Shown here: piece by piece, positions 1-64,000 of the stretch
Numbering within the stretch: position 1 is the first letter of the stretch
Layout: every line of letters begins with the position of its first letter
IMG/VR virus record: IMGVR_UViG_3300031857_000118
Location: 1-64,000 of that record
Origin: a virus
Strand: one strand, 5' to 3'
Length of the DNA: 64,000 nt
Program-made: the position numbers and the translations under genes
Notes under the pieces: model-generated
Database searches by the model: none
The model's input: only the letters and a program-made list of their open reading frames with translations
Told to the model about the DNA's origin: nothing

Positions 1-1
1 T

Positions 2-169
2 AGTAAGAAAGCAGCAAAGGCAAAATCAAAACTTAAAAAAGAACAAGTAGACATCTACGACATCATCCTCTCACACTTACTTGATGAAGGATATGCTGAA
101 ACTCCAGAAGCAGCAGAAGCAATTATGGTGAATATGAGTGAAGATTGGAGAGAGAGTATTATTGGTTAA
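2..169 (+). CDS. C-terminal part of a tagged hypothetical protein (partial)
   Basis: The open frame enters from the left edge and ends at the taa at 167-169, giving the last 55 residues of a protein. A lysine/alanine-rich stretch is followed by an acidic module of about 38 residues beginning DIYDIILSHLLDEGYAETPE and ending MSEDWRESIIG. The same module, almost unchanged at DNA level, ends the protein at 7477-7947. From memory, modules of this kind end several cyanophage virion or prohead-associated proteins, so a tag for interaction or packaging is an inference. The main domain lies outside the window. Confidence 0.8.
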   Translation, partial: SKKAAKAKSKLKKEQVDIYDIILSHLLDEGYAETPEAAEAIMVNMSEDWRESIIG

Positions 170-175
170 ATACTT

Positions 176-322
176 ATGGAGAATGAAAACTCCTCGATTA
201 ATTTCAAGAGAAAGATCTTACAAAGAATTAAAGATCTTACAAATCACGGAAAGCACTTAGAAGCTTCCAAACTTTTCAACAAATACTTTGGAGACGACAA
301 TGGCAAGAATCGATTTACATAA
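176..322 (+). CDS. small hypothetical protein, 48 aa
   Basis: A 48-residue frame begins at ATG 176, seven bases after the preceding stop, and overlaps the start of the lysozyme gene by 23 bases in another frame. The product is charged and mostly helical in character (MENENSSINFKRKILQRI near the N-terminus, then LTNHGKHLEASKLFNKYFG). No family is recognised. The tight spacing and translational overlap suggest a real small gene coupled to the lysozyme. Confidence 0.55.
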   Translation: MENENSSINFKRKILQRIKDLTNHGKHLEASKLFNKYFGDDNGKNRFT

Positions 323-971
323 CTTCTTCAAGTTCTATGACGAGAAGAACCCTAATCATGTGAAAGCAGTTCAATGGTTAGAAGATAACCTACCAGTCAA
401 GTATCTGGAAGATAACGTAGATTGGGCGGAGATCTACAGAGGAAAAAAGGGTAATGCGGCACCAGCATCAGCACCATCTGCTGCCGCTCCTGTAGTTGGT
501 GGTGACGATATGCCTATGATGGGTCTTAAATTAATCAAAGAGTTTGAAGGATGCCATCTGAAAGCATATCCAGATCCTCTCACTGGTGGACTTCCAATCA
601 CAATTGGTTGGGGTTCAACCCGCAAGAAGGATGGATCTGCATTCCATATGGGTGATACTCTCACACAAACAGAAGCAGATGAACTTTTGATTGAACAATG
701 CAAGAGAGAATTTCTTCCTGCACTTCGCAAAATTCCACACTGGAATGAAATGTCTGATGGTAAAAAAGGTGCCCTACTTTCTTTTGCTTATAATCTCGGT
801 GCTGGTTTTTATGGTTCTGGTGATTTTAATACTATCACTAAGAGACTGAAGAATAAAGAATGGGACTTAGTTCCCGATGCTTTATATCTCTACAGAAATC
901 CTGGTTCAAATGTAGAAGCAGGTCTTGCTCGTAGAAGAAAAGCAGAAGGTGAATCTTGGAAAAAAGGTTAA
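300..971 (+). CDS. GH24 lysozyme (muramidase) with N-terminal tag domain
   Basis: This is a 223-residue muramidase expected to cleave the N-acetylmuramic acid to N-acetylglucosamine bond of peptidoglycan. Residues 1-50 form a segment starting MARIDLHNFFKFYDEKNPNH that resembles N-termini of other cyanophage virion proteins. An alanine/proline-rich linker follows, then a GH24 domain from about residue 75. The family triad appears as E83 (FEG), D92 (YPDP) and T101 (TIGWGST). ATG 300 is preferred over an in-frame TTG at 288 because GGAG sits eight bases before it. The holin-like gene follows directly, fitting a lysis role, although the N-terminal segment also allows a virion-associated lysozyme. 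Confidence 0.88.
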   Translation: MARIDLHNFFKFYDEKNPNHVKAVQWLEDNLPVKYLEDNVDWAEIYRGKKGNAAPASAPSAAAPVVGGDDMPMMGLKLIKEFEGCHLKAYPDPLTGGLPITIGWGSTRKKDGSAFHMGDTLTQTEADELLIEQCKREFLPALRKIPHWNEMSDGKKGALLSFAYNLGAGFYGSGDFNTITKRLKNKEWDLVPDALYLYRNPGSNVEAGLARRRKAEGESWKKG

Positions 972-989
972 CCCTATTCACAAAGGAAA

Positions 990-1346
990 ATGACTACTAA
1001 GAAAAACGAAAATGCTATGGGACAACTAATTCGTATATGTATCTTGGGTTGGTCTGCTGCTCTTCTCACTGCAAGTTATGCGGGTACTCTATCTAAGATG
1101 GACCCAACTTTTATTGCTACAGTCTTCACTGCATCTGCTGCTACTTTTGGTATTAATACAATGAAGAAAGGTGGAGATGATGAAGATGAAAAAAAGCAAG
1201 AACCTAAAAGAGAGGAGTTTGTAGAAACTCCACCAGAACCACCTGCTCCTGAAGCACCACCAGAAACTCTTGAAGCAAGAGTGGAAGCACTGGAAACTAA
1301 AGTAGAAGATGGTGAAGGATTCGTTCAACCACGCACAGGAGCATAA
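990..1346 (+). CDS. holin-like two-helix membrane protein
   Basis: The 118-residue product has two hydrophobic segments, about residues 12-33 (ICILGWSAALLTASYAG) and 38-57 (TFIATVFTASAATFGIN). A charged, glutamate/proline-rich tail follows. Two membrane spans with a hydrophilic C-terminus, directly after a lysozyme gene, fit a holin that would open the inner membrane for the lysozyme. That role is inferred from layout and topology, since holins share little sequence. An AAAGGA ribosome binding site precedes ATG 990. The stop overlaps the next start (taatg). Confidence 0.6.
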   Translation: MTTKKNENAMGQLIRICILGWSAALLTASYAGTLSKMDPTFIATVFTASAATFGINTMKKGGDDEDEKKQEPKREEFVETPPEPPAPEAPPETLEARVEALETKVEDGEGFVQPRTGA

Positions 1347-1459
1347 TGGCAAAATCAGCAAACAAAGGTAAGAAGGGTTCTTCTGGAGGAAAACAATCCA
1401 AGCAGAACCAGGGCAATGCTACAGCAAAGAAAGCAAAAAACGGTGGTAAGAAAAAATAA
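1346..1459 (+). CDS. 37-aa basic peptide
   Basis: The frame starts at ATG 1346, overlapping the preceding stop, and ends at 1459 where the next gene begins. The peptide is almost entirely Lys, Gly, Ser, Gln, Ala and Asn and ends GGKKK. Such composition suggests an unstructured DNA- or RNA-binding or internal virion peptide, but no family is recognised. The chain of one-base stop/start overlaps on both sides supports translation. Confidence 0.55.
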   Translation: MAKSANKGKKGSSGGKQSKQNQGNATAKKAKNGGKKK

Positions 1460-1623
1460 TGTTACTAGAAATTTTAATTGCTGGTAATATTATAATTGGA
1501 CCCAATTTATGTAAAGTTGATTTTATACACAATGGACATTTATATACGGTTGAATACAAATGCCAAGAGAATGGAACACTCCTAAGAGAGAATCGTGGAA
1601 TTCCCCCATCCACAACATATTGA
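1459..1623 (+). CDS. 54-aa hypothetical protein
   Basis: This frame begins at ATG 1459 on the preceding stop. The product starts MLLEILIAGNIIIGPNLCK, has a hydrophobic N-terminus that could be a short signal or membrane segment, and a beta-like middle (HLYTVEYKC). It contains two cysteines. It overlaps the gene at 1560 by 64 bases in another frame. No family is recognised. Confidence 0.45.
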   Translation: MLLEILIAGNIIIGPNLCKVDFIHNGHLYTVEYKCQENGTLLRENRGIPPSTTY

Positions 1624-1760
1624 AAGCAATAGATAACCACACCCGTCTCCATATGGAGACGGGTGATTTTTGGCACGAAGAACAAGCACAAATTCTAAGA
1701 AAGTATGTTAAAGATTTAAAAATTTGGATTCACAAGCAAGAAGGTGTTTGGGATGAATGA
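1560..1760 (+). CDS. 66-aa hypothetical protein, cyanophage type
   Basis: The product begins MPREWNTPKRESWNSPIHN, followed by a helical segment rich in charged and aromatic residues (RLHMETGDFWHEEQAQILRK, then VKDLKIWIHKQE). This helix resembles small proteins I recall from other cyanophage genomes, but no function is known to me. The gene overlaps its neighbours on both sides (1459-1623 and 1753-1905), typical of this cluster. Confidence 0.65.
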   Translation: MPREWNTPKRESWNSPIHNILKAIDNHTRLHMETGDFWHEEQAQILRKYVKDLKIWIHKQEGVWDE

Positions 1761-1905
1761 ATTTCCTTGGGGTGTAATTATAATTCTTTGTTCTGGTTTG
1801 ATATTTACTGCCTATGTAATTTACTACATATTAAAGTTAGCATATTTGGAGATGAAAGATGAAACATCTGAGTCTGATCCTATCAATCACAAGTCTCACC
1901 ATTAG
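1753..1905 (+). CDS. 50-aa single-span membrane protein
   Basis: The frame starts at ATG 1753, eight bases before the end of the preceding gene. One membrane-spanning segment covers about residues 6-31 (WGVIIILCSGLIFTAYVIYY), followed by a short hydrophilic tail ending NHKSHH. It overlaps the next membrane-protein gene by 47 bases. Position after lysozyme and holin-like genes would fit a lysis accessory such as a spanin subunit, but this is only positional. Confidence 0.5.
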   Translation: MNEFPWGVIIILCSGLIFTAYVIYYILKLAYLEMKDETSESDPINHKSHH

Positions 1906-2071
1906 TGGTGCTCTTTGTGTAGGTGCTTATATTACTTACCAAAAAGCACAAAAGATTTTGGATAATCCAGAAGAATTTGTTGGTGCTGTTGTGGAGAAGC
2001 AAGTCACTAAAGCATTTGATAAACTTCCTATTCCTAAGATAAATACTGAGAAGTTTAAATTACCATTCTAA
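1859..2071 (+). CDS. 70-aa membrane-anchored hypothetical protein
   Basis: An N-terminal hydrophobic segment of about 22 residues (LSLILSITSLTISGALCVGA) is followed by a charged, possibly amphipathic tail (YQKAQKILDNPEEFVGAVVE). A GGAG ribosome binding site lies just upstream of ATG 1859. The cysteine at the end of the hydrophobic segment does not sit in a clear lipobox. The stop overlaps the nuclease start by one base. A small inner-membrane protein is the likely product; function unknown. Confidence 0.6.
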   Translation: MKHLSLILSITSLTISGALCVGAYITYQKAQKILDNPEEFVGAVVEKQVTKAFDKLPIPKINTEKFKLPF

Positions 2072-2481
2072 TGGATAAAGACCCATATATCTACAGAGTA
2101 AAACAGGTATTAAGAGTAGTTGATGGTGACACAATCGATGCGGACATTGATCTTGGGTTCGATATTTCTCTTACTAAGCGAGTACGCCTTAGTGGTGTTG
2201 ATACTCCGGAAAGTCGTACAACCGATCTCAAAGAAAAAGCACTTGGATTAGAAGTCAAAGAATGGTTGAAAAAAAATCTTGATGGTAAAAAAAATATTCT
2301 CATTAAAACGGAACTTCCAGACTCAACTGAAAAGTATGGGAGAATTCTTGGAAGGTTATATGTTGATGATGTATGTCTTAATGATCGTATGATTGCTGAA
2401 GGATATGCTTGGGAATACTCAGGAGGAACCAAAGTGAAGGATTTTGCTTTACTAGAATCAAAAAGAAAGTCGAGCTGCTAA
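2071..2481 (+). CDS. staphylococcal nuclease-like (thermonuclease) protein
   Basis: The 136-residue product matches the SNase/thermonuclease fold. VVDGDTI at residues 16-22 carries the calcium-binding acid, RVRLSGVDTPE follows, then the EKYGRILGRLY segment with catalytic-type Arg, then LNDRMIAEGYAW. The family hydrolyses DNA and RNA in a calcium-dependent way. A role in degrading host nucleic acid or in the virion is inferred. The C-terminus is short and its last 24 bases overlap the end of the convergent minus-strand gene, so the tail may have been trimmed. Confidence 0.88.
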   Translation: MDKDPYIYRVKQVLRVVDGDTIDADIDLGFDISLTKRVRLSGVDTPESRTTDLKEKALGLEVKEWLKKNLDGKKNILIKTELPDSTEKYGRILGRLYVDDVCLNDRMIAEGYAWEYSGGTKVKDFALLESKRKSSC

Positions 2482-3279
2482 TTTTTTAGCAATCTTTTTA
2501 GCGGGGGCAAAGAGAGGTTTAAATCTTTCTTTGCCTTCTTTTGTAAATTTATCTTTTATTACATCATCAATAATTATTTTATTATCAATCTCATAGAGAG
2601 CATTAATTTCAACTTGATCCCGAATGTATTGTTCTATATTAGTTACTTGTTCTACTAGACGAGTTCCTTCTGCAGAATATTCAAAGATATCAATATGACC
2701 TTCTTCTGCTAGAACATAATGTAGGACAGGTTTAACTTGTTTGATTTTAATTTTAAATTTGTTCTTGGTTGCTTCTTTGATGATTGGTTCTGCAGCATTC
2801 TTTAAAGCATTCAAAACTGTTGTAGATGCTATTGTCGCAGCAGTGGTTACTACTGCGACAGCACCAGCCGTAGCAACAAGAGAAGGGTCAGGTAAATTAA
2901 TATCGACTCCATAAACACTAAAAGTGGGTTGAGGTTTAGTATCTGCTGGTATTTCAGCAATCGGCACTTGGGAAGGAGGAGTTTGAGTAATCTGATTCAG
3001 TTGAAGAGGTGGGGTAGTATCTGGAAGACCTCTTGGTTTTTCTTCCTTTAGATCTTCTTGTTTCTTTTGTTCTGCTCTCACTGCATAATCAAACTCTTCT
3101 TGTGTTGGGACATCAATTACTGGATAATTGATAGTCGTATCTGGCATATTAATAATTGGCATATCAACACTTGGTATCACAGATCGTTCTGCTTTCCTAA
3201 TTACGGGAGGTTCTATTGTTGGAATAATTGATGGAGCATCAATCCTAGAAGAATTAATTTTTATTGGTTTTATTTCCAT
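2458..3279 (-). CDS. hypothetical protein with central hydrophobic segment
   Basis: From ATG 3279 (MEIKPIK) the product has 273 residues. ATG 3288 is also possible, but an AGGA lies eight bases before 3279. The N-terminal third is rich in isoleucine, proline and aspartate (INMPDTTINYPVIDVPTQEE). A 25-residue alanine/valine/threonine hydrophobic segment (VATAGAVAVVTTAATIASTT) follows, then a charged lysine-rich domain. It is the last gene of a four-gene minus-strand run whose other members look exported, so membrane anchoring at the same site is plausible. No family recognised. Confidence 0.7.
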   Translation of the reverse strand: MEIKPIKINSSRIDAPSIIPTIEPPVIRKAERSVIPSVDMPIINMPDTTINYPVIDVPTQEEFDYAVRAEQKKQEDLKEEKPRGLPDTTPPLQLNQITQTPPSQVPIAEIPADTKPQPTFSVYGVDINLPDPSLVATAGAVAVVTTAATIASTTVLNALKNAAEPIIKEATKNKFKIKIKQVKPVLHYVLAEEGHIDIFEYSAEGTRLVEQVTNIEQYIRDQVEINALYEIDNKIIIDDVIKDKFTKEGKERFKPLFAPAKKIAKKLAARLSF

Positions 3280-3838
3280 TTGCCACATCCTGTATTCTTG
3301 GATACTTCACTACTATATCAGCACATATTTTTGCATAAGGACTATCTGGATGAAATGAAATTCCATTCTTCACTGCCTCACCACACTTTAAAAGTCTCAC
3401 AAGTTCAAAATCGAGTCTTGCTTTATCTGCTTCTGCTTGCTGTCTTGTAATTTCTACACGAGCTCGTGCCTTACAAAGTTCTTGTAATGAACCATCAAGA
3501 GGAAAATTAAAACCCAAACTCACTCCAAAGTTTCCACTATGAGATTGGTATGATGTTGGATCTTGACTTCCATTAAAACTTCCCAAAGAAAATGGGGCAA
3601 TACTCATTGTAGGACCTTGACAAGAAACTCCATTGCCAAATGTATTCAAGGCATAAGGACCTTGAAGCACCTGAACTGCCTGGTTAGTTACATTACCAGT
3701 TGCAGATGCTGAAGGTCCCGCAATATTTGTATTGCTTGGTGCCTGTTGTGCAAAAGCAGAAGTTCCGATTAATATTATTGCGTAAAGACTGATATAGTAT
3801 TTGCTATAGAATCTTCCGTAGTTTTTCTGTCTATCCAT
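3254..3838 (-). CDS. putative exported protein, 194 aa
   Basis: The N-terminus has a basic start and a hydrophobic segment ending in a signal-peptidase-like site (YAIILIGTSAFA before QQAP). The mature part begins with a serine/asparagine/threonine-rich stretch, then a glycine/phenylalanine-rich segment (GNFGVSLGFNFPLDG), and ends with a long charged helix (ITRQQAEADKARLDFELVRL). Four cysteines are present. GGCAAAGGAAAC before ATG 3838 supplies a ribosome binding site. The gene overlaps both neighbours in the operon. No family is recognised; secretion is a sequence-based inference. Confidence 0.7.
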   Translation of the reverse strand: MDRQKNYGRFYSKYYISLYAIILIGTSAFAQQAPSNTNIAGPSASATGNVTNQAVQVLQGPYALNTFGNGVSCQGPTMSIAPFSLGSFNGSQDPTSYQSHSGNFGVSLGFNFPLDGSLQELCKARARVEITRQQAEADKARLDFELVRLLKCGEAVKNGISFHPDSPYAKICADIVVKYPRIQDVANGNKTNKN

Positions 3839-4137
3839 GTTTCCTTTGCCACTCCAGGAGTCAGATAAGTCTCACTAAATTGGAATGGAGCACCTTGAGT
3901 TTGAATTGTGTAATTCATACCAGGAGTAGGAGTTCCTGGTATATTAATATTGGTGCCAGTGACTGTGTAAGATGTCCCAGTTGTATATTCTATTTGTTTG
4001 ATGACCTCAACCACTTCAGTGCGTGTTTTTGTTTCTGAGGTGATTGTCCCACTAGTGAAGTTGGGAGTTACTGGTCCAGCGTATGAGGGACACATAACTC
4101 CCAGAACTGCAACCAGTCCGAGAGTTATGTGTCTCAT
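3775..4137 (-). CDS. putative exported beta-rich protein, paralogue of the 4134-4595 product
   Basis: The 120-residue product begins with a clear signal peptide (MRHITLGLVAVLGVMCPSYA before GP). The mature part is threonine-rich and contains SYTVTGTNINI and a GAPFQFSETYLTPG segment. The neighbouring gene has SYAVSGTNIKA and GQAFTFSETSITAD at matching spacing, so the two are diverged duplicates. The start overlaps the upstream stop by four bases, so translation is probably coupled. Function unknown; export to the periplasm or outer membrane is inferred. Confidence 0.75.
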   Translation of the reverse strand: MRHITLGLVAVLGVMCPSYAGPVTPNFTSGTITSETKTRTEVVEVIKQIEYTTGTSYTVTGTNINIPGTPTPGMNYTIQTQGAPFQFSETYLTPGVAKETWIDRKTTEDSIANTISVFTQ

Positions 4138-4595
4138 TTAAATACACTTAATTCGACGGATCTTTGTGCTGTTCCAGTGCTTCCAGGACCACCGGCAGTG
4201 ATAGTAGCAACACCAGTAGGAGTTAAAGTGCCTGCAAGAGATCCTTTATCTCCACCTAACTGAGTAGTAGAGTTGCTATAAAGGTTGGGAGAAGCAATTG
4301 TTCCAGAAGCTGCCGACTGAGTGGTGACAACAGTATCTGCAGTAATTGATGTTTCTGAAAAAGTAAATGCTTGACCTGCCGTATTGACTTCATAAGAACT
4401 GGCAGTTCCAATACCGCCGAATGTATTTGCTTTAATATTTGTACCCGATACTGCATATGAGGCTCCAATTCTTTCTGATTGGACCACTGCCCCTTGAACG
4501 TTTAATTGTACCGAATCAGTGATTTTAGATGTGATTTCAGCAGCACTTGTAGGAATGGCAAAGAATAACGAAAAGGCTAATAGAAGTCTTTTCAT
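4134..4595 (-). CDS. putative exported beta-rich protein, first gene of minus-strand operon
   Basis: The 153-residue product starts with a textbook signal peptide (MKRLLLAFSLFFAIPTSAA). The mature protein is rich in Thr, Ser, Gly and Ala with alternating beta-like segments (YAVSGTNIKANTFGGIGTAS) and no cysteine. It shares a SYxVxGTNI...FxFSET pattern with the next gene. A late-type promoter box, GATAAATA on the minus strand, lies about 25 bases upstream, implying late expression. An exported or virion-displayed protein is likely, but no family is recognised. Confidence 0.75.
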   Translation of the reverse strand: MKRLLLAFSLFFAIPTSAAEITSKITDSVQLNVQGAVVQSERIGASYAVSGTNIKANTFGGIGTASSYEVNTAGQAFTFSETSITADTVVTTQSAASGTIASPNLYSNSTTQLGGDKGSLAGTLTPTGVATITAGGPGSTGTAQRSVELSVFK

Positions 4596-4619
4596 TTTTC
4601 TATTTTATAGGACTAAAAG

Positions 4620-4627
4620 TATTTATC
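4620..4627 (-). promoter_or_regulatory. late-type promoter box (GATAAATA) for the 4595-2458 operon
   Basis: Read on the minus strand the bases are GATAAATA, close to the T4 late consensus TATAAATA, about 25 bases before the first minus-strand start at 4595. No sigma70 -35 box accompanies it. Confidence 0.6.
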
Positions 4628-4663
4628 GTCACCATTTTTCATATTTAACTACTTGTGGTATGA

Positions 4664-4671
4664 TATAAATA
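4664..4671 (+). promoter_or_regulatory. late promoter box TATAAATA
   Basis: An exact T4-type late promoter box lies 20 bases before ATG 4692. It is back-to-back with the minus-strand late box at 4620-4627, so this intergenic region would fire in both directions late in infection. Confidence 0.65.
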
Positions 4672-4691
4672 AGTCGAATTTATTAAATTTT

Positions 4692-4916
4692 ATGACCGAA
4701 CAACAGGAACATCTTGCAAATCTCGTAAAGCAAGCACAAGACCTATCTCTTGAATTGGAAGGATTGCAAACTAAGGCTACAGCAAAAAGAGAACTTTTTC
4801 TGAAGGTTCAAGGTGCGATTGAGTATCTTACCCAAATTGGTGTAACTCTTCCAGAACCAGAACCAGAAGAAATTCCACTTCCAGAAACAGAAGAACCTGA
4901 AACGGAAGAAGAATGA
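4692..4916 (+). CDS. small coiled-coil protein with acidic Pro/Glu tail
   Basis: ATG 4692 (MTEQQEHLANLVKQAQDL) is preferred over an in-frame ATG at 4653 because the late promoter box lies between the two. The 74-residue product is a helical coiled-coil-like segment containing KRELFLKVQGAIEYL, then a proline/glutamate tail. The 54-residue protein at 62720-62884 has the same core (KEEFLKVQGALEAL). Both sit next to structural genes, so an assembly or oligomerisation factor is a guess. A strong terminator follows. Confidence 0.65.
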   Translation: MTEQQEHLANLVKQAQDLSLELEGLQTKATAKRELFLKVQGAIEYLTQIGVTLPEPEPEEIPLPETEEPETEEE

Positions 4917-4920
4917 GGTT

Positions 4921-4946
4921 TAGTCCCCGAAAGGGGACTTTTTTAT
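4921..4946 (+). terminator. intrinsic terminator before psbA
   Basis: A seven-base-pair stem (AGTCCCC with GGGGACT) closed by a GAAA tetraloop is followed by a T run. It separates the 4692 gene from the psbA promoter, whose -35 box starts four bases after this element. Confidence 0.85.
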
Positions 4947-4949
4947 GAC

Positions 4950-4983
4950 TTGACACCAGAACCAGACCGTAGTATGATAAATA
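4950..4983 (+). promoter_or_regulatory. composite sigma70 and late promoter of psbA
   Basis: TTGACA at 4950-4955 is a perfect -35 hexamer and TATGAT at 4973-4978 a good -10, with a 17-base spacer. The late-type box ATAAATA occupies 4977-4983, overlapping the -10. Read directly, psbA can be transcribed by unmodified host polymerase early and by the phage late system afterwards. Actual start sites are not known from sequence. Confidence 0.8.
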
Positions 4984-5151
4984 GGTAAACAAATGTTAAG
5001 GATTCCTCATAATTCTTAACATTGTCAAACACCCGTTAACCGAGACCTATGGGTGTATAAGAACGTCTCTCATACCCACAATGGAGGGTGTTGTGGGATA
5101 TACTGTAACCATCCAGTTCCCCCTGGACTTTTACTTACCCTTTTAAAACAA
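4984..5151 (+). promoter_or_regulatory. structured 5' leader of psbA
   Basis: About 165 bases separate the promoter from psbA ATG 5152. Three hairpins are visible. The largest pairs 4992-5004 with 5011-5023, thirteen pairs including one G-U, around the loop CCTCAT. ACACCC 5029-5034 pairs with GGGTGT 5051-5056, and CCCACAA 5075-5081 with TTGTGGG 5091-5097. No Shine-Dalgarno sequence precedes the start codon. A regulatory or stabilising leader is inferred. Confidence 0.5.
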
Positions 5152-6711
5152 ATGACTGCTTCAATCGCTTCACGCCGTTCTGGCGAAAATACCTGGGAAC
5201 AATTTTGTAACTGGGTGACTTCAACCGATAACCGTCTTTATGTCGGGTGGTTTGGTGTTTTGATGATTCCAACGCTGCTTACTGCTGCTACTTGTTTCAT
5301 TATCGCATTCATTGGTGCTCCTCCTGTGGACATTGATGGTATTCGTGAACCCGTTGCTGGTTCTCTAATGTACGGAAACAACATCATCTCTGGTGCCGTT
5401 GTTCCTTCGTCCAATGCAATTGGACTGCACTTTTATCCCATCTGGGAAGCTGCTTCCCTAGATGAGTGGCTTTACAACGGTGGACCTTTCCAACTTGTTG
5501 TCTTCCACTTCCTCATCGGCATCTATTGCTATATGGGTCGTGAATGGGAACTCTCTTACCGTCTAGGTATGCGTCCTTGGATTATGGTTGCTTACAGTGC
5601 TCCTGTTGCTGCTGCGAGTGCAGTTTTCCTGGTCTATCCTTTCGGTCAAGGTTCTTTCTCTGATGCAATGCCTCTGGGTATTTCTGGTACGTTCAACTAT
5701 ATGCTTGTGTTCCAGGCAGAGCACAACATCCTGATGCACCCCTTCCATATGCTTGGAGTTGCTGGTGTGTTCGGTGGTTCTCTGTTCAGTGCAATGCACG
5801 GTTCTCTGGTTACTTCCTCGCTGGTTCGTGAAACCACTGAGAATGAGTCTCAGAACTACGGTTATAAGTTCGGCCAAGAAGAAGAGACTTATAACATCGT
5901 TGCTGCTCACGGTTATTTCGGTCGTCTTATTTTCCAATATGCGTCCTTTAATAACTCCCGTTCACTGCACTTCTTCCTTGCTGCCTGGCCCGTTGTAGGC
6001 ATCTGGTTCACTGCTCTTGGTGTGAGCACTATGGCTTTTAACCTCAATCGTCGGGGTCCCGTCCTAGCAATTTGACGGTAAACATCGGGTGAACTGCTGG
6101 AAGCCCTCCACAAATGGGTAATCAGCATCCAAGTCCAAAGTACACTTTGGAAAGGTTCAGAGACTACCTGAGGAGTTCAGTCTCCTTAATAACAGGAATA
6201 AGTGCCCGACATCCTAAACGGATGAAGATATAGTCCACTCCTTAAAGATGGTAAATTTAAGGGTTCAGTGTAACGGTTTCAACTTTAACCAATCTATCGT
6301 AGATAGTCAGGGTAAAGTTATTAATACTTGGGCAGATGTGCTCAATCGTGCAGGACTCGGAATGGAGGTAATGCACGAACGGAACGCTAGATTTGTTGGT
6401 GTTCTTGCTTAGGAATAAGCATTAGTAAAATCGGGTTAAACGGGGAAACTCTCTATGAGACAATCCCGTACCAAGTCAGAAAGGGTTTAAGTTTTCTGAA
6501 AGGTCTAACGACTAGGTGGTGAGTCCCAACAATAATCCACCCACGAATGCCCGACATCCAGAACGGATGAAGAGATAGTCTGAACTTACTAGTGATAGTA
6601 AGAAGTAGAGGATAAAGAACCACTACGATAACAAAATTGCACAACTTCCCACTTGACCTTGCTGCCGCAGAAGCAACTCCTGTTGCTCTTACTGCACCTG
6701 CAATCGGTTGA
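5152..6711 (+). CDS. psbA: photosystem II D1 protein, three exons split by two group I introns
   Basis: Exons at 5152-6044, 6271-6388 and 6640-6711 join to 1083 bases, encoding 360 residues, the normal D1 length. D1 binds the reaction-centre cofactors and most ligands of the manganese cluster in the thylakoid membrane; phage copies replace the fast-turning-over host protein. The protein starts [20 protein letters not shown]. An upstream in-frame start at 5053 would add a non-D1 extension. Unspliced, translation would stop at 6075 after [13 protein letters not shown]. Spliced, it reads [14 protein letters not shown], then MHERNA from exon 2 and [12 protein letters not shown] from exon 3. Intron 2 lies exactly between Ala336 and His337 (plant numbering), separating manganese ligands His332/Glu333 from His337/Asp342/Ala344. 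Confidence 0.97.
6045..6270 (+). ncRNA. group I intron 1 of psbA (226 nt)
   Basis: The boundaries satisfy group I rules: the exon ends in T (6044) and the intron in G (6270), and joining restores the D1 frame through a Leu codon (phase 2). Exon bases ACCU 6041-6044 pair with GGGU 6054-6057, the guide sequence, with the required U-G at the splice site. The conserved core includes GTTCAGAGACTA at 6155-6166 and AAGATATAGTCC at 6225-6236, whose GACTA/TAGTC parts form P7. The intron has no frame of useful length, so it depends on an enzyme encoded elsewhere for mobility. Confidence 0.92.
6389..6639 (+). ncRNA. group I intron 2 of psbA (251 nt)
   Basis: The exon ends in T (6388) and the intron in G (6639); splicing is phase 0 and restores ERNA-HNFP. 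Exon AACGCU 6383-6388 pairs with GGUGUU 6398-6403 as P1, six pairs with the splice-site U-G. GACTA 6510-6514 pairs with TAGTC 6576-6580 as P7. Bases 6548-6580 match intron 1 bases 6203-6235 in about 30 of 33 positions, so the two introns are related. A variable region of about 50 bases follows P7. No endonuclease frame lies inside. Confidence 0.9.
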
Positions 6712-6719
6712 TAAAATTG

Positions 6720-6745
6720 GAGACCCTTTACGGGTCTCTTTTTTT
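6720..6745 (+). terminator. intrinsic terminator of psbA
   Basis: GAGACCC 6720-6726 pairs with GGGTCTC 6732-6738 around a TTTAC loop, followed by seven T. The loop and first stem base double as the -35 box of the next promoter. Confidence 0.88.
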
Positions 6746-6755
6746 GTGCTATAAT
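6727..6755 (+). promoter_or_regulatory. sigma70-type promoter overlapping the psbA terminator
   Basis: TTTACG 6727-6732 (four of six matches) and TATAAT 6750-6755 are separated by 17 bases, with a TGC extended -10 directly before TATAAT. The -35 hexamer lies in the loop of the psbA terminator. It would drive the endonuclease gene early. Confidence 0.65.
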
Positions 6756-6769
6756 GGAGTTTAAGATTT

Positions 6770-6777
6770 TATAAATA
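6770..6777 (+). promoter_or_regulatory. late promoter box TATAAATA
   Basis: An exact late-type box lies 21 bases before the endonuclease start at 6799, a second promoter for that gene in addition to the sigma70 type just upstream. Confidence 0.6.
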
Positions 6778-6798
6778 GTTAAAAGATTAAACACCATA

Positions 6799-7320
6799 AT
6801 GAGAACCACGAAGATTTGTAGAACCTGCACACAAGAACTTCCTATCTCTGATTTTAGAGAAGGTCGTAGAAGGTGTTTAAGATGTGAGGAAAAAACTTAT
6901 GCTGAAAACTGGGCAAGTAAAACTCACATTACTTGCAACAAGTGTGGTGTAGAAAAATTGATTTCTGAATATTACAAAGGGCACAAAAGGTGCAAGGAAT
7001 GTTATAGTAAAGACTATAAGGATAAGAAACCTTCCTTTGATGATAAGAAGGACTATATGTTGAAATATACTTATGGAGAAGATTTTGGACTAGACGAATA
7101 TAAAAAACTCCTTCAGGAACAAAATGAAGTTTGTGCTATTTGCTTTAATCCAAATACCAATGGTAGAAAAGATAGTAATAGTCTTTATGTGGACCACGAC
7201 CATAATACTGGTAAAGTTCGTGGATTGCTTTGTAGCAACTGTAATAGAATGCTTGGTCTAGTTGGTGATAATTTAAATACATTAAGTAGTGCAGTTAAAT
7301 ATCTACAAAAGCACCAATAA
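6799..7320 (+). CDS. free-standing homing endonuclease, endonuclease VII family
   Basis: The 173-residue product has two N-terminal zinc-ribbon-like repeats (CRTC...CLRC and CNKC...CKEC). These are followed by a recombination endonuclease VII domain with CAIC, the catalytic-type VDHDHNTGKVRGLLCSNCN segment and a GLVGDN tail. This matches in type and position the free-standing endonuclease F-CphI described next to the intron-bearing psbA of cyanophage S-PM2. It is inferred to cut intronless psbA alleles and so spread one or both introns with itself. It has both an early-type and a late-type promoter. It could instead be an unrelated Holliday-junction nuclease, but location favours homing. Confidence 0.88.
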   Translation: MRTTKICRTCTQELPISDFREGRRRCLRCEEKTYAENWASKTHITCNKCGVEKLISEYYKGHKRCKECYSKDYKDKKPSFDDKKDYMLKYTYGEDFGLDEYKKLLQEQNEVCAICFNPNTNGRKDSNSLYVDHDHNTGKVRGLLCSNCNRMLGLVGDNLNTLSSAVKYLQKHQ

Positions 7321-7321
7321 T

Positions 7322-7441
7322 ATGAGTCATAATACCCAAAACGAACCTATACCTAACTGGATAATCTGGGCAGGCATAGGACTTATGATATTCACAATAC
7401 TTTGCTTTGTCTTACTAACTGTTGGGATGATTTATGAATGA
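7322..7441 (+). CDS. 39-aa single-span membrane protein
   Basis: The frame begins at ATG 7322, one base after the endonuclease stop. The peptide starts MSHNTQNEPIPNWIIWAG and one hydrophobic helix covers about residues 13-37 (GLMIFTILCFVLLTVGMIY). Its size and position between psbA and psbD recall small photosystem subunits, but it matches none that I know and lacks the chlorophyll-binding motif of high-light-inducible proteins. Function unknown. Confidence 0.5.
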   Translation: MSHNTQNEPIPNWIIWAGIGLMIFTILCFVLLTVGMIYE

Positions 7442-7449
7442 GCAAAAGA

Positions 7450-7456
7450 ATAAATA
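7450..7456 (+). promoter_or_regulatory. late-type promoter box ATAAATA
   Basis: ATAAATA lies 20 bases before ATG 7477 and fits late transcription of the tagged protein gene. Confidence 0.5.
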
Positions 7457-7476
7457 ACTAAAAAGTATCTCATAAG

Positions 7477-7947
7477 ATGGACTCACAAGAACTTCGCAAT
7501 CTTCAAGAAGCATATATGGAAGTTGTTGAAAATCAGAAACTTGATGAAGAAATAACTCCCGAAAGAAGAACACAATATAAAAGAGGTCTTAAAGTTAGAC
7601 AAACAAACCAAGAAACTGGTTTTGGTAAAGGAAGACCAAGAAAAAGAGCAACCTCACCACAACCAGGAGCACAACATTATAGAAAAGGAATGACGCAATC
7701 TCATCGTGATACTATGAGAGATGCTGCGAGAGAAGAAAATCCCGAAAGACCAGAAGGTAGTGGTTCTCTTCCAAAGGGTAAAAAGTTAGAAAGACAAAAG
7801 AAAACAGGTGTAAGTGCTGAAAGTTTTGATATTTACGACATCATCCTCTCACATCTTCTTGATGAAGGATATGCTGAAACACCAGAAGCAGCAGAAGCAA
7901 TTATGGTGAATATGAGTGAAGATTGGAGACAGAGTATTATTGGTTGA
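7477..7947 (+). CDS. hypothetical protein with N- and C-terminal tag modules
   Basis: This 156-residue product has three parts. The N-terminus MDSQELRNLQEAYMEVVE resembles an N-terminal peptide I recall on several cyanophage virion proteins. The middle is basic and low-complexity (GRPRKRATSPQPGAQHYRKG), suggesting nucleic acid binding. The C-terminus is the acidic module FDIYDIILSHLLDEGYAETP...MSEDWRQSIIG shared with the protein ending at 169. A protein packaged with DNA in the head would fit, but that is inference. A late box precedes it and a terminator follows. Confidence 0.75.
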   Translation: MDSQELRNLQEAYMEVVENQKLDEEITPERRTQYKRGLKVRQTNQETGFGKGRPRKRATSPQPGAQHYRKGMTQSHRDTMRDAAREENPERPEGSGSLPKGKKLERQKKTGVSAESFDIYDIILSHLLDEGYAETPEAAEAIMVNMSEDWRQSIIG

Positions 7948-7970
7948 GTATAATGTGATATAATACGTAG

Positions 7971-7995
7971 GAGACCTGTGAAGGTCTCTTTTTTT
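7971..7995 (+). terminator. intrinsic terminator before psbD
   Basis: GAGACCT pairs with AGGTCTC around GTGA, followed by seven T. It isolates psbD from the upstream late gene. Confidence 0.85.
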
Positions 7996-8012
7996 ATGAG
8001 CAATAATACTCA

Positions 8013-8046
8013 TTGACCTCTTTTGTAAAGTATTGTAAACTAAATA
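8013..8046 (+). promoter_or_regulatory. probable sigma70-type promoter of psbD with late-like box
   Basis: TTGACC 8013-8018 is a near-perfect -35; TAAACT 8036-8041 is a weak -10 at a 17-base spacing. TAAATA 8041-8046 resembles the core of the late box. The arrangement copies that of psbA but is weaker. Confidence 0.5.
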
Positions 8047-8070
8047 TGAGAAATACTAAAAGGAGGATTG

Positions 8071-9132
8071 ATGGTATCTTCATCACTTTCATTACCAAAC
8101 CAACAACGAAGTTGGTTTGATTTACTTGATGATTGGTTGAAAAGAGATAGGTTTGTGTTTATTGGATGGAGTGGTTTACTTTTTATGCCTTGTGCTTACC
8201 TAGCATTAGGTGGATGGTTTACTGGAATTACATTCGTCACGAGTTTTTATACACACGGTTTAGCATCCTCATTTCTAGAAGGTTGTAATGCGTTGACCGC
8301 TGCGGTAAGCACCCCAGCAGATGCTATGGGTCATTCTCTTCTTCTGCTCTGGGGTCCTGAGGCTCAAGGGGATATCGTCAGGTGGTTCCAACTTGGGGGA
8401 CTCTGGACTTTTGTGGCACTCCACGGTGCCTTTAGTTTGATTGGATTTATGCTTCGTCAGTTTGAGATTGCTCGTCTTGTAGGCATTCGTCCTTATAATG
8501 CTATTGCGTTTTCTGGTCCGATTGCAGTATTCGTTTCTGTATTCTTGATGTATCCACTGGGTCAGTCCAGTTGGTTCTTTGCTCCATCCTTTGGGGTAGC
8601 AGCAATCTTCAGGTTCCTGCTGTTCCTTCAGGGTTTCCATAACTGGACTCTCAACCCCTTCCATATGATGGGAGTTGCTGGTATACTAGGAGGAGCACTA
8701 CTCTGTGCGATTCACGGAGCAACCGTAGAAAACACTCTATTTGAAGATAGTGAGCAAGCAAATACATTCAAAGCATTTGAACCTACGCAAGAGGAAGAGA
8801 CTTACTCAATGGTTACTGCGAACAGATTCTGGTCACAGATTTTTGGTATTGCTTTCAGTAATAAGCGTTGGCTTCATTTCTTTATGCTTTTCGTTCCCGT
8901 TATGGGTCTTTGGACTTCTTCTATTGGTATTATTGGTCTGGCTCTCAATCTTCGTGCTTACGATTTCGTGAGTCAGGAGATTCGTGCAGCAGAAGACCCT
9001 GAGTTTGAAACCTTCTATACCAAGAATATTCTCTTGAATGAAGGTCTTCGTGCTTGGATGGCTCCAGTAGACCAACCACACGAGCAGTTTGTGTTCCCAG
9101 AGGAAGTACTTCCGAGGGGTAATGCTCTTTGA
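8071..9132 (+). CDS. psbD: photosystem II D2 protein
   Basis: The 353-residue product is full-length D2, the partner of D1 in the photosystem II reaction centre. Recognisable segments run the whole length: [64 protein letters not shown] with the chlorophyll and iron histidine region, [20 protein letters not shown], and the C-terminal [20 protein letters not shown] stands seven bases before ATG 8071; the in-frame TTG at 8068 is less likely. Unlike psbA it is uninterrupted. It maintains D2 supply during infection and was acquired from a cyanobacterial host. Confidence 0.97.
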
Positions 9133-9138
9133 TTTTAT

Positions 9139-9161
9139 AAGACCCTTCGGGGTCTTTTTTT
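9139..9161 (+). terminator. intrinsic terminator of psbD
   Basis: AAGACCC pairs with GGGTCTT around a stable TTCG tetraloop and is followed by a T run. Confidence 0.85.
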
Positions 9162-9210
9162 ATCACACAAGACCTATAGTAGTCCTACATACAACAGTTA
9201 CTTCTTACTT

Positions 9211-9372
9211 ATGAAAACCTTAACTCTTACAGAAGAGCAAATCAAACTTCTTGCTGATGCAGTATGGATGCGTCAGCGTCGTTTTATTGCTGGAGACAAA
9301 CGATTCAAAGAATATGGGGAGATACTGAATAATATTCTTGAAGATATGGAATACACTCCATCAAGATTTTGA
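9211..9372 (+). CDS. 53-aa hypothetical protein
   Basis: The frame from ATG 9211 encodes a charged helical peptide (MKTLTLTEEQIKLLADAVW, then RFIAGDKRFKEYGEILNNIL). It fills the gap between the psbD terminator and talC. No signal peptide, cysteine or membrane span is present. The start has no strong ribosome binding site. No family recognised. Confidence 0.6.
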   Translation: MKTLTLTEEQIKLLADAVWMRQRRFIAGDKRFKEYGEILNNILEDMEYTPSRF

Positions 9373-9447
9373 ATGTTTTCAATTCATAACAAAATCTACC
9401 ACATTAACAAGAACCCATTATAATTACAAATGAGTTCTTACTTTTTT

Positions 9448-10110
9448 ATGAAGATCTTTTTAGATACAGCAGATGTTTCAATGATTAGTCCAGCATATGA
9501 GACTGGACTATTGGATGGAGTCACTACAAATCCATCACTAATTCTCAAAAGTGGTAGACAACTCCAAGAAGTTATTGAAGAAATTTCCACAACATTTACA
9601 AATTTAGAAAGCATTTCAGCAGAGGTTGTTGCAGATACTGCCGAAGAAATGCTTTCACAAGCACAAAAATTTTATACAATTGCACCAGCAGTTACAATCA
9701 AAGTTCCTTGTACTGTAGAAGGACTTAAAGTATGTAAGTTTCTGACAGATAAGGGAATTCAAGTCAATGTAACCCTGGTGTTCTCAGTAGCACAAGCAAT
9801 TCTTGCATCCAAAGCAGGAGCAACATTCATTTCACCTTTCGTTGGTCGTTGGATGGATAATTCAATTGATGGAATTGAACTTATCAAAAACATCCGTAAG
9901 GCATTTGATTACTCAGGAACATCTACACAAATTCTTGCAGCATCTCTTCGTGATGTAAGACAGGTAGAACAATCTGCTCTAAATGGTGCTGATGTGGTTA
10001 CAATTCCTCCTATTGTATTCTGGGCAATGTATAGTAACATTATGACTGATAAGGGTCTAGAACTCTTTCAGAAGGATTGGGAAACCGTTATTGATAATCA
10101 AAAAGAATGA
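9448..10110 (+). CDS. talC: transaldolase (fructose-6-phosphate aldolase-like), TalC type
   Basis: The 220-residue product is the short TalC/FSA-type transaldolase. It starts MKIFLDTADV and carries DGVTTNPSLI, the Schiff-base lysine in TIKVPCT and AGATFISPFVGR. Counting from ATG 9448 puts that lysine at residue 85, as in E. coli FSA, supporting this start over ATG 9430. A TATAAT at 9419-9424 would also leave only 9448 downstream of the transcription start. The enzyme transfers dihydroxyacetone units in the pentose phosphate pathway. Phage TalC is thought to push carbon toward ribose and NADPH. Its end overlaps zwf by four bases, so the genes are co-translated. Confidence 0.95.
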   Translation: MKIFLDTADVSMISPAYETGLLDGVTTNPSLILKSGRQLQEVIEEISTTFTNLESISAEVVADTAEEMLSQAQKFYTIAPAVTIKVPCTVEGLKVCKFLTDKGIQVNVTLVFSVAQAILASKAGATFISPFVGRWMDNSIDGIELIKNIRKAFDYSGTSTQILAASLRDVRQVEQSALNGADVVTIPPIVFWAMYSNIMTDKGLELFQKDWETVIDNQKE

Positions 10111-11438
10111 AATCAATAGTTATATTTGGAGCAACTGGAGACCTTTGCAAAAGGAAACTTATACCGGCACTTTATTCTCTTCATAAGAAAAATCTTTTAC
10201 CAAAAGGATTTAAAATTATTGGTGCTTCCAGAACCAAACATAGTAAGGAGAGTTGGGTTGAGATTTTAGGGCATTATTCTCAAGAGTTTATTAAAAGACT
10301 TAATTATGTTTCTTGTGACCTAAGTGATGTAGAATCTTTAAAACTGATAGATTCTTATGATGACACCACTTATTTTCTATCAGTTCCTCCAGAAAGATAT
10401 GTTGATGCAATTACCAATCTAAAAGAGGCAGGTAAGTTAGATGACGCAGAAAAATCCAGAGTCATTATTGAGAAACCTTTTGGCACCGATCTTCAATCTG
10501 CTAATCATTTACAATCTGTGGTGGCTGGATATTTACGCGAGAAACAAGTATATCGCATTGATCATTATCTCGGTAAAGATACTGTTAATAATATCCTTGC
10601 CACCCGCTTTAGCAATATATTATTGGAACCACTTTGGAACAGGAACTTTGTAGAAGAAGTTCAGATCTTTGCAACTGAAACAATTGGTTGTGAAGGTCGT
10701 GCTCAGTATTATGATACTGCTGGTGCTGTGAGAGATATGCTTCAAAACCACATGCTTCAGGTGCTTGCATTGATTGCAATGGAACCTCCTTGTAAAAATG
10801 ATGCTAAAGAAATTCGCAGAGAGAAGGTTAAGGTTCTCGCAGCGACAAGACTGGGTGATAATGTAGTTCTTGGACAATATGATGATTATAAAAATGAGGA
10901 AGGAGTAACTCCAGGTTCTCAAACTCCAACCTTTGTTGCTGGTGAGTTGTATGTTGATAATTGGAGATGGAAAGGAGTTCCATTTCACTTTATGACTGGT
11001 AAAAAAATGCCTGTAAATTGTGTTGAGGTTGTGATTAAGTTTAAGTCTCCACCACAACAATTGTTTGATGGGCACGATTGTAATGATAGAATTGTAATGA
11101 GATTGCAACCAGATCCACATTTGGATATGAGTATTGATATTAAATCTCCTGGTCTAAATGATAAGGTAGAAACGGCAATTCTTCAGTATCATTATCCAGT
11201 AGAAAAAGCAATTGATGGTTATGTAAAACTTTTTTATGATGCAATTAATGAAGATCAATCACACTTTGTTCACGCAGATGAAGTGTTAGAATCTTGGAGA
11301 ATTGTTGATGATCTTTTATGTACTGGAGATCAATGTCGTATTATGACAATGCCATATCTTTATAACGAAGGTGTTTGGGGACCTTGGCAAAAAACAGAAC
11401 TGATTACTAAGTGGGATTATCCACTCAAATTAAAATAG
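10107..11438 (+). CDS. zwf: glucose-6-phosphate 1-dehydrogenase
   Basis: The 443-residue product oxidises glucose 6-phosphate to 6-phosphogluconolactone with production of NADPH, the entry step of the oxidative pentose phosphate pathway. The N-terminal nucleotide-binding loop is GATGDLCKRKLIPAL. The substrate site RIDHYLGKDTVNN lies around residues 150-162, with EKPFG just before it, and the C-terminal FHFMTGKKM segment is present. It is somewhat shorter than the roughly 490-510 residues of bacterial enzymes but all core motifs are intact. It overlaps talC (ATGA) and is followed by gnd after ten bases. Confidence 0.96.
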   Translation: MKSIVIFGATGDLCKRKLIPALYSLHKKNLLPKGFKIIGASRTKHSKESWVEILGHYSQEFIKRLNYVSCDLSDVESLKLIDSYDDTTYFLSVPPERYVDAITNLKEAGKLDDAEKSRVIIEKPFGTDLQSANHLQSVVAGYLREKQVYRIDHYLGKDTVNNILATRFSNILLEPLWNRNFVEEVQIFATETIGCEGRAQYYDTAGAVRDMLQNHMLQVLALIAMEPPCKNDAKEIRREKVKVLAATRLGDNVVLGQYDDYKNEEGVTPGSQTPTFVAGELYVDNWRWKGVPFHFMTGKKMPVNCVEVVIKFKSPPQQLFDGHDCNDRIVMRLQPDPHLDMSIDIKSPGLNDKVETAILQYHYPVEKAIDGYVKLFYDAINEDQSHFVHADEVLESWRIVDDLLCTGDQCRIMTMPYLYNEGVWGPWQKTELITKWDYPLKLK

Positions 11439-11448
11439 GAGTAAAAAA

Positions 11449-12480
11449 ATGAAAGTAGGATTGATTGGATTAGGTAGAATGGGTGAAGGTATGTCTCGTC
11501 GTATGATGAAGGCAGGAATAGAAGTTTGGGGTTACAGAAGAAATCTTGATAAGGCAAATGAATTATTTGAAAGGGGTTATATTTCTGGATATGCTGCCGA
11601 TATTGAAACTCTTGTTAGGATAGTTAAACGAAATAAAAATGGAGAACAACCTGGAATTTTTCAGATGGTTGTACCTGCAGAAACAGTAGAGGAGACTATC
11701 AATGAGCTACTACGATATTGTGGTGAAGGAGATATTATTATTGATCATGGCAATAGCAATTTTAAAGACAGTCGGAAGAGAGCAGAACGACTTGCAAAGC
11801 AGGGCATCCAGTATATTGATTGTGGCACTAGTGGTGGTGTTTACGGTTTGGATCGTGGATACTGTCTTATGGTTGGAGGTGGAAATACTGCAGTCGCCAC
11901 TTGTTCGCGCATTTTTAATGCACTCGCCCCAGGAATTGACGCTGCCCCCAGGACTCAATTTGACTCAGACATAACTTCTGCTGAATATGGGTGGTTGCAT
12001 TGTGGTGGACCAGGTGCAGGGCACTTTGTAAAGATGGTGCATAATGGTATTGAATATGGTATTATGCAAGCATACGCAGAAGGATTCAACATTATCAAGA
12101 ATGCAAATGCAGGTGCTCAGTATGTCAGAGAAGGAGATGCAGAAGTTGCCCCAATGGCAGATCCAGAATCTTACTGCTATGATATTGACGTTGCTGAGGT
12201 TGCTGAGTTATGGCGTCGTGGTAGTGTGGTTGGGTCTTGGTTACTTGACCTTACTGCTGATGTGTTACGCAGGGATGGTAGACTTAAACAGTTCTCTGGA
12301 GGCGTATCCGACAGTGGTGAGGGTCGCTGGACTGTTTCTGCCGCTGTGGATCTGGGGATTCCCGCTCCTGTTATTACTACTGCGCTATTTGAAAGATTTA
12401 ACTCACGCAATCTCGGATCCTTCGGAGCAAAAATCTTGAACGGAATGAGGTTTATGTTTGGGGGACATCACGTTAGATGA
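11449..12480 (+). CDS. gnd: 6-phosphogluconate dehydrogenase (short form)
   Basis: The 343-residue product oxidatively decarboxylates 6-phosphogluconate to ribulose 5-phosphate with formation of reduced dinucleotide. GLGRMG at residues 7-12 is the dinucleotide-binding loop; GTSGGVYG and GPGAGHFVKMVHNGIEYG are the substrate and catalytic signatures. The length matches the short bacterial Gnd/YqeC type rather than the 470-residue enzyme. GGAG precedes the start. With talC and zwf it forms a complete route from glucose 6-phosphate to pentose phosphate. Its stop overlaps the next small gene. Confidence 0.95.
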   Translation: MKVGLIGLGRMGEGMSRRMMKAGIEVWGYRRNLDKANELFERGYISGYAADIETLVRIVKRNKNGEQPGIFQMVVPAETVEETINELLRYCGEGDIIIDHGNSNFKDSRKRAERLAKQGIQYIDCGTSGGVYGLDRGYCLMVGGGNTAVATCSRIFNALAPGIDAAPRTQFDSDITSAEYGWLHCGGPGAGHFVKMVHNGIEYGIMQAYAEGFNIIKNANAGAQYVREGDAEVAPMADPESYCYDIDVAEVAELWRRGSVVGSWLLDLTADVLRRDGRLKQFSGGVSDSGEGRWTVSAAVDLGIPAPVITTALFERFNSRNLGSFGAKILNGMRFMFGGHHVR

Positions 12481-12599
12481 TTAGTTCAGAAACACCTTAT
12501 AAATTGGATGAGATCATTCGTGATACTTGGCCACAACTTTACAGACCCATGAAAAAAGAGTATAATAAAGAAAAGGAAACTAAAAATGAAAAAGTATAA
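12477..12599 (+). CDS. 40-aa hypothetical protein
   Basis: ATG 12477 overlaps the gnd stop (ATGA), and the frame runs through to 12599, overlapping the next gene by 14 bases. The peptide is MISSETPYKLDEIIRDTWPQ followed by a lysine/glutamate-rich tail. CP12, a common neighbour of phage talC, was considered, but there are no cysteines and no CP12 motif. Function unknown. Confidence 0.55.
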   Translation: MISSETPYKLDEIIRDTWPQLYRPMKKEYNKEKETKNEKV

Positions 12600-12897
12600 T
12601 GAAGAATATTTTTCAGTAATTGATAGAAACACTGGAAAAAAACTTATGGATTGTGGTTTGGAGGAAGATGCTCTTGAGATGGTTTCTTTTGATCCCCAAA
12701 ACCGCACTTATACTCGCAATAAGTTTCTGATGGGTCAGGTGATTGATGTTGAGATACCAAAGGCACTGCCAACGAATGAAATTGCTATCAATACCAAACC
12801 TTATCAAGAGCATCAAGATGAGTGGATGGTTGAGAAAATTAATCAATTACCACAAATCAAACTTCCTGATAGGCAAGCAGAACCTTTTATGGTATGA
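12586..12897 (+). CDS. 103-aa hypothetical protein
   Basis: An AAGGA ribosome binding site precedes ATG 12586. The product begins MKKYNEEYFSVIDRNTGKKL, looks like a small beta/alpha domain (EEDALEMVSFDPQNRTYTR) and ends in a flexible proline-containing tail. No signal peptide or membrane segment is present. It overlaps both neighbours in the run after gnd. No family is recognised. Confidence 0.7.
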   Translation: MKKYNEEYFSVIDRNTGKKLMDCGLEEDALEMVSFDPQNRTYTRNKFLMGQVIDVEIPKALPTNEIAINTKPYQEHQDEWMVEKINQLPQIKLPDRQAEPFMV

Positions 12898-13022
12898 ATC
12901 ATCGTAAAAGAAAACAATCTGAGAATCTTAAAAAGAAGAGGATGCACACCCCTGATCTAAATAGTCTAAGTCGTGCTTGGGCAAGGAGTGCTTGTGCTCA
13001 TAAATACAAGAAAAAAAGTTGA
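12894..13022 (+). CDS. 42-aa basic peptide
   Basis: ATG 12894 overlaps the preceding stop. The product is strongly basic (MNHRKRKQSENLKKKRMHTP, ending CAHKYKKKS) with one histidine/cysteine-containing end. It may bind nucleic acid. There is no recognised family; support comes from the overlap and from filling the gap exactly. Confidence 0.5.
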   Translation: MNHRKRKQSENLKKKRMHTPDLNSLSRAWARSACAHKYKKKS

Positions 13023-13029
13023 TAGTTAA

Positions 13030-14700
13030 ATGGGAAGATACGTTAAAACTAGAATCGTTACTGATGGATTGATTTATCTGAATGATGCTGGAAACTCTAA
13101 GTCATATTCTGGTGTCGGAACAGCAATCAAGAATTTAGTTGGATATGGTGCAACTAATACATCATTTAATCAAACATTTGTATCTTCGGGGACCAAGAGT
13201 CATTTTGTATCAACTGGAGCAACTTCTTATATAAGCAATACAAACGTAAGTGTAAGTGCTTCAACAGGTAGTGGTTTTACTATTTGTATGATGATTAAAC
13301 CACAGATTTTAAATACTGTTGATGGCTGGAATTATTGGCTTGAACAATTAACTTCCAATTCATTAATAGAATTTGGAGTAATTTCAAATGGAAGTTCCAA
13401 TCCATTTTATCCTCTAAATGGGGGTGCAGGAACTGCTGGATGGCAGATAAAAGATAATTTAAAAATAGAAGGACAAAAAGTATTTACTTCAGTTGGTACT
13501 ACTGCTTGGACTGTTCCTGTTGGGGTAACTTCTATCACTGCTGTTTGTGTTGGTGGTGGAGGAGGTGCTGGTGGTGGAAGTTCTTTCTATGAGGGTGCTG
13601 GTGGTGGAGGTGGTGGTCTTTCTTATGGTTCCACTGCTGTAACTCCTGGTGATACTCTTTATATTAGAGTTGGTGCGGGGGGATCGGGTGGTAGATCATA
13701 TAATTATGATAATGCTGGTTCTCAAGGTGGTGCTGGAAATGCAGGAGAATCAAGTTATATAAAAACTGGATCACATTCTGAAACTTCACTTCTTGAAGGT
13801 GGTGGAGGAGGTGGTGGAGGATATGCTGGTTTTCCTGATGCAGTTGGTGGTAGTGGAGGATCTTCTAGTGGAACCATAAGGACTAATGGTGGTTCTGGTG
13901 GTGCTGGTGGTAATGGGAGTAGCCTTCGTGGTGGAGGTGGAGGTGGTGCTGGTGGATATACTGGGAATGGTGGTGCGGGTGGGAGTGGTAGCAATGCTCA
14001 AAATGGATTTGCTGGATCTGGTGGTGGAGGTGGTGGAGGTGGAAATAGTTCTGCTAATCTATTGGAAGAGGTAGTTAATCCTGGTGGTGGAGTTGGAATA
14101 AATGAAGAAGGATCTGGAGGATCTGGGGGGACTGGCAATCAAACATTATTATCTTTAAATTCTGGGTCACCTGGATCTTGGGGAAGTAGGGGAACTGCTT
14201 CAACTGGAGATTCTACTAAACAAACAAGTAGATCTGTCGGAGGTCTTTATGGTGGTGGAGGAGGTTCAAGAACTTCTGCATCAACTTATAGATTTGTTAG
14301 AGATGGAGGAAACGGTGGTCAGGGTGCAGTGAGAATTGTTTGGGGTCCCAATAGATCTTATCCAATCAATAATACAGCAAATCCCATACCAGTAACACAA
14401 TATGTAGAACTTAATGGTGGAGTATATTTTGGTGGAGGAAGTTCAACTGACTGGAATTTTGTTGTTTTTGGAGTAACAACAAACTATTATACTTTTATAT
14501 CTACAAATGGAAGCAATAAAACCTTAGGTTCTTCTAATGATTGGAACACAGCACCAGAAATTAACTTAAGTAAGATTTTTGGAACAGGAACAAGTAACTA
14601 TAGTTGCTTATGGAACAATTGTATGATTTATAATCGTGAATTAACAAATGAAGAAATCCAAATAAACTTTGAAGCATTTAGACGTAAATTTGGAATCTAA
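13030..14700 (+). CDS. fibre/adhesin protein: LamG-like domain interrupted by a glycine-rich module
   Basis: The 556-residue product starts with a concanavalin/LamG-like segment (VTDGLIYLNDAGNSKSYSG, GSGFTICMMIKP, GWNYWLEQ) up to about residue 145. A TTAWTVPVGVTSITAVCVGG entry leads into some 280 residues dominated by glycine, alanine and serine runs. The LamG-like pattern then resumes (YVELNGGVYFGGGSSTDWNF) and ends CLWNNCMIYNRELTNEEIQI. LamG-type folds in phage fibres bind carbohydrate, and polyglycine modules form the receptor-binding tips of some T-even adhesins. Host recognition is inferred. It is isolated from the main fibre locus and followed by an HNH endonuclease gene. Confidence 0.8.
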   Translation: MGRYVKTRIVTDGLIYLNDAGNSKSYSGVGTAIKNLVGYGATNTSFNQTFVSSGTKSHFVSTGATSYISNTNVSVSASTGSGFTICMMIKPQILNTVDGWNYWLEQLTSNSLIEFGVISNGSSNPFYPLNGGAGTAGWQIKDNLKIEGQKVFTSVGTTAWTVPVGVTSITAVCVGGGGGAGGGSSFYEGAGGGGGGLSYGSTAVTPGDTLYIRVGAGGSGGRSYNYDNAGSQGGAGNAGESSYIKTGSHSETSLLEGGGGGGGGYAGFPDAVGGSGGSSSGTIRTNGGSGGAGGNGSSLRGGGGGGAGGYTGNGGAGGSGSNAQNGFAGSGGGGGGGGNSSANLLEEVVNPGGGVGINEEGSGGSGGTGNQTLLSLNSGSPGSWGSRGTASTGDSTKQTSRSVGGLYGGGGGSRTSASTYRFVRDGGNGGQGAVRIVWGPNRSYPINNTANPIPVTQYVELNGGVYFGGGSSTDWNFVVFGVTTNYYTFISTNGSNKTLGSSNDWNTAPEINLSKIFGTGTSNYSCLWNNCMIYNRELTNEEIQINFEAFRRKFGI

Positions 14701-14723
14701 ATATTCATAAGTTGCAAAAACTT

Positions 14724-15092
14724 ATGACTCCTCTTCATTCGTCCAAAGAATACTTGTTTAATCTTTATACAACAAGTTCTGGAGAAGCAAAACGAATATG
14801 GAGGCAACATATTAAAGAACATTGGAATCATAAATGTGCTTATTGTGATTCTGAAGAAAACCTGACCATTGATCATATAGTTCCAAGATCAAAAGGTGGA
14901 ACGGATTTCACAAACAATGTTGTCTGTTGCTGCCATTCCTGCAATCAAGACAAGAAACATACTCCTTGGGAAGATTGGTTTTCCGAACAAGATTTTTTTA
15001 CAGAAGAAAAAAGACGTGCTATACTAAAATGGATGCACAATAAGAAGGAGCAAGTGCTCTATAAATATCCACAAAGACAAAATAAAGTTTAA
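14724..15092 (+). CDS. HNH endonuclease
   Basis: The 122-residue product, from ATG 14724 (MTPLHSSKEYLFNLY), carries a classical HNH motif with two CxxC pairs: CAYC, then LTIDHIVPRSKGG, NVVCCCHSCNQDK, then a WEDWF tail. HNH proteins of this kind nick or cut double-stranded DNA. In phages, free-standing copies act as homing endonucleases that spread themselves and flanking sequence. Its place beside a host-range fibre gene suggests it could drive exchange of that gene. It might instead be a packaging-associated HNH, but no terminase is nearby. Confidence 0.85.
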   Translation: MTPLHSSKEYLFNLYTTSSGEAKRIWRQHIKEHWNHKCAYCDSEENLTIDHIVPRSKGGTDFTNNVVCCCHSCNQDKKHTPWEDWFSEQDFFTEEKRRAILKWMHNKKEQVLYKYPQRQNKV

Positions 15093-15099
15093 AAGTATT

Positions 15100-15348
15100 A
15101 TGAATTTTACAATTTATTCAAAGCAAGGTTGCCCCTATTGTGATAAGGTTAAAATGGTTTTAACTCTTTTGAGTGAAACAAAGAAATACAATGTTATTTC
15201 TTATGAACTTAATACAGATTTCAATAGAGAACAATTTTATGCAGAATTTGGAGAAGGTTCAACTTTTCCTCAAGTTATTCTAAACGATAAACATATTGGT
15301 GGATGTACTGATACAATCACATACTTACAAGAAAATAATATGCTCTGA
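15100..15348 (+). CDS. glutaredoxin-like protein
   Basis: The 82-residue product has the thioredoxin-fold glutaredoxin layout: beta strand MNFTIYSKQG, active site CPYC at residues 11-14, cis-proline segment STFPQVILND and the GGCTD glutathione-binding turn. Glutaredoxins reduce ribonucleotide reductase and other disulphides. In T4-like phages they usually serve deoxynucleotide synthesis, although no reductase gene lies in this window. Confidence 0.92.
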   Translation: MNFTIYSKQGCPYCDKVKMVLTLLSETKKYNVISYELNTDFNREQFYAEFGEGSTFPQVILNDKHIGGCTDTITYLQENNML

Positions 15349-15350
15349 TC

Positions 15351-15536
15351 GTGTCCATAAATAATTCTGAAAATTATAGCATTAATCGTGGTTTTGAGTT
15401 AATGCTTAGAAAAAAAGGAGGAGAGGAAAAAGAAACAAAATTGATACCAAAAACTTTCAATTTTGAAAAAGTATTTTCTCTACTCAAAAGAGAGATATAC
15501 CTCAAAATTGAATTAGATATAATGAAAAAAAAGTAG
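15351..15536 (+). CDS. hypothetical small basic protein
   Basis: A GTG start at 15351, two bases after the glutaredoxin stop, gives 61 residues; an internal ATG at 15402 would give 44. The product is rich in lysine and glutamate (KETKLIPKTFNFEKVFSLLK) and ends IMKKK. CATAAATA near 15355-15362, a late-type box, sits inside the longer version and would favour the internal start. No family is recognised. Confidence 0.45.
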   Translation: MSINNSENYSINRGFELMLRKKGGEEKETKLIPKTFNFEKVFSLLKREIYLKIELDIMKKK

Positions 15537-15553
15537 TCTCTCGGAGAAGATCA

Positions 15554-15790
15554 ATGACAGCAACATATTTAGTGTTTGGTTCTTTTTTAATTGTTTTATT
15601 TTTTATGGTGGGACTTTTTATCGGATGGAGTGCCAGAGAATATATGATGAACTATCAAGAAGGACCAAAACAAATTGCTTATCATCCAGAGTTTTACAAT
15701 AAAAATGGTGAGTTAATTGATCAAGAAATTGTTTCAGTAAGATTTGATCCTGATTATTTTATTGATGAAGATGATAGTGATAATGATTGA
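15554..15790 (+). CDS. 78-aa membrane protein with acidic tail
   Basis: GGAG precedes ATG 15554. One membrane span covers about residues 4-25 (YLVFGSFLIVLFFMVGLFIG), followed by a cytoplasmic-type segment (YHPEFYNKNGELIDQEIVSV) and an acidic end EDDSDND. It resembles a small inner-membrane protein I recall from other cyanophages. Its function is unknown. Confidence 0.65.
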   Translation: MTATYLVFGSFLIVLFFMVGLFIGWSAREYMMNYQEGPKQIAYHPEFYNKNGELIDQEIVSVRFDPDYFIDEDDSDND

Positions 15791-15796
15791 TAAATA
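15789..15796 (+). promoter_or_regulatory. late-type promoter box GATAAATA
   Basis: The box overlaps the preceding stop codon and lies 31 bases before ATG 15828. Confidence 0.45.
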
Positions 15797-15827
15797 AATT
15801 TAATTAATTTAATTCTGCATTAATTTT

Positions 15828-16418
15828 ATGACAATGACAGTAAAAGAAAAAACAACGACTAAAAGAACCACTTCAAAAGCAAAAGAAGTTGTAAATGAAA
15901 ATATAGATCTTCCTGCAAATCCTTTTGCTTTTGAGGTTTTGAATCTTGCAAGTTCCCAGAGAACTAATGCAAAAAAAGTTGAGATTCTTAAAAAATATGA
16001 ACACGATTCATTGAAAGCAATTTTTATTTGGAATTTTGATGAGTCAGTAATTTCACTTTTACCAGAAGGAGAAGTTCCTTTTTTTGGTGATAATACAATG
16101 AAGACAACAACAATGTCTGAAAGAATTGAAGATTCAATTAGGCAAATGTCTGATTCTTCAATTGGAGCAATTGATCAAAAGTATTCCACTCTCAGAAAAG
16201 AATATACATTGCTTTATAATTTTGTAAAGGGTGGAAACGATTCATTAAATGGAATTCGCAGAGAGAGCATTTTTGTTAATTTGTTAGAGGGAATTCATCC
16301 TCTTGAAGCAGAAATTATTTGTCTTTGTAAGGATAAAAAATTACAAACAAAATATAAAATTACCAAAGAGATAGTTTCTGAAGCATATCCAGATATTACT
16401 TGGGGTAATAGAAGTTGA
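15828..16418 (+). CDS. DUF6433-like conserved phage protein
   Basis: After a lysine/threonine-rich N-terminus the 196-residue product has the layout of a conserved phage family that I recall as DUF6433. A segment like SLKAIFIWNFDESVISLLPE comes first, a central helical region next, then RRESIFVNLLEGIHPLEAEI and a closing LCKDKKLQTKYKITKEIV. The function of the family is not known to me. No catalytic motif is visible. The next gene starts within a few bases. Confidence 0.65.
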   Translation: MTMTVKEKTTTKRTTSKAKEVVNENIDLPANPFAFEVLNLASSQRTNAKKVEILKKYEHDSLKAIFIWNFDESVISLLPEGEVPFFGDNTMKTTTMSERIEDSIRQMSDSSIGAIDQKYSTLRKEYTLLYNFVKGGNDSLNGIRRESIFVNLLEGIHPLEAEIICLCKDKKLQTKYKITKEIVSEAYPDITWGNRS

Positions 16419-16420
16419 TT

Positions 16421-16678
16421 ATGGTTTTAATACATAAAAATTGTGATCCATCTGTGGCAAACAATAAATCTTTGCCGAGAAATTCTTACTTGGTTGCATA
16501 TCAAGAAAGTAATGAAAAAAAATATGATATTGTTCAAGCAGGTTCTTTTGTAGAAGTATTTGATAATTACTATGATCAATATGGAAAAGGATGTATTTTA
16601 AATATCAAATGGTCAGAAGGAACAGTAAATCCAAAGTCATATAACTATCAAGTTAAAGATAAAAAATCAAAAAAATAG
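16421..16678 (+). CDS. 85-aa hypothetical protein
   Basis: ATG 16421 (MVLIHKNCDPSVANNKSLPR) is chosen over an upstream TTG at 16415. The product appears beta-rich (NSYLVAYQESNEKKYDIVQA) with a lysine-rich C-terminus. No family is recognised. It closes the late block begun at 15789, and a terminator follows. Confidence 0.65.
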   Translation: MVLIHKNCDPSVANNKSLPRNSYLVAYQESNEKKYDIVQAGSFVEVFDNYYDQYGKGCILNIKWSEGTVNPKSYNYQVKDKKSKK

Positions 16679-16687
16679 TTTGGAATG

Positions 16688-16710
16688 GGGGTTGATACAA
16701 CCCCTTTTTT
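16688..16710 (+). terminator. intrinsic terminator, shared with next promoter
   Basis: GGGGTTG 16688-16694 pairs with CAACCCC 16698-16704 around ATA and is followed by six T. The TTGATA -35 hexamer of the next promoter lies inside this hairpin. Confidence 0.8.
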
Positions 16711-16720
16711 GTGTTAAAAT
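16692..16720 (+). promoter_or_regulatory. sigma70-type promoter embedded in a terminator
   Basis: TTGATA 16692-16697 and TAAAAT 16715-16720 are 17 bases apart, and TGT just before the -10 supplies the extended -10 element. It would drive the operon starting at 16742 (thyX, phoH, nuclease, gp33-like, gp59). Confidence 0.7.
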
Positions 16721-16741
16721 TTTGAGAGAGATTAGTATCTT

Positions 16742-16906
16742 ATGGACAGAGAAAAACTAAAACTAATTGTCCGTAATCTTGAATTGTTGGTTGATTCTCT
16801 AAAGGCAGAAATCTATTCTGATGTCTCTGCTTATAAACCTAAAGAACCAATGGGAAAAAGACCAATTTTAGATTACGACGAAATCTTTGAGGATAATAAT
16901 GACTGA
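16742..16906 (+). CDS. 54-aa hypothetical protein
   Basis: This is the first gene after the 16692 promoter. The product MDREKLKLIVRNLELLVDSL is helical, then acidic (ILDYDEIFEDNND). It overlaps the next gene by eight bases. Size, charge and position resemble small conserved genes upstream of thyX in other cyanophages, but no function is known. Confidence 0.65.
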   Translation: MDREKLKLIVRNLELLVDSLKAEIYSDVSAYKPKEPMGKRPILDYDEIFEDNND

Positions 16907-17072
16907 TACTGGAAGAGCAAAGAAACTTGTAAAACTTCTTGAGAGGTTAATTAATCAAGATCATCTTTATACGGATGATAAAATAAAAGAAATGAAAGCA
17001 CAACTTCGTACTGTAAAAGAAGAAATTGCACAATTAGAAGCAAAAACATCAAAAGGATTTGGAAAGAAATGA
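16899..17072 (+). CDS. 57-aa helical hypothetical protein
   Basis: ATG 16899 (MTDTGRAKKLVKLLERLINQ) is preferred to an upstream TTG at 16887. The sequence is strongly heptad-like (IKEMKAQLRTVKEEIAQLEA), suggesting a short coiled coil that dimerises. It overlaps the thyX start by four bases (ATGA), indicating coupled translation. Confidence 0.65.
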   Translation: MTDTGRAKKLVKLLERLINQDHLYTDDKIKEMKAQLRTVKEEIAQLEAKTSKGFGKK

Positions 17073-17824
17073 AACCAATTAAAGCAAAAGACCTTCTTGA
17101 ATTAGATAAGGAAATGAAAGTTGTGATGCTTAATCAAACACAACTTCCACAAACTCTTGTTTATCAGGGTGGAAAAAATGATTACTCTGAAGAACCTATT
17201 CATACAAAGATTCCACCAAATGAAAAGGACTGTGGTAAATGGGTTATTGAGCAATTACTTGCAAATGAACGTGGGCACTGGGGTCCATTGGAGCATCCTG
17301 CGATTACTTTGGATTGCGTTGGATTTGTTCATAATGTAATGGTTCAGGCACGAACTCATCGTGTTGGTGTGTCTTTTGATGTTCAATCTCAACGTTATAC
17401 TGGTCGTCGTGTATTGAAAGTTGCAAGTGGAGATCTTAAACCAGAAAAGGTGTATTATGTGCGTCCAGAAGGTCTCTACCTTGACCGTAAAGGGCATAAG
17501 TACGAATGGACAAGGGAAGATTATGAAAGGCAGTTAAAGTTCTGTCTGGCAGCATCTGAGAGATATGCAGAAGGTTATAATACTCGTGGTATGGCAGAAG
17601 AACATCTTCGTGATTATCTTCCACAGAATATTCGTCAAAACTTTGTAGTCTCATTCTCACTTCGTGCTGCACTTCACTTTCTTGATCTTCGTGCAAAGTT
17701 GGATGCTCAAGTAGAAATTCAGGCACTTTGTGAGGCAATGGTCCCTATTATTAAAGAATGGGTTCCTGAGATTTTTAGTTATTATGAAGAGAAGCGTCTC
17801 CATAAAGCACGTTTGAGTCCCTGA
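17069..17824 (+). CDS. thyX: flavin-dependent thymidylate synthase
   Basis: The 251-residue product makes dTMP from dUMP using FAD, NADPH and methylenetetrahydrofolate. The ThyX signature appears at residues 95-109 as RTHRVGVSFDVQSQR, a variant of RHRxxSxNxxSxR in which Asp replaces the usual Asn. The C-terminal NFVVSFSLRAALHFLDLR segment is typical. It would use NADPH from the zwf/gnd steps, linking the metabolic cassette to DNA synthesis. Many T4-like cyanophages carry thyX rather than T4 td. Confidence 0.95.
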   Translation: MKPIKAKDLLELDKEMKVVMLNQTQLPQTLVYQGGKNDYSEEPIHTKIPPNEKDCGKWVIEQLLANERGHWGPLEHPAITLDCVGFVHNVMVQARTHRVGVSFDVQSQRYTGRRVLKVASGDLKPEKVYYVRPEGLYLDRKGHKYEWTREDYERQLKFCLAASERYAEGYNTRGMAEEHLRDYLPQNIRQNFVVSFSLRAALHFLDLRAKLDAQVEIQALCEAMVPIIKEWVPEIFSYYEEKRLHKARLSP

Positions 17825-17854
17825 TCTAAATAATCGTACATATTATTTTAACAA

Positions 17855-18097
17855 ATGGCAATATATCCAATTATTCACAAAGAAACTGGTGAAACCAAAG
17901 TGATTGAAATGAGTGTCAATGACATTATGCAATGGTATAAAGACAATCCTCAATGGACAAGAGATTGGTCTCAGGGTTGTGCTTCTCCAGGAGAAGTAGG
18001 TGATTTATTGAGCAAACACGTTAGTAGAAACCCAGGATGGAATGATGTCCTCCGTAAAGTTTCAAAAGTTCCAGGTGCAAATGTAAAACCAATTTAA
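17855..18097 (+). CDS. 80-aa hypothetical protein, FmdB-like without zinc ribbon
   Basis: The product MAIYPIIHKETGETKVIEMS with VNDIMQWYKDNPQWTRDW resembles small phage proteins related to FmdB-type regulators. Those normally start with a zinc ribbon, and no cysteine pair is present here (a single Cys at GCASPG). It sits between thyX and phoH. The family link is tentative. Confidence 0.6.
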   Translation: MAIYPIIHKETGETKVIEMSVNDIMQWYKDNPQWTRDWSQGCASPGEVGDLLSKHVSRNPGWNDVLRKVSKVPGANVKPI

Positions 18098-18099
18098 CT

Positions 18100-18858
18100 A
18101 TGGCAAGAAAAAGAAGAAGCAATGATAATCAACCAATCGGAGTTGGTTATACCTCCAAACAAATGAAGAGGAGAAAACCAATCAGTTCTGACTATCTGAT
18201 TGATGTTGAACCTTTAACAGAGAATCAAAGAAAACTTTTTGAATCATATCAAAACGGAAAACATTTGGTTGCTTATGGTTGTGCTGGTACTGGTAAAACA
18301 TTCATCAGTCTCTACAATGCACTTAAAGATGTATTAGATGAAACTACACCATACGAACAAATTTATGTTGTTCGTTCTCTTGTAGCAACTCGTGAGATTG
18401 GATTTCTTCCAGGGGATCATGACGATAAGTCTGCTCTTTACCAGATTCCTTATAAGAATATGGTAAAGTATATGTTCCAGATGCCAAGTGATGTTGATTT
18501 TGAGATGCTTTATGGTAATCTTAAATCTCAAGAAACTGTAAAGTTTTGGAGTACATCTTTTATTCGTGGCACAACTCTTGACAATTCAGTCATTATTGTT
18601 GATGAATATCAGAATCTTAATTTTCACGAATTGGATTCTATCATTACTCGTGTTGGTGAAAACAGTAGAATTATTTTTTGTGGAGATGCTACTCAATCTG
18701 ATTTGGTTAAAACAAATGAAAGAAATGGCATTAGTGATTTTATGAATATTCTAAGAAAGATGGATTCTTTTGATATTATTGAATTTGGAGTAGATGATAT
18801 TTGTAGATCTGGACTTGTTAAAGAATATATTGTTGCTAAACTTGAAGCAGGTTATTAA
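18100..18858 (+). CDS. phoH: PhoH-family ATPase
   Basis: The 252-residue product has a Walker A motif GCAGTGKT at residues 60-67 and a Walker B segment VIIVDEYQN, with the PhoH-specific IYVVRSLV and GFLPGDHDDK stretches. PhoH proteins are P-loop NTPases related to superfamily I helicases, and RNA-related roles have been proposed. The phage function is unsettled. Its start is two bases after the preceding stop and its stop overlaps the next start by one base. Confidence 0.95.
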   Translation: MARKRRSNDNQPIGVGYTSKQMKRRKPISSDYLIDVEPLTENQRKLFESYQNGKHLVAYGCAGTGKTFISLYNALKDVLDETTPYEQIYVVRSLVATREIGFLPGDHDDKSALYQIPYKNMVKYMFQMPSDVDFEMLYGNLKSQETVKFWSTSFIRGTTLDNSVIIVDEYQNLNFHELDSIITRVGENSRIIFCGDATQSDLVKTNERNGISDFMNILRKMDSFDIIEFGVDDICRSGLVKEYIVAKLEAGY

Positions 18859-19598
18859 TGCCCAATCCTTTAATTGAAAAATATAATGAACTATATGGTT
18901 CAAAGCAAAAGAAAATAGAAAGATTTAAATATGTGAATTTGAATCTCCCTCAATTGGAGAGGGAGACCATTGATGGAGTTCGTTATTATAAGGTTCCAAA
19001 TGAAGACCAGTTAATTAAATTGGTCTCCATTACTTCTGTAACCAGTCATAAGAACCGTCAGTTTTTTGCTGATTGGAGAAAAAAAGTAGGAGAAGAACAA
19101 GCAAATAAAATCACAAAGCAAGCAACCAGTCGTGGGACTGATATGCATACACTTGCTGAAATGTATTTGAAGAATGAAGAGTTTAATTCTGAGGTTCTTC
19201 CAATTTCGCAAATGTTATTTGGAATTGCGAAACCTTATTTGAATAAGATAAATAATATTCACGCACTTGAAAATTCTTTGTATAGCAAAGTTTTAGGTAT
19301 TGCGGGAACTGTTGATTGTATTGCCGAATACAATGGTGAATTAGCAGTTATTGACTTTAAAACTTCTAAGAAACCAAAACCAAGAGATTGGATTGAGCAT
19401 TATTTCGTTCAATGTGCTGCTTATGCTTGCATGTTATATGAAATGACTGGTATAATGGTAAAGAAATTTGTCATCATTATGGCTTGTGAAAATGGAGAAT
19501 GCGAAATTTATGAAGAATACGACAAAGGAAAGTACATCAAGTTACTCACCGAATATATTAGAGAATTTGTTAGAGATAAACTTCAGCAATATGAATGA
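18858..19598 (+). CDS. PD-(D/E)XK nuclease, RecB/Cas4-like
   Basis: The 246-residue product has the PD-(D/E)XK order: a helical histidine-containing segment (GTDMHTLAEMYLKNE), the core AGTVDCIAEYNGELAVIDFKTSKK with acid-acid-lysine spacing, and HYFVQCAAYACMLYEMTG as motif QxxxY. Such single-domain enzymes act as DNA exonucleases or recombination nucleases in many cyanophages. It is embedded in the replication and recombination block next to gp59 and gp32. There is no Cas4 cysteine cluster. Confidence 0.88.
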   Translation: MPNPLIEKYNELYGSKQKKIERFKYVNLNLPQLERETIDGVRYYKVPNEDQLIKLVSITSVTSHKNRQFFADWRKKVGEEQANKITKQATSRGTDMHTLAEMYLKNEEFNSEVLPISQMLFGIAKPYLNKINNIHALENSLYSKVLGIAGTVDCIAEYNGELAVIDFKTSKKPKPRDWIEHYFVQCAAYACMLYEMTGIMVKKFVIIMACENGECEIYEEYDKGKYIKLLTEYIREFVRDKLQQYE

Positions 19599-19845
19599 TA
19601 AACTCAAGGAAGAATTAAATAACAAGTTTCTATGTCCTCAAAAGTTCGCTCAGGATATAGAGAATATTGTCAAAGAATCTAAAATCAATTATATTGATGC
19701 AATCGTCACATATTGTGAAGAAAATAGTATTGAAATTGATACTATATCTAAATTAGTTTCTAAACCATTGAAAGAGAAACTTAAAAATGATGCTATGGAA
19801 TTGAATTTTTTGAAAAAAACTACTCGTGCTAAATTGCCATTGTGA
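19591..19845 (+). CDS. gp33-like late transcription accessory protein
   Basis: ATG 19591 (MNDKLKEELNNKFLCPQKFA) overlaps the nuclease gene end by eight bases; an upstream start at 19468 would lie wholly inside that gene. The 84-residue product is helical, with INYIDAIVTYCEENSIEIDT, KPLKEKLKNDAMELNFL and a hydrophobic LPL end. This resembles cyanophage homologues of T4 gp33, which bridges RNA polymerase to the sliding clamp at late promoters. The adjacent gp59 gene matches the T4 order 59-33. The late ATAAATA boxes in this window would be its targets. Confidence 0.7.
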   Translation: MNDKLKEELNNKFLCPQKFAQDIENIVKESKINYIDAIVTYCEENSIEIDTISKLVSKPLKEKLKNDAMELNFLKKTTRAKLPL

Positions 19846-20432
19846 CTCCTTTTGATGTATATAAAACTTACTTAGCATTCAAAAATCATTTTACAAAAGA
19901 AAATTACGATTACTTTAAATATTGTGGAAAGTCCAGAGCATCTCTGGACTCTTTTCATAAGAGGAAGGATAGGTATTTCTTTGAACGAACTTCCAGACAG
20001 AAAAATGATGATGAAATCAAAGCATATTTTGTAGCAAACTTTGCAGAATGTAATGACACTCAATCTTTATGGATTGGTGAAATCATTGAGAATGGGGAAC
20101 AAGTTTATACAAATTGGTTGAAAAAAACTCAAAGTCTTTTTTACTTATTCAAAACAGAAGCAGAAATCTTTATAAACAAAGATAGTTTTGTGGAATTATT
20201 TGAGATAAAAAACAATCAACATCCAGAAATTCTCAAAAAGTATTTTCAAAAAGCAATCAGTTTGGAGACAATGGTTATATTGGATATGATATTGGGTTAT
20301 GTGAAAAAGTTTGATAAGAAACTAACAGACCCAGTGTGGGAAACCGTCAGTCTGAGAATTCGCAAGTATCAACCTTTTCTAAATATTGATGTAGCAAAGT
20401 ATAAACAAATTGTCAAGGAGATTGTTTTATGA
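19842..20432 (+). CDS. gp59-like loader of replicative helicase
   Basis: The 196-residue product begins at GTG 19842, overlapping the gp33-like gene end by four bases. The N-terminal pattern TPFDVYKTYLAFKNHFTKEN, then YDYFKYCGKSRASLDSFHKR and DRYFFERTSR, is that of T4 gp59. The T4 protein loads the gp41 helicase onto gp32-coated forks and recombination intermediates. Proximity to the gp32 gene supports the call. Confidence 0.88.
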   Translation: MTPFDVYKTYLAFKNHFTKENYDYFKYCGKSRASLDSFHKRKDRYFFERTSRQKNDDEIKAYFVANFAECNDTQSLWIGEIIENGEQVYTNWLKKTQSLFYLFKTEAEIFINKDSFVELFEIKNNQHPEILKKYFQKAISLETMVILDMILGYVKKFDKKLTDPVWETVSLRIRKYQPFLNIDVAKYKQIVKEIVL

Positions 20433-20761
20433 GTGGATTTTTTGATTCAGAACAGGTCAGAGAATCTTTGTTTGAACTTGATGAACTTCAACACAAACTT
20501 TTTAGTGAATTATTTGAAATTCCTTTTTCCGATTCGGATAAAAAAAAGGACCTTCTAGAAACAATGAAGAATTTTTTAGAAAAACAAAAAGTCTTTATTT
20601 TTAGATTATCCCTATCTAATGACCCAGAAGCAATAGAAATGAAGAATCGAATTCTTGATTCTGCTTTATTATTTGGATTAGAACCAGGAGACAATATCAA
20701 TACATTCTTTGCGAAAATGGAAGAGTCGATTGAAAACCTAGAAAAGACCCTTGACGACTGA
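20429..20761 (+). CDS. DUF1825-like protein (cyanobacterial type)
   Basis: The 110-residue helical product starts MSGFFDSEQVRESLFELDEL and contains KKKDLLETMKNFLEKQKVFI with RLSLSNDPEAIEMKN. This order is like the DUF1825 proteins conserved in cyanobacteria (GFFDS near the N-terminus, then a helical middle). The function is unknown to me. It sits between gp59 and gp32 and overlaps gp59 by four bases. The -35 box of the gp32 promoter lies in its last codons. Confidence 0.7.
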   Translation: MSGFFDSEQVRESLFELDELQHKLFSELFEIPFSDSDKKKDLLETMKNFLEKQKVFIFRLSLSNDPEAIEMKNRILDSALLFGLEPGDNINTFFAKMEESIENLEKTLDD

Positions 20762-20779
20762 CCTTATATCTGCTATAAT
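20751..20779 (+). promoter_or_regulatory. strong sigma70-type promoter of gp32
   Basis: TTGACG 20751-20756 and a perfect TATAAT 20774-20779 are separated by 17 bases, and TGC before the -10 makes an extended -10. It is about 45 bases upstream of the gp32 start and overlaps the end of the preceding gene. Early or middle expression by host-type polymerase is implied. Confidence 0.88.
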
Positions 20780-20832
20780 TAATACGGATAATACATCCAA
20801 TACTCTCAATACAAAAAATACGGAGAATACAA

Positions 20833-21768
20833 ATGTCATTTGCTGATTTGAAGAAGCAATCAAAACTGGGTTCTTTGACCGAGAAACTCATCAAACAAGT
20901 TGAAAAACTCAACGACGGTGGTTCCAAAGATGATGATCGTTTTTGGAAACCTGTAATGGATAAAGGTGGAACTGGTTCTGCTGTAATCCGTTTTCTTCCT
21001 GCTCCCGAAGGTTGTGATCTACCTTGGGCTCAGGTCTGGTCTCACGCATTTCAAGGAACTGGTGGTTGGTTGATTGATAACTGTCTCACAACTTTGGGAC
21101 AAAACTGTCCTGTATGTGAAGCAAACCGAGAACTTTGGAATACTGGTAGTAAAGATAATCAAAATATTGTTCGTGATCGCAAGCGCAAGCTTTCGTATTT
21201 CGCAAACATCTATGTTGTAAAAGATCCTGCGAACCCTGCGAATGAAGGACGAGTGTTCCTTTATAAGTTTGGTAAGAAAATCTTTGATAAGATTATGGCT
21301 TCTATGCAACCAGAGTTTGATGATGAAGAACCAATCAATCCTTTTGATTTCTGGAAGGGTGCTAACTTCAAACTGAAGTTGGTTAAGAAAGATGGTTATT
21401 GGAACTATGATAAATCTGAATTTGCATCACCTTCTGCTCTTCTTGATGACGATGATGAACTGGAAGCAATCTACAAATCACTCAACAACTTGAATGATTT
21501 TGTTGCTCCAAGTGAATTCAAGTCTTATGAAGATTTGAAGAAACGTCTTGATTATACACTTGGCCTCAAGGGAACTCCCAAAATGCAGGATCCTGAGACT
21601 ATTGGTGAGGAACAAGAATGGGAAAATGAAAGAACTGGAAAGTCTTCTGAACTTCCTAGCAATCTCCGTTCAGAACTGAATAGTTTGAGTTCTAGTAAGT
21701 CTTCCAGTAGTGAAGACGATGATGAGGATGATGCTCTCTCATATTTCCAAAAATTAGCAGAAAGTTGA
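20833..21768 (+). CDS. 32: gp32 single-stranded DNA-binding protein
   Basis: The 311-residue product is a T4 gp32-type protein. The N-terminal basic segment (MSFADLKKQSKLGSLTEKL) corresponds to the cooperativity domain. The core has GSAVIRFLPAPEG, the zinc-site region with LGQNCPVCEANRELW, and RKLSYFANIYVVKDPANP. The C-terminus is a serine run and an acidic stretch (SSEDDDEDDAL), as needed for binding partner proteins such as gp59. It coats single strands in replication, repair and recombination. It is a separate unit between its own promoter and terminator. Confidence 0.96.
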   Translation: MSFADLKKQSKLGSLTEKLIKQVEKLNDGGSKDDDRFWKPVMDKGGTGSAVIRFLPAPEGCDLPWAQVWSHAFQGTGGWLIDNCLTTLGQNCPVCEANRELWNTGSKDNQNIVRDRKRKLSYFANIYVVKDPANPANEGRVFLYKFGKKIFDKIMASMQPEFDDEEPINPFDFWKGANFKLKLVKKDGYWNYDKSEFASPSALLDDDDELEAIYKSLNNLNDFVAPSEFKSYEDLKKRLDYTLGLKGTPKMQDPETIGEEQEWENERTGKSSELPSNLRSELNSLSSSKSSSSEDDDEDDALSYFQKLAES

Positions 21769-21775
21769 AATCATT

Positions 21776-21804
21776 AAGGGAGGTTTATAACCTCCCTTTT
21801 TTAT
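21776..21804 (+). terminator. intrinsic terminator between convergent gp32 and baseplate genes
   Basis: AAGGGAGGT pairs with AACCTCCCTT around TTAT and is followed by a T run on the plus strand. The minus-strand gene ends within its T run, so it may also weakly stop the opposing transcript. Confidence 0.85.
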
Positions 21805-22094
21805 ACCCCTGTGATTTTTGGATTATAACCACGTTTAGTTGTTTGATTAATGTATTGAGATGACTCATCATATTTCATAATATTCTTTGTATCACTTATG
21901 AATACTGAAAGAAATTCTGGTTTTAGAATTAAAATAAGTCTTTTCTTTTCATTTTGGTCAACCTCATATTCATAATTTGAAACTGCTTTAAAGTTATCTT
22001 TTGTTGATACTACGTTTCCTGTTGGTGCAGTAATTTTAGTATCTTGTTTTTCTGTAGATACTTTTATTTTTACGCCAGGTAATGGAGTTGCCAT
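21801..22094 (-). CDS. 97-aa hypothetical protein, baseplate operon
   Basis: The product MATPLPGVKIKVSTEKQDTK appears beta-rich, with a lysine/isoleucine/leucine core (KKRLILILKPEFLSVFISDT). It is the last gene of the minus-strand gp4-gp48-gp53 unit, 14 bases after gp53. Its position suggests a small structural or assembly protein of the baseplate. No family is recognised. Confidence 0.65.
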   Translation of the reverse strand: MATPLPGVKIKVSTEKQDTKITAPTGNVVSTKDNFKAVSNYEYEVDQNEKKRLILILKPEFLSVFISDTKNIMKYDESSQYINQTTKRGYNPKITGV

Positions 22095-22108
22095 TTTTTT
22101 ATTTTTAT

Positions 22109-22951
22109 TTAGGATTGAGGTAGGAATTTAAATACTGGAACAACCTTTCCGTCTTGAATTTCTCCGACAATTTCATACAATGATGGGTCCAATACAACAT
22201 CGTTATCAAAGACAACATCACCGACTTGTATAGTTGTAGATATACTGTTTCTTCCAACTACTGCAAAACTTCCACCCCAACTATTAGGCCAATCTGATAA
22301 AGTGTTTGTGATTGAAATTGGTATGTTTGTATCTCGTGCTTTTACTTGTAGGAATGATTTATTAGTTTCAATATCTTTTACAATGGCATCAGTATTTTCA
22401 TTAGATACATAATTTCCAAAAACACGAACAAATTGATTTAAATTAATTGTGATTACATTGTCGGTATCATCACTTGGAAACTCAGATAGATTGTATTCAG
22501 TATCTGTTGTGTTTGTTGTGAGTGATATTGTTTTTTGTGGGTCAACTTGCAAACCACCAGGAACAATCAATCTATCAAAATCATCTCTAACTTCTATTGT
22601 TTCGTAGTGATGGACTTGTGCTATTGTTTCATCATCACCATACTTATCCAAAAGATACTTATAAAGACTATTATCATCTAAAGGCCATTTGTCATTTAGA
22701 TTTGTAATATTATTTGTAATTAATATTACCCAATCAAGAGATGAATCATTATAAACTTTTTGCGCTACTTGATCTGGTCTCTCATTATCTATGATTTGAT
22801 AATACTCAAATGCAGTAGTAGCATTTGCAATATCATCTCTAAGTTTTGCTCTTTTAAATAGATTTTTTGTTACCGTATAATCATCATTAAAACTTTGATT
22901 TGGAAAATTTGAGACGTACTCAAAGTTGGGAAGTTCTCTGAAGTATGACAT
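22109..22951 (-). CDS. 53: gp53 baseplate wedge protein
   Basis: The 280-residue product has the gp53 N-terminal domain: the segments YTVTKNLFKRAKLRDDI, FEYYQIIDNERPDQVAQKVY and DSSLDWVILITNNI are typical of this T4 family. In T4, gp53 joins wedges into the hexagonal baseplate. The C-terminal half is less conserved and beta-rich. It follows gp48 by one base in the same minus-strand run. Confidence 0.88.
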   Translation of the reverse strand: MSYFRELPNFEYVSNFPNQSFNDDYTVTKNLFKRAKLRDDIANATTAFEYYQIIDNERPDQVAQKVYNDSSLDWVILITNNITNLNDKWPLDDNSLYKYLLDKYGDDETIAQVHHYETIEVRDDFDRLIVPGGLQVDPQKTISLTTNTTDTEYNLSEFPSDDTDNVITINLNQFVRVFGNYVSNENTDAIVKDIETNKSFLQVKARDTNIPISITNTLSDWPNSWGGSFAVVGRNSISTTIQVGDVVFDNDVVLDPSLYEIVGEIQDGKVVPVFKFLPQS

Positions 22952-22952
22952 A

Positions 22953-24479
22953 TTAGTATCCTATATCGTTTTCTGTGATTTTATCATAATCACCAGATAG
23001 ACCATCAAATATTGTATCTTGATAATCACTTTCGTATACGGGTTCAATTTCTTGAAATCCTAAAGACATTGTATAAGAAACTGGTTGTCCTTCTTCATAT
23101 GCTGACCATTGACCATCAGGAGCATAATTTACGGATACTCCTTGAAGAGCACATATTTTAAATTTATTTACACCTGCGATTGATTTTCCTCCTACAGTTT
23201 TATATTCCAACTTAAACACATTAGGAGAACCAAGAAATACTGAACCATAACCAGCACCTTTTGTTGCATTAAGTTTTCTTGCAGCACTTCCTTGCTTGAA
23301 GAATCTGATGATTCTTCTTACATCTGCTGCCTCTGGTTCACTTCTTGGACTAAAACGATATGCGAATTGAAATTGACGGAGAGTTGGACCTTTGAATAAG
23401 AGTTCAAGATTTGAATTTGGAACTACTCCAGCTCCTCTTGCTAAAATACTTTCGGGAGAAACTTCAAATCCAGCTTTTTTTAATACTAATGACATTAATG
23501 ATGATTTTACATCTGGGTTGTTAAAATCTAATGCACCCATTTGTGCTAATAATGCTGCTTGATTTATTCCACCTGTTGGTAATGAAGTATTACCTTTAAG
23601 ACTTGTAATTAAATTTGCTACTTCAGTTAAAAGTTGTTGTCCAGCTACTTGCCCCAATTTGGACCCAACAAATCCAGTAGCTGCCATTGTCATATTATTC
23701 ATTCTATCATCCCCCCATTCCACATTGTTGGAATCTGAGATTCCAGAAGGAATTGGAAGAATGACTGTTCCTATTGATTCCTTTAAACCACCTTTCAATG
23801 CACTATTTCTTTGAACTCCTTCAGTGAATATTTTTGAGATTTCAGTTTTATTTTCAAATAAATCTTCAAGAGGTGGTTTATAATTAAACATTGTAATGTG
23901 AAGAGTATCTTGTTGATTTTCAAGAATATCTTTTGGGTACTTTAAAAGACCTTTAAATAATTCTTTTTCATTTTTACTTTGGAAATTTTTGTTATTTCCT
24001 AAATTAAGTCCAGGGTCAAAAAAGTTTCCTTGTCCCGGTGGAGCAGAAAGTGCCGAACCTATTCCGGGAAAAACAGATGCTATTCCCGGATTTGTTCCTG
24101 CCGCAGCATTATTGACAATAAATCTTCCTTGATTTTGTGGTTGTGCTGCAGCATTAATCTTATTACCTTTTGCCGATCCTCCTCTCGTTTGGAAAGCAGC
24201 ATAAGATACTTTATTGATAGTTGACGAATAATCTTTTGCTAATTGTGTGGGTTTATTTTTATCCCCATCCTGAAATAATTTTGGGTCCTTTATAGCATCA
24301 CTGGTCCAACTACCATTTAGAAAAAATACAGAAGGGGAAATTACATTATGTGGTGGTTGCTCTTTGAGTTGATAATCTCCTGTTTTATAGTTGTATTCAA
24401 TTCCAAGTCTAATTGAAGTTGGCGCACCACTTGGTTGTGATGTGTAATAATTGTCGTTTAATATTATCCAGTCAGACAT
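22953..24479 (-). CDS. 48: gp48 baseplate tail-tube cap
   Basis: The 508-residue product resembles cyanophage gp48. A variable glycine/asparagine-rich N-terminus (SAKGNKINAAAQPQNQ) precedes LKYPKDILENQQDTLHITMF, and the C-terminal domain has LLFKGPTLRQFQFAYRFSPR, a tube-related fold, and ALQGVSVNYAPDG. In T4, gp48 with gp54 starts tail tube assembly on the hub. It lies between gp53 and an unidentified small gene. Confidence 0.82.
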   Translation of the reverse strand: MSDWIILNDNYYTSQPSGAPTSIRLGIEYNYKTGDYQLKEQPPHNVISPSVFFLNGSWTSDAIKDPKLFQDGDKNKPTQLAKDYSSTINKVSYAAFQTRGGSAKGNKINAAAQPQNQGRFIVNNAAAGTNPGIASVFPGIGSALSAPPGQGNFFDPGLNLGNNKNFQSKNEKELFKGLLKYPKDILENQQDTLHITMFNYKPPLEDLFENKTEISKIFTEGVQRNSALKGGLKESIGTVILPIPSGISDSNNVEWGDDRMNNMTMAATGFVGSKLGQVAGQQLLTEVANLITSLKGNTSLPTGGINQAALLAQMGALDFNNPDVKSSLMSLVLKKAGFEVSPESILARGAGVVPNSNLELLFKGPTLRQFQFAYRFSPRSEPEAADVRRIIRFFKQGSAARKLNATKGAGYGSVFLGSPNVFKLEYKTVGGKSIAGVNKFKICALQGVSVNYAPDGQWSAYEEGQPVSYTMSLGFQEIEPVYESDYQDTIFDGLSGDYDKITENDIGY

Positions 24480-24977
24480 TTATGGTGCGTCCCAAACTTT
24501 GGTTTTAAATACTGGTTGTCCTCGTCTATCCACAAATTTCTCTGTCGGAAGTAAGGATACTCCTGCCCATTCTCCTTCAGGCACTTTGAAGAAATCACTC
24601 ATTACTCCAGAGAAGAGATATTTATGTAAAGTTTTCTTGGGTGCATTTACAATACCTGATTTATTTAGATAAGAATTTGCAACTGCTTCACGATACTTTG
24701 GTGTTAGGTAGTGAAGATTTGAACCAAAAAAAGAACCTTCTCTTGGATTTACTTCAATGATATAAGATAGTGGATGCATATCCCAATAATCATACCTTTG
24801 AGGATACTTGGCACTGTACATAAAAAACACTAAATCACCTGGAATAATGAAACTTGTATCCAACTGATTGATATCTTTTTTGTTGTATTCTAATAAAGAA
24901 TTCATCAATGAATTGACATACCAACTGGTGCTTTTATATTTTCCTCCAGTTTCTTTTATAATTTCTTCTGCTATCAT
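24480..24977 (-). CDS. 165-aa hypothetical baseplate-operon protein
   Basis: The product (MIAEEIIKETGGKYKSTSWY) has an N-terminal helical region and a middle segment FIIPGDLVFFMYSAKYPQRY with HPLSYIIEVNPREGSFFG, suggestive of a compact beta domain. It directly abuts gp48 and overlaps gp4 by four bases. Homologues occur at this place in other cyanophages as I recall, but the function is unknown. NlpC/P60 was considered because of PGDLVFF, but no catalytic cysteine is evident. Confidence 0.65.
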   Translation of the reverse strand: MIAEEIIKETGGKYKSTSWYVNSLMNSLLEYNKKDINQLDTSFIIPGDLVFFMYSAKYPQRYDYWDMHPLSYIIEVNPREGSFFGSNLHYLTPKYREAVANSYLNKSGIVNAPKKTLHKYLFSGVMSDFFKVPEGEWAGVSLLPTEKFVDRRGQPVFKTKVWDAP

Positions 24978-25438
24978 AATTTGATACCTAATTCTTTTTC
25001 TGTCAGAACACGAAACTCATAATTTCTATCCGCACAATATTCTTTTGCTGCTTCCCATTTTGCTTGATTGACTGCCCAAGTTTTGACTGAGTATGCCCAA
25101 GATTTTGTTTTTCTCTTTGGATTTGTTTCTGGCATTTTTAAATCTTTTTGTGGTTTAATCTCTACAACCAGATGCCTATTATTTCCATTTTTATCTTTAT
25201 ATTTAACGAAGAAGTCTGGGAAATATCTGTGAATTTTATTATCAATTGGAGAACGATAGGGAATCCAAAATTCTTCAGATTTCCAACCATTTACACTTTC
25301 AGTTAGGTCACAATATTGCATAAACTTCAATTCATATGATGACCTATAAACTATGTTTGTTGGGTCACCATTATATTTTTCTGGGTTTTGTGGTCTATAT
25401 TTTCCTTGCCTATACTTACTATCTTCGTTACGAGGCAT
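24974..25438 (-). CDS. 4: gp4 head completion protein (nuclease fold)
   Basis: The 154-residue product matches T4 gp4. RSSYELKFMQYCDLTESVNG is followed by a TnsA-like nuclease core: IHRYFPDFFVKYKDKNGN then HLVVEIKPQK, giving the D...ExK pattern. In T4, gp4 (also called gp50/65) is needed to complete DNA-filled heads before tail joining. It is the first gene of the minus-strand operon, preceded by a late box at 25461-25468. Confidence 0.87.
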   Translation of the reverse strand: MPRNEDSKYRQGKYRPQNPEKYNGDPTNIVYRSSYELKFMQYCDLTESVNGWKSEEFWIPYRSPIDNKIHRYFPDFFVKYKDKNGNNRHLVVEIKPQKDLKMPETNPKRKTKSWAYSVKTWAVNQAKWEAAKEYCADRNYEFRVLTEKELGIKL

Positions 25439-25460
25439 ACATATTATATAATCTTAATCG

Positions 25461-25468
25461 TATTTATA
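25461..25468 (-). promoter_or_regulatory. late promoter box TATAAATA (minus strand)
   Basis: An exact late box read on the minus strand lies 22 bases before the gp4 start. For the plus-strand gene at 25470 a TATATAAT at 25445-25452 is the best candidate. Confidence 0.65.
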
Positions 25469-25469
25469 A

Positions 25470-26174
25470 ATGGCATCAAGAGGACCAGGAGCAGGACAAC
25501 CTGAAGTTGGTTTTTTGTATAAGACAACAGATGAAGCATTAGAAATCTTTGGTAAATTATCCCTTACAAGTCAATTTAAGGTATCATTGCACTTGACTAA
25601 TCGTGGTGCTGGTGATTTATTGATGAACTGGTTGGCAGACGCAGGAATTACAAGTGATGGAGAATTTTCAAAATTTGACTTTTATTGTGCGGAGACTTCA
25701 CTTCCTGGCGCAACCTTTGATGTCACGGAAGAGATTGGGTCACGTCAAGGAGTGATAGAGAGGTTTCCAACTAAAAGAGTTTATCCAGATGTTACAATGA
25801 CATTTTATGTTGATTATGATTATAAACTCATTCGTCTTTTTGAAGAATGGATGAATTATATCAATCCTGTTTATACAGATGCTGGAGAAGTTAAAGCAAA
25901 TTCAAGGGGACAGGGAGACGCAAAAAATCGTCCAGATTTCTTTAGACTTAAATATCCCGACACATATAAGAGAATTATATCAATTGTAAAATTTGAAAGA
26001 GATTTGAATAGAACTAATGATGTGCCAAGAATAACTTATCGTTTGATTGATGCTTTCCCTACAAACATAGCAGCAATGCCAGTGACTTATGAAGGAAGTA
26101 CAATCACTAAAACAATAGTTACCTTTAGTTACTCCCGTTATGTAATTGAAAAACATAAAACGAGGAGTAAATAA
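25470..26174 (+). CDS. tail-tube-fold baseplate protein, possibly gp54-like
   Basis: The 234-residue product has a glycine/proline N-terminus (MASRGPGAGQPEVGFLYKTT). A tube-like beta domain follows, with segments GVIERFPTKRVYPDVTMTFY, RLFEEWMNYINPVY and PRITYRLIDAFPTNIAAMPV, a pattern shared by T4-type tube proteins gp19 and gp54. Its place beside gp48, with which gp54 pairs in T4, favours a tube initiator. The major tail tube protein gp19 is an alternative but is usually in another gene cluster. Confidence 0.65.
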   Translation: MASRGPGAGQPEVGFLYKTTDEALEIFGKLSLTSQFKVSLHLTNRGAGDLLMNWLADAGITSDGEFSKFDFYCAETSLPGATFDVTEEIGSRQGVIERFPTKRVYPDVTMTFYVDYDYKLIRLFEEWMNYINPVYTDAGEVKANSRGQGDAKNRPDFFRLKYPDTYKRIISIVKFERDLNRTNDVPRITYRLIDAFPTNIAAMPVTYEGSTITKTIVTFSYSRYVIEKHKTRSK

Positions 26175-26198
26175 ATAAAAGCACTGAACTATTGAATT

Positions 26199-26927
26199 AT
26201 GCCATTACCTAAGATTTCTACACCAACGTATGAATTGGTTTTGCCATCAACTGGGAAAACAATTAAATACAGACCATTTCTAGTCAAAGAAGAAAAGATA
26301 TTAATTCTTGCTCTTGAAAGTCAAGATACAAAAGAAATTACAAATGCAATCAAGCAAGTATTAAAAGATTGTATTTTAACAAAAGCAATTAAAGTAGAAG
26401 AACTTCCAACTTTTGATATTGAATATTTGTTCTTAAACCTTCGTTCAAAATCTGTTGGTGAGTCTATTGAATTAATTATTACTTGTGGTGATGATATGGA
26501 AACTCAAGTTCCAGTCACAATTTATATTGATGAGATTCAAGTTCAAAAAGAAGAAAATCATAGCACGGATATTAAACTTGATAGTTCTTTAGTTTTAAGA
26601 ATGAAGTATCCATCTTTAGACCAGTTTATTAAAAATAATTTTGATTTTAACACAGAGCAAAGTACATCAAATATTGAAAAATCTTTAGATATTATTGCTT
26701 CTTGTATTGATATGATCTTTAATGAAGAAGAAAGTTGGGCAGCATCTGATTGTACTAAAAAAGAATTAGTTTCTTGGATTGAAACACTTGATTCAAATCA
26801 ATTCAAACAGGTTGAAAACTTTTTTAATACAATGCCAAAACTTGCACACAAAGTAAAAGTTAAGAATCCAAAGACTGGAGTGGAAAGTGAAGTTACGTTG
26901 GAGGGGTTAACATCTTTTTTCGGTTGA
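26199..26927 (+). CDS. 26: gp26-like baseplate hub protein
   Basis: The 242-residue product begins MPLPKISTPTYELVLPSTGK with TIKYRPFLVKEEKILILA, which is the signature start of the T4 baseplate protein family containing gp26. The remainder is helical with acidic patches. In T4 it is a hub component or hub assembly factor. It is followed within three bases by a small gene that usually accompanies it. Confidence 0.82.
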   Translation: MPLPKISTPTYELVLPSTGKTIKYRPFLVKEEKILILALESQDTKEITNAIKQVLKDCILTKAIKVEELPTFDIEYLFLNLRSKSVGESIELIITCGDDMETQVPVTIYIDEIQVQKEENHSTDIKLDSSLVLRMKYPSLDQFIKNNFDFNTEQSTSNIEKSLDIIASCIDMIFNEEESWAASDCTKKELVSWIETLDSNQFKQVENFFNTMPKLAHKVKVKNPKTGVESEVTLEGLTSFFG

Positions 26928-26929
26928 GT

Positions 26930-27103
26930 ATGGCTTATATGGAATTGGAGTCATACTTTAGAATTAATTTTGCATTACTTCAATTTCATAAATGGCCGAT
27001 TAGGGATGTTGAAAATATGATGCCTTGGGAAAGAGATATTTACTTAGCACTTCTCCAACAACATATTGAAGATGAGAAACTAAAACAACAAAATGCTCAA
27101 TAA
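26930..27103 (+). CDS. 57-aa small hub assembly-like protein
   Basis: ATG 26930 lies two bases after the gp26 stop. The product contains MELESYFRINFALLQFHKWP and MMPWERDIYLALLQQHIEDE, a pattern like the C-terminal parts of tail chaperone proteins found just before tape-measure genes. Cyanophage annotations often name such a gene gp51 (hub assembly catalyst), but I cannot confirm that. Its position before a large tape-measure-like gene fits a chaperone role. Confidence 0.65.
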   Translation: MAYMELESYFRINFALLQFHKWPIRDVENMMPWERDIYLALLQQHIEDEKLKQQNAQ

Positions 27104-27127
27104 ATAATTCTAAAATAAGAAAGCAAG

Positions 27128-28903
27128 ATGGTAATAGGTTCGGTTCTGAACCCAGAAAGAATAGTAGGTAAGCAGAATACAAACCAACAACTCGCCAAAA
27201 ATTTTATTTCTGGTGGTTCTTTTCTTGGAACATCTTCAATTGCTTCTGCTGCAAATAAAATAGTAGGATTTCAAAGAGGGACTGCAAAACCAGTCCCATC
27301 TTCAGTAGATTCAATCGTAAGTACTATTTCTACAAATATTACAAACAATATAACAAGCACTTTAAATAATACTCTTCAAAGTTTCACTACAGATTATAAG
27401 AAAAGAGTATCTGATGTTGATTCTGCGAAACCAACCGGCATTCTAAGTAAGTTTTTAAGTACCTATAAGAGTGTAATACAATTCATTCAGTTTTTTGGCA
27501 ACAAAAAATTTGTGAATAGAATAAGTGACAATTTAAAAAATCTTTCTAAATCATTTACAGAAAGTTTTGAAGTTGCAAAATTGATTCGTCAGGTCATTGT
27601 AAAAATAGTACAACAATTATCAAATCTTCCAAAAGCATCTCCAGGTGGTGGAGGTGGAATTGACATTGATGTTGATGTTCCCATGGGTGGTGTCAGAAAG
27701 AGCGCACCACGAGGACTTGGTAATATGTTCAAGGGAAGAGGCAAAATGCTTGCCCTTGGTGCTGGTGCTCTTGGATTGGGTGCTGTTGGTGCTGGCACAG
27801 TGAATGCTCTTTCTAATGTTGATGAAATTAGAGCAGGAATGCTTCAACCTGGAGATGGTGGAGACATCATATCAACGTTTAGTTCTGCAATAGAAAGATT
27901 TATTACAGCAATTAATACAATGATTGGTATTGGAAAGGGTCCTTCCAAACCTCCTGGTGGTGGTGCAGGAGGTGGTGGGGGAAGTCCTGGAGGTCCTGGT
28001 CCTGGAGGTCCTGGTCCTGGATCTCCAGTGGATTATAGTAATTTGAAAAGTGGTGATATATCTACTATGGCAGGCAAATCAGCAGTTTTATATGATGAAT
28101 ATAGAAATCTTGGATATACTGATGAGGGAGCAAAAAGATTAATTGCTGAAATTGGCAGAGAAGGTGGGATGGACAATAAAAACTTGTTTGGAACTCATAC
28201 TGATCCTTCTGCAAAAATTCCTAATACTGGTATGTTTAGTTGGAATCAAGATAGAAGAACTGCTTTAATCGATCAGGCCAAAAAGGCTGGGGTTTGGGAT
28301 GAGACCAAAGGTCAAATAAAAGAAACTGCTGAGGGATTGAGATTCCAAGCAAGATTTTCTGCAAATGAAATTAAGACGAGAGGTGCTGGAGTTCCTGAAG
28401 CATTAACCACTCAAGGTTATTCTGGTGCTAAAATATCACAATTACTTAGAGATAAGTATATTGTTTATAGAACTGATCGTGGTTATTCTGGGGGTCCTGA
28501 TCCAGAATATGGATCAGTTAAAACTGGAGAATGGTATAAAAAATTGACTCCAGGATTGGAAAAAACATATAAACCAAAACCAGGAATAGGAGGTAGTTAT
28601 GAGGAATTGCCTAAAGAATATGCTGCAGCATATAAGGCTGGAAAATTAAAATTAGAAGAATACAACAACTTAGCAACAGGTGTTTCTCAAGTTGCTCAAA
28701 CAGCAGCACAATCACAAACAAATATTGTACCAATAGATTTGTCTGGTGCAATGCCTCAACAATCTCAAGGTGGTGGAGGAGGTATTTCTGCACCACCATC
28801 AACTCAAAAAAATGGTCCATCAGTTCCATTATTACCTTCTGCAAACACTGATAATTTTTTAGTTTTATATTCAAGAATGGTTTATAATATAGTAGACGGA
28901 TAA
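27128..28903 (+). CDS. tail protein with phage tail lysozyme domain
   Basis: The 591-residue product starts with a long helical region (to about residue 170) and has a small hydrophobic segment around residue 210 (MLALGAGALGLGAVGAG). A glycine/proline linker follows near residues 275-300. From about residue 315 comes a tail-lysozyme-like domain: VLYDEYRNLGYTDEGAKRLI, EIGREGGMDNKN and GMFSWNQDRRTALIDQ. This looks like a tape-measure or hub protein that carries a peptidoglycan-cutting domain for DNA entry. It overlaps the next hydrolase-bearing gene by one base. Assignment to a particular T4 gene, perhaps gp29, is uncertain. Confidence 0.75.
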   Translation: MVIGSVLNPERIVGKQNTNQQLAKNFISGGSFLGTSSIASAANKIVGFQRGTAKPVPSSVDSIVSTISTNITNNITSTLNNTLQSFTTDYKKRVSDVDSAKPTGILSKFLSTYKSVIQFIQFFGNKKFVNRISDNLKNLSKSFTESFEVAKLIRQVIVKIVQQLSNLPKASPGGGGGIDIDVDVPMGGVRKSAPRGLGNMFKGRGKMLALGAGALGLGAVGAGTVNALSNVDEIRAGMLQPGDGGDIISTFSSAIERFITAINTMIGIGKGPSKPPGGGAGGGGGSPGGPGPGGPGPGSPVDYSNLKSGDISTMAGKSAVLYDEYRNLGYTDEGAKRLIAEIGREGGMDNKNLFGTHTDPSAKIPNTGMFSWNQDRRTALIDQAKKAGVWDETKGQIKETAEGLRFQARFSANEIKTRGAGVPEALTTQGYSGAKISQLLRDKYIVYRTDRGYSGGPDPEYGSVKTGEWYKKLTPGLEKTYKPKPGIGGSYEELPKEYAAAYKAGKLKLEEYNNLATGVSQVAQTAAQSQTNIVPIDLSGAMPQQSQGGGGGISAPPSTQKNGPSVPLLPSANTDNFLVLYSRMVYNIVDG

Positions 28904-30999
28904 TGAAAAAAGTACTTTCTTCTCCTTTAGTTTCTGCTTCCAATAACATAGTTTCTTTTAGTGGAGATTCCTCAAGAAGACTAAAAGGAATTCAGAGAGA
29001 TGTTGTTGATTTCTCTAAGTTTTTAAACACTCAAAATAAAGAAATTAATAGAATAAAATTACCTGAAAAAAGAAAAATTAAAGAACTTGCGAACTTAAAC
29101 ATTGCTTCAAGTTTTGGTTCTCCTGGAAATTTATTATCATCTTTACTTGGAGGGGCACTTGATGTTGCTGGTTTTCTTGGTAATATGTTCCCCCCAAGAG
29201 GAAAAATGGGTGCTCCTCAAAATACAAGAGGATTGAGACCACCAAAACCAATAGTTTCTGGTTCTAAGTTACAATTTGGAGGACTCAAATCTGTAGGTAT
29301 TTTGAATGCAGTTTTTTCTGGATTGGATTTTGCTCAGGGATTGGCAGAGGGAGAAAGCACAGGTCAAGCAGCATCGGGAGCAGTGGGCAATCTTGCTGGT
29401 TCATTACTTGGTGGTGCCATTGGGCAAGCACTAATTCCAATACCTGGGCTTGGTTTTGTAATTGGAAGTATGGCAGGTGGATTTTTGGGTGGTTACACCG
29501 CAGATAGAGCATATGAACTTGCAACTGGTGGTGCTGGAGGTGTGTCTGGAAAAGTTGAAGAAAAACTAAAGGCACAAGAACAACAACAAAAGGCATCAGT
29601 TCAAGAAAGTGGATTTGGTGATGTAATAAACAGATTTAGTGACTCTGTAGGAAAGTTTGAAAACTTTGTCTATAAGTCATTTGCTTCTGTGGTAAATGGT
29701 GCCGCAGCTGCTGCTGGTTCTGATGAAATGATGTTGGATTACGGTTTAGACCCAGATGCAATTCCAGATGCTCCTGAAATTCCAGGAGAACTTCCAGATA
29801 TGACTGCTGAAGGTGGTCAAATGCCCAGCAAATATACTTCATCTCCTTATGGTTGGAGATGGGGAAGAATTCATAGTGGTGTTGATTATGCTATTACGGA
29901 AGGAACACCAGTAAGTGTGATTCAACCTGGTCAAGTAACATACGCACAATTTAATGATGGTGGGTATGGATATGCTGTACAAATTGCACATCCTGGTGGT
30001 TCTAGTAGTTTTTATGGGCACTTAAGTAAAATATCAGTCAAAGAAGGACAACAAATAGAACCTGGAACTGTAATTGGAAATGTAGGAAGCACAGGAAATT
30101 CTACGGGACCTCACGTTCATTTTGAAGTTAGACAAGGAAGTAAAAAATTAGAAATACCTACAAGTGAGGGAGATAAGTATTTTAGATTCGGTGGCAATGT
30201 AAAAGTCAAACCAAAGGCAGGAGTTTCGGGAGCAGGTTCTAATCCTTTTGTTTTAGAATTACACGCAGACCCAAATGCAAAAGGACAAAAGACAGGATTA
30301 ATCCCAAGCAATACCAGTCCAGATACTGCTGTTTCTCAAGCACTTGTTTCTAGTTTCGGGACTTATGGTAAAAATTTTAGAGGAGGATTGGGTGTTACAA
30401 ATAGAGGTGGAAATATTCTAGAGTCAGATATGGCATTAGGTGCTGAAGCAAATGCAAAAAGAATAGTTGAAGCAATGATGAAAGACCCTAAACGTGCATA
30501 TCATATTTTTGCAGGACACGCTGATGTAACAAAAGGTGAAACTGGTGCTCCTGGAGAAAAGGAATATAATTTAAAAACTGCTGAATTGGTTGAAAAATTA
30601 GCAAAAGCACAGAAATTAAATGTAATGTACCATAAATCTATTATTGCAAATGAAGCAAGTGATCCAAATTCAAATCTTTCCAGAATTAAAGCAATAATGG
30701 ATGCTTCAAAGAGACCTGGAATAGGAGGTCCAGATTTAACTCCAGAGGCAATTGCTGCATATCAATCTGGAATGATTCAAAATCTCCAACAATACCCTTC
30801 TTATAATCAACTACAACAGGTTACAACAATTATACCAATGATGATGAGTCCTCAAGGTGGAGGAGGACAACAAAAACCAGTCTTTATTCCAGTTGGAGGT
30901 GGTGGTGGAGGAACTGTAATTCTTCCTGGTCCAGATGAAGGACAACTGGTAAATAGTCTTATGAAGACTATGTTACTTACTAATCTGTCAGCAAGCTAA
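28903..30999 (+). CDS. tail protein with M23 peptidase and amidase-like domains
   Basis: The 698-residue product has an N-terminal helical region and a glycine-rich hydrophobic segment (about residues 160-205). An M23 metallopeptidase domain follows, with zinc ligands visible as HSGVD (H324, D328) and HVHFE (H404, H406). After it comes FVLELHADPNAKGQKTGLIP, typical of zinc amidase_3-like domains, and AYHIFAGHADVTKGETG. M23 enzymes cut peptide cross-bridges and amidases free the stem peptide. The gene directly follows the lysozyme-domain gene, so the two probably form the tail tip or hub that drills the cyanobacterial wall. The amidase-like reading is less sure than M23. Confidence 0.82.
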   Translation: MKKVLSSPLVSASNNIVSFSGDSSRRLKGIQRDVVDFSKFLNTQNKEINRIKLPEKRKIKELANLNIASSFGSPGNLLSSLLGGALDVAGFLGNMFPPRGKMGAPQNTRGLRPPKPIVSGSKLQFGGLKSVGILNAVFSGLDFAQGLAEGESTGQAASGAVGNLAGSLLGGAIGQALIPIPGLGFVIGSMAGGFLGGYTADRAYELATGGAGGVSGKVEEKLKAQEQQQKASVQESGFGDVINRFSDSVGKFENFVYKSFASVVNGAAAAAGSDEMMLDYGLDPDAIPDAPEIPGELPDMTAEGGQMPSKYTSSPYGWRWGRIHSGVDYAITEGTPVSVIQPGQVTYAQFNDGGYGYAVQIAHPGGSSSFYGHLSKISVKEGQQIEPGTVIGNVGSTGNSTGPHVHFEVRQGSKKLEIPTSEGDKYFRFGGNVKVKPKAGVSGAGSNPFVLELHADPNAKGQKTGLIPSNTSPDTAVSQALVSSFGTYGKNFRGGLGVTNRGGNILESDMALGAEANAKRIVEAMMKDPKRAYHIFAGHADVTKGETGAPGEKEYNLKTAELVEKLAKAQKLNVMYHKSIIANEASDPNSNLSRIKAIMDASKRPGIGGPDLTPEAIAAYQSGMIQNLQQYPSYNQLQQVTTIIPMMMSPQGGGGQQKPVFIPVGGGGGGTVILPGPDEGQLVNSLMKTMLLTNLSAS

Positions 31000-32312
31000 T
31001 GTCACAATCTGTAGCAGCATTTAAACCAAATTATTTTATCATACAATCATTAGATGGTAGCAAAAAAATTGATATTACCAATTCATTATTGTTTTTTGAT
31101 TACTTTGAGGATATTTTATCTCCTTGTATAACTGCTACTGCACAAATAGTTAATAGTACAAGTTTGTTTAATCTTTTACCAATTCGTGGTGGAGAAAAAG
31201 TTTCCATTAGTGTTGATACTGCATTTGGTGAATTTTTATTTGATGGTGATACTGCTTTTTATGTTTATAAGGTTAGCAATCTTGATGCACAAAAGTCAAG
31301 TGAAATGTTCACTTTACACTTAGTTTCTCGTGAAGGTTTGACGAATGATACTGTCAGATGTGAAAGAAAATATACAGGTAATATTCAAACTACAGTAACT
31401 AAAATTTTAAAAGATGTATTAAAAACTAAAAAATTTAAGAGTGAAAATATAGAAGGAACATCAAATGATTTTTCTTTTATTGGAAACAATAGAAAACCAT
31501 TTCATACTTTGACTTGGTTGGGACCAAAAGCAGTTCCTGCAAATGGTCAAAACTCTGGAACATCAGGTGGAGAGAATAGTGGAATCGCAAAAGGAACTGC
31601 AGGATTCTTATTCTATGAAAACAAAGATGGGTTTAATTTTAGAAGTATTGATAGTTTAGTTTCAAGCACTCAAATTCAAAACAATAGTGCCGATAAGGAA
31701 TCAATATATAATTATCAATATGCTCCAATCATTGAGAGTAATAATGTAGAAACAAATTTTAGAATTTTAAACTATAAGTATGAAAAGAATATTGATTTGA
31801 TGAAATCATTGAGAGTTGGTATGTATTCAAATAAAACATATTATTTTGATTTGTATTCAAACACTTTAGATATTTACAAATACACAGTGAAAGACCAAGT
31901 TAAAAATAAACTAGGTGCGTCTAAGAATATTGCTGTTTCTGATGAATTTGGAGATAGTATTAGTAGAATTATGTTTAAAATTTCTGATAGAGGAAATTTG
32001 AATAATGATGGAACTGTAAGTGGCAAGTCAAGAAGTGGTGCGGATATGTCAATGTCTTATTCTAGATATAATTTATTATTCACTCAAGCACTAAATATGG
32101 TTATACCTTGTAATATAAAACTGAAAGTTGGAGATATTATAAATGCACAATTTCCGAGAATCAAAAGATCGGATAATAAAGAAGCAGATGATGAGCAAAG
32201 TGGAAATTATTTGATTAAAGAATTGAGACATCATTTTGAAGGAAATCAAATGGTTACAAGTGTAAAATTAATTCGTGATAGTTACGGTCTTTACGGTCCT
32301 CAAAACGGGTAA
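30999..32312 (+). CDS. gp27-like baseplate hub protein
   Basis: The 437-residue product has the N-terminal beta domain of hub proteins (DITNSLLFFDYFEDILSPC with IVNSTSLFNLLPIRGGEKVS) and a C-terminal segment on tube-like contacts (PCNIKLKVGDIINAQFPRIK). This pattern is common to cyanophage hub proteins comparable to T4 gp27, which forms the trimer that links spike to tube. It lies between the hydrolase proteins and the gp5-like spike, as expected for a hub. Sequence identity with T4 gp27 is too low to assert by eye. Confidence 0.68.
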   Translation: MSQSVAAFKPNYFIIQSLDGSKKIDITNSLLFFDYFEDILSPCITATAQIVNSTSLFNLLPIRGGEKVSISVDTAFGEFLFDGDTAFYVYKVSNLDAQKSSEMFTLHLVSREGLTNDTVRCERKYTGNIQTTVTKILKDVLKTKKFKSENIEGTSNDFSFIGNNRKPFHTLTWLGPKAVPANGQNSGTSGGENSGIAKGTAGFLFYENKDGFNFRSIDSLVSSTQIQNNSADKESIYNYQYAPIIESNNVETNFRILNYKYEKNIDLMKSLRVGMYSNKTYYFDLYSNTLDIYKYTVKDQVKNKLGASKNIAVSDEFGDSISRIMFKISDRGNLNNDGTVSGKSRSGADMSMSYSRYNLLFTQALNMVIPCNIKLKVGDIINAQFPRIKRSDNKEADDEQSGNYLIKELRHHFEGNQMVTSVKLIRDSYGLYGPQNG

Positions 32313-32317
32313 GAAAA

Positions 32318-32527
32318 ATGGATTTACAACAATTCATACATACTATAAATGATGAATTGGGAAATTCATCATTAAATAAACAAAGAAAAAGATACTTAGA
32401 AGCACATTTGGAAGAACTTTTGGAATATCAAAAGAATAATCCAAATAATACTTTAATACCAAATGCATTAGAATTATTTTGCGATTTAAACCCAAACGCA
32501 CTGGAGTGTAGAATTTACGATGATTGA
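32318..32527 (+). CDS. 69-aa hypothetical protein
   Basis: The product MDLQQFIHTINDELGNSSLN continues with a helical segment (KRYLEAHLEELLEYQKNNPN) and a NALELFCDLNPNALECR end. It overlaps the gp5-like gene by eight bases. The layout recalls a small conserved cyanophage protein at this place between hub genes. Function unknown; it could be a hub chaperone. Confidence 0.7.
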   Translation: MDLQQFIHTINDELGNSSLNKQRKRYLEAHLEELLEYQKNNPNNTLIPNALELFCDLNPNALECRIYDD

Positions 32528-34733
32528 AGAATCTTTATTGAAATCCAATTACATTGGCAAAGATGGTTTTTATTGGTGGATTGGACAAGTAGCAAATCAA
32601 AATTCTTGGAAAAGTAAATCTCAGTTTTCAGAAGAAAAGGGTTCTGACGGTCAAGTGTGGGCAGCAAGATGTAAGGTAAGAATTGTTGGTCATCATACTT
32701 TTGATGGTAATGTTCTTCCTGATGATGATTTGCCTTGGGCACAGATTATGATGGACCCTGCTTTTGGAAGTGGTCAAGGTGGTATGGGAGCAACAATAAA
32801 TTTAAAGGGTGGTGAGACTTGCTTTGGATTTTTTATTGACGGAGATGATGCACAACAACCAGTCATAATGGGTCTTCTTCATCGTAGTGATGGTGTTAAG
32901 AATTTAATCTCAGAAGAGGTAATAGCAAAAGAAAAAAGTTCTCAATTCAAACCATTTACTGGACATCCTGGAAATAATATCCCAGCAACTCAAAGAAGTG
33001 CAAGAAAAGAAAAAGAAATTATTCCTGAAAATCCTCAAACAGAAACTTCTCCACTATCAACAAAAGACAAAGTAGATATTGCTTTTAATTCAAATGTTGG
33101 ATTTTACACTGGGACTACTCGTGTATTTCCTCAGTATGGAGATAGACTTCAATTTGATGCATCATCTATATGGCAAGTTGCGAAAAAAGCAGATGTAGAA
33201 ATTACAATACCTAATGGTTGTCAGAATGGATTAATCGGAGATATTTCACAAGCTCTTCAGAGCTTTATGGCAATTACAAATGGATTAGACCGATATTTAA
33301 ATGTTTATGTAGATACTGTATTAAATGAAATTGTAGATATAGGAAATCAAATTCGTAATACTGCTAGGTCTATACTTAGTATCGTAAAACTCATTATCAA
33401 TAATTTAAGAAATACAATTTTTAAATGTATTACTTGGGCATTTAGAAAATTAGTCGGTCTTGTTGTTCCACAACCCCAACAAAAGATTGTTTTGGAATCA
33501 ATGAAGAAAATTCTTGATGCAATTTTTTGTATTCTAGAAAAACTTCCATCAAGTCTTTTGGATTTTATTACAAATGCTTTACAGGATTTAGTAGATAGAA
33601 CAGTAAATGTCCCTCTTTGTGCAGCAGAAGAATGGACTGCTGGAATTCTTGCTAAACTAATGAATGCGATTGAAGATGCATTATCTGATATAATGTCTGG
33701 TATTAGTTGGTTGACTGGTGGATTAGGAACAATTTCTGGAATTTTAAATCAAGCAAGTTCTTTGGCATCTCAAATTTTTAGTTTTCTTCAATGCACTGGA
33801 CTTGCTTGCAAGAAACCACATACTTGGGCAGCAAAATTTGGACCAAGTGAAAAAGAAGCAGATGATTGGAAAAAAATGGTTAGTAATGTTAATGTGTTTA
33901 AAACTGCTGCTAAAGCAGGAAGTTCAATAGAAGTTTCTCTTCGTAATACTCCTTTATATTCTGCAACTGATACTTTTGGGTCTGGATTTGGTGGTTTGAT
34001 TGATAGAGCACTTAATAATGCATCTTGTGTGTCTAAAGTTCTTAATCCACAGAATCAGGATGATTTAATGAGAATGCCGATTGGAAGCAGATGGAAGACT
34101 TGTATACCTCCACAAGTTTATATTACTGGTGACGGAGTTGGTGCTAAAGCAATTCCAATAGTTGGTGATAATGGTAAGATTTTCTCTGTTCAAATTGCCA
34201 ACAGGGGAGTTGGTTATACAAATGGAACAACAGATGTAAGAATTGTTGATAAAAGTAATTATGGTTTAGGTGCAACTGCAAGAGTTGAGGTGAATGAAAA
34301 AGATGGTGGTATTGATAAAGTTATAATTCTAAATTCTGGTGATGGATATTGTAAAGGCAATGTTACAGCACCAGGAATAAGTTCTTCTATAACTGGCACA
34401 GTACCAGGAATAAGTTCTTCTATAACTGGCACAGTTACTGATGTTGTGGTAGATAAACCAGGATATGGATATACAACTGGGGATAAAATTACTGATGGTA
34501 AAAATACTTATGAACCAATTATTTCTCCTGGAAGTGGAGCAATTGTAGATGTTAAGTTGCCAACAAATATTATAGGAGAATTTAAAACCATTCCCACACT
34601 AACTATAAATACCAACACAGGAGTAGGAGCAGAACTCATTCCAGTTATGCAATTTACTCCAAATTATTCTTCAACAACTGGTGTTCCAGCAGTCTCTGGA
34701 ATCGCAGTAACCTCAGTGATAGATTGTGTATGA
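32520..34733 (+). CDS. 5: gp5-like baseplate spike protein with OB-fold domain
   Basis: The 737-residue product begins with an OB-fold-like domain typical of gp5 (GFYWWIGQVANQNSWKSKSQ, CKVRIVGHHTFDG, DLPWAQIMMDPAFGSG, FFIDGDDAQQPVIMGLLH). A long helical middle follows (about residues 240-430). The C-terminal region has repeated beta motifs with a GVGYTNG/PGYGYTTG pattern. No lysozyme catalytic motif is seen, unlike T4 gp5; wall-cutting domains are instead on the two upstream proteins. A perfect 33-base tandem duplication occurs near residues 618-639. Confidence 0.78.
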   Translation: MIEESLLKSNYIGKDGFYWWIGQVANQNSWKSKSQFSEEKGSDGQVWAARCKVRIVGHHTFDGNVLPDDDLPWAQIMMDPAFGSGQGGMGATINLKGGETCFGFFIDGDDAQQPVIMGLLHRSDGVKNLISEEVIAKEKSSQFKPFTGHPGNNIPATQRSARKEKEIIPENPQTETSPLSTKDKVDIAFNSNVGFYTGTTRVFPQYGDRLQFDASSIWQVAKKADVEITIPNGCQNGLIGDISQALQSFMAITNGLDRYLNVYVDTVLNEIVDIGNQIRNTARSILSIVKLIINNLRNTIFKCITWAFRKLVGLVVPQPQQKIVLESMKKILDAIFCILEKLPSSLLDFITNALQDLVDRTVNVPLCAAEEWTAGILAKLMNAIEDALSDIMSGISWLTGGLGTISGILNQASSLASQIFSFLQCTGLACKKPHTWAAKFGPSEKEADDWKKMVSNVNVFKTAAKAGSSIEVSLRNTPLYSATDTFGSGFGGLIDRALNNASCVSKVLNPQNQDDLMRMPIGSRWKTCIPPQVYITGDGVGAKAIPIVGDNGKIFSVQIANRGVGYTNGTTDVRIVDKSNYGLGATARVEVNEKDGGIDKVIILNSGDGYCKGNVTAPGISSSITGTVPGISSSITGTVTDVVVDKPGYGYTTGDKITDGKNTYEPIISPGSGAIVDVKLPTNIIGEFKTIPTLTINTNTGVGAELIPVMQFTPNYSSTTGVPAVSGIAVTSVIDCV
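34371..34436 (+). repeat. 33-base tandem duplication within the gp5-like gene
   Basis: Bases 34371-34403 and 34404-34436 are identical except for the last base, encoding PGISSSITGTV twice in frame. It appears recent because even synonymous sites match. Confidence 0.9.
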
Positions 34734-35314
34734 CAACTCCAGACCCACATTTAAGACAGACTGACCATTTTATAGAAGCTTGTGGAGTAGAAAGTCCTCA
34801 TAATGGGAAGATAGACTATTCTTGCACAACAAAAAAAGGTCAAGGATTTATCTATTATGAAAATGGTGATTTAGATATTGTTGCCGATAAAACATCAAAA
34901 GAAGTTGTCGGAAGAAAAATTACCAATGAATCTGAACCAGCAAAAATTATTCGTGCGGAAAATGGAGGAATAGTACTATCTGCACCCTATGGAACTGTTA
35001 CAATTGTTGCAGCAAACATTCGGTTTGTTGCTCTTGATGGAACAGGAGGAGGAGAGATTACATTTCAAGCATCTAAATTAATTCATCAAGACGCTCCAAC
35101 GGTCACTACACAAGGAACAAATACAACAACTGCAGCAGCAAATAATGCTTCAGTAACTGGAAGCACTGCATCTTTAAGTGCGAATACACAAGCAGAAGTT
35201 CAATCAGGAATAGACTCCGATAAGTCTTCTGTTTTGGGCAAAATATTAGATGCAATTACTAGGTTTAAAAATTTCTTTGCTTCCATTTGCTCTGATAATC
35301 CTGGAGGCAAATAA
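34730..35314 (+). CDS. spike needle-like protein (beta-helix)
   Basis: ATG 34730 (MTTPDPHLRQTDHFIEAC) overlaps the gp5-like stop by four bases. The 194-residue product has regularly spaced short beta segments (AENGGIVLSAPYGTVTIVAA, FVALDGTGGGEITFQASKLI), similar to the triple-stranded beta-helix at the C-terminus of T4 gp5. A threonine/alanine-rich end follows. A separate needle that completes the split spike is inferred from that pattern and the overlap. Confidence 0.6.
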   Translation: MTTPDPHLRQTDHFIEACGVESPHNGKIDYSCTTKKGQGFIYYENGDLDIVADKTSKEVVGRKITNESEPAKIIRAENGGIVLSAPYGTVTIVAANIRFVALDGTGGGEITFQASKLIHQDAPTVTTQGTNTTTAAANNASVTGSTASLSANTQAEVQSGIDSDKSSVLGKILDAITRFKNFFASICSDNPGGK

Positions 35315-36138
35315 TGGCAGATTTTACAGTTGCTAGCATTGGAGAAAAACTAATTGTAGGTCAATTGGATATGTCCTTTTTGACTGCTACTGCAGAAATT
35401 ACTCCGGGAACAGCAGTTATTAATGGTCCTTGTTATATTGGTTTGACCCCACAGATTGGAGTTGCAAGAGCAACTTGTATGATTGGACCACCAGTGCCAG
35501 GTCTTACTGTTCCTGCTTCTCTTGAAGTTTCTGGAATCGCAAATTTTGTTGGAGATACAAATACAATAGGAATTTCTAAATTTTTGGGTCTTGCTATGAA
35601 ATTAGCAGCAGATATATCTTCTGCTATAAAAGTCAATTCGGGAGCACACATTTCCACTGCAAACAAAGTAATTACTGGAAATCTCAATGTTACTGAAAAT
35701 GTAACCGCAGTTCGATATTTTGGAGATATTAGTGCTTGTGTCGGAAAAAAAAATTTTGATATTCCACATCCATCAAAACCAGGATGGAGACTAAGGCACG
35801 TTTGTATTGAAGGTCCAACTGCTGATGTTTTTGTGAGAGGGCAACTTGATAATAAAAATGTTATTGAACTTCCATATTATTGGAAAAATTTAGTTGATGT
35901 TGAGACCATTACTGTTCATCTTACACCAATTGAAATGCATCAAGAATTATTTGTAGATAAAATTGAGTGGGGAAATAAAATTTATATTAAAAATAATTCT
36001 GGTTCAGCAATTAAGTGTTATTATACTGTTTATGGTGAAAGAAAGGATACATCTAAAAATATTCCAGAATACGAAGGTACTTATGACGATTATCCAGGTG
36101 ATAATCGTGAATATGTTTTAAGTGCAATAAGGAGTTGA
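35314..36138 (+). CDS. virion structural protein with conserved C-terminal beta domain
   Basis: The 274-residue product has an N-terminal glycine/valine-rich region with PGTAVINGPCYIGLTPQIGV, followed by a short beta repeat (SGAHISTANKVITGNLNVTE). The C-terminal domain is KKNFDIPHPSKPGWRLRHVC with GNV-like NVIELPYYWKNLVDVETITV. The C-terminal domain resembles one seen in several phage and bacterial surface proteins. It may cap the needle or sit at the baseplate rim. Its start overlaps the preceding stop by one base. Confidence 0.65.
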   Translation: MADFTVASIGEKLIVGQLDMSFLTATAEITPGTAVINGPCYIGLTPQIGVARATCMIGPPVPGLTVPASLEVSGIANFVGDTNTIGISKFLGLAMKLAADISSAIKVNSGAHISTANKVITGNLNVTENVTAVRYFGDISACVGKKNFDIPHPSKPGWRLRHVCIEGPTADVFVRGQLDNKNVIELPYYWKNLVDVETITVHLTPIEMHQELFVDKIEWGNKIYIKNNSGSAIKCYYTVYGERKDTSKNIPEYEGTYDDYPGDNREYVLSAIRS

Positions 36139-36141
36139 TAT

Positions 36142-37194
36142 ATGCCAGTACAGGAAATTATTGATGAATATAAATCAGAAATTGTTTCACTGGATAATCA
36201 AGTAAGTTCTTTGGGTACTTTGGTAGATCCATTGCAATTGAAGATTAATCGTTTTATCAACCCTGTAGCACAACTTGATTTGGAAGTTTGCAATTTAACC
36301 GTAAAAATTAATCAAAAGATTTATGATATTGGAATTGTTGCAAACAATGCAAATGCTTGCGGATGTGGTTCAACTGCAACTCGTACAGAGGTCATTTATG
36401 ATAGTGTTGGTGCTATAGTCGGAGTTACAACAACAACTTACACTATTGGTAATTATTATTATTACGAACAAGTTAAAGCACATCGTATTAATGCAGAAAA
36501 TACTTCATATACTGGAACTGATCCCTATGGACCATATTTTGGAACTGACGGTTCTACAACTTTTACGACTGGAATAGGTTATGCTACCACTGTAAATGGA
36601 ATTGACAATGATTCCATTACAAGTTTAACAATCACAAATCCTGGTTATGGATACACACCAGGAACTTATTATCGTCAAGAATTAACTGGTGGAATAGGAA
36701 CTGGTGGACTTGTTGATATTATAGTAGGAAGTGGAGGGACAATAATTACTTCAGTGATTGTGAATAATGGTGGAACTGGATATCAAACTAATCAAAGTGT
36801 TGGTGTTCTTTCATTTCCTGGTGCATCTTTTAACATTTCCCGTGTAGGTTCTCCTATTCTTGGTGTTGGTACAGATACTTATATTGTTGCAAGTTCTGGT
36901 GTAGGAAGTGTTTTTGTTCCCACCGTATCCTCTGGAAATGTGAGTATTTGTTCCACATCTTGTGCGACATATTCATCTCAATTTACAATATTAAGTAATG
37001 ATTTGTCATCTCTTCGTGCGAAACGAGATAGTTTATTATCTGGAACCAATCATCTTAAAACAGAATCCAAAAAAATGTATGTACAAAGATATGGATTCGT
37101 TTTTGCACAAGGTGATTTAAATTCAAGAAAAAGTACGGTAAATAGTATTATAGGTACTTTATCTGATTCTACTTACGGCGATTATTTTGTATGA
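36142..37194 (+). CDS. virion structural protein, coiled-coil ends with beta insert
   Basis: The 350-residue product starts with a helical segment (IDEYKSEIVSLDNQVSSLGT) and ends with another (LRAKRDSLLSGTNHLKTESK). Between them lies a beta region with ITNPGYGYTPGTYYR and VNNGGTGYQTNQ, the same G-x-G-Y type turn found in the gp5-like protein and in the fibre proteins. A cysteine-rich spot (ACGCGST) is present. It overlaps the next fibre gene by four bases. No family is recognised. Confidence 0.65.
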   Translation: MPVQEIIDEYKSEIVSLDNQVSSLGTLVDPLQLKINRFINPVAQLDLEVCNLTVKINQKIYDIGIVANNANACGCGSTATRTEVIYDSVGAIVGVTTTTYTIGNYYYYEQVKAHRINAENTSYTGTDPYGPYFGTDGSTTFTTGIGYATTVNGIDNDSITSLTITNPGYGYTPGTYYRQELTGGIGTGGLVDIIVGSGGTIITSVIVNNGGTGYQTNQSVGVLSFPGASFNISRVGSPILGVGTDTYIVASSGVGSVFVPTVSSGNVSICSTSCATYSSQFTILSNDLSSLRAKRDSLLSGTNHLKTESKKMYVQRYGFVFAQGDLNSRKSTVNSIIGTLSDSTYGDYFV

Positions 37195-39935
37195 GTATAC
37201 TTTTAAGGGATACGAGAACTGGTCTTATAACATCAACCGATTTAATTGAACCTTGGCTTGGATTGTATCTTCGTGAAAATCCAGATATTGTAAAAGTTGG
37301 AATTGCATTAAATGAAAATAAAAATTATTATCCATATTTAAACGATAGTGCTATTGATAGCAACGATCCCGGTGTGAGTCTCGGATTAGTTTATAATCCT
37401 GGTTTGAATAGATTGGGAATAAACACAACAAATCCACAAGCAACACTTGATGTTTTTGGTAATTTAAATGTAAGTGGTGTTGGAACAATTACAAAAAGAT
37501 TTGACGTTGGGTATGGTGGGACAGTTTTTACTGTACTTAATAGTGGAGACTCAAATATTGTTGGACTCGGTTCAACTTATTCTGGAAATGTTGGTATTGG
37601 CAGCAACATACCAACACAAAAACTTGATATTGCAGGAAGTATAAAAGTAGATGAAAATATATATGATTCTGTAAATTATTCTGGAGTTACTGGATATTAT
37701 CTTTCCCGAGACATTAATGGAATTAGATGGGTTGAAATAACCCCTGCCAGTGCTGCTGGAATTCTTGTTTATAATGACTTGTCTTTAATTGGAACTGGAC
37801 AGTCTTTTTTTGGAATAAATTTTAACACAGGACGAGGTGCTGGTGTTAACACTGATCCAGTTCAGGCATTTGTAAATTCAAGTAATTCAAACATTGCAGA
37901 TGTTTATGTTTATGATTATTGGGATTATGTAAATGGAAGTACATCAATCTACAGAAATTCTAATGTTGGAATTAACAATTCAAATCCTTCTTTTTCTCTG
38001 GATGTTGTCGGAACAGCAAGTGTTACTCAGACATTTCAAGTTGGAATTTCAGGCACAGTATTTACCACGACTGGAATTGGTTCGGTTGGAGTTGGAACCA
38101 ATTTACCAATTAAAGATGTAGATATTGTAAAGGAGGCTTTATTCCAAAATACCGTAGAATTAAATTCCTCACTGATTGATATAAACAACAGCACTGCTAC
38201 TGGAAAATTTGATTATCGTCTTTCTTCTGTAGGAACCGGAGTATCTTGGAGACCTTCTGGTGTTCAAACTCAAAATATCATATATGTAACCAAAGATGGT
38301 AATGATGCAAACAGTGGATTACTTGAAGGTGATGCAAAAGCAACTGTAGGAGCAGCAGCATCAATTGCACAAGATGGTGATACAATTTATATACGTCCTG
38401 GTGTTTATTTTGAAAATAATCCTATCGGTTTGAGAACTGATGTAACAGTATCAGGACAAGATTTGAGATTAGTCACAATCGTTCCACAAAATCGCACAAA
38501 AGATGTATTTCACGTTCGTAGAGGTTGCTTAATAGAAAATTTAAATTTTGCTGGTGGAGCACCAGGAGATCCAAATGCAGTTTCAATTGCTCATACTGGA
38601 TGTGCAGCAGTTGCATTTCCTCCAATAGATATTGCCGACCGTGCAAATACTGGATATATTGCTGCAGGACCAACATTAGAAGGTCCATCTGGAAGATGGA
38701 GAAGTCCATACATTAGAAATTGTACCAACTTTATGACAAAAAGTATTGGTATGAAGATTGATGGAAATCACGCAAGTGTTTCAGATCCTATTAATAATAT
38801 TGGAAATAATCTCAAGTGTATGGTTTGTGATTCATTTACTCAATATAATGAAAATGGTATTGGTGTTTCCATTACAAACAATGGTTATGCTCAATTAGTA
38901 TCTATTTTTACAATTAATTGTGATAAAGGAATTTATTGTGATAGTGGAGGATCTTGCGACCTTACAAACTCCAACTCTTCATTTGGTAATTATGGATTGT
39001 ATGCAGTTGGATTGGGTTCTACAGAATTTACTGGAAAGGTTAATCCTGTTCCTCAAAATTTTGGACCAGTTATAACAAGAGTAACTCCTGGTGTGAATGC
39101 AAATAGTGATAAAGTTGAACTTACAAATGTAAAGGATGTATATAATGTACCACGAAGACCTTATGATGGTCAGGCTTTATTTTTCCAGATTAGTAATTTG
39201 GATGGGAGATATCCAGATGCAGCAAGTTTCCCAACTTTAACTTTACCGATGGTTAGAGTACAAGAAATTAAAATAATAGATGCTGGATCTGGATATAGTG
39301 CTTCATCTCCACCTAATGTCCGCATTATTGATAGTAACGATAATACACAACAACCAAAAGGACCTCAAAGTATTATAGCACAATTAAGTCCCACAGTAGA
39401 TGCAACTAATGGGAGTATCCTTTCAGTTGATGTGATAAGTAGTGGAAGAAATTATCTACCTACTCAAAATTTAATACTTCAAATTGATTCGCCAGTTGGT
39501 GCAGGTACTACTGCAACGGCAATAGTTATTACACAACCAATTTATTATACAGTTGATGTTGCCACTCAAGTTTCTGCTGGTGGCACAACAACAGTTACAT
39601 TTAATGAAAGAATTCCTTATGAGTTATATGGTGATGAAGATGTTTCATTAAAAAGAATTAGCAGAATTCTTACGAGTTCTCACTCTTTTGAATATATTGG
39701 TACTGGCACAAGTATAAATACTTCCACACCTTTTCAGGGGGCAGTTCCTATAAAAGCAAATGAAATTGTTGCTTTAGATGGGGCACAAGTACCATTCACA
39801 AGTACAGACCAAAAAGGTAATTTTGATATTGGAGAAGGTCTTCAGATTAATCAACCAACAAGAACAATTAGAGGGAGAGATTTCAGTAGAGCAATTCAGG
39901 CAGAAGTTACACCACTGATTTTAGCATTAAGATAG
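37191..39935 (+). CDS. large fibre protein with pectin-lyase-like beta-helix (cassette 1, gene A)
   Basis: The 914-residue product has an N-terminal region with repeated NVGIGSNIPTQKLDIAG-type units. A right-handed beta-helix-like domain starts near IYVTKDGNDANSGLLEGDAK and includes DTIYIRPGVYFENNPIGL and GIGVSITNNGYAQLVSIFT, and GSGYSASSPPNVRI-type turns follow. The same domain occurs at 43478-46900 and in the partial gene at the window end. Such beta-helices often bind or cleave polysaccharide in phage fibres; no catalytic residues can be named. It is the first gene of the repeated three-gene cassette. Confidence 0.78.
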   Translation: MSILLRDTRTGLITSTDLIEPWLGLYLRENPDIVKVGIALNENKNYYPYLNDSAIDSNDPGVSLGLVYNPGLNRLGINTTNPQATLDVFGNLNVSGVGTITKRFDVGYGGTVFTVLNSGDSNIVGLGSTYSGNVGIGSNIPTQKLDIAGSIKVDENIYDSVNYSGVTGYYLSRDINGIRWVEITPASAAGILVYNDLSLIGTGQSFFGINFNTGRGAGVNTDPVQAFVNSSNSNIADVYVYDYWDYVNGSTSIYRNSNVGINNSNPSFSLDVVGTASVTQTFQVGISGTVFTTTGIGSVGVGTNLPIKDVDIVKEALFQNTVELNSSLIDINNSTATGKFDYRLSSVGTGVSWRPSGVQTQNIIYVTKDGNDANSGLLEGDAKATVGAAASIAQDGDTIYIRPGVYFENNPIGLRTDVTVSGQDLRLVTIVPQNRTKDVFHVRRGCLIENLNFAGGAPGDPNAVSIAHTGCAAVAFPPIDIADRANTGYIAAGPTLEGPSGRWRSPYIRNCTNFMTKSIGMKIDGNHASVSDPINNIGNNLKCMVCDSFTQYNENGIGVSITNNGYAQLVSIFTINCDKGIYCDSGGSCDLTNSNSSFGNYGLYAVGLGSTEFTGKVNPVPQNFGPVITRVTPGVNANSDKVELTNVKDVYNVPRRPYDGQALFFQISNLDGRYPDAASFPTLTLPMVRVQEIKIIDAGSGYSASSPPNVRIIDSNDNTQQPKGPQSIIAQLSPTVDATNGSILSVDVISSGRNYLPTQNLILQIDSPVGAGTTATAIVITQPIYYTVDVATQVSAGGTTTVTFNERIPYELYGDEDVSLKRISRILTSSHSFEYIGTGTSINTSTPFQGAVPIKANEIVALDGAQVPFTSTDQKGNFDIGEGLQINQPTRTIRGRDFSRAIQAEVTPLILALR

Positions 39936-39939
39936 TAAT

Positions 39940-40620
39940 ATGGCAGTTTCACCACTTAATACATATTTGACCATAGCAGTTCCTGTTGCACCAGGAGAAC
40001 AAACTGTTTATACAGTTCCTACTGGACAATCTTCTATTTTGTTATATGCTCAAGTTGCGAATGTTGGAGTCAACACTTATCCAATAGTTACACTTACACA
40101 TAGAAGGGTAAGTAATTCTCAGAACACAGTAGGAAATACAAGGAATACAAGAATTGCTAAAAATATAGAAGTTCCTCCAAATGATGTTGCTATTTTAATT
40201 GATGGCCGTCTAGTTTTAGAAAAGAGTGCAATTATTACTGACTCTATCGTTCTTTCAGGAATACAATCTGGAATTGTTTCAGTTTCTACTTGTTTTTACG
40301 ATAATACTACAGGAATAACTACAGTTGAAACTTTAACTCCTCACAATTTTAATATTGGTGATGAAGTGACAATGAGTGGTCTTGCATTTACTTGTTCAAG
40401 TCAGTATGCGGGACTTACTACTACAATTTTTCCATCACCTCAAAAGTCTTTTGTTATAGATTCTATTATTGGGAGTGTAGGAACATCAAAAACGTTTGTG
40501 ACCAATTCTGGTATATCCATTGGTATTGCACACACTTATGTAAGTGGTGGTCAAGTAGGTCCGTTGCAAATGGAATTCATCTGTAGCATTCTTGAAACTA
40601 ATGTATCTGGCATTGTATAA
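39940..40620 (+). CDS. small beta protein, cassette 1 gene B, with inserted module
   Basis: The 226-residue product matches 46902-47255 over its start (MAVSPLNTYLTIAVPVAPGE versus MAVVALNTFKTVRKNLTTSN), over VPPNDVAILIDGRLVLE and over a closing SILETN-like end. About 100 extra residues are inserted before the end, containing TTVETLTPHNFNIGDEVTMS. A similar TTITVSQNHNFSVGMGVSI segment lies in the partial gene at 63014. It likely acts with its fibre neighbours as a collar or attachment protein, but this is inference. Confidence 0.7.
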   Translation: MAVSPLNTYLTIAVPVAPGEQTVYTVPTGQSSILLYAQVANVGVNTYPIVTLTHRRVSNSQNTVGNTRNTRIAKNIEVPPNDVAILIDGRLVLEKSAIITDSIVLSGIQSGIVSVSTCFYDNTTGITTVETLTPHNFNIGDEVTMSGLAFTCSSQYAGLTTTIFPSPQKSFVIDSIIGSVGTSKTFVTNSGISIGIAHTYVSGGQVGPLQMEFICSILETNVSGIV

Positions 40621-40622
40621 TT

Positions 40623-42341
40623 ATGACAAAGTATTTAAGTGGAAGAGTAAAAAGAAGGTCACAGTCCGATTTAACAAGTGATAGATATAAGTACTTAGCA
40701 ATAAATCAAGCAGAACCAAATCTTGGAGATCCTTCTTTACTGGAACAATCTCTTCCTTTTGGTCAACAATATCAAGTTGTTTCAGTATCTGGATATCCAG
40801 GGCAACGTTATTGGATTCCACCTGGAGGTGGATTGATACCTGGTTCTATTAGTGTTTATGATGAAAATATTATTGTTCCCAGTAATGCTGGTGTGAGTAG
40901 CATTACTCAAATAAATTTTGTTGGATCTGCAATTAGTGTAACTGGTTATTTAAATGCAGATAATTCCCCAGGAACTGGAGTTACTGTTAGAGTTTTTGCT
41001 CCAGGAAATAATCAACAAATATTTTTTAATAATAACAATGAGTTTGGAACTTCTTCATTATTGATTTTTGATAATGTTACTGGAATTTTAACAGCAGGAA
41101 AATCCATTAATGTTGGTATTGGTGCCACTGTTTTGACTGCAACTTTAGATGGTTTAGTTGGAATTAGAACTGCAACCCCAACAGACCCATTAGACGTAAA
41201 TGGAAATATAAGACTTCGTTCTGGTCTTAAAGATTTTAATAACAATGTAGGTATTGAAAGTTCTATTCTTGTTTCTACAGGTGCTGGAGTTTCTTGGACC
41301 TCCCCTTATGCTGCTGGTCTTCAGGGTCTTCAGGGACTTCAGGGCACTCAAGGAACACAGGGAACTCAAGGTACTCAAGGAACACAGGGAACACAGGGAA
41401 CTCAAGGTACTCAAGGAACACAGGGAACTCAAGGTACTCAAGGAACACAGGGAACTCAAGGTACTCAAGGTACTCAAGGTACTCAAGGTACTCAAGGAAC
41501 ACAGGGAACTCAAGGAACACAGGGTACTCAGGGAACTCAAGGTACTCAAGGACTTCAGGGAACACAAGGAACTCAGGGCACTCAAGGCATCTCTGGGGAA
41601 GGAGGTGCTCAAGGAACTCAAGGAACACAGGGTACTCAGGGAACTCAAGGTACTCAGGGAACTCAAGGACTTCAGGGAACACAAGGAACTCAGGGCACTC
41701 AAGGCATCTCTGGGGAAGGAGGTGCTCAAGGAACTCAAGGAACACAGGGTACTCAGGGAACTCAAGGTACTCAGGGAACTCAAGGTACTCAAGGTATCTC
41801 TGGTGGAGGAGGTGCTCAAGGAACACAGGGTACTCAGGGAACTCAAGGTACTCAAGGTATCTCTGGTGGAGGAGGTGCTCAAGGAACACAGGGTACTCAG
41901 GGAACTCAAGGAACTCAAGGAACTCAAGGAACTCAAGGTCTTCAGGGAACCCAAGGTACTCAAGGCACTCAAGGTATTCAAGGTACTCAAGGAACACAGG
42001 GAACACAGGGAACTCAGGGAACCCAAGGTACTCAAGGCACTCAAGGTACTCAAGGTACTCAAGGTACTCAAGGTGCTACAGGAACAGGTACTCAAGGTAC
42101 TACAGGAACAGGTACTCAAGGTACTCAGGGCACTCAGGGCACTCAAGGAACTCAAGGTGCTTCAGGTGTTACGAATATAACATTAACACAAACTGGTTAT
42201 TCATGTACATATCCTATGTCTGCAAGTGGATCAACTATAACTGTTAATTCTAGTAGTAATGGATATGGAACTCGTTATGTCCAAACATACACACCTACAA
42301 CTGAAGGATGTGATGGGGACATTTGGTATCAAATAACCTGA
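40623..42341 (+). CDS. collagen-like fibre protein, cassette 1 gene C
   Basis: The 572-residue product starts MTKYLSGRVKRRSQSDLTSD, matching the start of 47261-48703, followed by a beta domain ending at a TPTDPLDVNGNIRLRSGL unit. Residues 229-515 are almost pure Gly-X-Y triplets, mostly GTQ and GLQ, with ISGEGGA and ISGGGGA interruptions. A short C-terminal tip (GASGVTNITLTQTGYSCTYP) follows. Gly-X-Y arrays form collagen-like triple helices that make long fibre shafts. Other long frames over the array are shadows of the repeats. Confidence 0.85.
   Translation: MTKYLSGRVKRRSQSDLTSDRYKYLAINQAEPNLGDPSLLEQSLPFGQQYQVVSVSGYPGQRYWIPPGGGLIPGSISVYDENIIVPSNAGVSSITQINFVGSAISVTGYLNADNSPGTGVTVRVFAPGNNQQIFFNNNNEFGTSSLLIFDNVTGILTAGKSINVGIGATVLTATLDGLVGIRTATPTDPLDVNGNIRLRSGLKDFNNNVGIESSILVSTGAGVSWTSPYAAGLQGLQGLQGTQGTQGTQGTQGTQGTQGTQGTQGTQGTQGTQGTQGTQGTQGTQGTQGTQGTQGTQGTQGTQGTQGTQGLQGTQGTQGTQGISGEGGAQGTQGTQGTQGTQGTQGTQGLQGTQGTQGTQGISGEGGAQGTQGTQGTQGTQGTQGTQGTQGISGGGGAQGTQGTQGTQGTQGISGGGGAQGTQGTQGTQGTQGTQGTQGLQGTQGTQGTQGIQGTQGTQGTQGTQGTQGTQGTQGTQGTQGTQGATGTGTQGTTGTGTQGTQGTQGTQGTQGASGVTNITLTQTGYSCTYPMSASGSTITVNSSSNGYGTRYVQTYTPTTEGCDGDIWYQIT
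41313..42165 (+). repeat. collagen-like GTQ/GLQ triplet array 1
   Basis: A nine-base theme alternating ACTCAAGGT, ACACAGGGA and CTTCAGGGA types repeats over about 850 bases, encoding Gly-Thr-Gln or Gly-Leu-Gln triplets. Four interruptions code for ISGEGGA or ISGGGGA within near-identical larger blocks. Such arrays are prone to length change by recombination. Confidence 0.92.
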
Positions 42342-42348
42342 TAAAATT

Positions 42349-43329
42349 ATGGCAGCTTCATTTATTAAAAAATCCGATGGAAATTATTATTTGAGATTAA
42401 CTGATAATACTACTTCAGTTAAATTTGCAGCAGTTGCTAATGCTGGAAATACTTATACGTTTTCAGTTAATGGAAGTGTAGTGGTATCAAAACCAGATGG
42501 TAACTCTAGCACTTTTTATTCATCAAGTGCAACTCCAGTTCCCTCTGGCGGATCTTTGGATAATGGGTTTTTTCCAGGTTCGGAAACAAATTATACTTAT
42601 TCTGGGTCTGGAACAAGAGATTATCTTTTATCGTTTACTTCTTCTGGTCCAGGAACACAATTTTATCTTGGAGGAGCATCATTAACTTGGGGAGGATATG
42701 CTTATCCTGGAAGTGGGTACATTTCAAATCCCGTAGCAGTTGGTGTTAAAACTCCATTAAGCATTAGAAATACAGGAACTTTAACGCACATATTTGACAA
42801 TGACACCAATACAAATACATTATTTAATGGCACTGGAGCAACTTTTGTAAATCAAAATCCAAATGCACCAGATGGTGTGCCTTGCGATTCAAATAATTTT
42901 AATTATTCACAAAAATATTATACAGTATATTGGAACACTGCATTCCCAAATAGTAATTATACATTAAATATAACAATTTTAGATAATCAATCAGCATCTG
43001 GTGATCATGATGGTTTTATTAACTTATGTTCTATTGCAAATAAAACTACTTCTTCTTTTGATATTCAATTTTACGCATCAAATGTTAATGCAATTAGTTA
43101 TGTCAGATCATTTTCAGCATCTGCATCTTACGAATCATCTTGGTCTAACGCAGGTAATATTTTTATCAAGAATGGTGGTTCTTGGAAAGAAGTTCAAACT
43201 GCATGGATTAAAAGGAATGGGTCTTGGGCAAAAGTTTTTCAGAATTATGGCAACTCATCTTGGATAAACATGCTTGAAAATTTAGATGATGCCATTGACT
43301 TTGGTGTTCAAGTAATTGCCAATAATTAA
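42349..43329 (+). CDS. fibre tip or adhesin protein
   Basis: The 326-residue product (MAASFIKKSDGNYYLRLTDN) seems wholly beta-rich, with Thr, Ser and Asn-rich loops such as SGSGTRDYLLSFTSSGPGTQ. Near the C-terminus it has paired WKEVQTAWIKRNGSWAKVFQ segments, typical of phage tail adhesins. It lies directly after the collagen-like protein, the place for a distal receptor-binding protein. No family name can be given with confidence. Confidence 0.7.
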   Translation: MAASFIKKSDGNYYLRLTDNTTSVKFAAVANAGNTYTFSVNGSVVVSKPDGNSSTFYSSSATPVPSGGSLDNGFFPGSETNYTYSGSGTRDYLLSFTSSGPGTQFYLGGASLTWGGYAYPGSGYISNPVAVGVKTPLSIRNTGTLTHIFDNDTNTNTLFNGTGATFVNQNPNAPDGVPCDSNNFNYSQKYYTVYWNTAFPNSNYTLNITILDNQSASGDHDGFINLCSIANKTTSSFDIQFYASNVNAISYVRSFSASASYESSWSNAGNIFIKNGGSWKEVQTAWIKRNGSWAKVFQNYGNSSWINMLENLDDAIDFGVQVIANN

Positions 43330-43378
43330 TGTTATTTCAATTATATATTTACTTGAACTGCTATCCTCTTGACGACCT

Positions 43379-43387
43379 CCCCCCCCC
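43379..43387 (+). repeat. nine-base C homopolymer between fibre genes
   Basis: Nine consecutive C lie in the 148-base gap between the tip gene and cassette 2. The surrounding gap (43330-43477) is AT-rich, has no open frame of note and no clear terminator. Confidence 0.85.
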
Positions 43388-43477
43388 AGATGCCCTTGTA
43401 TATCATTTTGATCTTTAAAATATCTCGTAATGCATTGGCACCTATATAGTATAACAAAAAAGTAATCGCAATAAGTA

Positions 43478-46400
43478 ATGGCGGACAGATTTCCACTTAT
43501 AGCAAATCCAACAACTCAACAGATTGAGGAATTAGCACCTGGAGATAATCTCAATTTACAGAATAGTGGAATAGTTGGTGCTACAACTATAACCGCAGAT
43601 AAGTTTGTTGGAAGTTTAGAAGGAAACGCAACGAGTGCGGATAGATTAAATAATGCTGCGAATATAACTTCTGGTATTGTTAGTACTTCTAGACTTAGTG
43701 GTTATTATGGAATTAATGTAAATAGTGCAAATATACTTACAAATGCTGCTGGTATAACTTCTGGTTTTATTAGTAGTGATAGATTATCTGGTCATTATCC
43801 AATTTCTGTTGATTCTGCTTCTTCTTCTGATGCTTTGACTGATGCATCAAATATTACAGGTGGTATAGTTCCTTCCGAAAGGTTAGAGGGATTTTACGAC
43901 ATTAATGTAGGAACAGCAAACACTGCAAACATTATTACTCCTGGAAGTTTTCAGAATATTAGTATTGGAGGAAATGCTGCTACTGCTACTACAGCAGTCA
44001 ATCTTTCTGGTGGAACAGTTTCTGGTGTTGATTTAAATATTAGTGGCATTGGTACAATTGGAACTTTAGGTGTTTCTGGTTTAACAACAACAACTAACTT
44101 AAATGTAACCAATTTAGCATCAATTGGGTTTGCTTCTGTAGGAGTTGCAACGATTGGATTTGGAACATTTACAAATGTCAGAATATCAGGTGCTGCTACA
44201 ATTGGGTTCTTAACAGCAACTAATGCTCGTGTTTCTGGAACTGCTACTGTTGGATTTTTAACTGCAACTAATTTAAATTCACCCAATGCAACTTTGGGAA
44301 TTGTTACTGCAAATACACTCACTGGTCTTAATACATTATCTTCGTATGATGCAACCCTTGATTTTATTAATAATACTAGGATTACATCGGGTTTATTGGT
44401 TGGAACTGCAGCATCAATTGGAATTGCAACAATAGGATTTGGAACTTTTACAAATGTACGAGTATCGGGAATATTAACTGCAGGTACATTTTCTGGTAAT
44501 TTTAGTGGAGGAATAGTTGCTGCTGCTGCTTCTATTGGAATTGCAACAATTAGTTATGCAAATGTCGGACTTGCATCAATTGGTATTGCAACTGTAGGAT
44601 TTGCCTCTGTTGGTATTGCTACTATAGGATTTTTAACCGCAACTGATGTTCGTGTTTCTGGAACTGCTACTGTTGGTCTTTTAACTGCAACAACAATTTT
44701 CACTAATAATTATCTTGGAAATGGGGAATCCATAGTAGGTATTGTAACTCAAATTAATATTGGGACCGGTCTTACTTTAACATCTACACAAACAGCAGGA
44801 AAGGGAATAGTTAATGTAGGAATTCGCACTACTATAGGAAAAACAATCTTTGTTTCCTTTGAAGGAAATGATTCAAACACTGGATTGTTGAATAATGATG
44901 CAAAGAAAACTATAAAAGCAGCAGCAGCACTTGCTTTACCTGGAGATACAATTAAAGTTTTTCCAGGAACTTATGTTGAAAATAATCCAATAGTTTTATC
45001 AAAAGATGTTTCAGTGGAAGGAACAGAGTTGCGTAACTGTTTAGTTTCACCACAAAACACTGGACTTGATTTATTCCACGTTAATAATGGATGTCATTTA
45101 ACAGATTTAAGTTTTGTTGGTGCTCCATCAACAAATGGTGCATCGGTAGTATCATTTCAACCACTTGCTGGAGTTTCTACTCATAGATTTTTTGATGCTG
45201 CAAGAATGATTCGTATGAATCTTGATTTTATTTCTGAAGAAACTGTAGGATATTTAACCAGCACAGATTATAAAAATCCTATATTTAATTCTGGAATAAG
45301 TACAATTAGAGAAGGTGTTGTATCTGCATTAAAGGCAGTATGCCATGACATTACAAGGGGTGGAAATTCTAAGTGTGTGGTTGCAGGAAAATCATATTAC
45401 ACTGCAGGAGGAGCACTTCAGAATATTGTTGGATTTAAAACCGAAACAATAGATGCCTTTAATTATGCAGTAGGAATTGCAAGGTCTTGTATTAATAATG
45501 TTTCTTTTGCAAAAACAAGTGGTGGAAATTATCAGTCTTATTATACACAAGTAAAGGATGTTTCCATTCAAGCAGATTCTGCAACTGGATCTAATACTAA
45601 TTTAAATTCTTGTTCAAATGTAATTTCTGCATTATATTCTTGTGTTGGAATTGTGACTACAATAATTAATGATGGTTTGAGTGCTCTTGGTGGAGCAGGA
45701 ATTAATACAACACTACCATCAGCATATGATGGACAATCAAGTAACAATTGGTCCAGCACAAAACTTGAAGGAACAACGTTCTCACCTGGTGTCGGAATTA
45801 TTTCAAAAGGTCCTTATATTCGCAACTGCACAAATTTTATACCAAATAGCATTGGATTAAAGGTAAATGGTTTTGATGCAGAACCTGGAGATGAAATTGA
45901 TAATGGCATTCAAGGTTCTATGAGTGTTGATTCTTATACACAATATAATCAAGGTGGTATTGGAGTGTCAATTACCAATGGTGGTTATGCTCAATTAGTT
46001 TCTATCTTTACAATTTGTGATGATATTGCGATTTATACATCTTCTGGTGGTCAGTGTGATATTACCAATTCTAACAATTCATTCGGAACTTATGGATTAT
46101 ATTCAAATGGTGTAGGGGATTACTCTAGTAGATCAATTTTTAGATATACTGGAACTGCAAATACAAATGCTACTATAGGTCAAAATATAATTACAGTTTC
46201 TGGTTTGGGAACCAATAGACCATATCAAGGGCAAGCAATTTATTTTGGAAACTTATATTATTCTGTTGAATCTATAAGTGTCACTGATGGTGGTTCTGGT
46301 TATACATCGGAACCAATTGTTACAATTAGTTCTCCAACTGGTCCAAATGGAATTACTGCCGAGGCATTTCCTGTAATTGAAAATGGAAAAGTAGTTTCAA

Positions 46401-46900
46401 TTAATGTTATTAGTACTGGTAATCAATATGTAACTGCACCAACTGTAACGATCAGTGGTCCTGGTGCTGGGGTTACGGCAACTGCTTCTGCAAATCTTGC
46501 ACCAATATATTATAAAGTTGATGGTGCAACTTTACCATCTGCTGGCATTTCAACTATCACATTAACTGAAAATCTAAATAATACAGTCAGTGCAGGAACT
46601 ACTGCTTATTTCTCTAGAATGAGTTTGCAGGTTGCATCTACAATATCATTTGAATATATAGGAGCAGGCAATGCAATTGAATCTGCAAGACCATCTAAAG
46701 GTGGTGTGACAAGACAACAGAATGAAGTCGTTAGGATAAATGGAGGAGAAGTTGTTTATACTAGTACTGACCAGTCAGGAAACTTTAGAATTGGTGAGGG
46801 AGTAGTTATCAATCAATTAACTGGAACCATTAGTGGAAGATCCTTCAGTCAAAGTTTGTTAAATACAGTAACACCTTTACTCATTGCATTAGGAAGATAA
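43478..46900 (+). CDS. large fibre protein with pectin-lyase-like beta-helix (cassette 2, gene A)
   Basis: The 1140-residue product has an N-terminal domain MADRFPLIANPTTQQIEELA, then many imperfect repeats of the type GTATVGFLTATNARVSG and ASIGIATIGFGTFTNVRVSG (to about residue 410). The beta-helix domain is shared with 37191-39935 (TIFVSFEGNDSNTGLLNNDA, GIGVSITNGGYAQLVSIFT, GSGYTSEPIVTISSPTG). An extra insert of about 150 residues around RFFDAARMIRMNLDFISEET is not in cassette 1. It is a long fibre or baseplate-attached protein by context; enzymatic activity is unknown. Confidence 0.78.
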   Translation: MADRFPLIANPTTQQIEELAPGDNLNLQNSGIVGATTITADKFVGSLEGNATSADRLNNAANITSGIVSTSRLSGYYGINVNSANILTNAAGITSGFISSDRLSGHYPISVDSASSSDALTDASNITGGIVPSERLEGFYDINVGTANTANIITPGSFQNISIGGNAATATTAVNLSGGTVSGVDLNISGIGTIGTLGVSGLTTTTNLNVTNLASIGFASVGVATIGFGTFTNVRISGAATIGFLTATNARVSGTATVGFLTATNLNSPNATLGIVTANTLTGLNTLSSYDATLDFINNTRITSGLLVGTAASIGIATIGFGTFTNVRVSGILTAGTFSGNFSGGIVAAAASIGIATISYANVGLASIGIATVGFASVGIATIGFLTATDVRVSGTATVGLLTATTIFTNNYLGNGESIVGIVTQINIGTGLTLTSTQTAGKGIVNVGIRTTIGKTIFVSFEGNDSNTGLLNNDAKKTIKAAAALALPGDTIKVFPGTYVENNPIVLSKDVSVEGTELRNCLVSPQNTGLDLFHVNNGCHLTDLSFVGAPSTNGASVVSFQPLAGVSTHRFFDAARMIRMNLDFISEETVGYLTSTDYKNPIFNSGISTIREGVVSALKAVCHDITRGGNSKCVVAGKSYYTAGGALQNIVGFKTETIDAFNYAVGIARSCINNVSFAKTSGGNYQSYYTQVKDVSIQADSATGSNTNLNSCSNVISALYSCVGIVTTIINDGLSALGGAGINTTLPSAYDGQSSNNWSSTKLEGTTFSPGVGIISKGPYIRNCTNFIPNSIGLKVNGFDAEPGDEIDNGIQGSMSVDSYTQYNQGGIGVSITNGGYAQLVSIFTICDDIAIYTSSGGQCDITNSNNSFGTYGLYSNGVGDYSSRSIFRYTGTANTNATIGQNIITVSGLGTNRPYQGQAIYFGNLYYSVESISVTDGGSGYTSEPIVTISSPTGPNGITAEAFPVIENGKVVSINVISTGNQYVTAPTVTISGPGAGVTATASANLAPIYYKVDGATLPSAGISTITLTENLNNTVSAGTTAYFSRMSLQVASTISFEYIGAGNAIESARPSKGGVTRQQNEVVRINGGEVVYTSTDQSGNFRIGEGVVINQLTGTISGRSFSQSLLNTVTPLLIALGR

Positions 46901-46901
46901 A

Positions 46902-47255
46902 ATGGCAGTAGTAGCACTTAATACATTTAAAACTGTAAGAAAAAATTTAACCACTTCCAACGTTGGAATTTATACTTGTCCATCTGGAGTTGCTTCAATT
47001 GTAATTTTGGCACAAGTAACAAATGTCTCAACAGGATCAACCACTTATACAGTGACTGCTGTTCATTCTAGAAGCACAGAATCTCCCACTGATTATAAAT
47101 TTGCAAATAATGTTTCTGTTCCCCCCAATGATTCTGTAAATTTAATTCCAGACGGAAGACTTGTGTTGGAAACTGGTGATGTAATTAAAGTTTCGGCAAA
47201 TTCTGATGATAATTTAAATATTGTGTTGAGTGTTTTAGAAACTGCAAAAGGATAA
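46902..47255 (+). CDS. small beta protein, cassette 2 gene B
   Basis: This 117-residue protein (MAVVALNTFKTVRKNLTTSN) is the short paralogue of 39940-40620, sharing SVPPNDSVNLIPDGRLVLET and the closing VLSVLET. It lacks the 100-residue insert of the first copy. The predicted fold is an all-beta sandwich. It lies one base after gene A and five bases before gene C, an order repeated in cassette 1. Confidence 0.72.
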   Translation: MAVVALNTFKTVRKNLTTSNVGIYTCPSGVASIVILAQVTNVSTGSTTYTVTAVHSRSTESPTDYKFANNVSVPPNDSVNLIPDGRLVLETGDVIKVSANSDDNLNIVLSVLETAKG

Positions 47256-47260
47256 TATAA

Positions 47261-48703
47261 ATGTATAATTACACTTCCGGAAGAGTTAAAAAAGAAACAA
47301 GAACAGGAATCACATCCGATAGATATGAATTTTTAGGATTAAATCAAGCAGAGCCAGATCTCGGAGATCCATTGGTTGGTCCTTCTTCAGTTGGTGCAAA
47401 TCCAGCACCACCTTCAATATCTGGTGATCAATATTTACTCGTTGCCAATAAAAATAATCCGGGAAAAAGATATTGGATTGCATCTTCTCAGGTATTGACT
47501 GGTGGTTTAATTCCCGGTTCTTTCACTATTTTTGATGATAATATTCAAGTAGGAGCAGCAAATAGTTTTAATGTTTTTAATTTAGTTGGTGATATTGTGT
47601 CAGTAGATCCAGTTGGTTCTGGGGTTTCCGATCAAACTGGAATTGCGACAATTAGATTTTCACTAAAAGCGCCTGGTCAAGCAAATCAAATAATGTATCA
47701 CGGAAGTGGTAATTTAATTAGAGCAGCAAGTGGATTTGTATATTCTTCAGGAAATATTGGAATTGGAAGTAATTCTCCAACTGAAATACTGGATGTAAGT
47801 GGAAATGGTAAGTTTCTTGGATCTGTAAGTGCTTCAAGTTTTGTAGGTAACTTAACAGGTACAGCAACTACTGCTTCTGGATTAACTGCAACATCAAATA
47901 TAAACACTACTGGTATTATAACTGCTTCAAGTTTTGTAGGTAACTTAACTGGAACAGCAACCACTGCTTCTGGTGTTTCCACAGAAATAAACATTAACAC
48001 TACTGGTATTATAACTTCTTCAAGTTTTGTAGGTAATTTAACTGGAACAGCAACCACAGCAACCATAGCATCTACAGCACTTGGAGTATCAACATCAATT
48101 AGCATCAATACCACAGGAATTATAACTTCTTCAAGTTTTGTAGGTAATTTAACTGGAACAGCAACTACAGCAAATAATGTAAGTTCTAGTATTAATATAA
48201 ACACTAGTGGAATTATAACTGCTTCAAGTTTTGTAGGTAACTTAACAGGCACAGCAACTACAGCAACAAATGTAATTAGTGGTTTTGCATCTGTTTCTTC
48301 ATTGAATGTCTCTGGCATAACTACGATTGGAAGTGCAACAACTTCCACAAATACACCATTACAAGTTGAAACTTATGGAGTAAAAACAGGAACTGGTAAT
48401 TTTATTGCTTCAGTTGGAATTACTACATCCATAGATAGTTTTTCCATTACAACTACAGACTTCAAATTAGTTGAGTATTCTGTTCATATTGGATTTAGTA
48501 GCAGTATTCAAGTTCAAAAAGTTTTAATTATGCAAGATGGCATTATTGCAAATGCTGAATCTTATGGCATTATGTATAACAAAAATGCTTTGGTTGCAAT
48601 TGGAGCAACTTTGGATGGGACTGACTGTAAATTGCAAGTTACACCTCAGTCTGGAGTAAATGGAGTGACCACATATAGATTCGTAAGAGGAAGTTTATTA
48701 TAA
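47261..48703 (+). CDS. fibre protein with SSFVGNLTGTATT repeats (cassette 2, gene C)
   Basis: The 480-residue product starts MYNYTSGRVKKETRTGITSD, clearly related to 40623-42341 (SGRVK...TSDRY, LNQAEPDLGDP, RYWI, GGLIPGS). Instead of a collagen-like shaft it carries five copies of an SSFVGNLTGTATT unit separated by NTTGIIT-type linkers (about residues 190-340). A C-terminal beta domain ends VNGVTTYRFVRGSLL. Cassette genes C thus share the attachment domain but differ in shaft and tip. Confidence 0.75.
   Translation: MYNYTSGRVKKETRTGITSDRYEFLGLNQAEPDLGDPLVGPSSVGANPAPPSISGDQYLLVANKNNPGKRYWIASSQVLTGGLIPGSFTIFDDNIQVGAANSFNVFNLVGDIVSVDPVGSGVSDQTGIATIRFSLKAPGQANQIMYHGSGNLIRAASGFVYSSGNIGIGSNSPTEILDVSGNGKFLGSVSASSFVGNLTGTATTASGLTATSNINTTGIITASSFVGNLTGTATTASGVSTEININTTGIITSSSFVGNLTGTATTATIASTALGVSTSISINTTGIITSSSFVGNLTGTATTANNVSSSININTSGIITASSFVGNLTGTATTATNVISGFASVSSLNVSGITTIGSATTSTNTPLQVETYGVKTGTGNFIASVGITTSIDSFSITTTDFKLVEYSVHIGFSSSIQVQKVLIMQDGIIANAESYGIMYNKNALVAIGATLDGTDCKLQVTPQSGVNGVTTYRFVRGSLL
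47826..48270 (+). repeat. SSFVGNLTGTATT coding repeats, array 1
   Basis: Five near-identical units based on GCTTCAAGTTTTGTAGG and following bases recur with spacing near 84-105 bases. The same DNA unit occurs in the next gene at 49249-49920. Confidence 0.88.
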
Positions 48704-48727
48704 TTAATTTATCATTTCAAATGAAAA

Positions 48728-48735
48728 CATAAATA
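48728..48735 (+). promoter_or_regulatory. late-type promoter box CATAAATA
   Basis: The box lies 13 bases before ATG 48749, close for a late promoter, with AT-rich sequence between. Confidence 0.5.
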
Positions 48736-48748
48736 CTTAAAAACTCTC

Positions 48749-51700
48749 ATGGCAGATAAAGGTTTCGGTTTAAATCAACTAAATTTTACTGGAATAGCAG
48801 GAACTTCATTAATTGAGAGTGGAGATACTCTGCAGGTAAATGCTCCTTTATTTTCTGTTAGCACAGATTTTTCTGTCGGTGGGAAGGTAAACTCAAATAT
48901 AATTCTCTCAAGTTCTTATTCTATTGGTATTGGTTCTACTCAACCAAAAGAAAAACTTGATGTTTTAGGGAATATAAATGTTTCTGGTTCAGTAACTGCA
49001 ACATCTTTTGTGGGATCTGGTACTGATCTCATTGGAGTAGCAAAAAATACAATATCTGCAATTGACGAGAATAATTATTATTATCCAATTCTGACTCCAT
49101 CTTCAGCAAATGCTGGTACTTATTCAACAGTTGTAGTTCCATCCAGTAAACTTGTTTTTAACCCATCAGGTTTGTTGGGAATTGGAAGCACGACTCCAAA
49201 TTATAATTTAGATGTTGTTGGTACTGGAAGATTTACAGGAAATTTAATTGCTTCAAGTTTTGTAGGTAACTTAACAGGTACAGCAACTACTGCTTCTGGA
49301 TTAACTGCAACATCAAATATAAACACTACAGGAATTATAACTGCTTCAAGTTTTGTAGGTAACTTGACAGGCACAGCAACTACAGCATCCAATGTAAGTT
49401 CTACTATTAACGTAAACACTACAGGTATTATAACTGCTTCTAGTTTTACTGGAAATCTTACAGGTACAGCAACTACAGCATCCAATGTAAGTTCTACTAT
49501 TAACGTAAACACTACAGGTATTATAACTGCTTCTAGTTTTACTGGAAATCTTACAGGTACAGCAACTACAGCAACTACAGCAAATAATGTAAATTCTAGT
49601 ATTAATATAAACACTACAGGAATTATAACTGCTTCAAGTTTTGTAGGTAACTTAACTGGAACAGCAACTACTGCCTCAGGATTAACTGCAACATCAAGTG
49701 TAAACACTACTGGTATTATAACTGCTTCAAGTTTTGTAGGTAACTTAACTGGAACAGCAACTACTGCCTCAGGATTAACTGCAACATCAAGTGTAAACAC
49801 TACTGGTATTATAACTGCTTCAAGTTTTGTAGGTAACTTAACTGGAACAGCAACTACAGCAACTACAGCACTTGGTGTATCAACAACAATTAGCATTAAT
49901 ACTACAGGAATTATAACTGCTTCAGTTTTAAGAGTTGGAACTAGTGTAACTGAATCAATTGGAATTACTACAAATATTATTAGTGGTGGAAATTTATTAC
50001 TCATAAATCCTGCCACCGTAGGAGTTTCTACAGGAACAGTTAGAATCCTTGGCAACTTGATTGTTGAGGGAACAACATCCACTACCCAAGAATTAGTATT
50101 AACTTCTTCAGATAAACTTATAGCAGTTGCAAGTACAATAGGAAATGATATTGACTTAAATGGAGCTGGAATAGGGATTGGTTCTACATCTGTAAGAAAA
50201 TTTATACGATGGCATTATGCATCTAACACATTAAAGAGTTCCGAGAATTGGAATTTAGAATCAGGAAAGACTTATCAAATCAATGACACTTCGGTTCTTA
50301 CATCAACAACATTAGGTTCTGGTGTTACTATCTCCAGTATTAGAAGTGTTAGTTCTGGAATCATAACTGATAGAACAGAACTTACTTCTGGTCAGGTATC
50401 TGGTAGTGACTATTTGTTAATTTACGATGTAAGTGACCCAACAAACTTAAAGAAAGCAACAATTCAAAATGCTGCTCTTCAAGGTCTTCAGGGAACTCAA
50501 GGAACTCAAGGTCTTCAGGGACTTCAAGGAAGACAAGGTACTCAGGGCACTCAGGGTACTCAGGGAACTCAAGGTCTTCAGGGAACTCAAGGAACTCAAG
50601 GTCTTCAGGGACTTCAAGGAAGACAAGGTACTCAGGGTACTCAGGGTACTCAGGGATCTCAAGGTCTTCAGGGTACTCAGGGAACTCAAGGTACTCAGGG
50701 AACTCAAGGTCTTCAGGGTACTCAGGGAACTCAAGGTACTCAAGGACTTCAGGGTACTCAGGGAACTCAAGGTACTCAAGGACTTCAGGGTACTCAGGGA
50801 ACTCAAGGTACTCAGGGTACTCAAGGACTTCAGGGTACTCAGGGAACTCAAGGACTTCAGGGTACTCAGGGAACTCAAGGACTTCAGGGTACTCAGGGAA
50901 CTCAAGGTACTCAGGGAACTCAAGGTCTTCAGGGAAGACAAGGACTTCAGGGAGCACAGGGAACTCAAGGTCTTCAGGGAACTAGTGGAACTAGTGGTTC
51001 TTCCAATTGGACTGCAGTTTTAGTTAATGTGACGAGAGATTCCTCCGACCCAACAAAATTCACCAAAACTGGTGGTTCTGATTCTACTTGGGACTCATCT
51101 GTTTATTCAGAACAAGGTTTTGTTCTTGGTGCTTACATATCATCAAGAATATCATCAACAAGTGGTAGTGCTATAGTTGGTCTAGGAACAAATCCATCAG
51201 CATCTAGTAATCAAAATTTTGATTACGGTATGTATTTGGATAATGGTGACATCAAATCAATTGAAAATGGTTCTGTTACTGGTCTTGGCACTACATATGA
51301 AATTAGTGATTATCTTTCAGTTACTTATGATGGTGCAAATATTAGATACTATAAAAATTCATCTTTACTGAGAACTGTTGCCCGTTCTACAGGAAATGCA
51401 TTATATCTTGATAGTTCAATTTTTACATCCAATCTTGCATTTGAAGACCTTGTATTTGGTCCTATGGGACCTCAAGGTACTCAAGGATTACAAGGATTAC
51501 AAGGTACACAGGGAACTCAAGGTACACAGGGAACACAAGGAACTCAGGGCACTCAAGGTATTCAAGGACTTCAAGGAACACAAGGTACTCAGGGACTTCA
51601 AGGAACTCAAGGAACTCAAGGTACTCAAGGTCTTCAGGGAACTCAAGGTACTCAAGGTACTCAAGGTACTCAAGGTCTTCAGGGACTTCAAGGAAGACAA

Positions 51701-52810
51701 GGTACTCAAGGTCTCCAGGGACTTCAAGGAACTCAAGGAACTCAAGGAACTCAGGGTACTCAGGGTACTCAAGGTCTTCAGGGTACTCAAGGAACTCAAG
51801 GAACTCAAGGAACTCAGGGTACTCAGGGTACTCAAGGTCTTCAGGGTACTCAAGGTCTTCAGGGACTTCAAGGAACTCAAGGTACTCAAGGTACTCAAGG
51901 AACTCAGGGCATTCAAGGTACTCAAGGTACTCAGGGTACTCAAGGTACTCAAGGTACTCAAGGAACTCAGGGTACTCAAGGAACTCAGGGTACTCAGGGT
52001 CTCCAGGGACTTCAAGGTACTCAGGGAACTCAAGGTACTCAGGGAACTCAAGGTACTCAGGGAACTCAAGGTACTCAGGGAACTCAAGGAACTCAAGGCA
52101 CTCAAGGTCTTCAGGGAACTCAAGGCACTCAAGGTCTTCAGGGAACTCAAGGAACTCAAGGTACTCAGGGAACTCAAGGCACTCAAGGTCTTCAGGGAAC
52201 TCAAGGAACTCAAGGTCTTCAGGGAACTCAAGGTCTTCAGGGAAGACAAGGAGTTCAGGGAATCCAGGGAACTCAAGGAATTACTGGACCAGTAGCAGGT
52301 TCTTCAAATCAAATTGTCTATAAAGATTCCTCTAATACAGTAACTGGGTCAAGTAGTTTAACATATACTGGTCCAGTTTCTGGAATTGGAACATTAGGAA
52401 TTGGAACAGTTATTACTATCAAGCACAATGATACTTTAAATTTTGGAACTTTAACCTTTGAAGGTTCTGCAGGTCAATTATTTACAATTACAAATAATCT
52501 TACCAGTGGTTCTATATTCTCTGTATCCGATTCTTCTGGTATTCCAAGTATTGATGTAAATGCAGATGATACCGTTCTATTAGCACCTTATAATGGCAAT
52601 GTCGGAATAGGAACCACAATTCCACAAGAAAGACTTCATATTGTTGGTAATACTTTAATCACTGGTATTACAACTGTAGGTCTTGCAGATACTTCAACAC
52701 CTCCAAATAATTCTCAATTAAGTTTTGAACTTACAAATAATACTAATTTGAGAATTAAAGTTCGTGGAACAGATGGGATATTGAGATCGGCAAATATTAC
52801 TCTGGCATAA
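48749..52810 (+). CDS. 1353-aa fibre protein with SSFVGNLTG repeats and two collagen-like arrays
   Basis: The product starts MADKGFGLNQLNFTGIAGTS, followed by IGIGSTQPKEKLDVLGNINV-type units and seven SSFVGNLTG or SSFTGNLTG units (about residues 165-390). A beta domain follows, then a first GTQ/GLQ collagen-like shaft (about 577-745). Next comes a globular domain of about 160 residues with DGANIRYYKNSSLLRTVAR, which resembles SPRY or concanavalin-like insertions. A second shaft (about 905-1180) and a C-terminal domain with NVGIGTTIPQERLHIVGNTL complete it. The alternating shaft and globule architecture suits a long, jointed tail fibre. Confidence 0.82.
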   Translation: MADKGFGLNQLNFTGIAGTSLIESGDTLQVNAPLFSVSTDFSVGGKVNSNIILSSSYSIGIGSTQPKEKLDVLGNINVSGSVTATSFVGSGTDLIGVAKNTISAIDENNYYYPILTPSSANAGTYSTVVVPSSKLVFNPSGLLGIGSTTPNYNLDVVGTGRFTGNLIASSFVGNLTGTATTASGLTATSNINTTGIITASSFVGNLTGTATTASNVSSTINVNTTGIITASSFTGNLTGTATTASNVSSTINVNTTGIITASSFTGNLTGTATTATTANNVNSSININTTGIITASSFVGNLTGTATTASGLTATSSVNTTGIITASSFVGNLTGTATTASGLTATSSVNTTGIITASSFVGNLTGTATTATTALGVSTTISINTTGIITASVLRVGTSVTESIGITTNIISGGNLLLINPATVGVSTGTVRILGNLIVEGTTSTTQELVLTSSDKLIAVASTIGNDIDLNGAGIGIGSTSVRKFIRWHYASNTLKSSENWNLESGKTYQINDTSVLTSTTLGSGVTISSIRSVSSGIITDRTELTSGQVSGSDYLLIYDVSDPTNLKKATIQNAALQGLQGTQGTQGLQGLQGRQGTQGTQGTQGTQGLQGTQGTQGLQGLQGRQGTQGTQGTQGSQGLQGTQGTQGTQGTQGLQGTQGTQGTQGLQGTQGTQGTQGLQGTQGTQGTQGTQGLQGTQGTQGLQGTQGTQGLQGTQGTQGTQGTQGLQGRQGLQGAQGTQGLQGTSGTSGSSNWTAVLVNVTRDSSDPTKFTKTGGSDSTWDSSVYSEQGFVLGAYISSRISSTSGSAIVGLGTNPSASSNQNFDYGMYLDNGDIKSIENGSVTGLGTTYEISDYLSVTYDGANIRYYKNSSLLRTVARSTGNALYLDSSIFTSNLAFEDLVFGPMGPQGTQGLQGLQGTQGTQGTQGTQGTQGTQGIQGLQGTQGTQGLQGTQGTQGTQGLQGTQGTQGTQGTQGLQGLQGRQGTQGLQGLQGTQGTQGTQGTQGTQGLQGTQGTQGTQGTQGTQGTQGLQGTQGLQGLQGTQGTQGTQGTQGIQGTQGTQGTQGTQGTQGTQGTQGTQGTQGLQGLQGTQGTQGTQGTQGTQGTQGTQGTQGTQGTQGLQGTQGTQGLQGTQGTQGTQGTQGTQGLQGTQGTQGLQGTQGLQGRQGVQGIQGTQGITGPVAGSSNQIVYKDSSNTVTGSSSLTYTGPVSGIGTLGIGTVITIKHNDTLNFGTLTFEGSAGQLFTITNNLTSGSIFSVSDSSGIPSIDVNADDTVLLAPYNGNVGIGTTIPQERLHIVGNTLITGITTVGLADTSTPPNNSQLSFELTNNTNLRIKVRGTDGILRSANITLA
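49249..49920 (+). repeat. SSFVGNLTG coding repeats, array 2 (93-base unit)
   Basis: Seven units code for a 31-residue motif. Two pairs of neighbouring units appear identical over 93 bases, one pair with SSFVGNLTG and one with SSFTGNLTG, pointing to recent tandem duplication. Confidence 0.88.
50478..50985 (+). repeat. collagen-like triplet array 2
   Basis: About 500 bases of GGTACTCAG, GGAACTCAA and GGTCTTCAG type nine-base units encode GTQ and GLQ triplets with occasional GRQ. Confidence 0.9.
51463..52290 (+). repeat. collagen-like triplet array 3
   Basis: About 830 bases of GTQ/GLQ triplets with rare GIQ and GRQ follow a GPMGPQ start and end at GITGPVAG. Long open frames in the other phases (including a leucine/serine-rich minus-strand frame) are by-products of the periodicity. 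Confidence 0.9.
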
Positions 52811-52813
52811 GTC

Positions 52814-52842
52814 TTGACATCCTAAAGTTTTCGTGCTAGAAT
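52814..52842 (+). promoter_or_regulatory. sigma70-type promoter with extended -10
   Basis: TTGACA 52814-52819 is a perfect -35, TAGAAT 52837-52842 matches five of six at the -10, with a 17-base spacer and TGC directly before the -10. It starts four bases after the fibre gene stop and would drive the two small genes at 52867 and 53071 early. Confidence 0.85.
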
Positions 52843-52866
52843 ATTAGAGTACTGAATAACATCAAA

Positions 52867-53040
52867 ATGCAAATTAGTCGTGAAACTCTTCGGGAACTTC
52901 AAGGAATGCAGGAAGACATCGCATCTCATTTTACTGAAGAGTTTTTTCCTATTAGTGGAGAAACTTATTGGACTTGCGTTCAGTGCCTTGCAGAAGCAAA
53001 ACTGGCAGAACTTCGTGGTGAATTGACATATTCAAATTGA
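52867..53040 (+). CDS. 57-aa hypothetical early protein
   Basis: The product MQISRETLRELQGMQEDIAS has an amphipathic helix, then FFPISGETYWTCVQCLAEAK with a CxxC pair. It stands alone behind a strong host-type promoter inside a late structural region, which suggests an early, host-directed role. The single CxxC could bind zinc in a dimer. No family is recognised. Confidence 0.65.
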   Translation: MQISRETLRELQGMQEDIASHFTEEFFPISGETYWTCVQCLAEAKLAELRGELTYSN

Positions 53041-53070
53041 ACTCTAAATAAAGAAAATTAGGTTCGTTCT

Positions 53071-53343
53071 ATGAAATACCACATAGACACTACGTATTGT
53101 TGGTATAATTGTGGAACAGAAATTGTTCTTATGTATTTTATAAATGGTATTCCGTTTACATTTGATGAGTTGCCCCACAGTGGTCTTTACACAACAGAAA
53201 TTGCAGAACACGCAAACAATGAATTATCCTATGAACCTGAGGACTTATACCAATCTTCTTATTACTTAATGCTTGAGGAATGCCATCCACTTATGTTTGA
53301 ATTAGAGTTAGAGAACCCAGAGATGCTTCCATGTGATGACTAA
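53071..53343 (+). CDS. 90-aa acidic hypothetical protein
   Basis: The product (MKYHIDTTYCWYNCGTEIVL) is acidic, rich in tyrosine and glutamate, with CWYNC near the start and a final cysteine in EMLPCDD. It is 30 bases after the preceding small gene and probably shares its early promoter; TAAATAAA at 53045 could add late transcription. No family is recognised. Small acidic phage proteins sometimes bind host enzymes, but this is only a possibility. Confidence 0.65.
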   Translation: MKYHIDTTYCWYNCGTEIVLMYFINGIPFTFDELPHSGLYTTEIAEHANNELSYEPEDLYQSSYYLMLEECHPLMFELELENPEMLPCDD

Positions 53344-53417
53344 AACCAAAATTGACCTTTGATTACAAAAATGGTCAAAAAAAATTTCCCCAAATTTTTT
53401 TATCGTAAGGTTTTTGA

Positions 53418-53424
53418 CTAAATA
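53418..53424 (+). promoter_or_regulatory. late-type promoter box CTAAATA
   Basis: The box lies 29 bases before ATG 53454. A TTGACT at 53414-53419 with TATAGT at 53439-53444 is a poorer sigma70 alternative because the spacer is 19 bases. Confidence 0.4.
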
Positions 53425-53453
53425 CAACTATAAAAGATTATAGTGCTAATAAA

Positions 53454-56400
53454 ATGCCTCTGTCAAGATTAGAGAATTTTTTAAAGAATGCTGAAGGAAA
53501 TATTCTTTATGTAAATCCATCAGATTTTGATGCTACAGATAGTTACGAAAATCAAGGCAATTCTTTAACTCGTCCATTTAAGACAATTCAAAGAGCATTA
53601 ATAGAAGCTGCAAGATTTTCATATCAAAGTGGCAAAAACAACGATAGAATTGACAGAACGACTATATTAGTCTATCCGGGAACTCATTACATTGATAATA
53701 GACCTGGTTTTTCAATCGCAAAGCAAGGTTCCAATGCGATTTATAAAAAAAGAACAGGTACATCAACTTGGACTGAAGTTAATTTACCAGAACTAAATGA
53801 AAATTCAAATTATAATATTTTAGATACAAATAACGATTTATATAAATTTAACTCAGTTCTTGGTGGTGCAATTCTACCTCGTGGAACTTCAATTATTGGA
53901 TATGATTTAAGAAAAACAAAGATTCGTCCTCTTTATGTACCAAATCCTGAGGATTCTTCTGTTGATAACACAAGCATTTTTAATGTAACTGGTACTTGCT
54001 ACTTCAGTACCTTCACATTCTTAGATGCAGACCAAACAAAGACGGTATTTAGAGATTATACAGACAATCGTTTTGTTCCTAATTTTTCACACCATAAAGT
54101 AGTTTCGTTCGCTTATGCAGATGGTGTGAATAAAGTTGCTCTTGGTACGGAGCAGACTGATTTAACTGACCTTGATATGTATTATTACAAGGTCGCAAAA
54201 GCATATGGTGATATTACAGGACGAGGAGTTCTTGATTATCCAACTCTTGATGATTTTGAACCATCTAAAGATGAATTTAGAATTGTTGGTGAATTGCAGG
54301 CAAATCCACTTGGCATTTCAAGTATCAGTGGTGGAGATGGAGTTACACAAGCAACTAATGTAATTAAAGTTACAACTAAAAATCTTCAAACTGGAGAGGA
54401 ACTTCCTCACGGTCTTTTTGTGGATAGTCCTGTTTTAATTTCTGGAATTACCACAGATGCTTCTGCATTTAACGGTTCATTTACAGTTAGAGAAGTCGTT
54501 GGAGTCTCTACTTTTACTTATACTTCAACGTCTTCCCCATCAAATCCGAACCCCGATGTTGCAGATTATGAAACTGGAATCGTAACAATTGAATCAGATA
54601 GTGTAAGTTCTGCGTCTCCTTATGTTTTCAACTGTTCAATTCGTTCTGCATATGGATTGTGCGGAATGTGGGCAGATGGCAACAAGGCAGATGGTTTCAA
54701 GAGTATGGTTGTTGCCCAATTTACTGGAGTTTCTCTTCAAAAAGATGATAATGCATTTATTGTTTATAATAAAACAACAGGAAAATATGAAGGTAATGAT
54801 GTTCTAGCACTAACAAGTAGTGAAAGACCATTACACACTAATAGTAACGCAATTTATAAACCAGATTATGAAGGTTTTCACATTCGTGTATCAAATAATG
54901 GTTTTGTTCAATGTGTTTCTATTTTCGCAATTGGATTTGCAAAACACTTTATAACTGAATCTGGTGGTGATATGAGTATCACCAACTCCAATTCAAACTT
55001 TGGTGCCATTTCACTTGAATCTGTTGGTTATAGAAACGAATCATTTGATAGAGATGACGTTGGTTATATTACTCATATTATACCACCAAAAGAAGTAGAT
55101 GAACTAGAAAGTAATATTAACTGGATTTCTTTTGATGTTCCAAAAACTATTTCTGTAGGATTGACAGAAAGATTATATCTTTATAATTACAAAAACAAAG
55201 AAGTTTCACCATCAAAAGACGTAGATGGATTTAAAATTGGTGCAAAAACAAACGATACTTTAAATCTTAATATAGTAATTGGAACTGCACAAACAGTTTA
55301 TAGTTCTCCAATATTAATGCCAGTTGTTTCTGGTGTAGGAGTTACTGCAAGAAAGTCATACACCGTATCAAGATCTGGAAATTTAAATCAAATTTCAAAC
55401 AATGTTTTAACTTTGAATGCAAATCACCAATTAATTAATGGTGAAAGTGTTAGAATTTTCTCAGATACTGGTGAAGTTCCAAATGGATTAACTGCAGGAG
55501 TTGTTGCTTATGCAATCACAACAGGTTTAGCAGTAAATCAGGTTAAACTTGCATATTCATTGAATGATGCAATTGCAGAAAATGAGATTGAGGGAATTAA
55601 TGATAGAGGTGGTGTTCTTACCATTGTAAGTTCTGTAACTGACAAAAAACCTGGAGATATTGGAAGTCCAATCCAATATGATGATGTAAATGGACAATGG
55701 TATATTTTAAGTAGCAATTCATCAGATAATCAGATATTTCCAGCAATTGTTGGTTTTGGAACAACTTCTTTGGGAAATGAAACATCTTCAACTTTCGTAA
55801 AACGTAAATTGGACAATCGTTCAATACAAGATAGAATTTATAGACTAAGATACGTAGTTCCCAAAGAATATACTAATGCCAGACCACCACAAGCTGGATT
55901 TGTATTGCAAGAATCCAAGACTGTTAATATTAGTCCGATTTCCTTTGATTATACCCAATCCATTACTGAGCAAACACCACCAGCATATTTAAGAAACGAA
56001 AAAATAATTAAAAATGCTACTGTTGGTGCTGTTTCTGGTGGAAAACAAACAGTAACTATCACTACCGAAAAACCTCATAAGTTTTTTACTGGAGACAAAG
56101 TTAAAGTCCAAAGAATCAAAAGTGAAAATAATCCTACTGCAGTTGGAATCACTTCAACTTATAATGGTTCTTACGTTATTGCTTCAGTTCCAAGTTCCAA
56201 AACATTTACATATGAAATTTCTGGAGTGAAAATCAATCCAGGAACATTTACTAATCAAGTTGATGAACGTGATACCAATCAAGAAAGAAGTCAAATTCCT
56301 TTGGTATCCAGAGAAGAATATGAAAATGATTTTTATATCTATAGAGTAGATACAATTAAATCTCATATTCCAGGACTAAATGGTCAAGATGGAATTTATC

Positions 56401-59400
56401 ATTTGATTGTTTTATCATCTAATGTTTCTCCATCTTCTGATATTGGATATAATCTTTCTTCTAAGTCGTTTAATCAAGATGTTAGAAATTTATATCCACA
56501 AATTGATCGTGATAATTTCAATTCCGATCCATCTGAATCAGTTACTTATGCTGATGCATCTGTAATTGGAAAGGTTGTAACTGATGATAAAAGAAAATCA
56601 GTCACAAGAGAAACCATAAACACGTTTTTAAAGAATTCAAATGTTGGATTTGGAATCACTGGAGTAGTTGTAAGTGGAACTGGAAATACTACGGTTACTA
56701 TTCATACAAATGTTGAACATAACTTCAATTCAATCAAATCAATATCAGTAAAAAATCCTACTGGTGCAGGAACATCAGGAGCAGGATATGGAAATACCAC
56801 AATTTATTCGTCTAATTTAATTGGAGGTACTGGTCAGGGTGCTTCTCTTTACGTTCCTGTTATTGGTTCTACTGGTACAATTAATACAAGTTCAATTAAA
56901 ATAGTTGATGTTGGTTCAGTTTATTCTGTTGGAGATGTACTTGATATTTCTGGTCCATCTGGAATCACTCCAACAATTTATGCAAAAGCAGAAGTATTAG
57001 AAATCAACAATAATATTGGAGATGCTCTTGAAATACGTGGTTTTAATACGACAAATTTAGATGGAGTTTATAGAATTACAAACGTTCCATCATCAAAATC
57101 TATTGAAATTTATGTTCCAAGTGGTGTTCCATCATATCAATCAAATACAAATGGAAGAATCCCTGTAGCAGTTTTATCGGCGGAAGGAATTGGAATCAAT
57201 TCGTTTAGATTTGACAGCACTGTTACAGGAATAGTTACAGTCACAACGAATAATTCTCACGGATTGCTTAGAGGAAATAAATTTACAATTGTTGGTAGTG
57301 GTCATACCATATACGATAAAACATTTGTTGTAAAAGAAAATGTTGGATTGAATACCTTCACTTTTAATGTTGGAGTTGTAACACAAACTAAATCCTCAAC
57401 GACTGGAACATTACTTAAGCACTCTATAAGTTCAAACGAACTTGTACTCTCAAGAGGTGAAGATACTCTTGGTTCTAGAGCATCTTATTTTTATGCTGGT
57501 ATTACAACAACACTTTCGTCAACAATTCTTGTAGATAGCACATCAATTACTCTGACAAGTTCCAAAGGTTTTGATCGTGGTGATTATGTAGTCATTAATA
57601 ATGAAATTATTCGTCTTGCTAACTCAACAACTTCAAATACATTTAATGCTCTTCGTGGTAGATTTAGCACTTTCAAAACCACTGCTGAAGCAGGAACACA
57701 AGTCAAAAAGATAAATGTAATGCCAATGGAGGTTCGCAGACCTTCATTTATGAGAGCATCTGGTCATACCTTTGAATATCTTGGTTATGGTCCAGGCAAC
57801 TATTCAACTGGTATGCCACAAAAGCAGACTAGAATTTTAACAGAAGATGACGTTCTTGTATCTCAAGCAAGAAAGCAAAAAGGTGGTGTAGTTGTTTATA
57901 CTGGAATGAATGATGTTGGTGAATTTTATTCTGGTGCAAAGAAACTAAGTTCATCCACTGGTGAAGAAAAAATTGTTGAGGCACCAATCCTCAGTTATAC
58001 TGGAGATGATGCAGAAGGAACTAATACCAATAAGTTAGATGTAACATTTGATAATATTCTAGCAAGGGGAAGAATTACTGTTGAGGGTGGTGATGGAGCA
58101 AAAGAGACAAGTCAATTCTATGGACCAGTAAGTTTCAATAAAAAAGTAGTAAGCACTTCCGATGAGGGAATTAATGCTAAAAATCTTTATATAAAAGGAG
58201 ATTCATCTACTTATAAGTTACTTACAGTTGGAATATCAACACCAACTGACGCAAATTTGGTAAATCGTGGAAATATATCTCTTAATTTATTTGCAAGTGA
58301 TGGATACATTGGTCAGGTTTATGTTGATAATGAATGGAAGAAATTTGGACCTATCAGTCAGTCTAAAGATATTTTAGATTTTAAAGTTGATAGAATTGGA
58401 ATTGGAAATTCTAATGATTTTGCAAATACTTCAGATCCTGGAGTTAATGATGTTGCATTTTACGTTGGCGGAAAATCAAAATTTAGGGACGTAGTATTTT
58501 CTGGTCAAGTTGAAATTGAATCTGGAATTACCTTAAATAATGTCAATTTTAGTAATATTACTATTACTAAAACTGCAACTTTTAGTGGAGTTGCTGGAAC
58601 TTCTTATGGAATAGTTGCTATTGGTACAGATACAAAACTTAAAACTAAACTTGCGTACTTAGAAATTGAACAAGATGCTTATGTTTCTGGTAATATTGGA
58701 ATTGGGTCAACAACTCCAACAAAAAAACTTGATGTTGTAGGAGATTCTAATATTTCTGGCAATTTGGGAATTGGAAAAACTCTTGATCTCTATAATAAAA
58801 CCACATCACATCCAACTGCAATCTTTGCTCGTGGAGCAGATAATAGTTTCCAGTTAACAGCACAGAATGGCACTGCATCAAATGATAGTGGACAAGAAGT
58901 ATCAAGATTTGGAATTAATTATGCTGGAACTGGATGGAATACTTTCTTACAGTTTATAAGAGGAGGAGGTGCGATAGATGGATCTCTGGCAATCTATACA
59001 AATAATACCGAAAGTGTAAGATTTACTAGTTCTAGTAATGTTGGTGTTGGAATTACAAATCCATCAAGCAAACTAGTCGTAAATGGAACGATTGGTATTA
59101 ATGCTTCTGGGGATACTCAGACTGCTGGAAGAACTCAATTATCATCATCTGCTTCTGGATTTGTATTAAATCACAATGATAATTCTGATATAATTTTACA
59201 AAATCAAGGAACTGAAAGATTTAGAGTTGGTGCCGCAAGAACAGCAACTTACACAAGTACTACTACAGGAACTGATTTAAAAGGAAGTCACTTTAAACTT
59301 AAAAATAATGAAATTGGAGACGTAGTTCTTTCTTGGTTCTCAGATGATTCAAGTAATCATAGATGGTATGCTGGCATTGATGTAAGTGATTCTTATTCTT

Positions 59401-60818
59401 GGAAATTAGCAAATACAAATAGTTCTGTTCCACAAGGACAAGAGAGTTTTGATTCAGTTGGTGGGAATACAGCAAGAAATCAAATTGAAACTAAACTTAG
59501 AGTTAATAGTGATGGTGATTTAAGTGTTCTTGGGTCATTGACTTTGAATGGTTTGAATACACCATCAAGATTTGAAGTTAATGCAAGTGGAACTACAACT
59601 ATCAGAGGAAATCTGAATCTTTTCAATCTTGTCAATACAAGTGGAGCAACAGTTACAGTCTCTGATATTACAGTTAATACTGATAAATTTACTGTTGCAG
59701 GAAATTCAGGTAACATTACAACTAAAGGAACAATTGTTTCTGCTGGAACATTAAGTGTTAATTCTACGGAACAATCAATTTTCGGTGGAGGACTTGGAGT
59801 TACTGGTAATGTAACTGCTTCTGGATTTGCTGTGAATGGAAATCCATCGACATCTGGCATTCCAAATATACTAAGAGCAGATGGGTCAAATTCAAAACTA
59901 CAAACACAGGATGTGGTAAATGCTCTTGGATTTATCCCACAACCTCCAATTGCAACATCAAATTTACCAACAGGTAACTCTGAAGTATTAAAGGATATTA
60001 GTGAATTATTTAATGGAACTGGAAAATCATTCCAATTATTTAGAACTTCAAATGCAGCATTTGTACCACTTGGTCCTGATAATTTAATTGTTTCTCTTGG
60101 TGGTGTAATACAAAAACCATCTACTGACTATACAATCCGACAAGAGAATGGTGCTTATACAAATATAATTGACTTTGTTGAAGCTCCTCCTGATAAAACT
60201 CCTTGTTTCATTCTTGCTCTTGGTGGTCAGGGAAGTCTTACTGCCAATAATGATTGGAATAAAAAAGGTCAAATTATAGTGGCAACTGCTGATAATGCTG
60301 CTACTCAATTTGAAGTACCAGAAACAAACGGTGTACCAATAGACAATTTAATATTAACTAGTGACAAAAATTCATCCACTGGTGTTGCTTGGAAAAATTC
60401 TTTGAATCTTAATGGTTCTATTAGTGGTGGTGCTATCACTGGAACTTCATTAAGTGCTGGTAATGGTAATATTAGTGGTGGCACTATTACAGCATCCGGA
60501 GACGTTATTGCATATTCAGGTTCCGACCGAAGACTTAAAGATAATATTACTCCGATTCCTGATGCTTTGAATAAAGTACTTTCAATTAGTGGGAATACAT
60601 TTGATTGGAATGAAAAATCGGATAAAGAAGGTTCCGATGTCGGTGTAATCGCACAAGAAATTCTAGAGGTTCTTCCCGAAGTAGTAACTACTAGAGATAC
60701 TGGATATCTTGCAGTTCGTTATGATAAACTAGTCCCATTACTAATTGAAGCAATTAAAGAACAGCAAGAGACAATATCAAATCTACAAAATAGATTAGAA
60801 GTATTAGAAGGCAAATAA
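53454..60818 (+). CDS. 2454-aa fibre protein with pectin-lyase-like start and C-terminal S74 chaperone
   Basis: The product begins with a beta-helix region (NILYVNPSDFDATDSYENQG, RPFKTIQRALIEAARFSY, TTILVYPGTHYIDNRPGF). It continues through many beta domains with repeated NHG-type turns and IGIGSTTPTKKLDVVGDSNI units. It ends with a peptidase S74 intramolecular chaperone: GSDRRLKDNI with Ser2357 and Lys2362 as the likely dyad, VGVIAQEILEVLPEVV, then a coiled coil. S74 domains trimerise fibres and cut themselves off, here releasing about 98 residues. It is the largest gene in the window and likely the main long fibre; its exact location in the virion is unknown. Confidence 0.88.
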   Translation: MPLSRLENFLKNAEGNILYVNPSDFDATDSYENQGNSLTRPFKTIQRALIEAARFSYQSGKNNDRIDRTTILVYPGTHYIDNRPGFSIAKQGSNAIYKKRTGTSTWTEVNLPELNENSNYNILDTNNDLYKFNSVLGGAILPRGTSIIGYDLRKTKIRPLYVPNPEDSSVDNTSIFNVTGTCYFSTFTFLDADQTKTVFRDYTDNRFVPNFSHHKVVSFAYADGVNKVALGTEQTDLTDLDMYYYKVAKAYGDITGRGVLDYPTLDDFEPSKDEFRIVGELQANPLGISSISGGDGVTQATNVIKVTTKNLQTGEELPHGLFVDSPVLISGITTDASAFNGSFTVREVVGVSTFTYTSTSSPSNPNPDVADYETGIVTIESDSVSSASPYVFNCSIRSAYGLCGMWADGNKADGFKSMVVAQFTGVSLQKDDNAFIVYNKTTGKYEGNDVLALTSSERPLHTNSNAIYKPDYEGFHIRVSNNGFVQCVSIFAIGFAKHFITESGGDMSITNSNSNFGAISLESVGYRNESFDRDDVGYITHIIPPKEVDELESNINWISFDVPKTISVGLTERLYLYNYKNKEVSPSKDVDGFKIGAKTNDTLNLNIVIGTAQTVYSSPILMPVVSGVGVTARKSYTVSRSGNLNQISNNVLTLNANHQLINGESVRIFSDTGEVPNGLTAGVVAYAITTGLAVNQVKLAYSLNDAIAENEIEGINDRGGVLTIVSSVTDKKPGDIGSPIQYDDVNGQWYILSSNSSDNQIFPAIVGFGTTSLGNETSSTFVKRKLDNRSIQDRIYRLRYVVPKEYTNARPPQAGFVLQESKTVNISPISFDYTQSITEQTPPAYLRNEKIIKNATVGAVSGGKQTVTITTEKPHKFFTGDKVKVQRIKSENNPTAVGITSTYNGSYVIASVPSSKTFTYEISGVKINPGTFTNQVDERDTNQERSQIPLVSREEYENDFYIYRVDTIKSHIPGLNGQDGIYHLIVLSSNVSPSSDIGYNLSSKSFNQDVRNLYPQIDRDNFNSDPSESVTYADASVIGKVVTDDKRKSVTRETINTFLKNSNVGFGITGVVVSGTGNTTVTIHTNVEHNFNSIKSISVKNPTGAGTSGAGYGNTTIYSSNLIGGTGQGASLYVPVIGSTGTINTSSIKIVDVGSVYSVGDVLDISGPSGITPTIYAKAEVLEINNNIGDALEIRGFNTTNLDGVYRITNVPSSKSIEIYVPSGVPSYQSNTNGRIPVAVLSAEGIGINSFRFDSTVTGIVTVTTNNSHGLLRGNKFTIVGSGHTIYDKTFVVKENVGLNTFTFNVGVVTQTKSSTTGTLLKHSISSNELVLSRGEDTLGSRASYFYAGITTTLSSTILVDSTSITLTSSKGFDRGDYVVINNEIIRLANSTTSNTFNALRGRFSTFKTTAEAGTQVKKINVMPMEVRRPSFMRASGHTFEYLGYGPGNYSTGMPQKQTRILTEDDVLVSQARKQKGGVVVYTGMNDVGEFYSGAKKLSSSTGEEKIVEAPILSYTGDDAEGTNTNKLDVTFDNILARGRITVEGGDGAKETSQFYGPVSFNKKVVSTSDEGINAKNLYIKGDSSTYKLLTVGISTPTDANLVNRGNISLNLFASDGYIGQVYVDNEWKKFGPISQSKDILDFKVDRIGIGNSNDFANTSDPGVNDVAFYVGGKSKFRDVVFSGQVEIESGITLNNVNFSNITITKTATFSGVAGTSYGIVAIGTDTKLKTKLAYLEIEQDAYVSGNIGIGSTTPTKKLDVVGDSNISGNLGIGKTLDLYNKTTSHPTAIFARGADNSFQLTAQNGTASNDSGQEVSRFGINYAGTGWNTFLQFIRGGGAIDGSLAIYTNNTESVRFTSSSNVGVGITNPSSKLVVNGTIGINASGDTQTAGRTQLSSSASGFVLNHNDNSDIILQNQGTERFRVGAARTATYTSTTTGTDLKGSHFKLKNNEIGDVVLSWFSDDSSNHRWYAGIDVSDSYSWKLANTNSSVPQGQESFDSVGGNTARNQIETKLRVNSDGDLSVLGSLTLNGLNTPSRFEVNASGTTTIRGNLNLFNLVNTSGATVTVSDITVNTDKFTVAGNSGNITTKGTIVSAGTLSVNSTEQSIFGGGLGVTGNVTASGFAVNGNPSTSGIPNILRADGSNSKLQTQDVVNALGFIPQPPIATSNLPTGNSEVLKDISELFNGTGKSFQLFRTSNAAFVPLGPDNLIVSLGGVIQKPSTDYTIRQENGAYTNIIDFVEAPPDKTPCFILALGGQGSLTANNDWNKKGQIIVATADNAATQFEVPETNGVPIDNLILTSDKNSSTGVAWKNSLNLNGSISGGAITGTSLSAGNGNISGGTITASGDVIAYSGSDRRLKDNITPIPDALNKVLSISGNTFDWNEKSDKEGSDVGVIAQEILEVLPEVVTTRDTGYLAVRYDKLVPLLIEAIKEQQETISNLQNRLEVLEGK

Positions 60819-60819
60819 A

Positions 60820-61875
60820 ATGACTTTACCATCCTCGGGAAATCCAATAAGTTTAGGTCAAATTCAAACTGAATTTGGTGGTTCTGCTCCCACCTCAATA
60901 AGTGAATATTATCGTGATGGAGCATACACAACATCAAATAATACAAATGTTCCCACAAGTGGGACAATAAAATTTTCAGATTTTTATGGTGCTGTTAATG
61001 AAATTGTAAAATATATAACAGCAACATCTACAAATGTAAATGCATCTAGTTATTTTACTGCTGGTGAATGGTCATCTTCTGCACCAAAGCGTTTAGTTAT
61101 TAATAGTGGAGTTACTGTTGGTGCTACCAATACATCTAATTATGCATTAAATATTCCTAGTGGATTTGGTGGAACTTTTAAATTAGATAATAATGGTTCC
61201 ATTCAAGGTGCTGGTGGTGCAGAAAACAGTGGAACTGGTGGTAATGCCATCTTTGCTGGCGCTGCAATATCAATCAACAATCAAGGTACTATCTATTCTG
61301 GTGGTGGAGGTGGTGGACAAGGAGGTACTGGAGGTGGTGGTTATTATACTTATGATACTGTAGTAGCAGAAAATAGAGGATATTATAGGAACCGAGGAGG
61401 TGATTGTGGATGTCCATCACCTTATTATTGTTGGCCAGGATCACAATATATGAATAATAGCTCAGATCCTTGCTGTGGTGGAGGACAAAACACACCTGGA
61501 GAATGTTTCTGTTGTACAGAAAATGTTACTTACACTACTATAGTTAATACATCAGGTGGTAGTGGTGGTTCTGGTGGTAGGGGACAAGGTTATGATGGCA
61601 ATCTTGCTGCTGGTCCTAGTTTTGGGCAAACTAATGGACCTCTTGATGGAGGAGTTAATGCTGGTAGAGGAGGAACTGGAGGAACTGGAGGAGATTGGGG
61701 AACAGGTGGTGGAAATGGTTTTGTTGGTGCAAATGGAAATCGTGCGGATTCTCCACCTCCAGCACTAGGTACTTCTGGTGGTCCTGCATATGGTGGTCTT
61801 GCTGGATTTTATATCGTCAATAACGCAAATGTTACTTGGATTTCAACAGGAACTCGTGCTGGTAGAGTAGGATAA
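60820..61875 (+). CDS. glycine-rich adhesin with cysteine-rich insert
   Basis: The 351-residue product starts MTLPSSGNPISLGQIQTEFG with ISEYYRDGAY and SGTIKFSDFYGA, an attachment domain common on phage tail adhesins. A beta stretch follows, then from about residue 125 a glycine-rich domain with GGGGGGQGGTGGGG and GGSGGSGGRGQG runs. Inserted between them, near residues 192-228, is a cysteine-rich segment (CGCPSPYYC, DPCCGGG, GECFCC) with nine cysteines. Polyglycine adhesin tips determine host range in T-even phages. It starts one base after the S74 fibre stop, as expected for its tip adhesin. Confidence 0.8.
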   Translation: MTLPSSGNPISLGQIQTEFGGSAPTSISEYYRDGAYTTSNNTNVPTSGTIKFSDFYGAVNEIVKYITATSTNVNASSYFTAGEWSSSAPKRLVINSGVTVGATNTSNYALNIPSGFGGTFKLDNNGSIQGAGGAENSGTGGNAIFAGAAISINNQGTIYSGGGGGGQGGTGGGGYYTYDTVVAENRGYYRNRGGDCGCPSPYYCWPGSQYMNNSSDPCCGGGQNTPGECFCCTENVTYTTIVNTSGGSGGSGGRGQGYDGNLAAGPSFGQTNGPLDGGVNAGRGGTGGTGGDWGTGGGNGFVGANGNRADSPPPALGTSGGPAYGGLAGFYIVNNANVTWISTGTRAGRVG

Positions 61876-61878
61876 ATA
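61871..61878 (+). promoter_or_regulatory. late-type promoter box GATAAATA
   Basis: The box overlaps the adhesin stop and lies 23 bases before ATG 61902. Confidence 0.6.
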
Positions 61879-61901
61879 ATCAAAGATATTTTTTATTACT
61901 T

Positions 61902-62405
61902 ATGAAATATACCATTAAAGAAATTCTTCCTGGTCAAATTAGAGTTGAATATGAAGATAATTCTTGGGCGATTGTTCCAATTCCCCCAAACTCCACAATG
62001 GAAGAAATTGATCATGCAGTATCCCAATATGATCCAGATTTTTTACCTAGTGTGGCAGAATTAATTAATTCTAATATTTCTATTGGACTAGAAAGAATTT
62101 CTACACCAAAAATAGAAGAATCAAAGGTGGAATCTCCACCACAAGTAGTAAATCAAAATACAAATATTCCAGAAATTTCAATTGTAGAAAAAAATTTTAA
62201 TAATATATCATTCAGAACTATTTTAATGGCAGATTATTTTTCAAATCTTGGGGATAATAGATTAAAGGAATATTTAAATACCAAAATAGATGAATATGTG
62301 AAAGAAACTAATATTTCCACTGATGATATTTTATCACAACTCAACACAATTGATGATGATTACATCATGAAGCAAGCAGAAGAGGAACTTAATAATGGAA
62401 AATGA
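61902..62405 (+). CDS. 167-aa hypothetical protein
   Basis: The product begins with a compact segment (MKYTIKEILPGQIRVEYEDN with SWAIVPIPP), then SQYDPDFLPSV. A proline/glutamate linker leads to a helical, acidic C-terminal half (SFRTILMADYFSNLGDNRLK). It sits just after the adhesin with its own late box, so a fibre assembly helper is possible. No family is recognised. Confidence 0.65.
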   Translation: MKYTIKEILPGQIRVEYEDNSWAIVPIPPNSTMEEIDHAVSQYDPDFLPSVAELINSNISIGLERISTPKIEESKVESPPQVVNQNTNIPEISIVEKNFNNISFRTILMADYFSNLGDNRLKEYLNTKIDEYVKETNISTDDILSQLNTIDDDYIMKQAEEELNNGK

Positions 62406-62550
62406 AGTACGTCAAGCAGTTGATAAAATGAAACTTTGCTTACAGTGTGAGCATTTTTTTAAATTGACTAAACAATGCAAAAAGTGTGGATGTTTTATGC
62501 CAGCAAAGGTCAGAATTCCAGGACAAAAATGCCCCATTGGAAAGTGGTAA
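62395..62550 (+). CDS. 51-aa zinc-ribbon protein (DUF6171-like)
   Basis: ATG 62395 overlaps the preceding gene end by 11 bases. The product has CLQCEHFF, then CKKCGCFMPAKVR and CPIGKW. The C-x2-C, C-x2-C-x-C and final C pattern matches a small conserved family I recall as DUF6171, frequent in phages. It probably binds one or two zinc ions. Its role is unknown. Confidence 0.75.
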   Translation: MENEVRQAVDKMKLCLQCEHFFKLTKQCKKCGCFMPAKVRIPGQKCPIGKW

Positions 62551-62719
62551 AAAGAATAATTAAGGTAAATTTGTATACCAATATAATAAATTATTATATT
62601 TTGAGATTTTTTGATTAAATACTAATAAAAGGAAAGATTCTCAAATGCTTACCGAAGTACAGATTTATTATGAGAACTGTATAATATTATAAATATCCTC
62701 ATAGTTATTCTATAAAATT
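62551..62719 (+). promoter_or_regulatory. AT-rich intergenic region with exact late box at 62688-62695
   Basis: TATAAATA at 62688-62695 lies 25 bases before ATG 62720. The rest is very AT-rich, with a TAAATA at 62618 and only a 15-codon open frame at 62645, too short to support as a gene. Confidence 0.55.
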
Positions 62720-62884
62720 ATGACTAAACAAGAAATGATTAGTTCTTTAACACAAAAGGCAGTTCAAATTCGTGATGAACTTGTTGCACTTGAGCAACAA
62801 TTTAATGTCAAAAAAGAAGAATTCCTTAAAGTCCAGGGAGCATTGGAAGCATTGAGTAATTTGGAAAATGAGGAGCAAGAATAA
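62720..62884 (+). CDS. 54-aa coiled-coil protein, relative of the 4692 product
   Basis: The product MTKQEMISSLTQKAVQIRDE continues with heptad-like VALEQQFNVKKEEFLKVQGA and ends in an acidic tail. The FLKVQGA(L/I)E core is shared with 4692-4916, and both lie behind exact late boxes. The pair may be small assembly proteins for different structures. A hairpin terminator follows. Confidence 0.65.
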   Translation: MTKQEMISSLTQKAVQIRDELVALEQQFNVKKEEFLKVQGALEALSNLENEEQE

Positions 62885-62892
62885 GAATAAAT

Positions 62893-62919
62893 AAAAGGGA
62901 TAAGGATATTATCCCTTTT
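62893..62919 (+). terminator. probable terminator hairpin
   Basis: AAAAGGGATAA pairs with TTATCCCTTTT, eleven base pairs, around GGATA. The T run forms part of the stem, so efficiency is uncertain. A late-type ATAAATA at 62887-62893 immediately precedes it. Confidence 0.6.
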
Positions 62920-63013
62920 ACAATTTAAACAATGAAGTTCCTACTGTTACTTTAGTAATTATAGAACAGGGAAAATATCTATAAATTCTGAGGTTATTTT
63001 CTCTCAATACCAG

Positions 63014-64000
63014 ATGGATAATATTAAAGTAAGAGTAGGAACAAATAATACTAAGGTAAGAGTTGGAACTAATAATGCTATAAAAGTAATTTCAGCAAAT
63101 CTTGCTGACGCAGTACAAGTAAACTCTGATTATGTAGTTTCAAATATTTTATATGTCACAGAAGACGGAAACGATTCAAACACAGGAAAAAAACTCGGAG
63201 AAGCAAAAGCAACTATCGCAGCAGCAGTTGGAATTGCAACAGAGGGAACTGTTATTAAAGTTAGTGCTGGAACTTACATAGAAAATAATCCAATTTCTTT
63301 ACCAAAACAAATTAGTATTGTTGGAGACAACCTAAGAGAAGTTACAGTTGTCCCACAGAATTCAAATACTGATTTGTTTTATGTTAATAATGGAAATTAT
63401 ATTTCCAATATGTCTTTTTCTGGAAGTTTAAATTCAGGAAAGGCAGTTTTTGCTTTCAATCCAACAAAACCTGTTTATATAAATCAATCACCTTATATTC
63501 AAAATTGTACTAATTTTATTCCAAATAGTATTGGATTAAAAGTTGATGGGTCTAAAGCAATAGGACCAACTAAAAGTATGGTTTTGGATTCTTATACGCA
63601 ATACAATCAGAATGGAATTGGAGCATCCATTACAAATGAAGGATACGCACAGTTAGTATCTATGTTTACTATTTGTAATGATATTGCTGTTTATTGTGGT
63701 TCTGGTGGTGGTTGTGATTTAACTAATTCCAACTCATCCTTTGGAAATTATGCTCTAGTTGCAGATGGAGTAAGTGCTAAAAAATATACAGGAATAGTTA
63801 CAGTAGCAGCATCTGAAAATTCTGATACTTTTGTTTTAGATTTAAATATACCAACGTTAAATGTCACAAACGCAGTTTATGATAATGCAACTGGTTTAAC
63901 GACTATTACTGTCAGTCAAAATCATAATTTCAGTGTTGGAATGGGAGTCTCAATTAATAATCTTACTTTTACTTGTTCCTATGGAGAGGGAACTTCTATA
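63014..64000 (+). CDS. fibre protein with pectin-lyase-like beta-helix (partial, cassette 3 gene A)
   Basis: The frame opens at ATG 63014 and is still open at the window end (329 codons). The N-terminus repeats a short unit (KVRVGTNN twice). The beta-helix domain follows (ILYVTEDGNDSNTGKKLGEA, TYIENNPISLPK, GIGASITNEGYAQLVSMFT), matching 37191-39935 and 43478-46900. Near the right edge comes a TTITVSQNHNFSVGMGVSI module like the insert in 39940-40620. It lacks the long N-terminal repeats of the other copies. Confidence 0.82.
   Translation, partial: MDNIKVRVGTNNTKVRVGTNNAIKVISANLADAVQVNSDYVVSNILYVTEDGNDSNTGKKLGEAKATIAAAVGIATEGTVIKVSAGTYIENNPISLPKQISIVGDNLREVTVVPQNSNTDLFYVNNGNYISNMSFSGSLNSGKAVFAFNPTKPVYINQSPYIQNCTNFIPNSIGLKVDGSKAIGPTKSMVLDSYTQYNQNGIGASITNEGYAQLVSMFTICNDIAVYCGSGGGCDLTNSNSSFGNYALVADGVSAKKYTGIVTVAASENSDTFVLDLNIPTLNVTNAVYDNATGLTTITVSQNHNFSVGMGVSINNLTFTCSYGEGTSI

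Follow-up and report, generated by a model that had tools for sequence, protein, structure and literature searches.

When, and by which polymerase, is psbA transcribed in a T4-like cyanophage in which a host-type and a phage late-type promoter element are joined at one site? The window considered here, the whole stretch of DNA that was analysed (64,000 bases, taken from a virus record of 69,336 bases that is itself a fragment), belongs to a T4-like cyanophage by gene content, with gp59, gp33, gp32, PhoH, thymidylate synthase, psbA, and psbD families. On the plus strand, direct reading of the sequence gives a -35 element TTGACA at 4950..4955, a 17-nt spacer at 4956-4972, a -10 element TATGAT at 4973..4978, and a T4-type late (Gp55) box GATAAATA (consensus NATAAATA) at 4976..4983. 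The ATAAATA core of the latter (4977-4983) and the -10 element overlap by two bases, A4977 and T4978, and both elements of an overlapping early/late promoter are thus present at one site. The first-pass annotation had placed all of these elements correctly. Its description of the host-type element as perfect is too generous, as TATGAT agrees with the -10 consensus at 5/6 positions and the sigma70 site as a whole at 11/12, with its spacer of 17 nt falling within the 16 to 18 nt used here to define such sites.

The psbA gene begins with the ATG at 5152, and its first coding segment (5152..6075, plus strand) is read as far as the first stop, located within an intron. Two group I intron matches follow on the plus strand, at 6035..6262 (77.9 bits) and 6379..6602 (67.2 bits), and downstream of them the ORF at 6799-7320 is an endonuclease VII-type gene and possibly a homing endonuclease. 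Just 5' of the promoter, an intrinsic-terminator-like hairpin of 7 pairs with a T run (4922..4946, plus strand; AGTCCCCGAAAGGGGACT TTTTT) probably insulates psbA from the gene before it. A CRISPR-repeat match from Rfam on the minus strand (4917-4954) was rejected, as it lies below threshold and corresponds to the terminator hairpin.

The individual motifs are not in excess. We count 44 sigma70-like sites in the first 14 kb, against 37.9 expected, with the psbA site tied best among them, and 21 copies of ATAAATA in the window, against 25.9 expected. Single-motif enrichment was therefore discarded as evidence, and the case rests on the composite. The pattern TTGAC-N17..19-TANNNTAAATA occurs twice on the plus strand, at 4950 before psbA and at 8013 before psbD, and not at all on the other strand; in 200 dinucleotide shuffles it averages 0.025 copies per strand, and 0/200 reach two copies. 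The second composite (TTGACC-17-TAAACT-AAATA; 8013..8046, plus strand) precedes a psbD identified by family match, with its ATG at 8071. In addition, 9 of the 18 plus-strand ATAAATA boxes lie 21-40 nt 5' of an ORF start (rough P of 4e-11, with a hand-picked ORF list), which suggests, judged by position, that the late box is in use in this genome. The psbA box is an exception, since the long leader places it 176 nt upstream of its gene. A further but weaker early/late neighbourhood is seen at 4636-4671, where TTTTCA-17-TATGAT is directly followed by ATAAATA (TATGATATAAATA) before a 77-aa ORF at 4683.

Viral loci for comparison were gathered with a 14-base pattern from the PhotoRC-II RNA and with psbA protein queries. 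Across 95 distinct PhotoRC-II-linked leaders, with kinship ignored, TTGAC is kept in 90, the 17-nt spacer in 90, and AAATA directly 3' of the -10 element in 87. The set of 262 distinct psbA upstream regions from viruses, kinship again being ignored, includes 184 with a sigma70 site, and 154/184 are composite. Where a sigma70 site and the PhotoRC-II pseudoknot pattern occur together (163 regions, kinship ignored here as well), the composite is present in 137, with L112 as one further, mis-picked case, and about 25 show a sigma70 site but no late box. The psbA leaders therefore fall into a composite and a sigma70-only class. In six of the 184 regions (L154, L158, L176, L030, L031, and L033), we observe a -35 element TTGACG within the loop of a terminator-like hairpin whose T run forms the spacer, so that terminator and promoter are fused.

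The late half of the promoter is missing from psbA of cyanobacteria, of S-TIM5, and of T7-like phages. We found no composite in 77 distinct bacterial psbA upstream regions, which are mostly not from the closest marine hosts, and reading the psbA loci of six T7-like cyanophages revealed neither composite nor PhotoRC-II. In S-TIM5, which is a myovirus but does not belong to the T4-like group, psbA is preceded by PhotoRC-II, with no composite or late box found in that leader. The gp55 gene was found in 12/12 named T4-like phages and in none (0/7) of the six T7-like phages and S-TIM5; a composite at psbA is present in 9/12 of the former and 0/7 of the latter, in which gp55 was not detected (Fisher p 0.003, kinship ignored). 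A rule by which the late box always accompanies gp55 was rejected, since P-SSM4, S-SSM4, and S-SSM7 encode gp55 and lack the box at this position of psbA, and dual use is therefore not obligatory. Based on this distribution, gp55 looks necessary but not sufficient for a composite at psbA. The window phage has a homologue of gp33, the late transcription co-activator (19606..19845, plus strand; phrog_254 late promoter transcriptional regulator, E 3e-30); gp55 gave no match in the 69,336-base fragment record, yet it is present in every named T4-like relative. A further record of near-genome size (G007, 204,829 bases) carries three composites, with gp55 not detected; an S-PM2 gp55 query, run without a control, had no match in the doubtful records.

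We consider it probable (roughly 0.75) that the site is a composite promoter used in turn by the host polymerase and then by the phage late system, with both reading into one leader. In the early phase, the host RNA polymerase carrying its main sigma would read TTGACA/TATGAT and start near 4985, taking the start as about 7 nt after the -10 element. At a later stage, Gp55, the sigma factor of the phage, would read the overlapping ATAAATA together with Gp33 and the Gp45 clamp; the T4 late box spans -13 to -6 (PMC1524935), which places the late start near 4989, and the two predicted starts thus fall within 4984..4990 on the plus strand. Given this overlap of the boxes, only one of the polymerases can occupy the site at a time, which argues for succession and not simultaneous use. 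T4 late promoters need no -35 element (PMC2988020), and a TTGAC conserved at a distance of 17 nt is therefore indicative of sigma70. The proposal that one site hands psbA over from host to phage polymerase thus stands in its dual recognition, which is well supported by TTGAC, the 17-nt spacer, and AAATA being kept together across T4-like leaders; what was described as one site is probably two starts about 4 nt apart, judging from the spacing.

The two transcripts would have one leader in common, in which a 5' hairpin is followed by PhotoRC-II with its pseudoknot. The hairpin is predicted by folding to form 13 pairs (4992..5023, plus strand), and the matching segment in 109 relatives folds better than its shuffles (median z -2.4). 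PhotoRC-II (RF01717) lies 5' of psbA at 5017..5111 on the plus strand as a full-length match, at 81.7 bits against a gathering threshold of 39. The leader alignment adds a pseudoknot between GAGAC in the first hairpin loop of PhotoRC-II (5042..5046, plus strand) and GTCTC in the linker (5065..5069, plus strand). In 105 aligned leaders, picked by their promoter and with about 20/125 dropped by hand (short, without PhotoRC-II, or window duplicates), 99.6% of cells pair, 4/5 pairs vary on both sides, and 0/500 shuffled or slid versions equal this pairing; the variants AAGAC, GAGAT, and GGGAT each occur with a matching partner. The pseudoknot is missing from the Rfam consensus line. CaCoFold lists PhotoRC-II among the families whose database structure misses covarying pairs (PMC7657543), and the pseudoknot may therefore be anticipated there. 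Taken together, hairpin, PhotoRC-II, and pseudoknot probably govern mRNA stability or translation.

With regard to timing, it had been suggested that this promoter keeps the D1 supply constant and without interruption, which is not supported by the measurements in P-HM2. In this phage, auxiliary metabolic genes (AMGs) including psbA are expressed only in the middle cluster, with a peak at 2.5 h, and 95% of the genes common to P-HM2 and P-SSM2 share a cluster (PMC5082946). We observe that psbA carries the composite in both, as TTGACT-17-TAATATAAATA in P-HM2 and TTGACA-17-TATAATAAATA in P-SSM2; the composite therefore goes with middle kinetics and not with constant supply. In the window phage, the sum of the two activities would give middle-type kinetics without the MotA system, in line with the proposal made for RB49 and S-PM2 (PMC2984593), though middle kinetics could also have another cause. 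In addition, splicing of the S-PM2 psbA intron is light-dependent (PMC5931967), and D1 output would also be influenced by how the intron is spliced and by the structured leader.

The same promoter type stands before a small host-type gene set comprising psbA, psbD, SLH-domain, small outer-membrane-barrel, and talC genes. Scanned whole, the 12 T4-like genomes contain 19 composites, preceding psbA (9), the outer-membrane-barrel gene (PF24653; 7), psbD (1), talC (1), and one other gene. A first set, in which these genomes were joined by S-TIM5 (no site) and five IMG/VR records, has 31 composites against 2 matches to the reversed pattern. Forty further IMG/VR contigs have 66 against 1, located before psbA (30), psbD (16, two of them split by an insertion), SLH-domain genes (12), the outer-membrane barrel (3), and others (3), with 2/66 belonging to PhotoRC-II leader copies not before psbA. 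All 58 records, each reached via a psbA locus, together hold 97 sites against 3 reversed-pattern matches, with psbA 44, psbD 19, SLH 14, barrel 11, and talC 1 accounting for 89/97; downstream genes were labelled from sequence signatures, with Pfam run on six representatives. A broad viral scan with TTGAC-N18-TATNATAAATA was rejected as not specific, since 106/148 matches have no psbA signature downstream (31 have psbA and 11 are cut short), and the displayed ones look AT-rich. The pattern is specific only within cyanophage genomes.

Several loci from these scans deserve separate mention. In the two leader copies, L701 (G031 63981) and L732 (G019 66746), composite and PhotoRC-II are followed not by psbA but by a fibre-like ORF and an ORF of 89 aa, which would fit a duplicated leader or one that has lost its gene. 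In L708 and L711, the psbD frame stops about 20 codons in and is followed by intron-like sequence. L692 carries a manA RNA (RF01745, 166.6 bits) at 723-923, downstream of the outer-membrane-barrel gene. Finally, an element like GGACTCGAAAGGATCGTAACCCTG is common to five psbA leaders (L101, L298, L302, L308, and L312) and two barrel leaders (L756 and L758); scanning L302, L756, and L758 gave no Rfam family match for it.

An unlikely alternative to this sequential use is that the host sigma70 promoter alone functions, with ATAAATA as an AT-rich discriminator kept for easier melting. P-SSM4 and S-SSM4, both T4-like, manage with a sigma70 site alone, and ATAAATA by itself is not enriched in the window. 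Yet what is kept is specifically AAATA, found after the -10 element in 137/163 PhotoRC-II/sigma70 leaders while the next commonest sequence occurs in 4, and not mere AT-richness. AAATA lies outside the sigma70 consensus. Moreover, it is absent at psbA of S-TIM5, T7-like phages, and bacteria, and matches a box that stands at late-promoter spacing before many other ORFs of the window genome. The converse, that only the late promoter matters while TTGACA is chance or a relic and early psbA transcripts arise by read-through, strikes us as very improbable: late boxes do seem to be in use in this phage, but TTGAC and the 17-nt spacer are kept in most leaders, including those without a late box, a terminator-like hairpin stands directly 5' of the promoter, and P-HM2 psbA lies outside the late cluster.

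It is also unlikely, slightly more so than a sigma70 promoter acting alone, that the dual promoter is real but general to many phage genes, its link to photosynthesis and envelope genes stemming from a choice of records based on psbA. The route by which all 58 records were reached would favour this; against it, 18/19 sites in the 12 wholly scanned T4-like genomes precede psbA, psbD, talC, or a barrel gene. Beyond sequential use of the psbA site itself, we regard as evenly balanced the broader proposition that in T4-like cyanophages a composite regulon (psbA, psbD, talC, SLH, and barrel) replaces the MotA middle system for AMGs, with the 4-nt shift in start showing the order of polymerases.

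The timing with which viruses express borrowed photosynthesis genes sets light and carbon processing in infected ocean cells. Here, one 34-base pattern picks out, in each T4-like cyanophage genome and with almost no background, the promoter of psbA and those of a few other genes, and it predicts a start-site shift visible to standard 5' end mapping. The pattern further links photosynthesis genes with outer-membrane proteins of the phages whose role is unclear, which suggests that both follow one expression schedule. In the open-licence literature searched, we found neither the sharing of the composite among psbD, SLH-domain, barrel, and talC genes nor the distinction between composite and sigma70-only psbA leaders.

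Compared with known systems, the window resembles T4 in its NATAAATA late box and its gp33 gene (PMC2988020, PMC1524935), whereas the T4 late promoter has no -35 element and the window site keeps TTGACA at 17 nt. PhotoRC-II (RF01717, PMC2864571) is matched at full length between promoter and psbA; the element itself is no different from the family, with the pseudoknot counted here lying outside the Rfam consensus line. For RB49, S-PM2, and Syn9, overlapping early/late (middle-mode) promoters had already been proposed, and motA/asiA are absent from cyanomyoviruses (PMC2984593). The window shares with these phages, which lack MotA/AsiA, the combination of host-type and late-type elements, while their promoters serve homologues of T4 middle genes and the composite set described here consists of host-type genes.

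A direct precedent is that of Puxty 2018, who described sigma70 and overlapping Gp55 motifs upstream of cyanomyovirus psbA (PMC5931967, Fig. 3c). Both the arrangement, a -35 and a -10 element containing the Gp55 site before psbA, and its early-and-late reading are the same. That study differs in concerning psbA only and in the 36-bp inverted repeat of the S-PM2d 5'-UTR, and the window leader differs from that of S-PM2, which gave no PhotoRC-II match when scanned, in its PhotoRC-II, 5' hairpin, and two intron matches. The psbA dual promoter has thus been published since 2018 (PMC5931967), and the window site is one more member.
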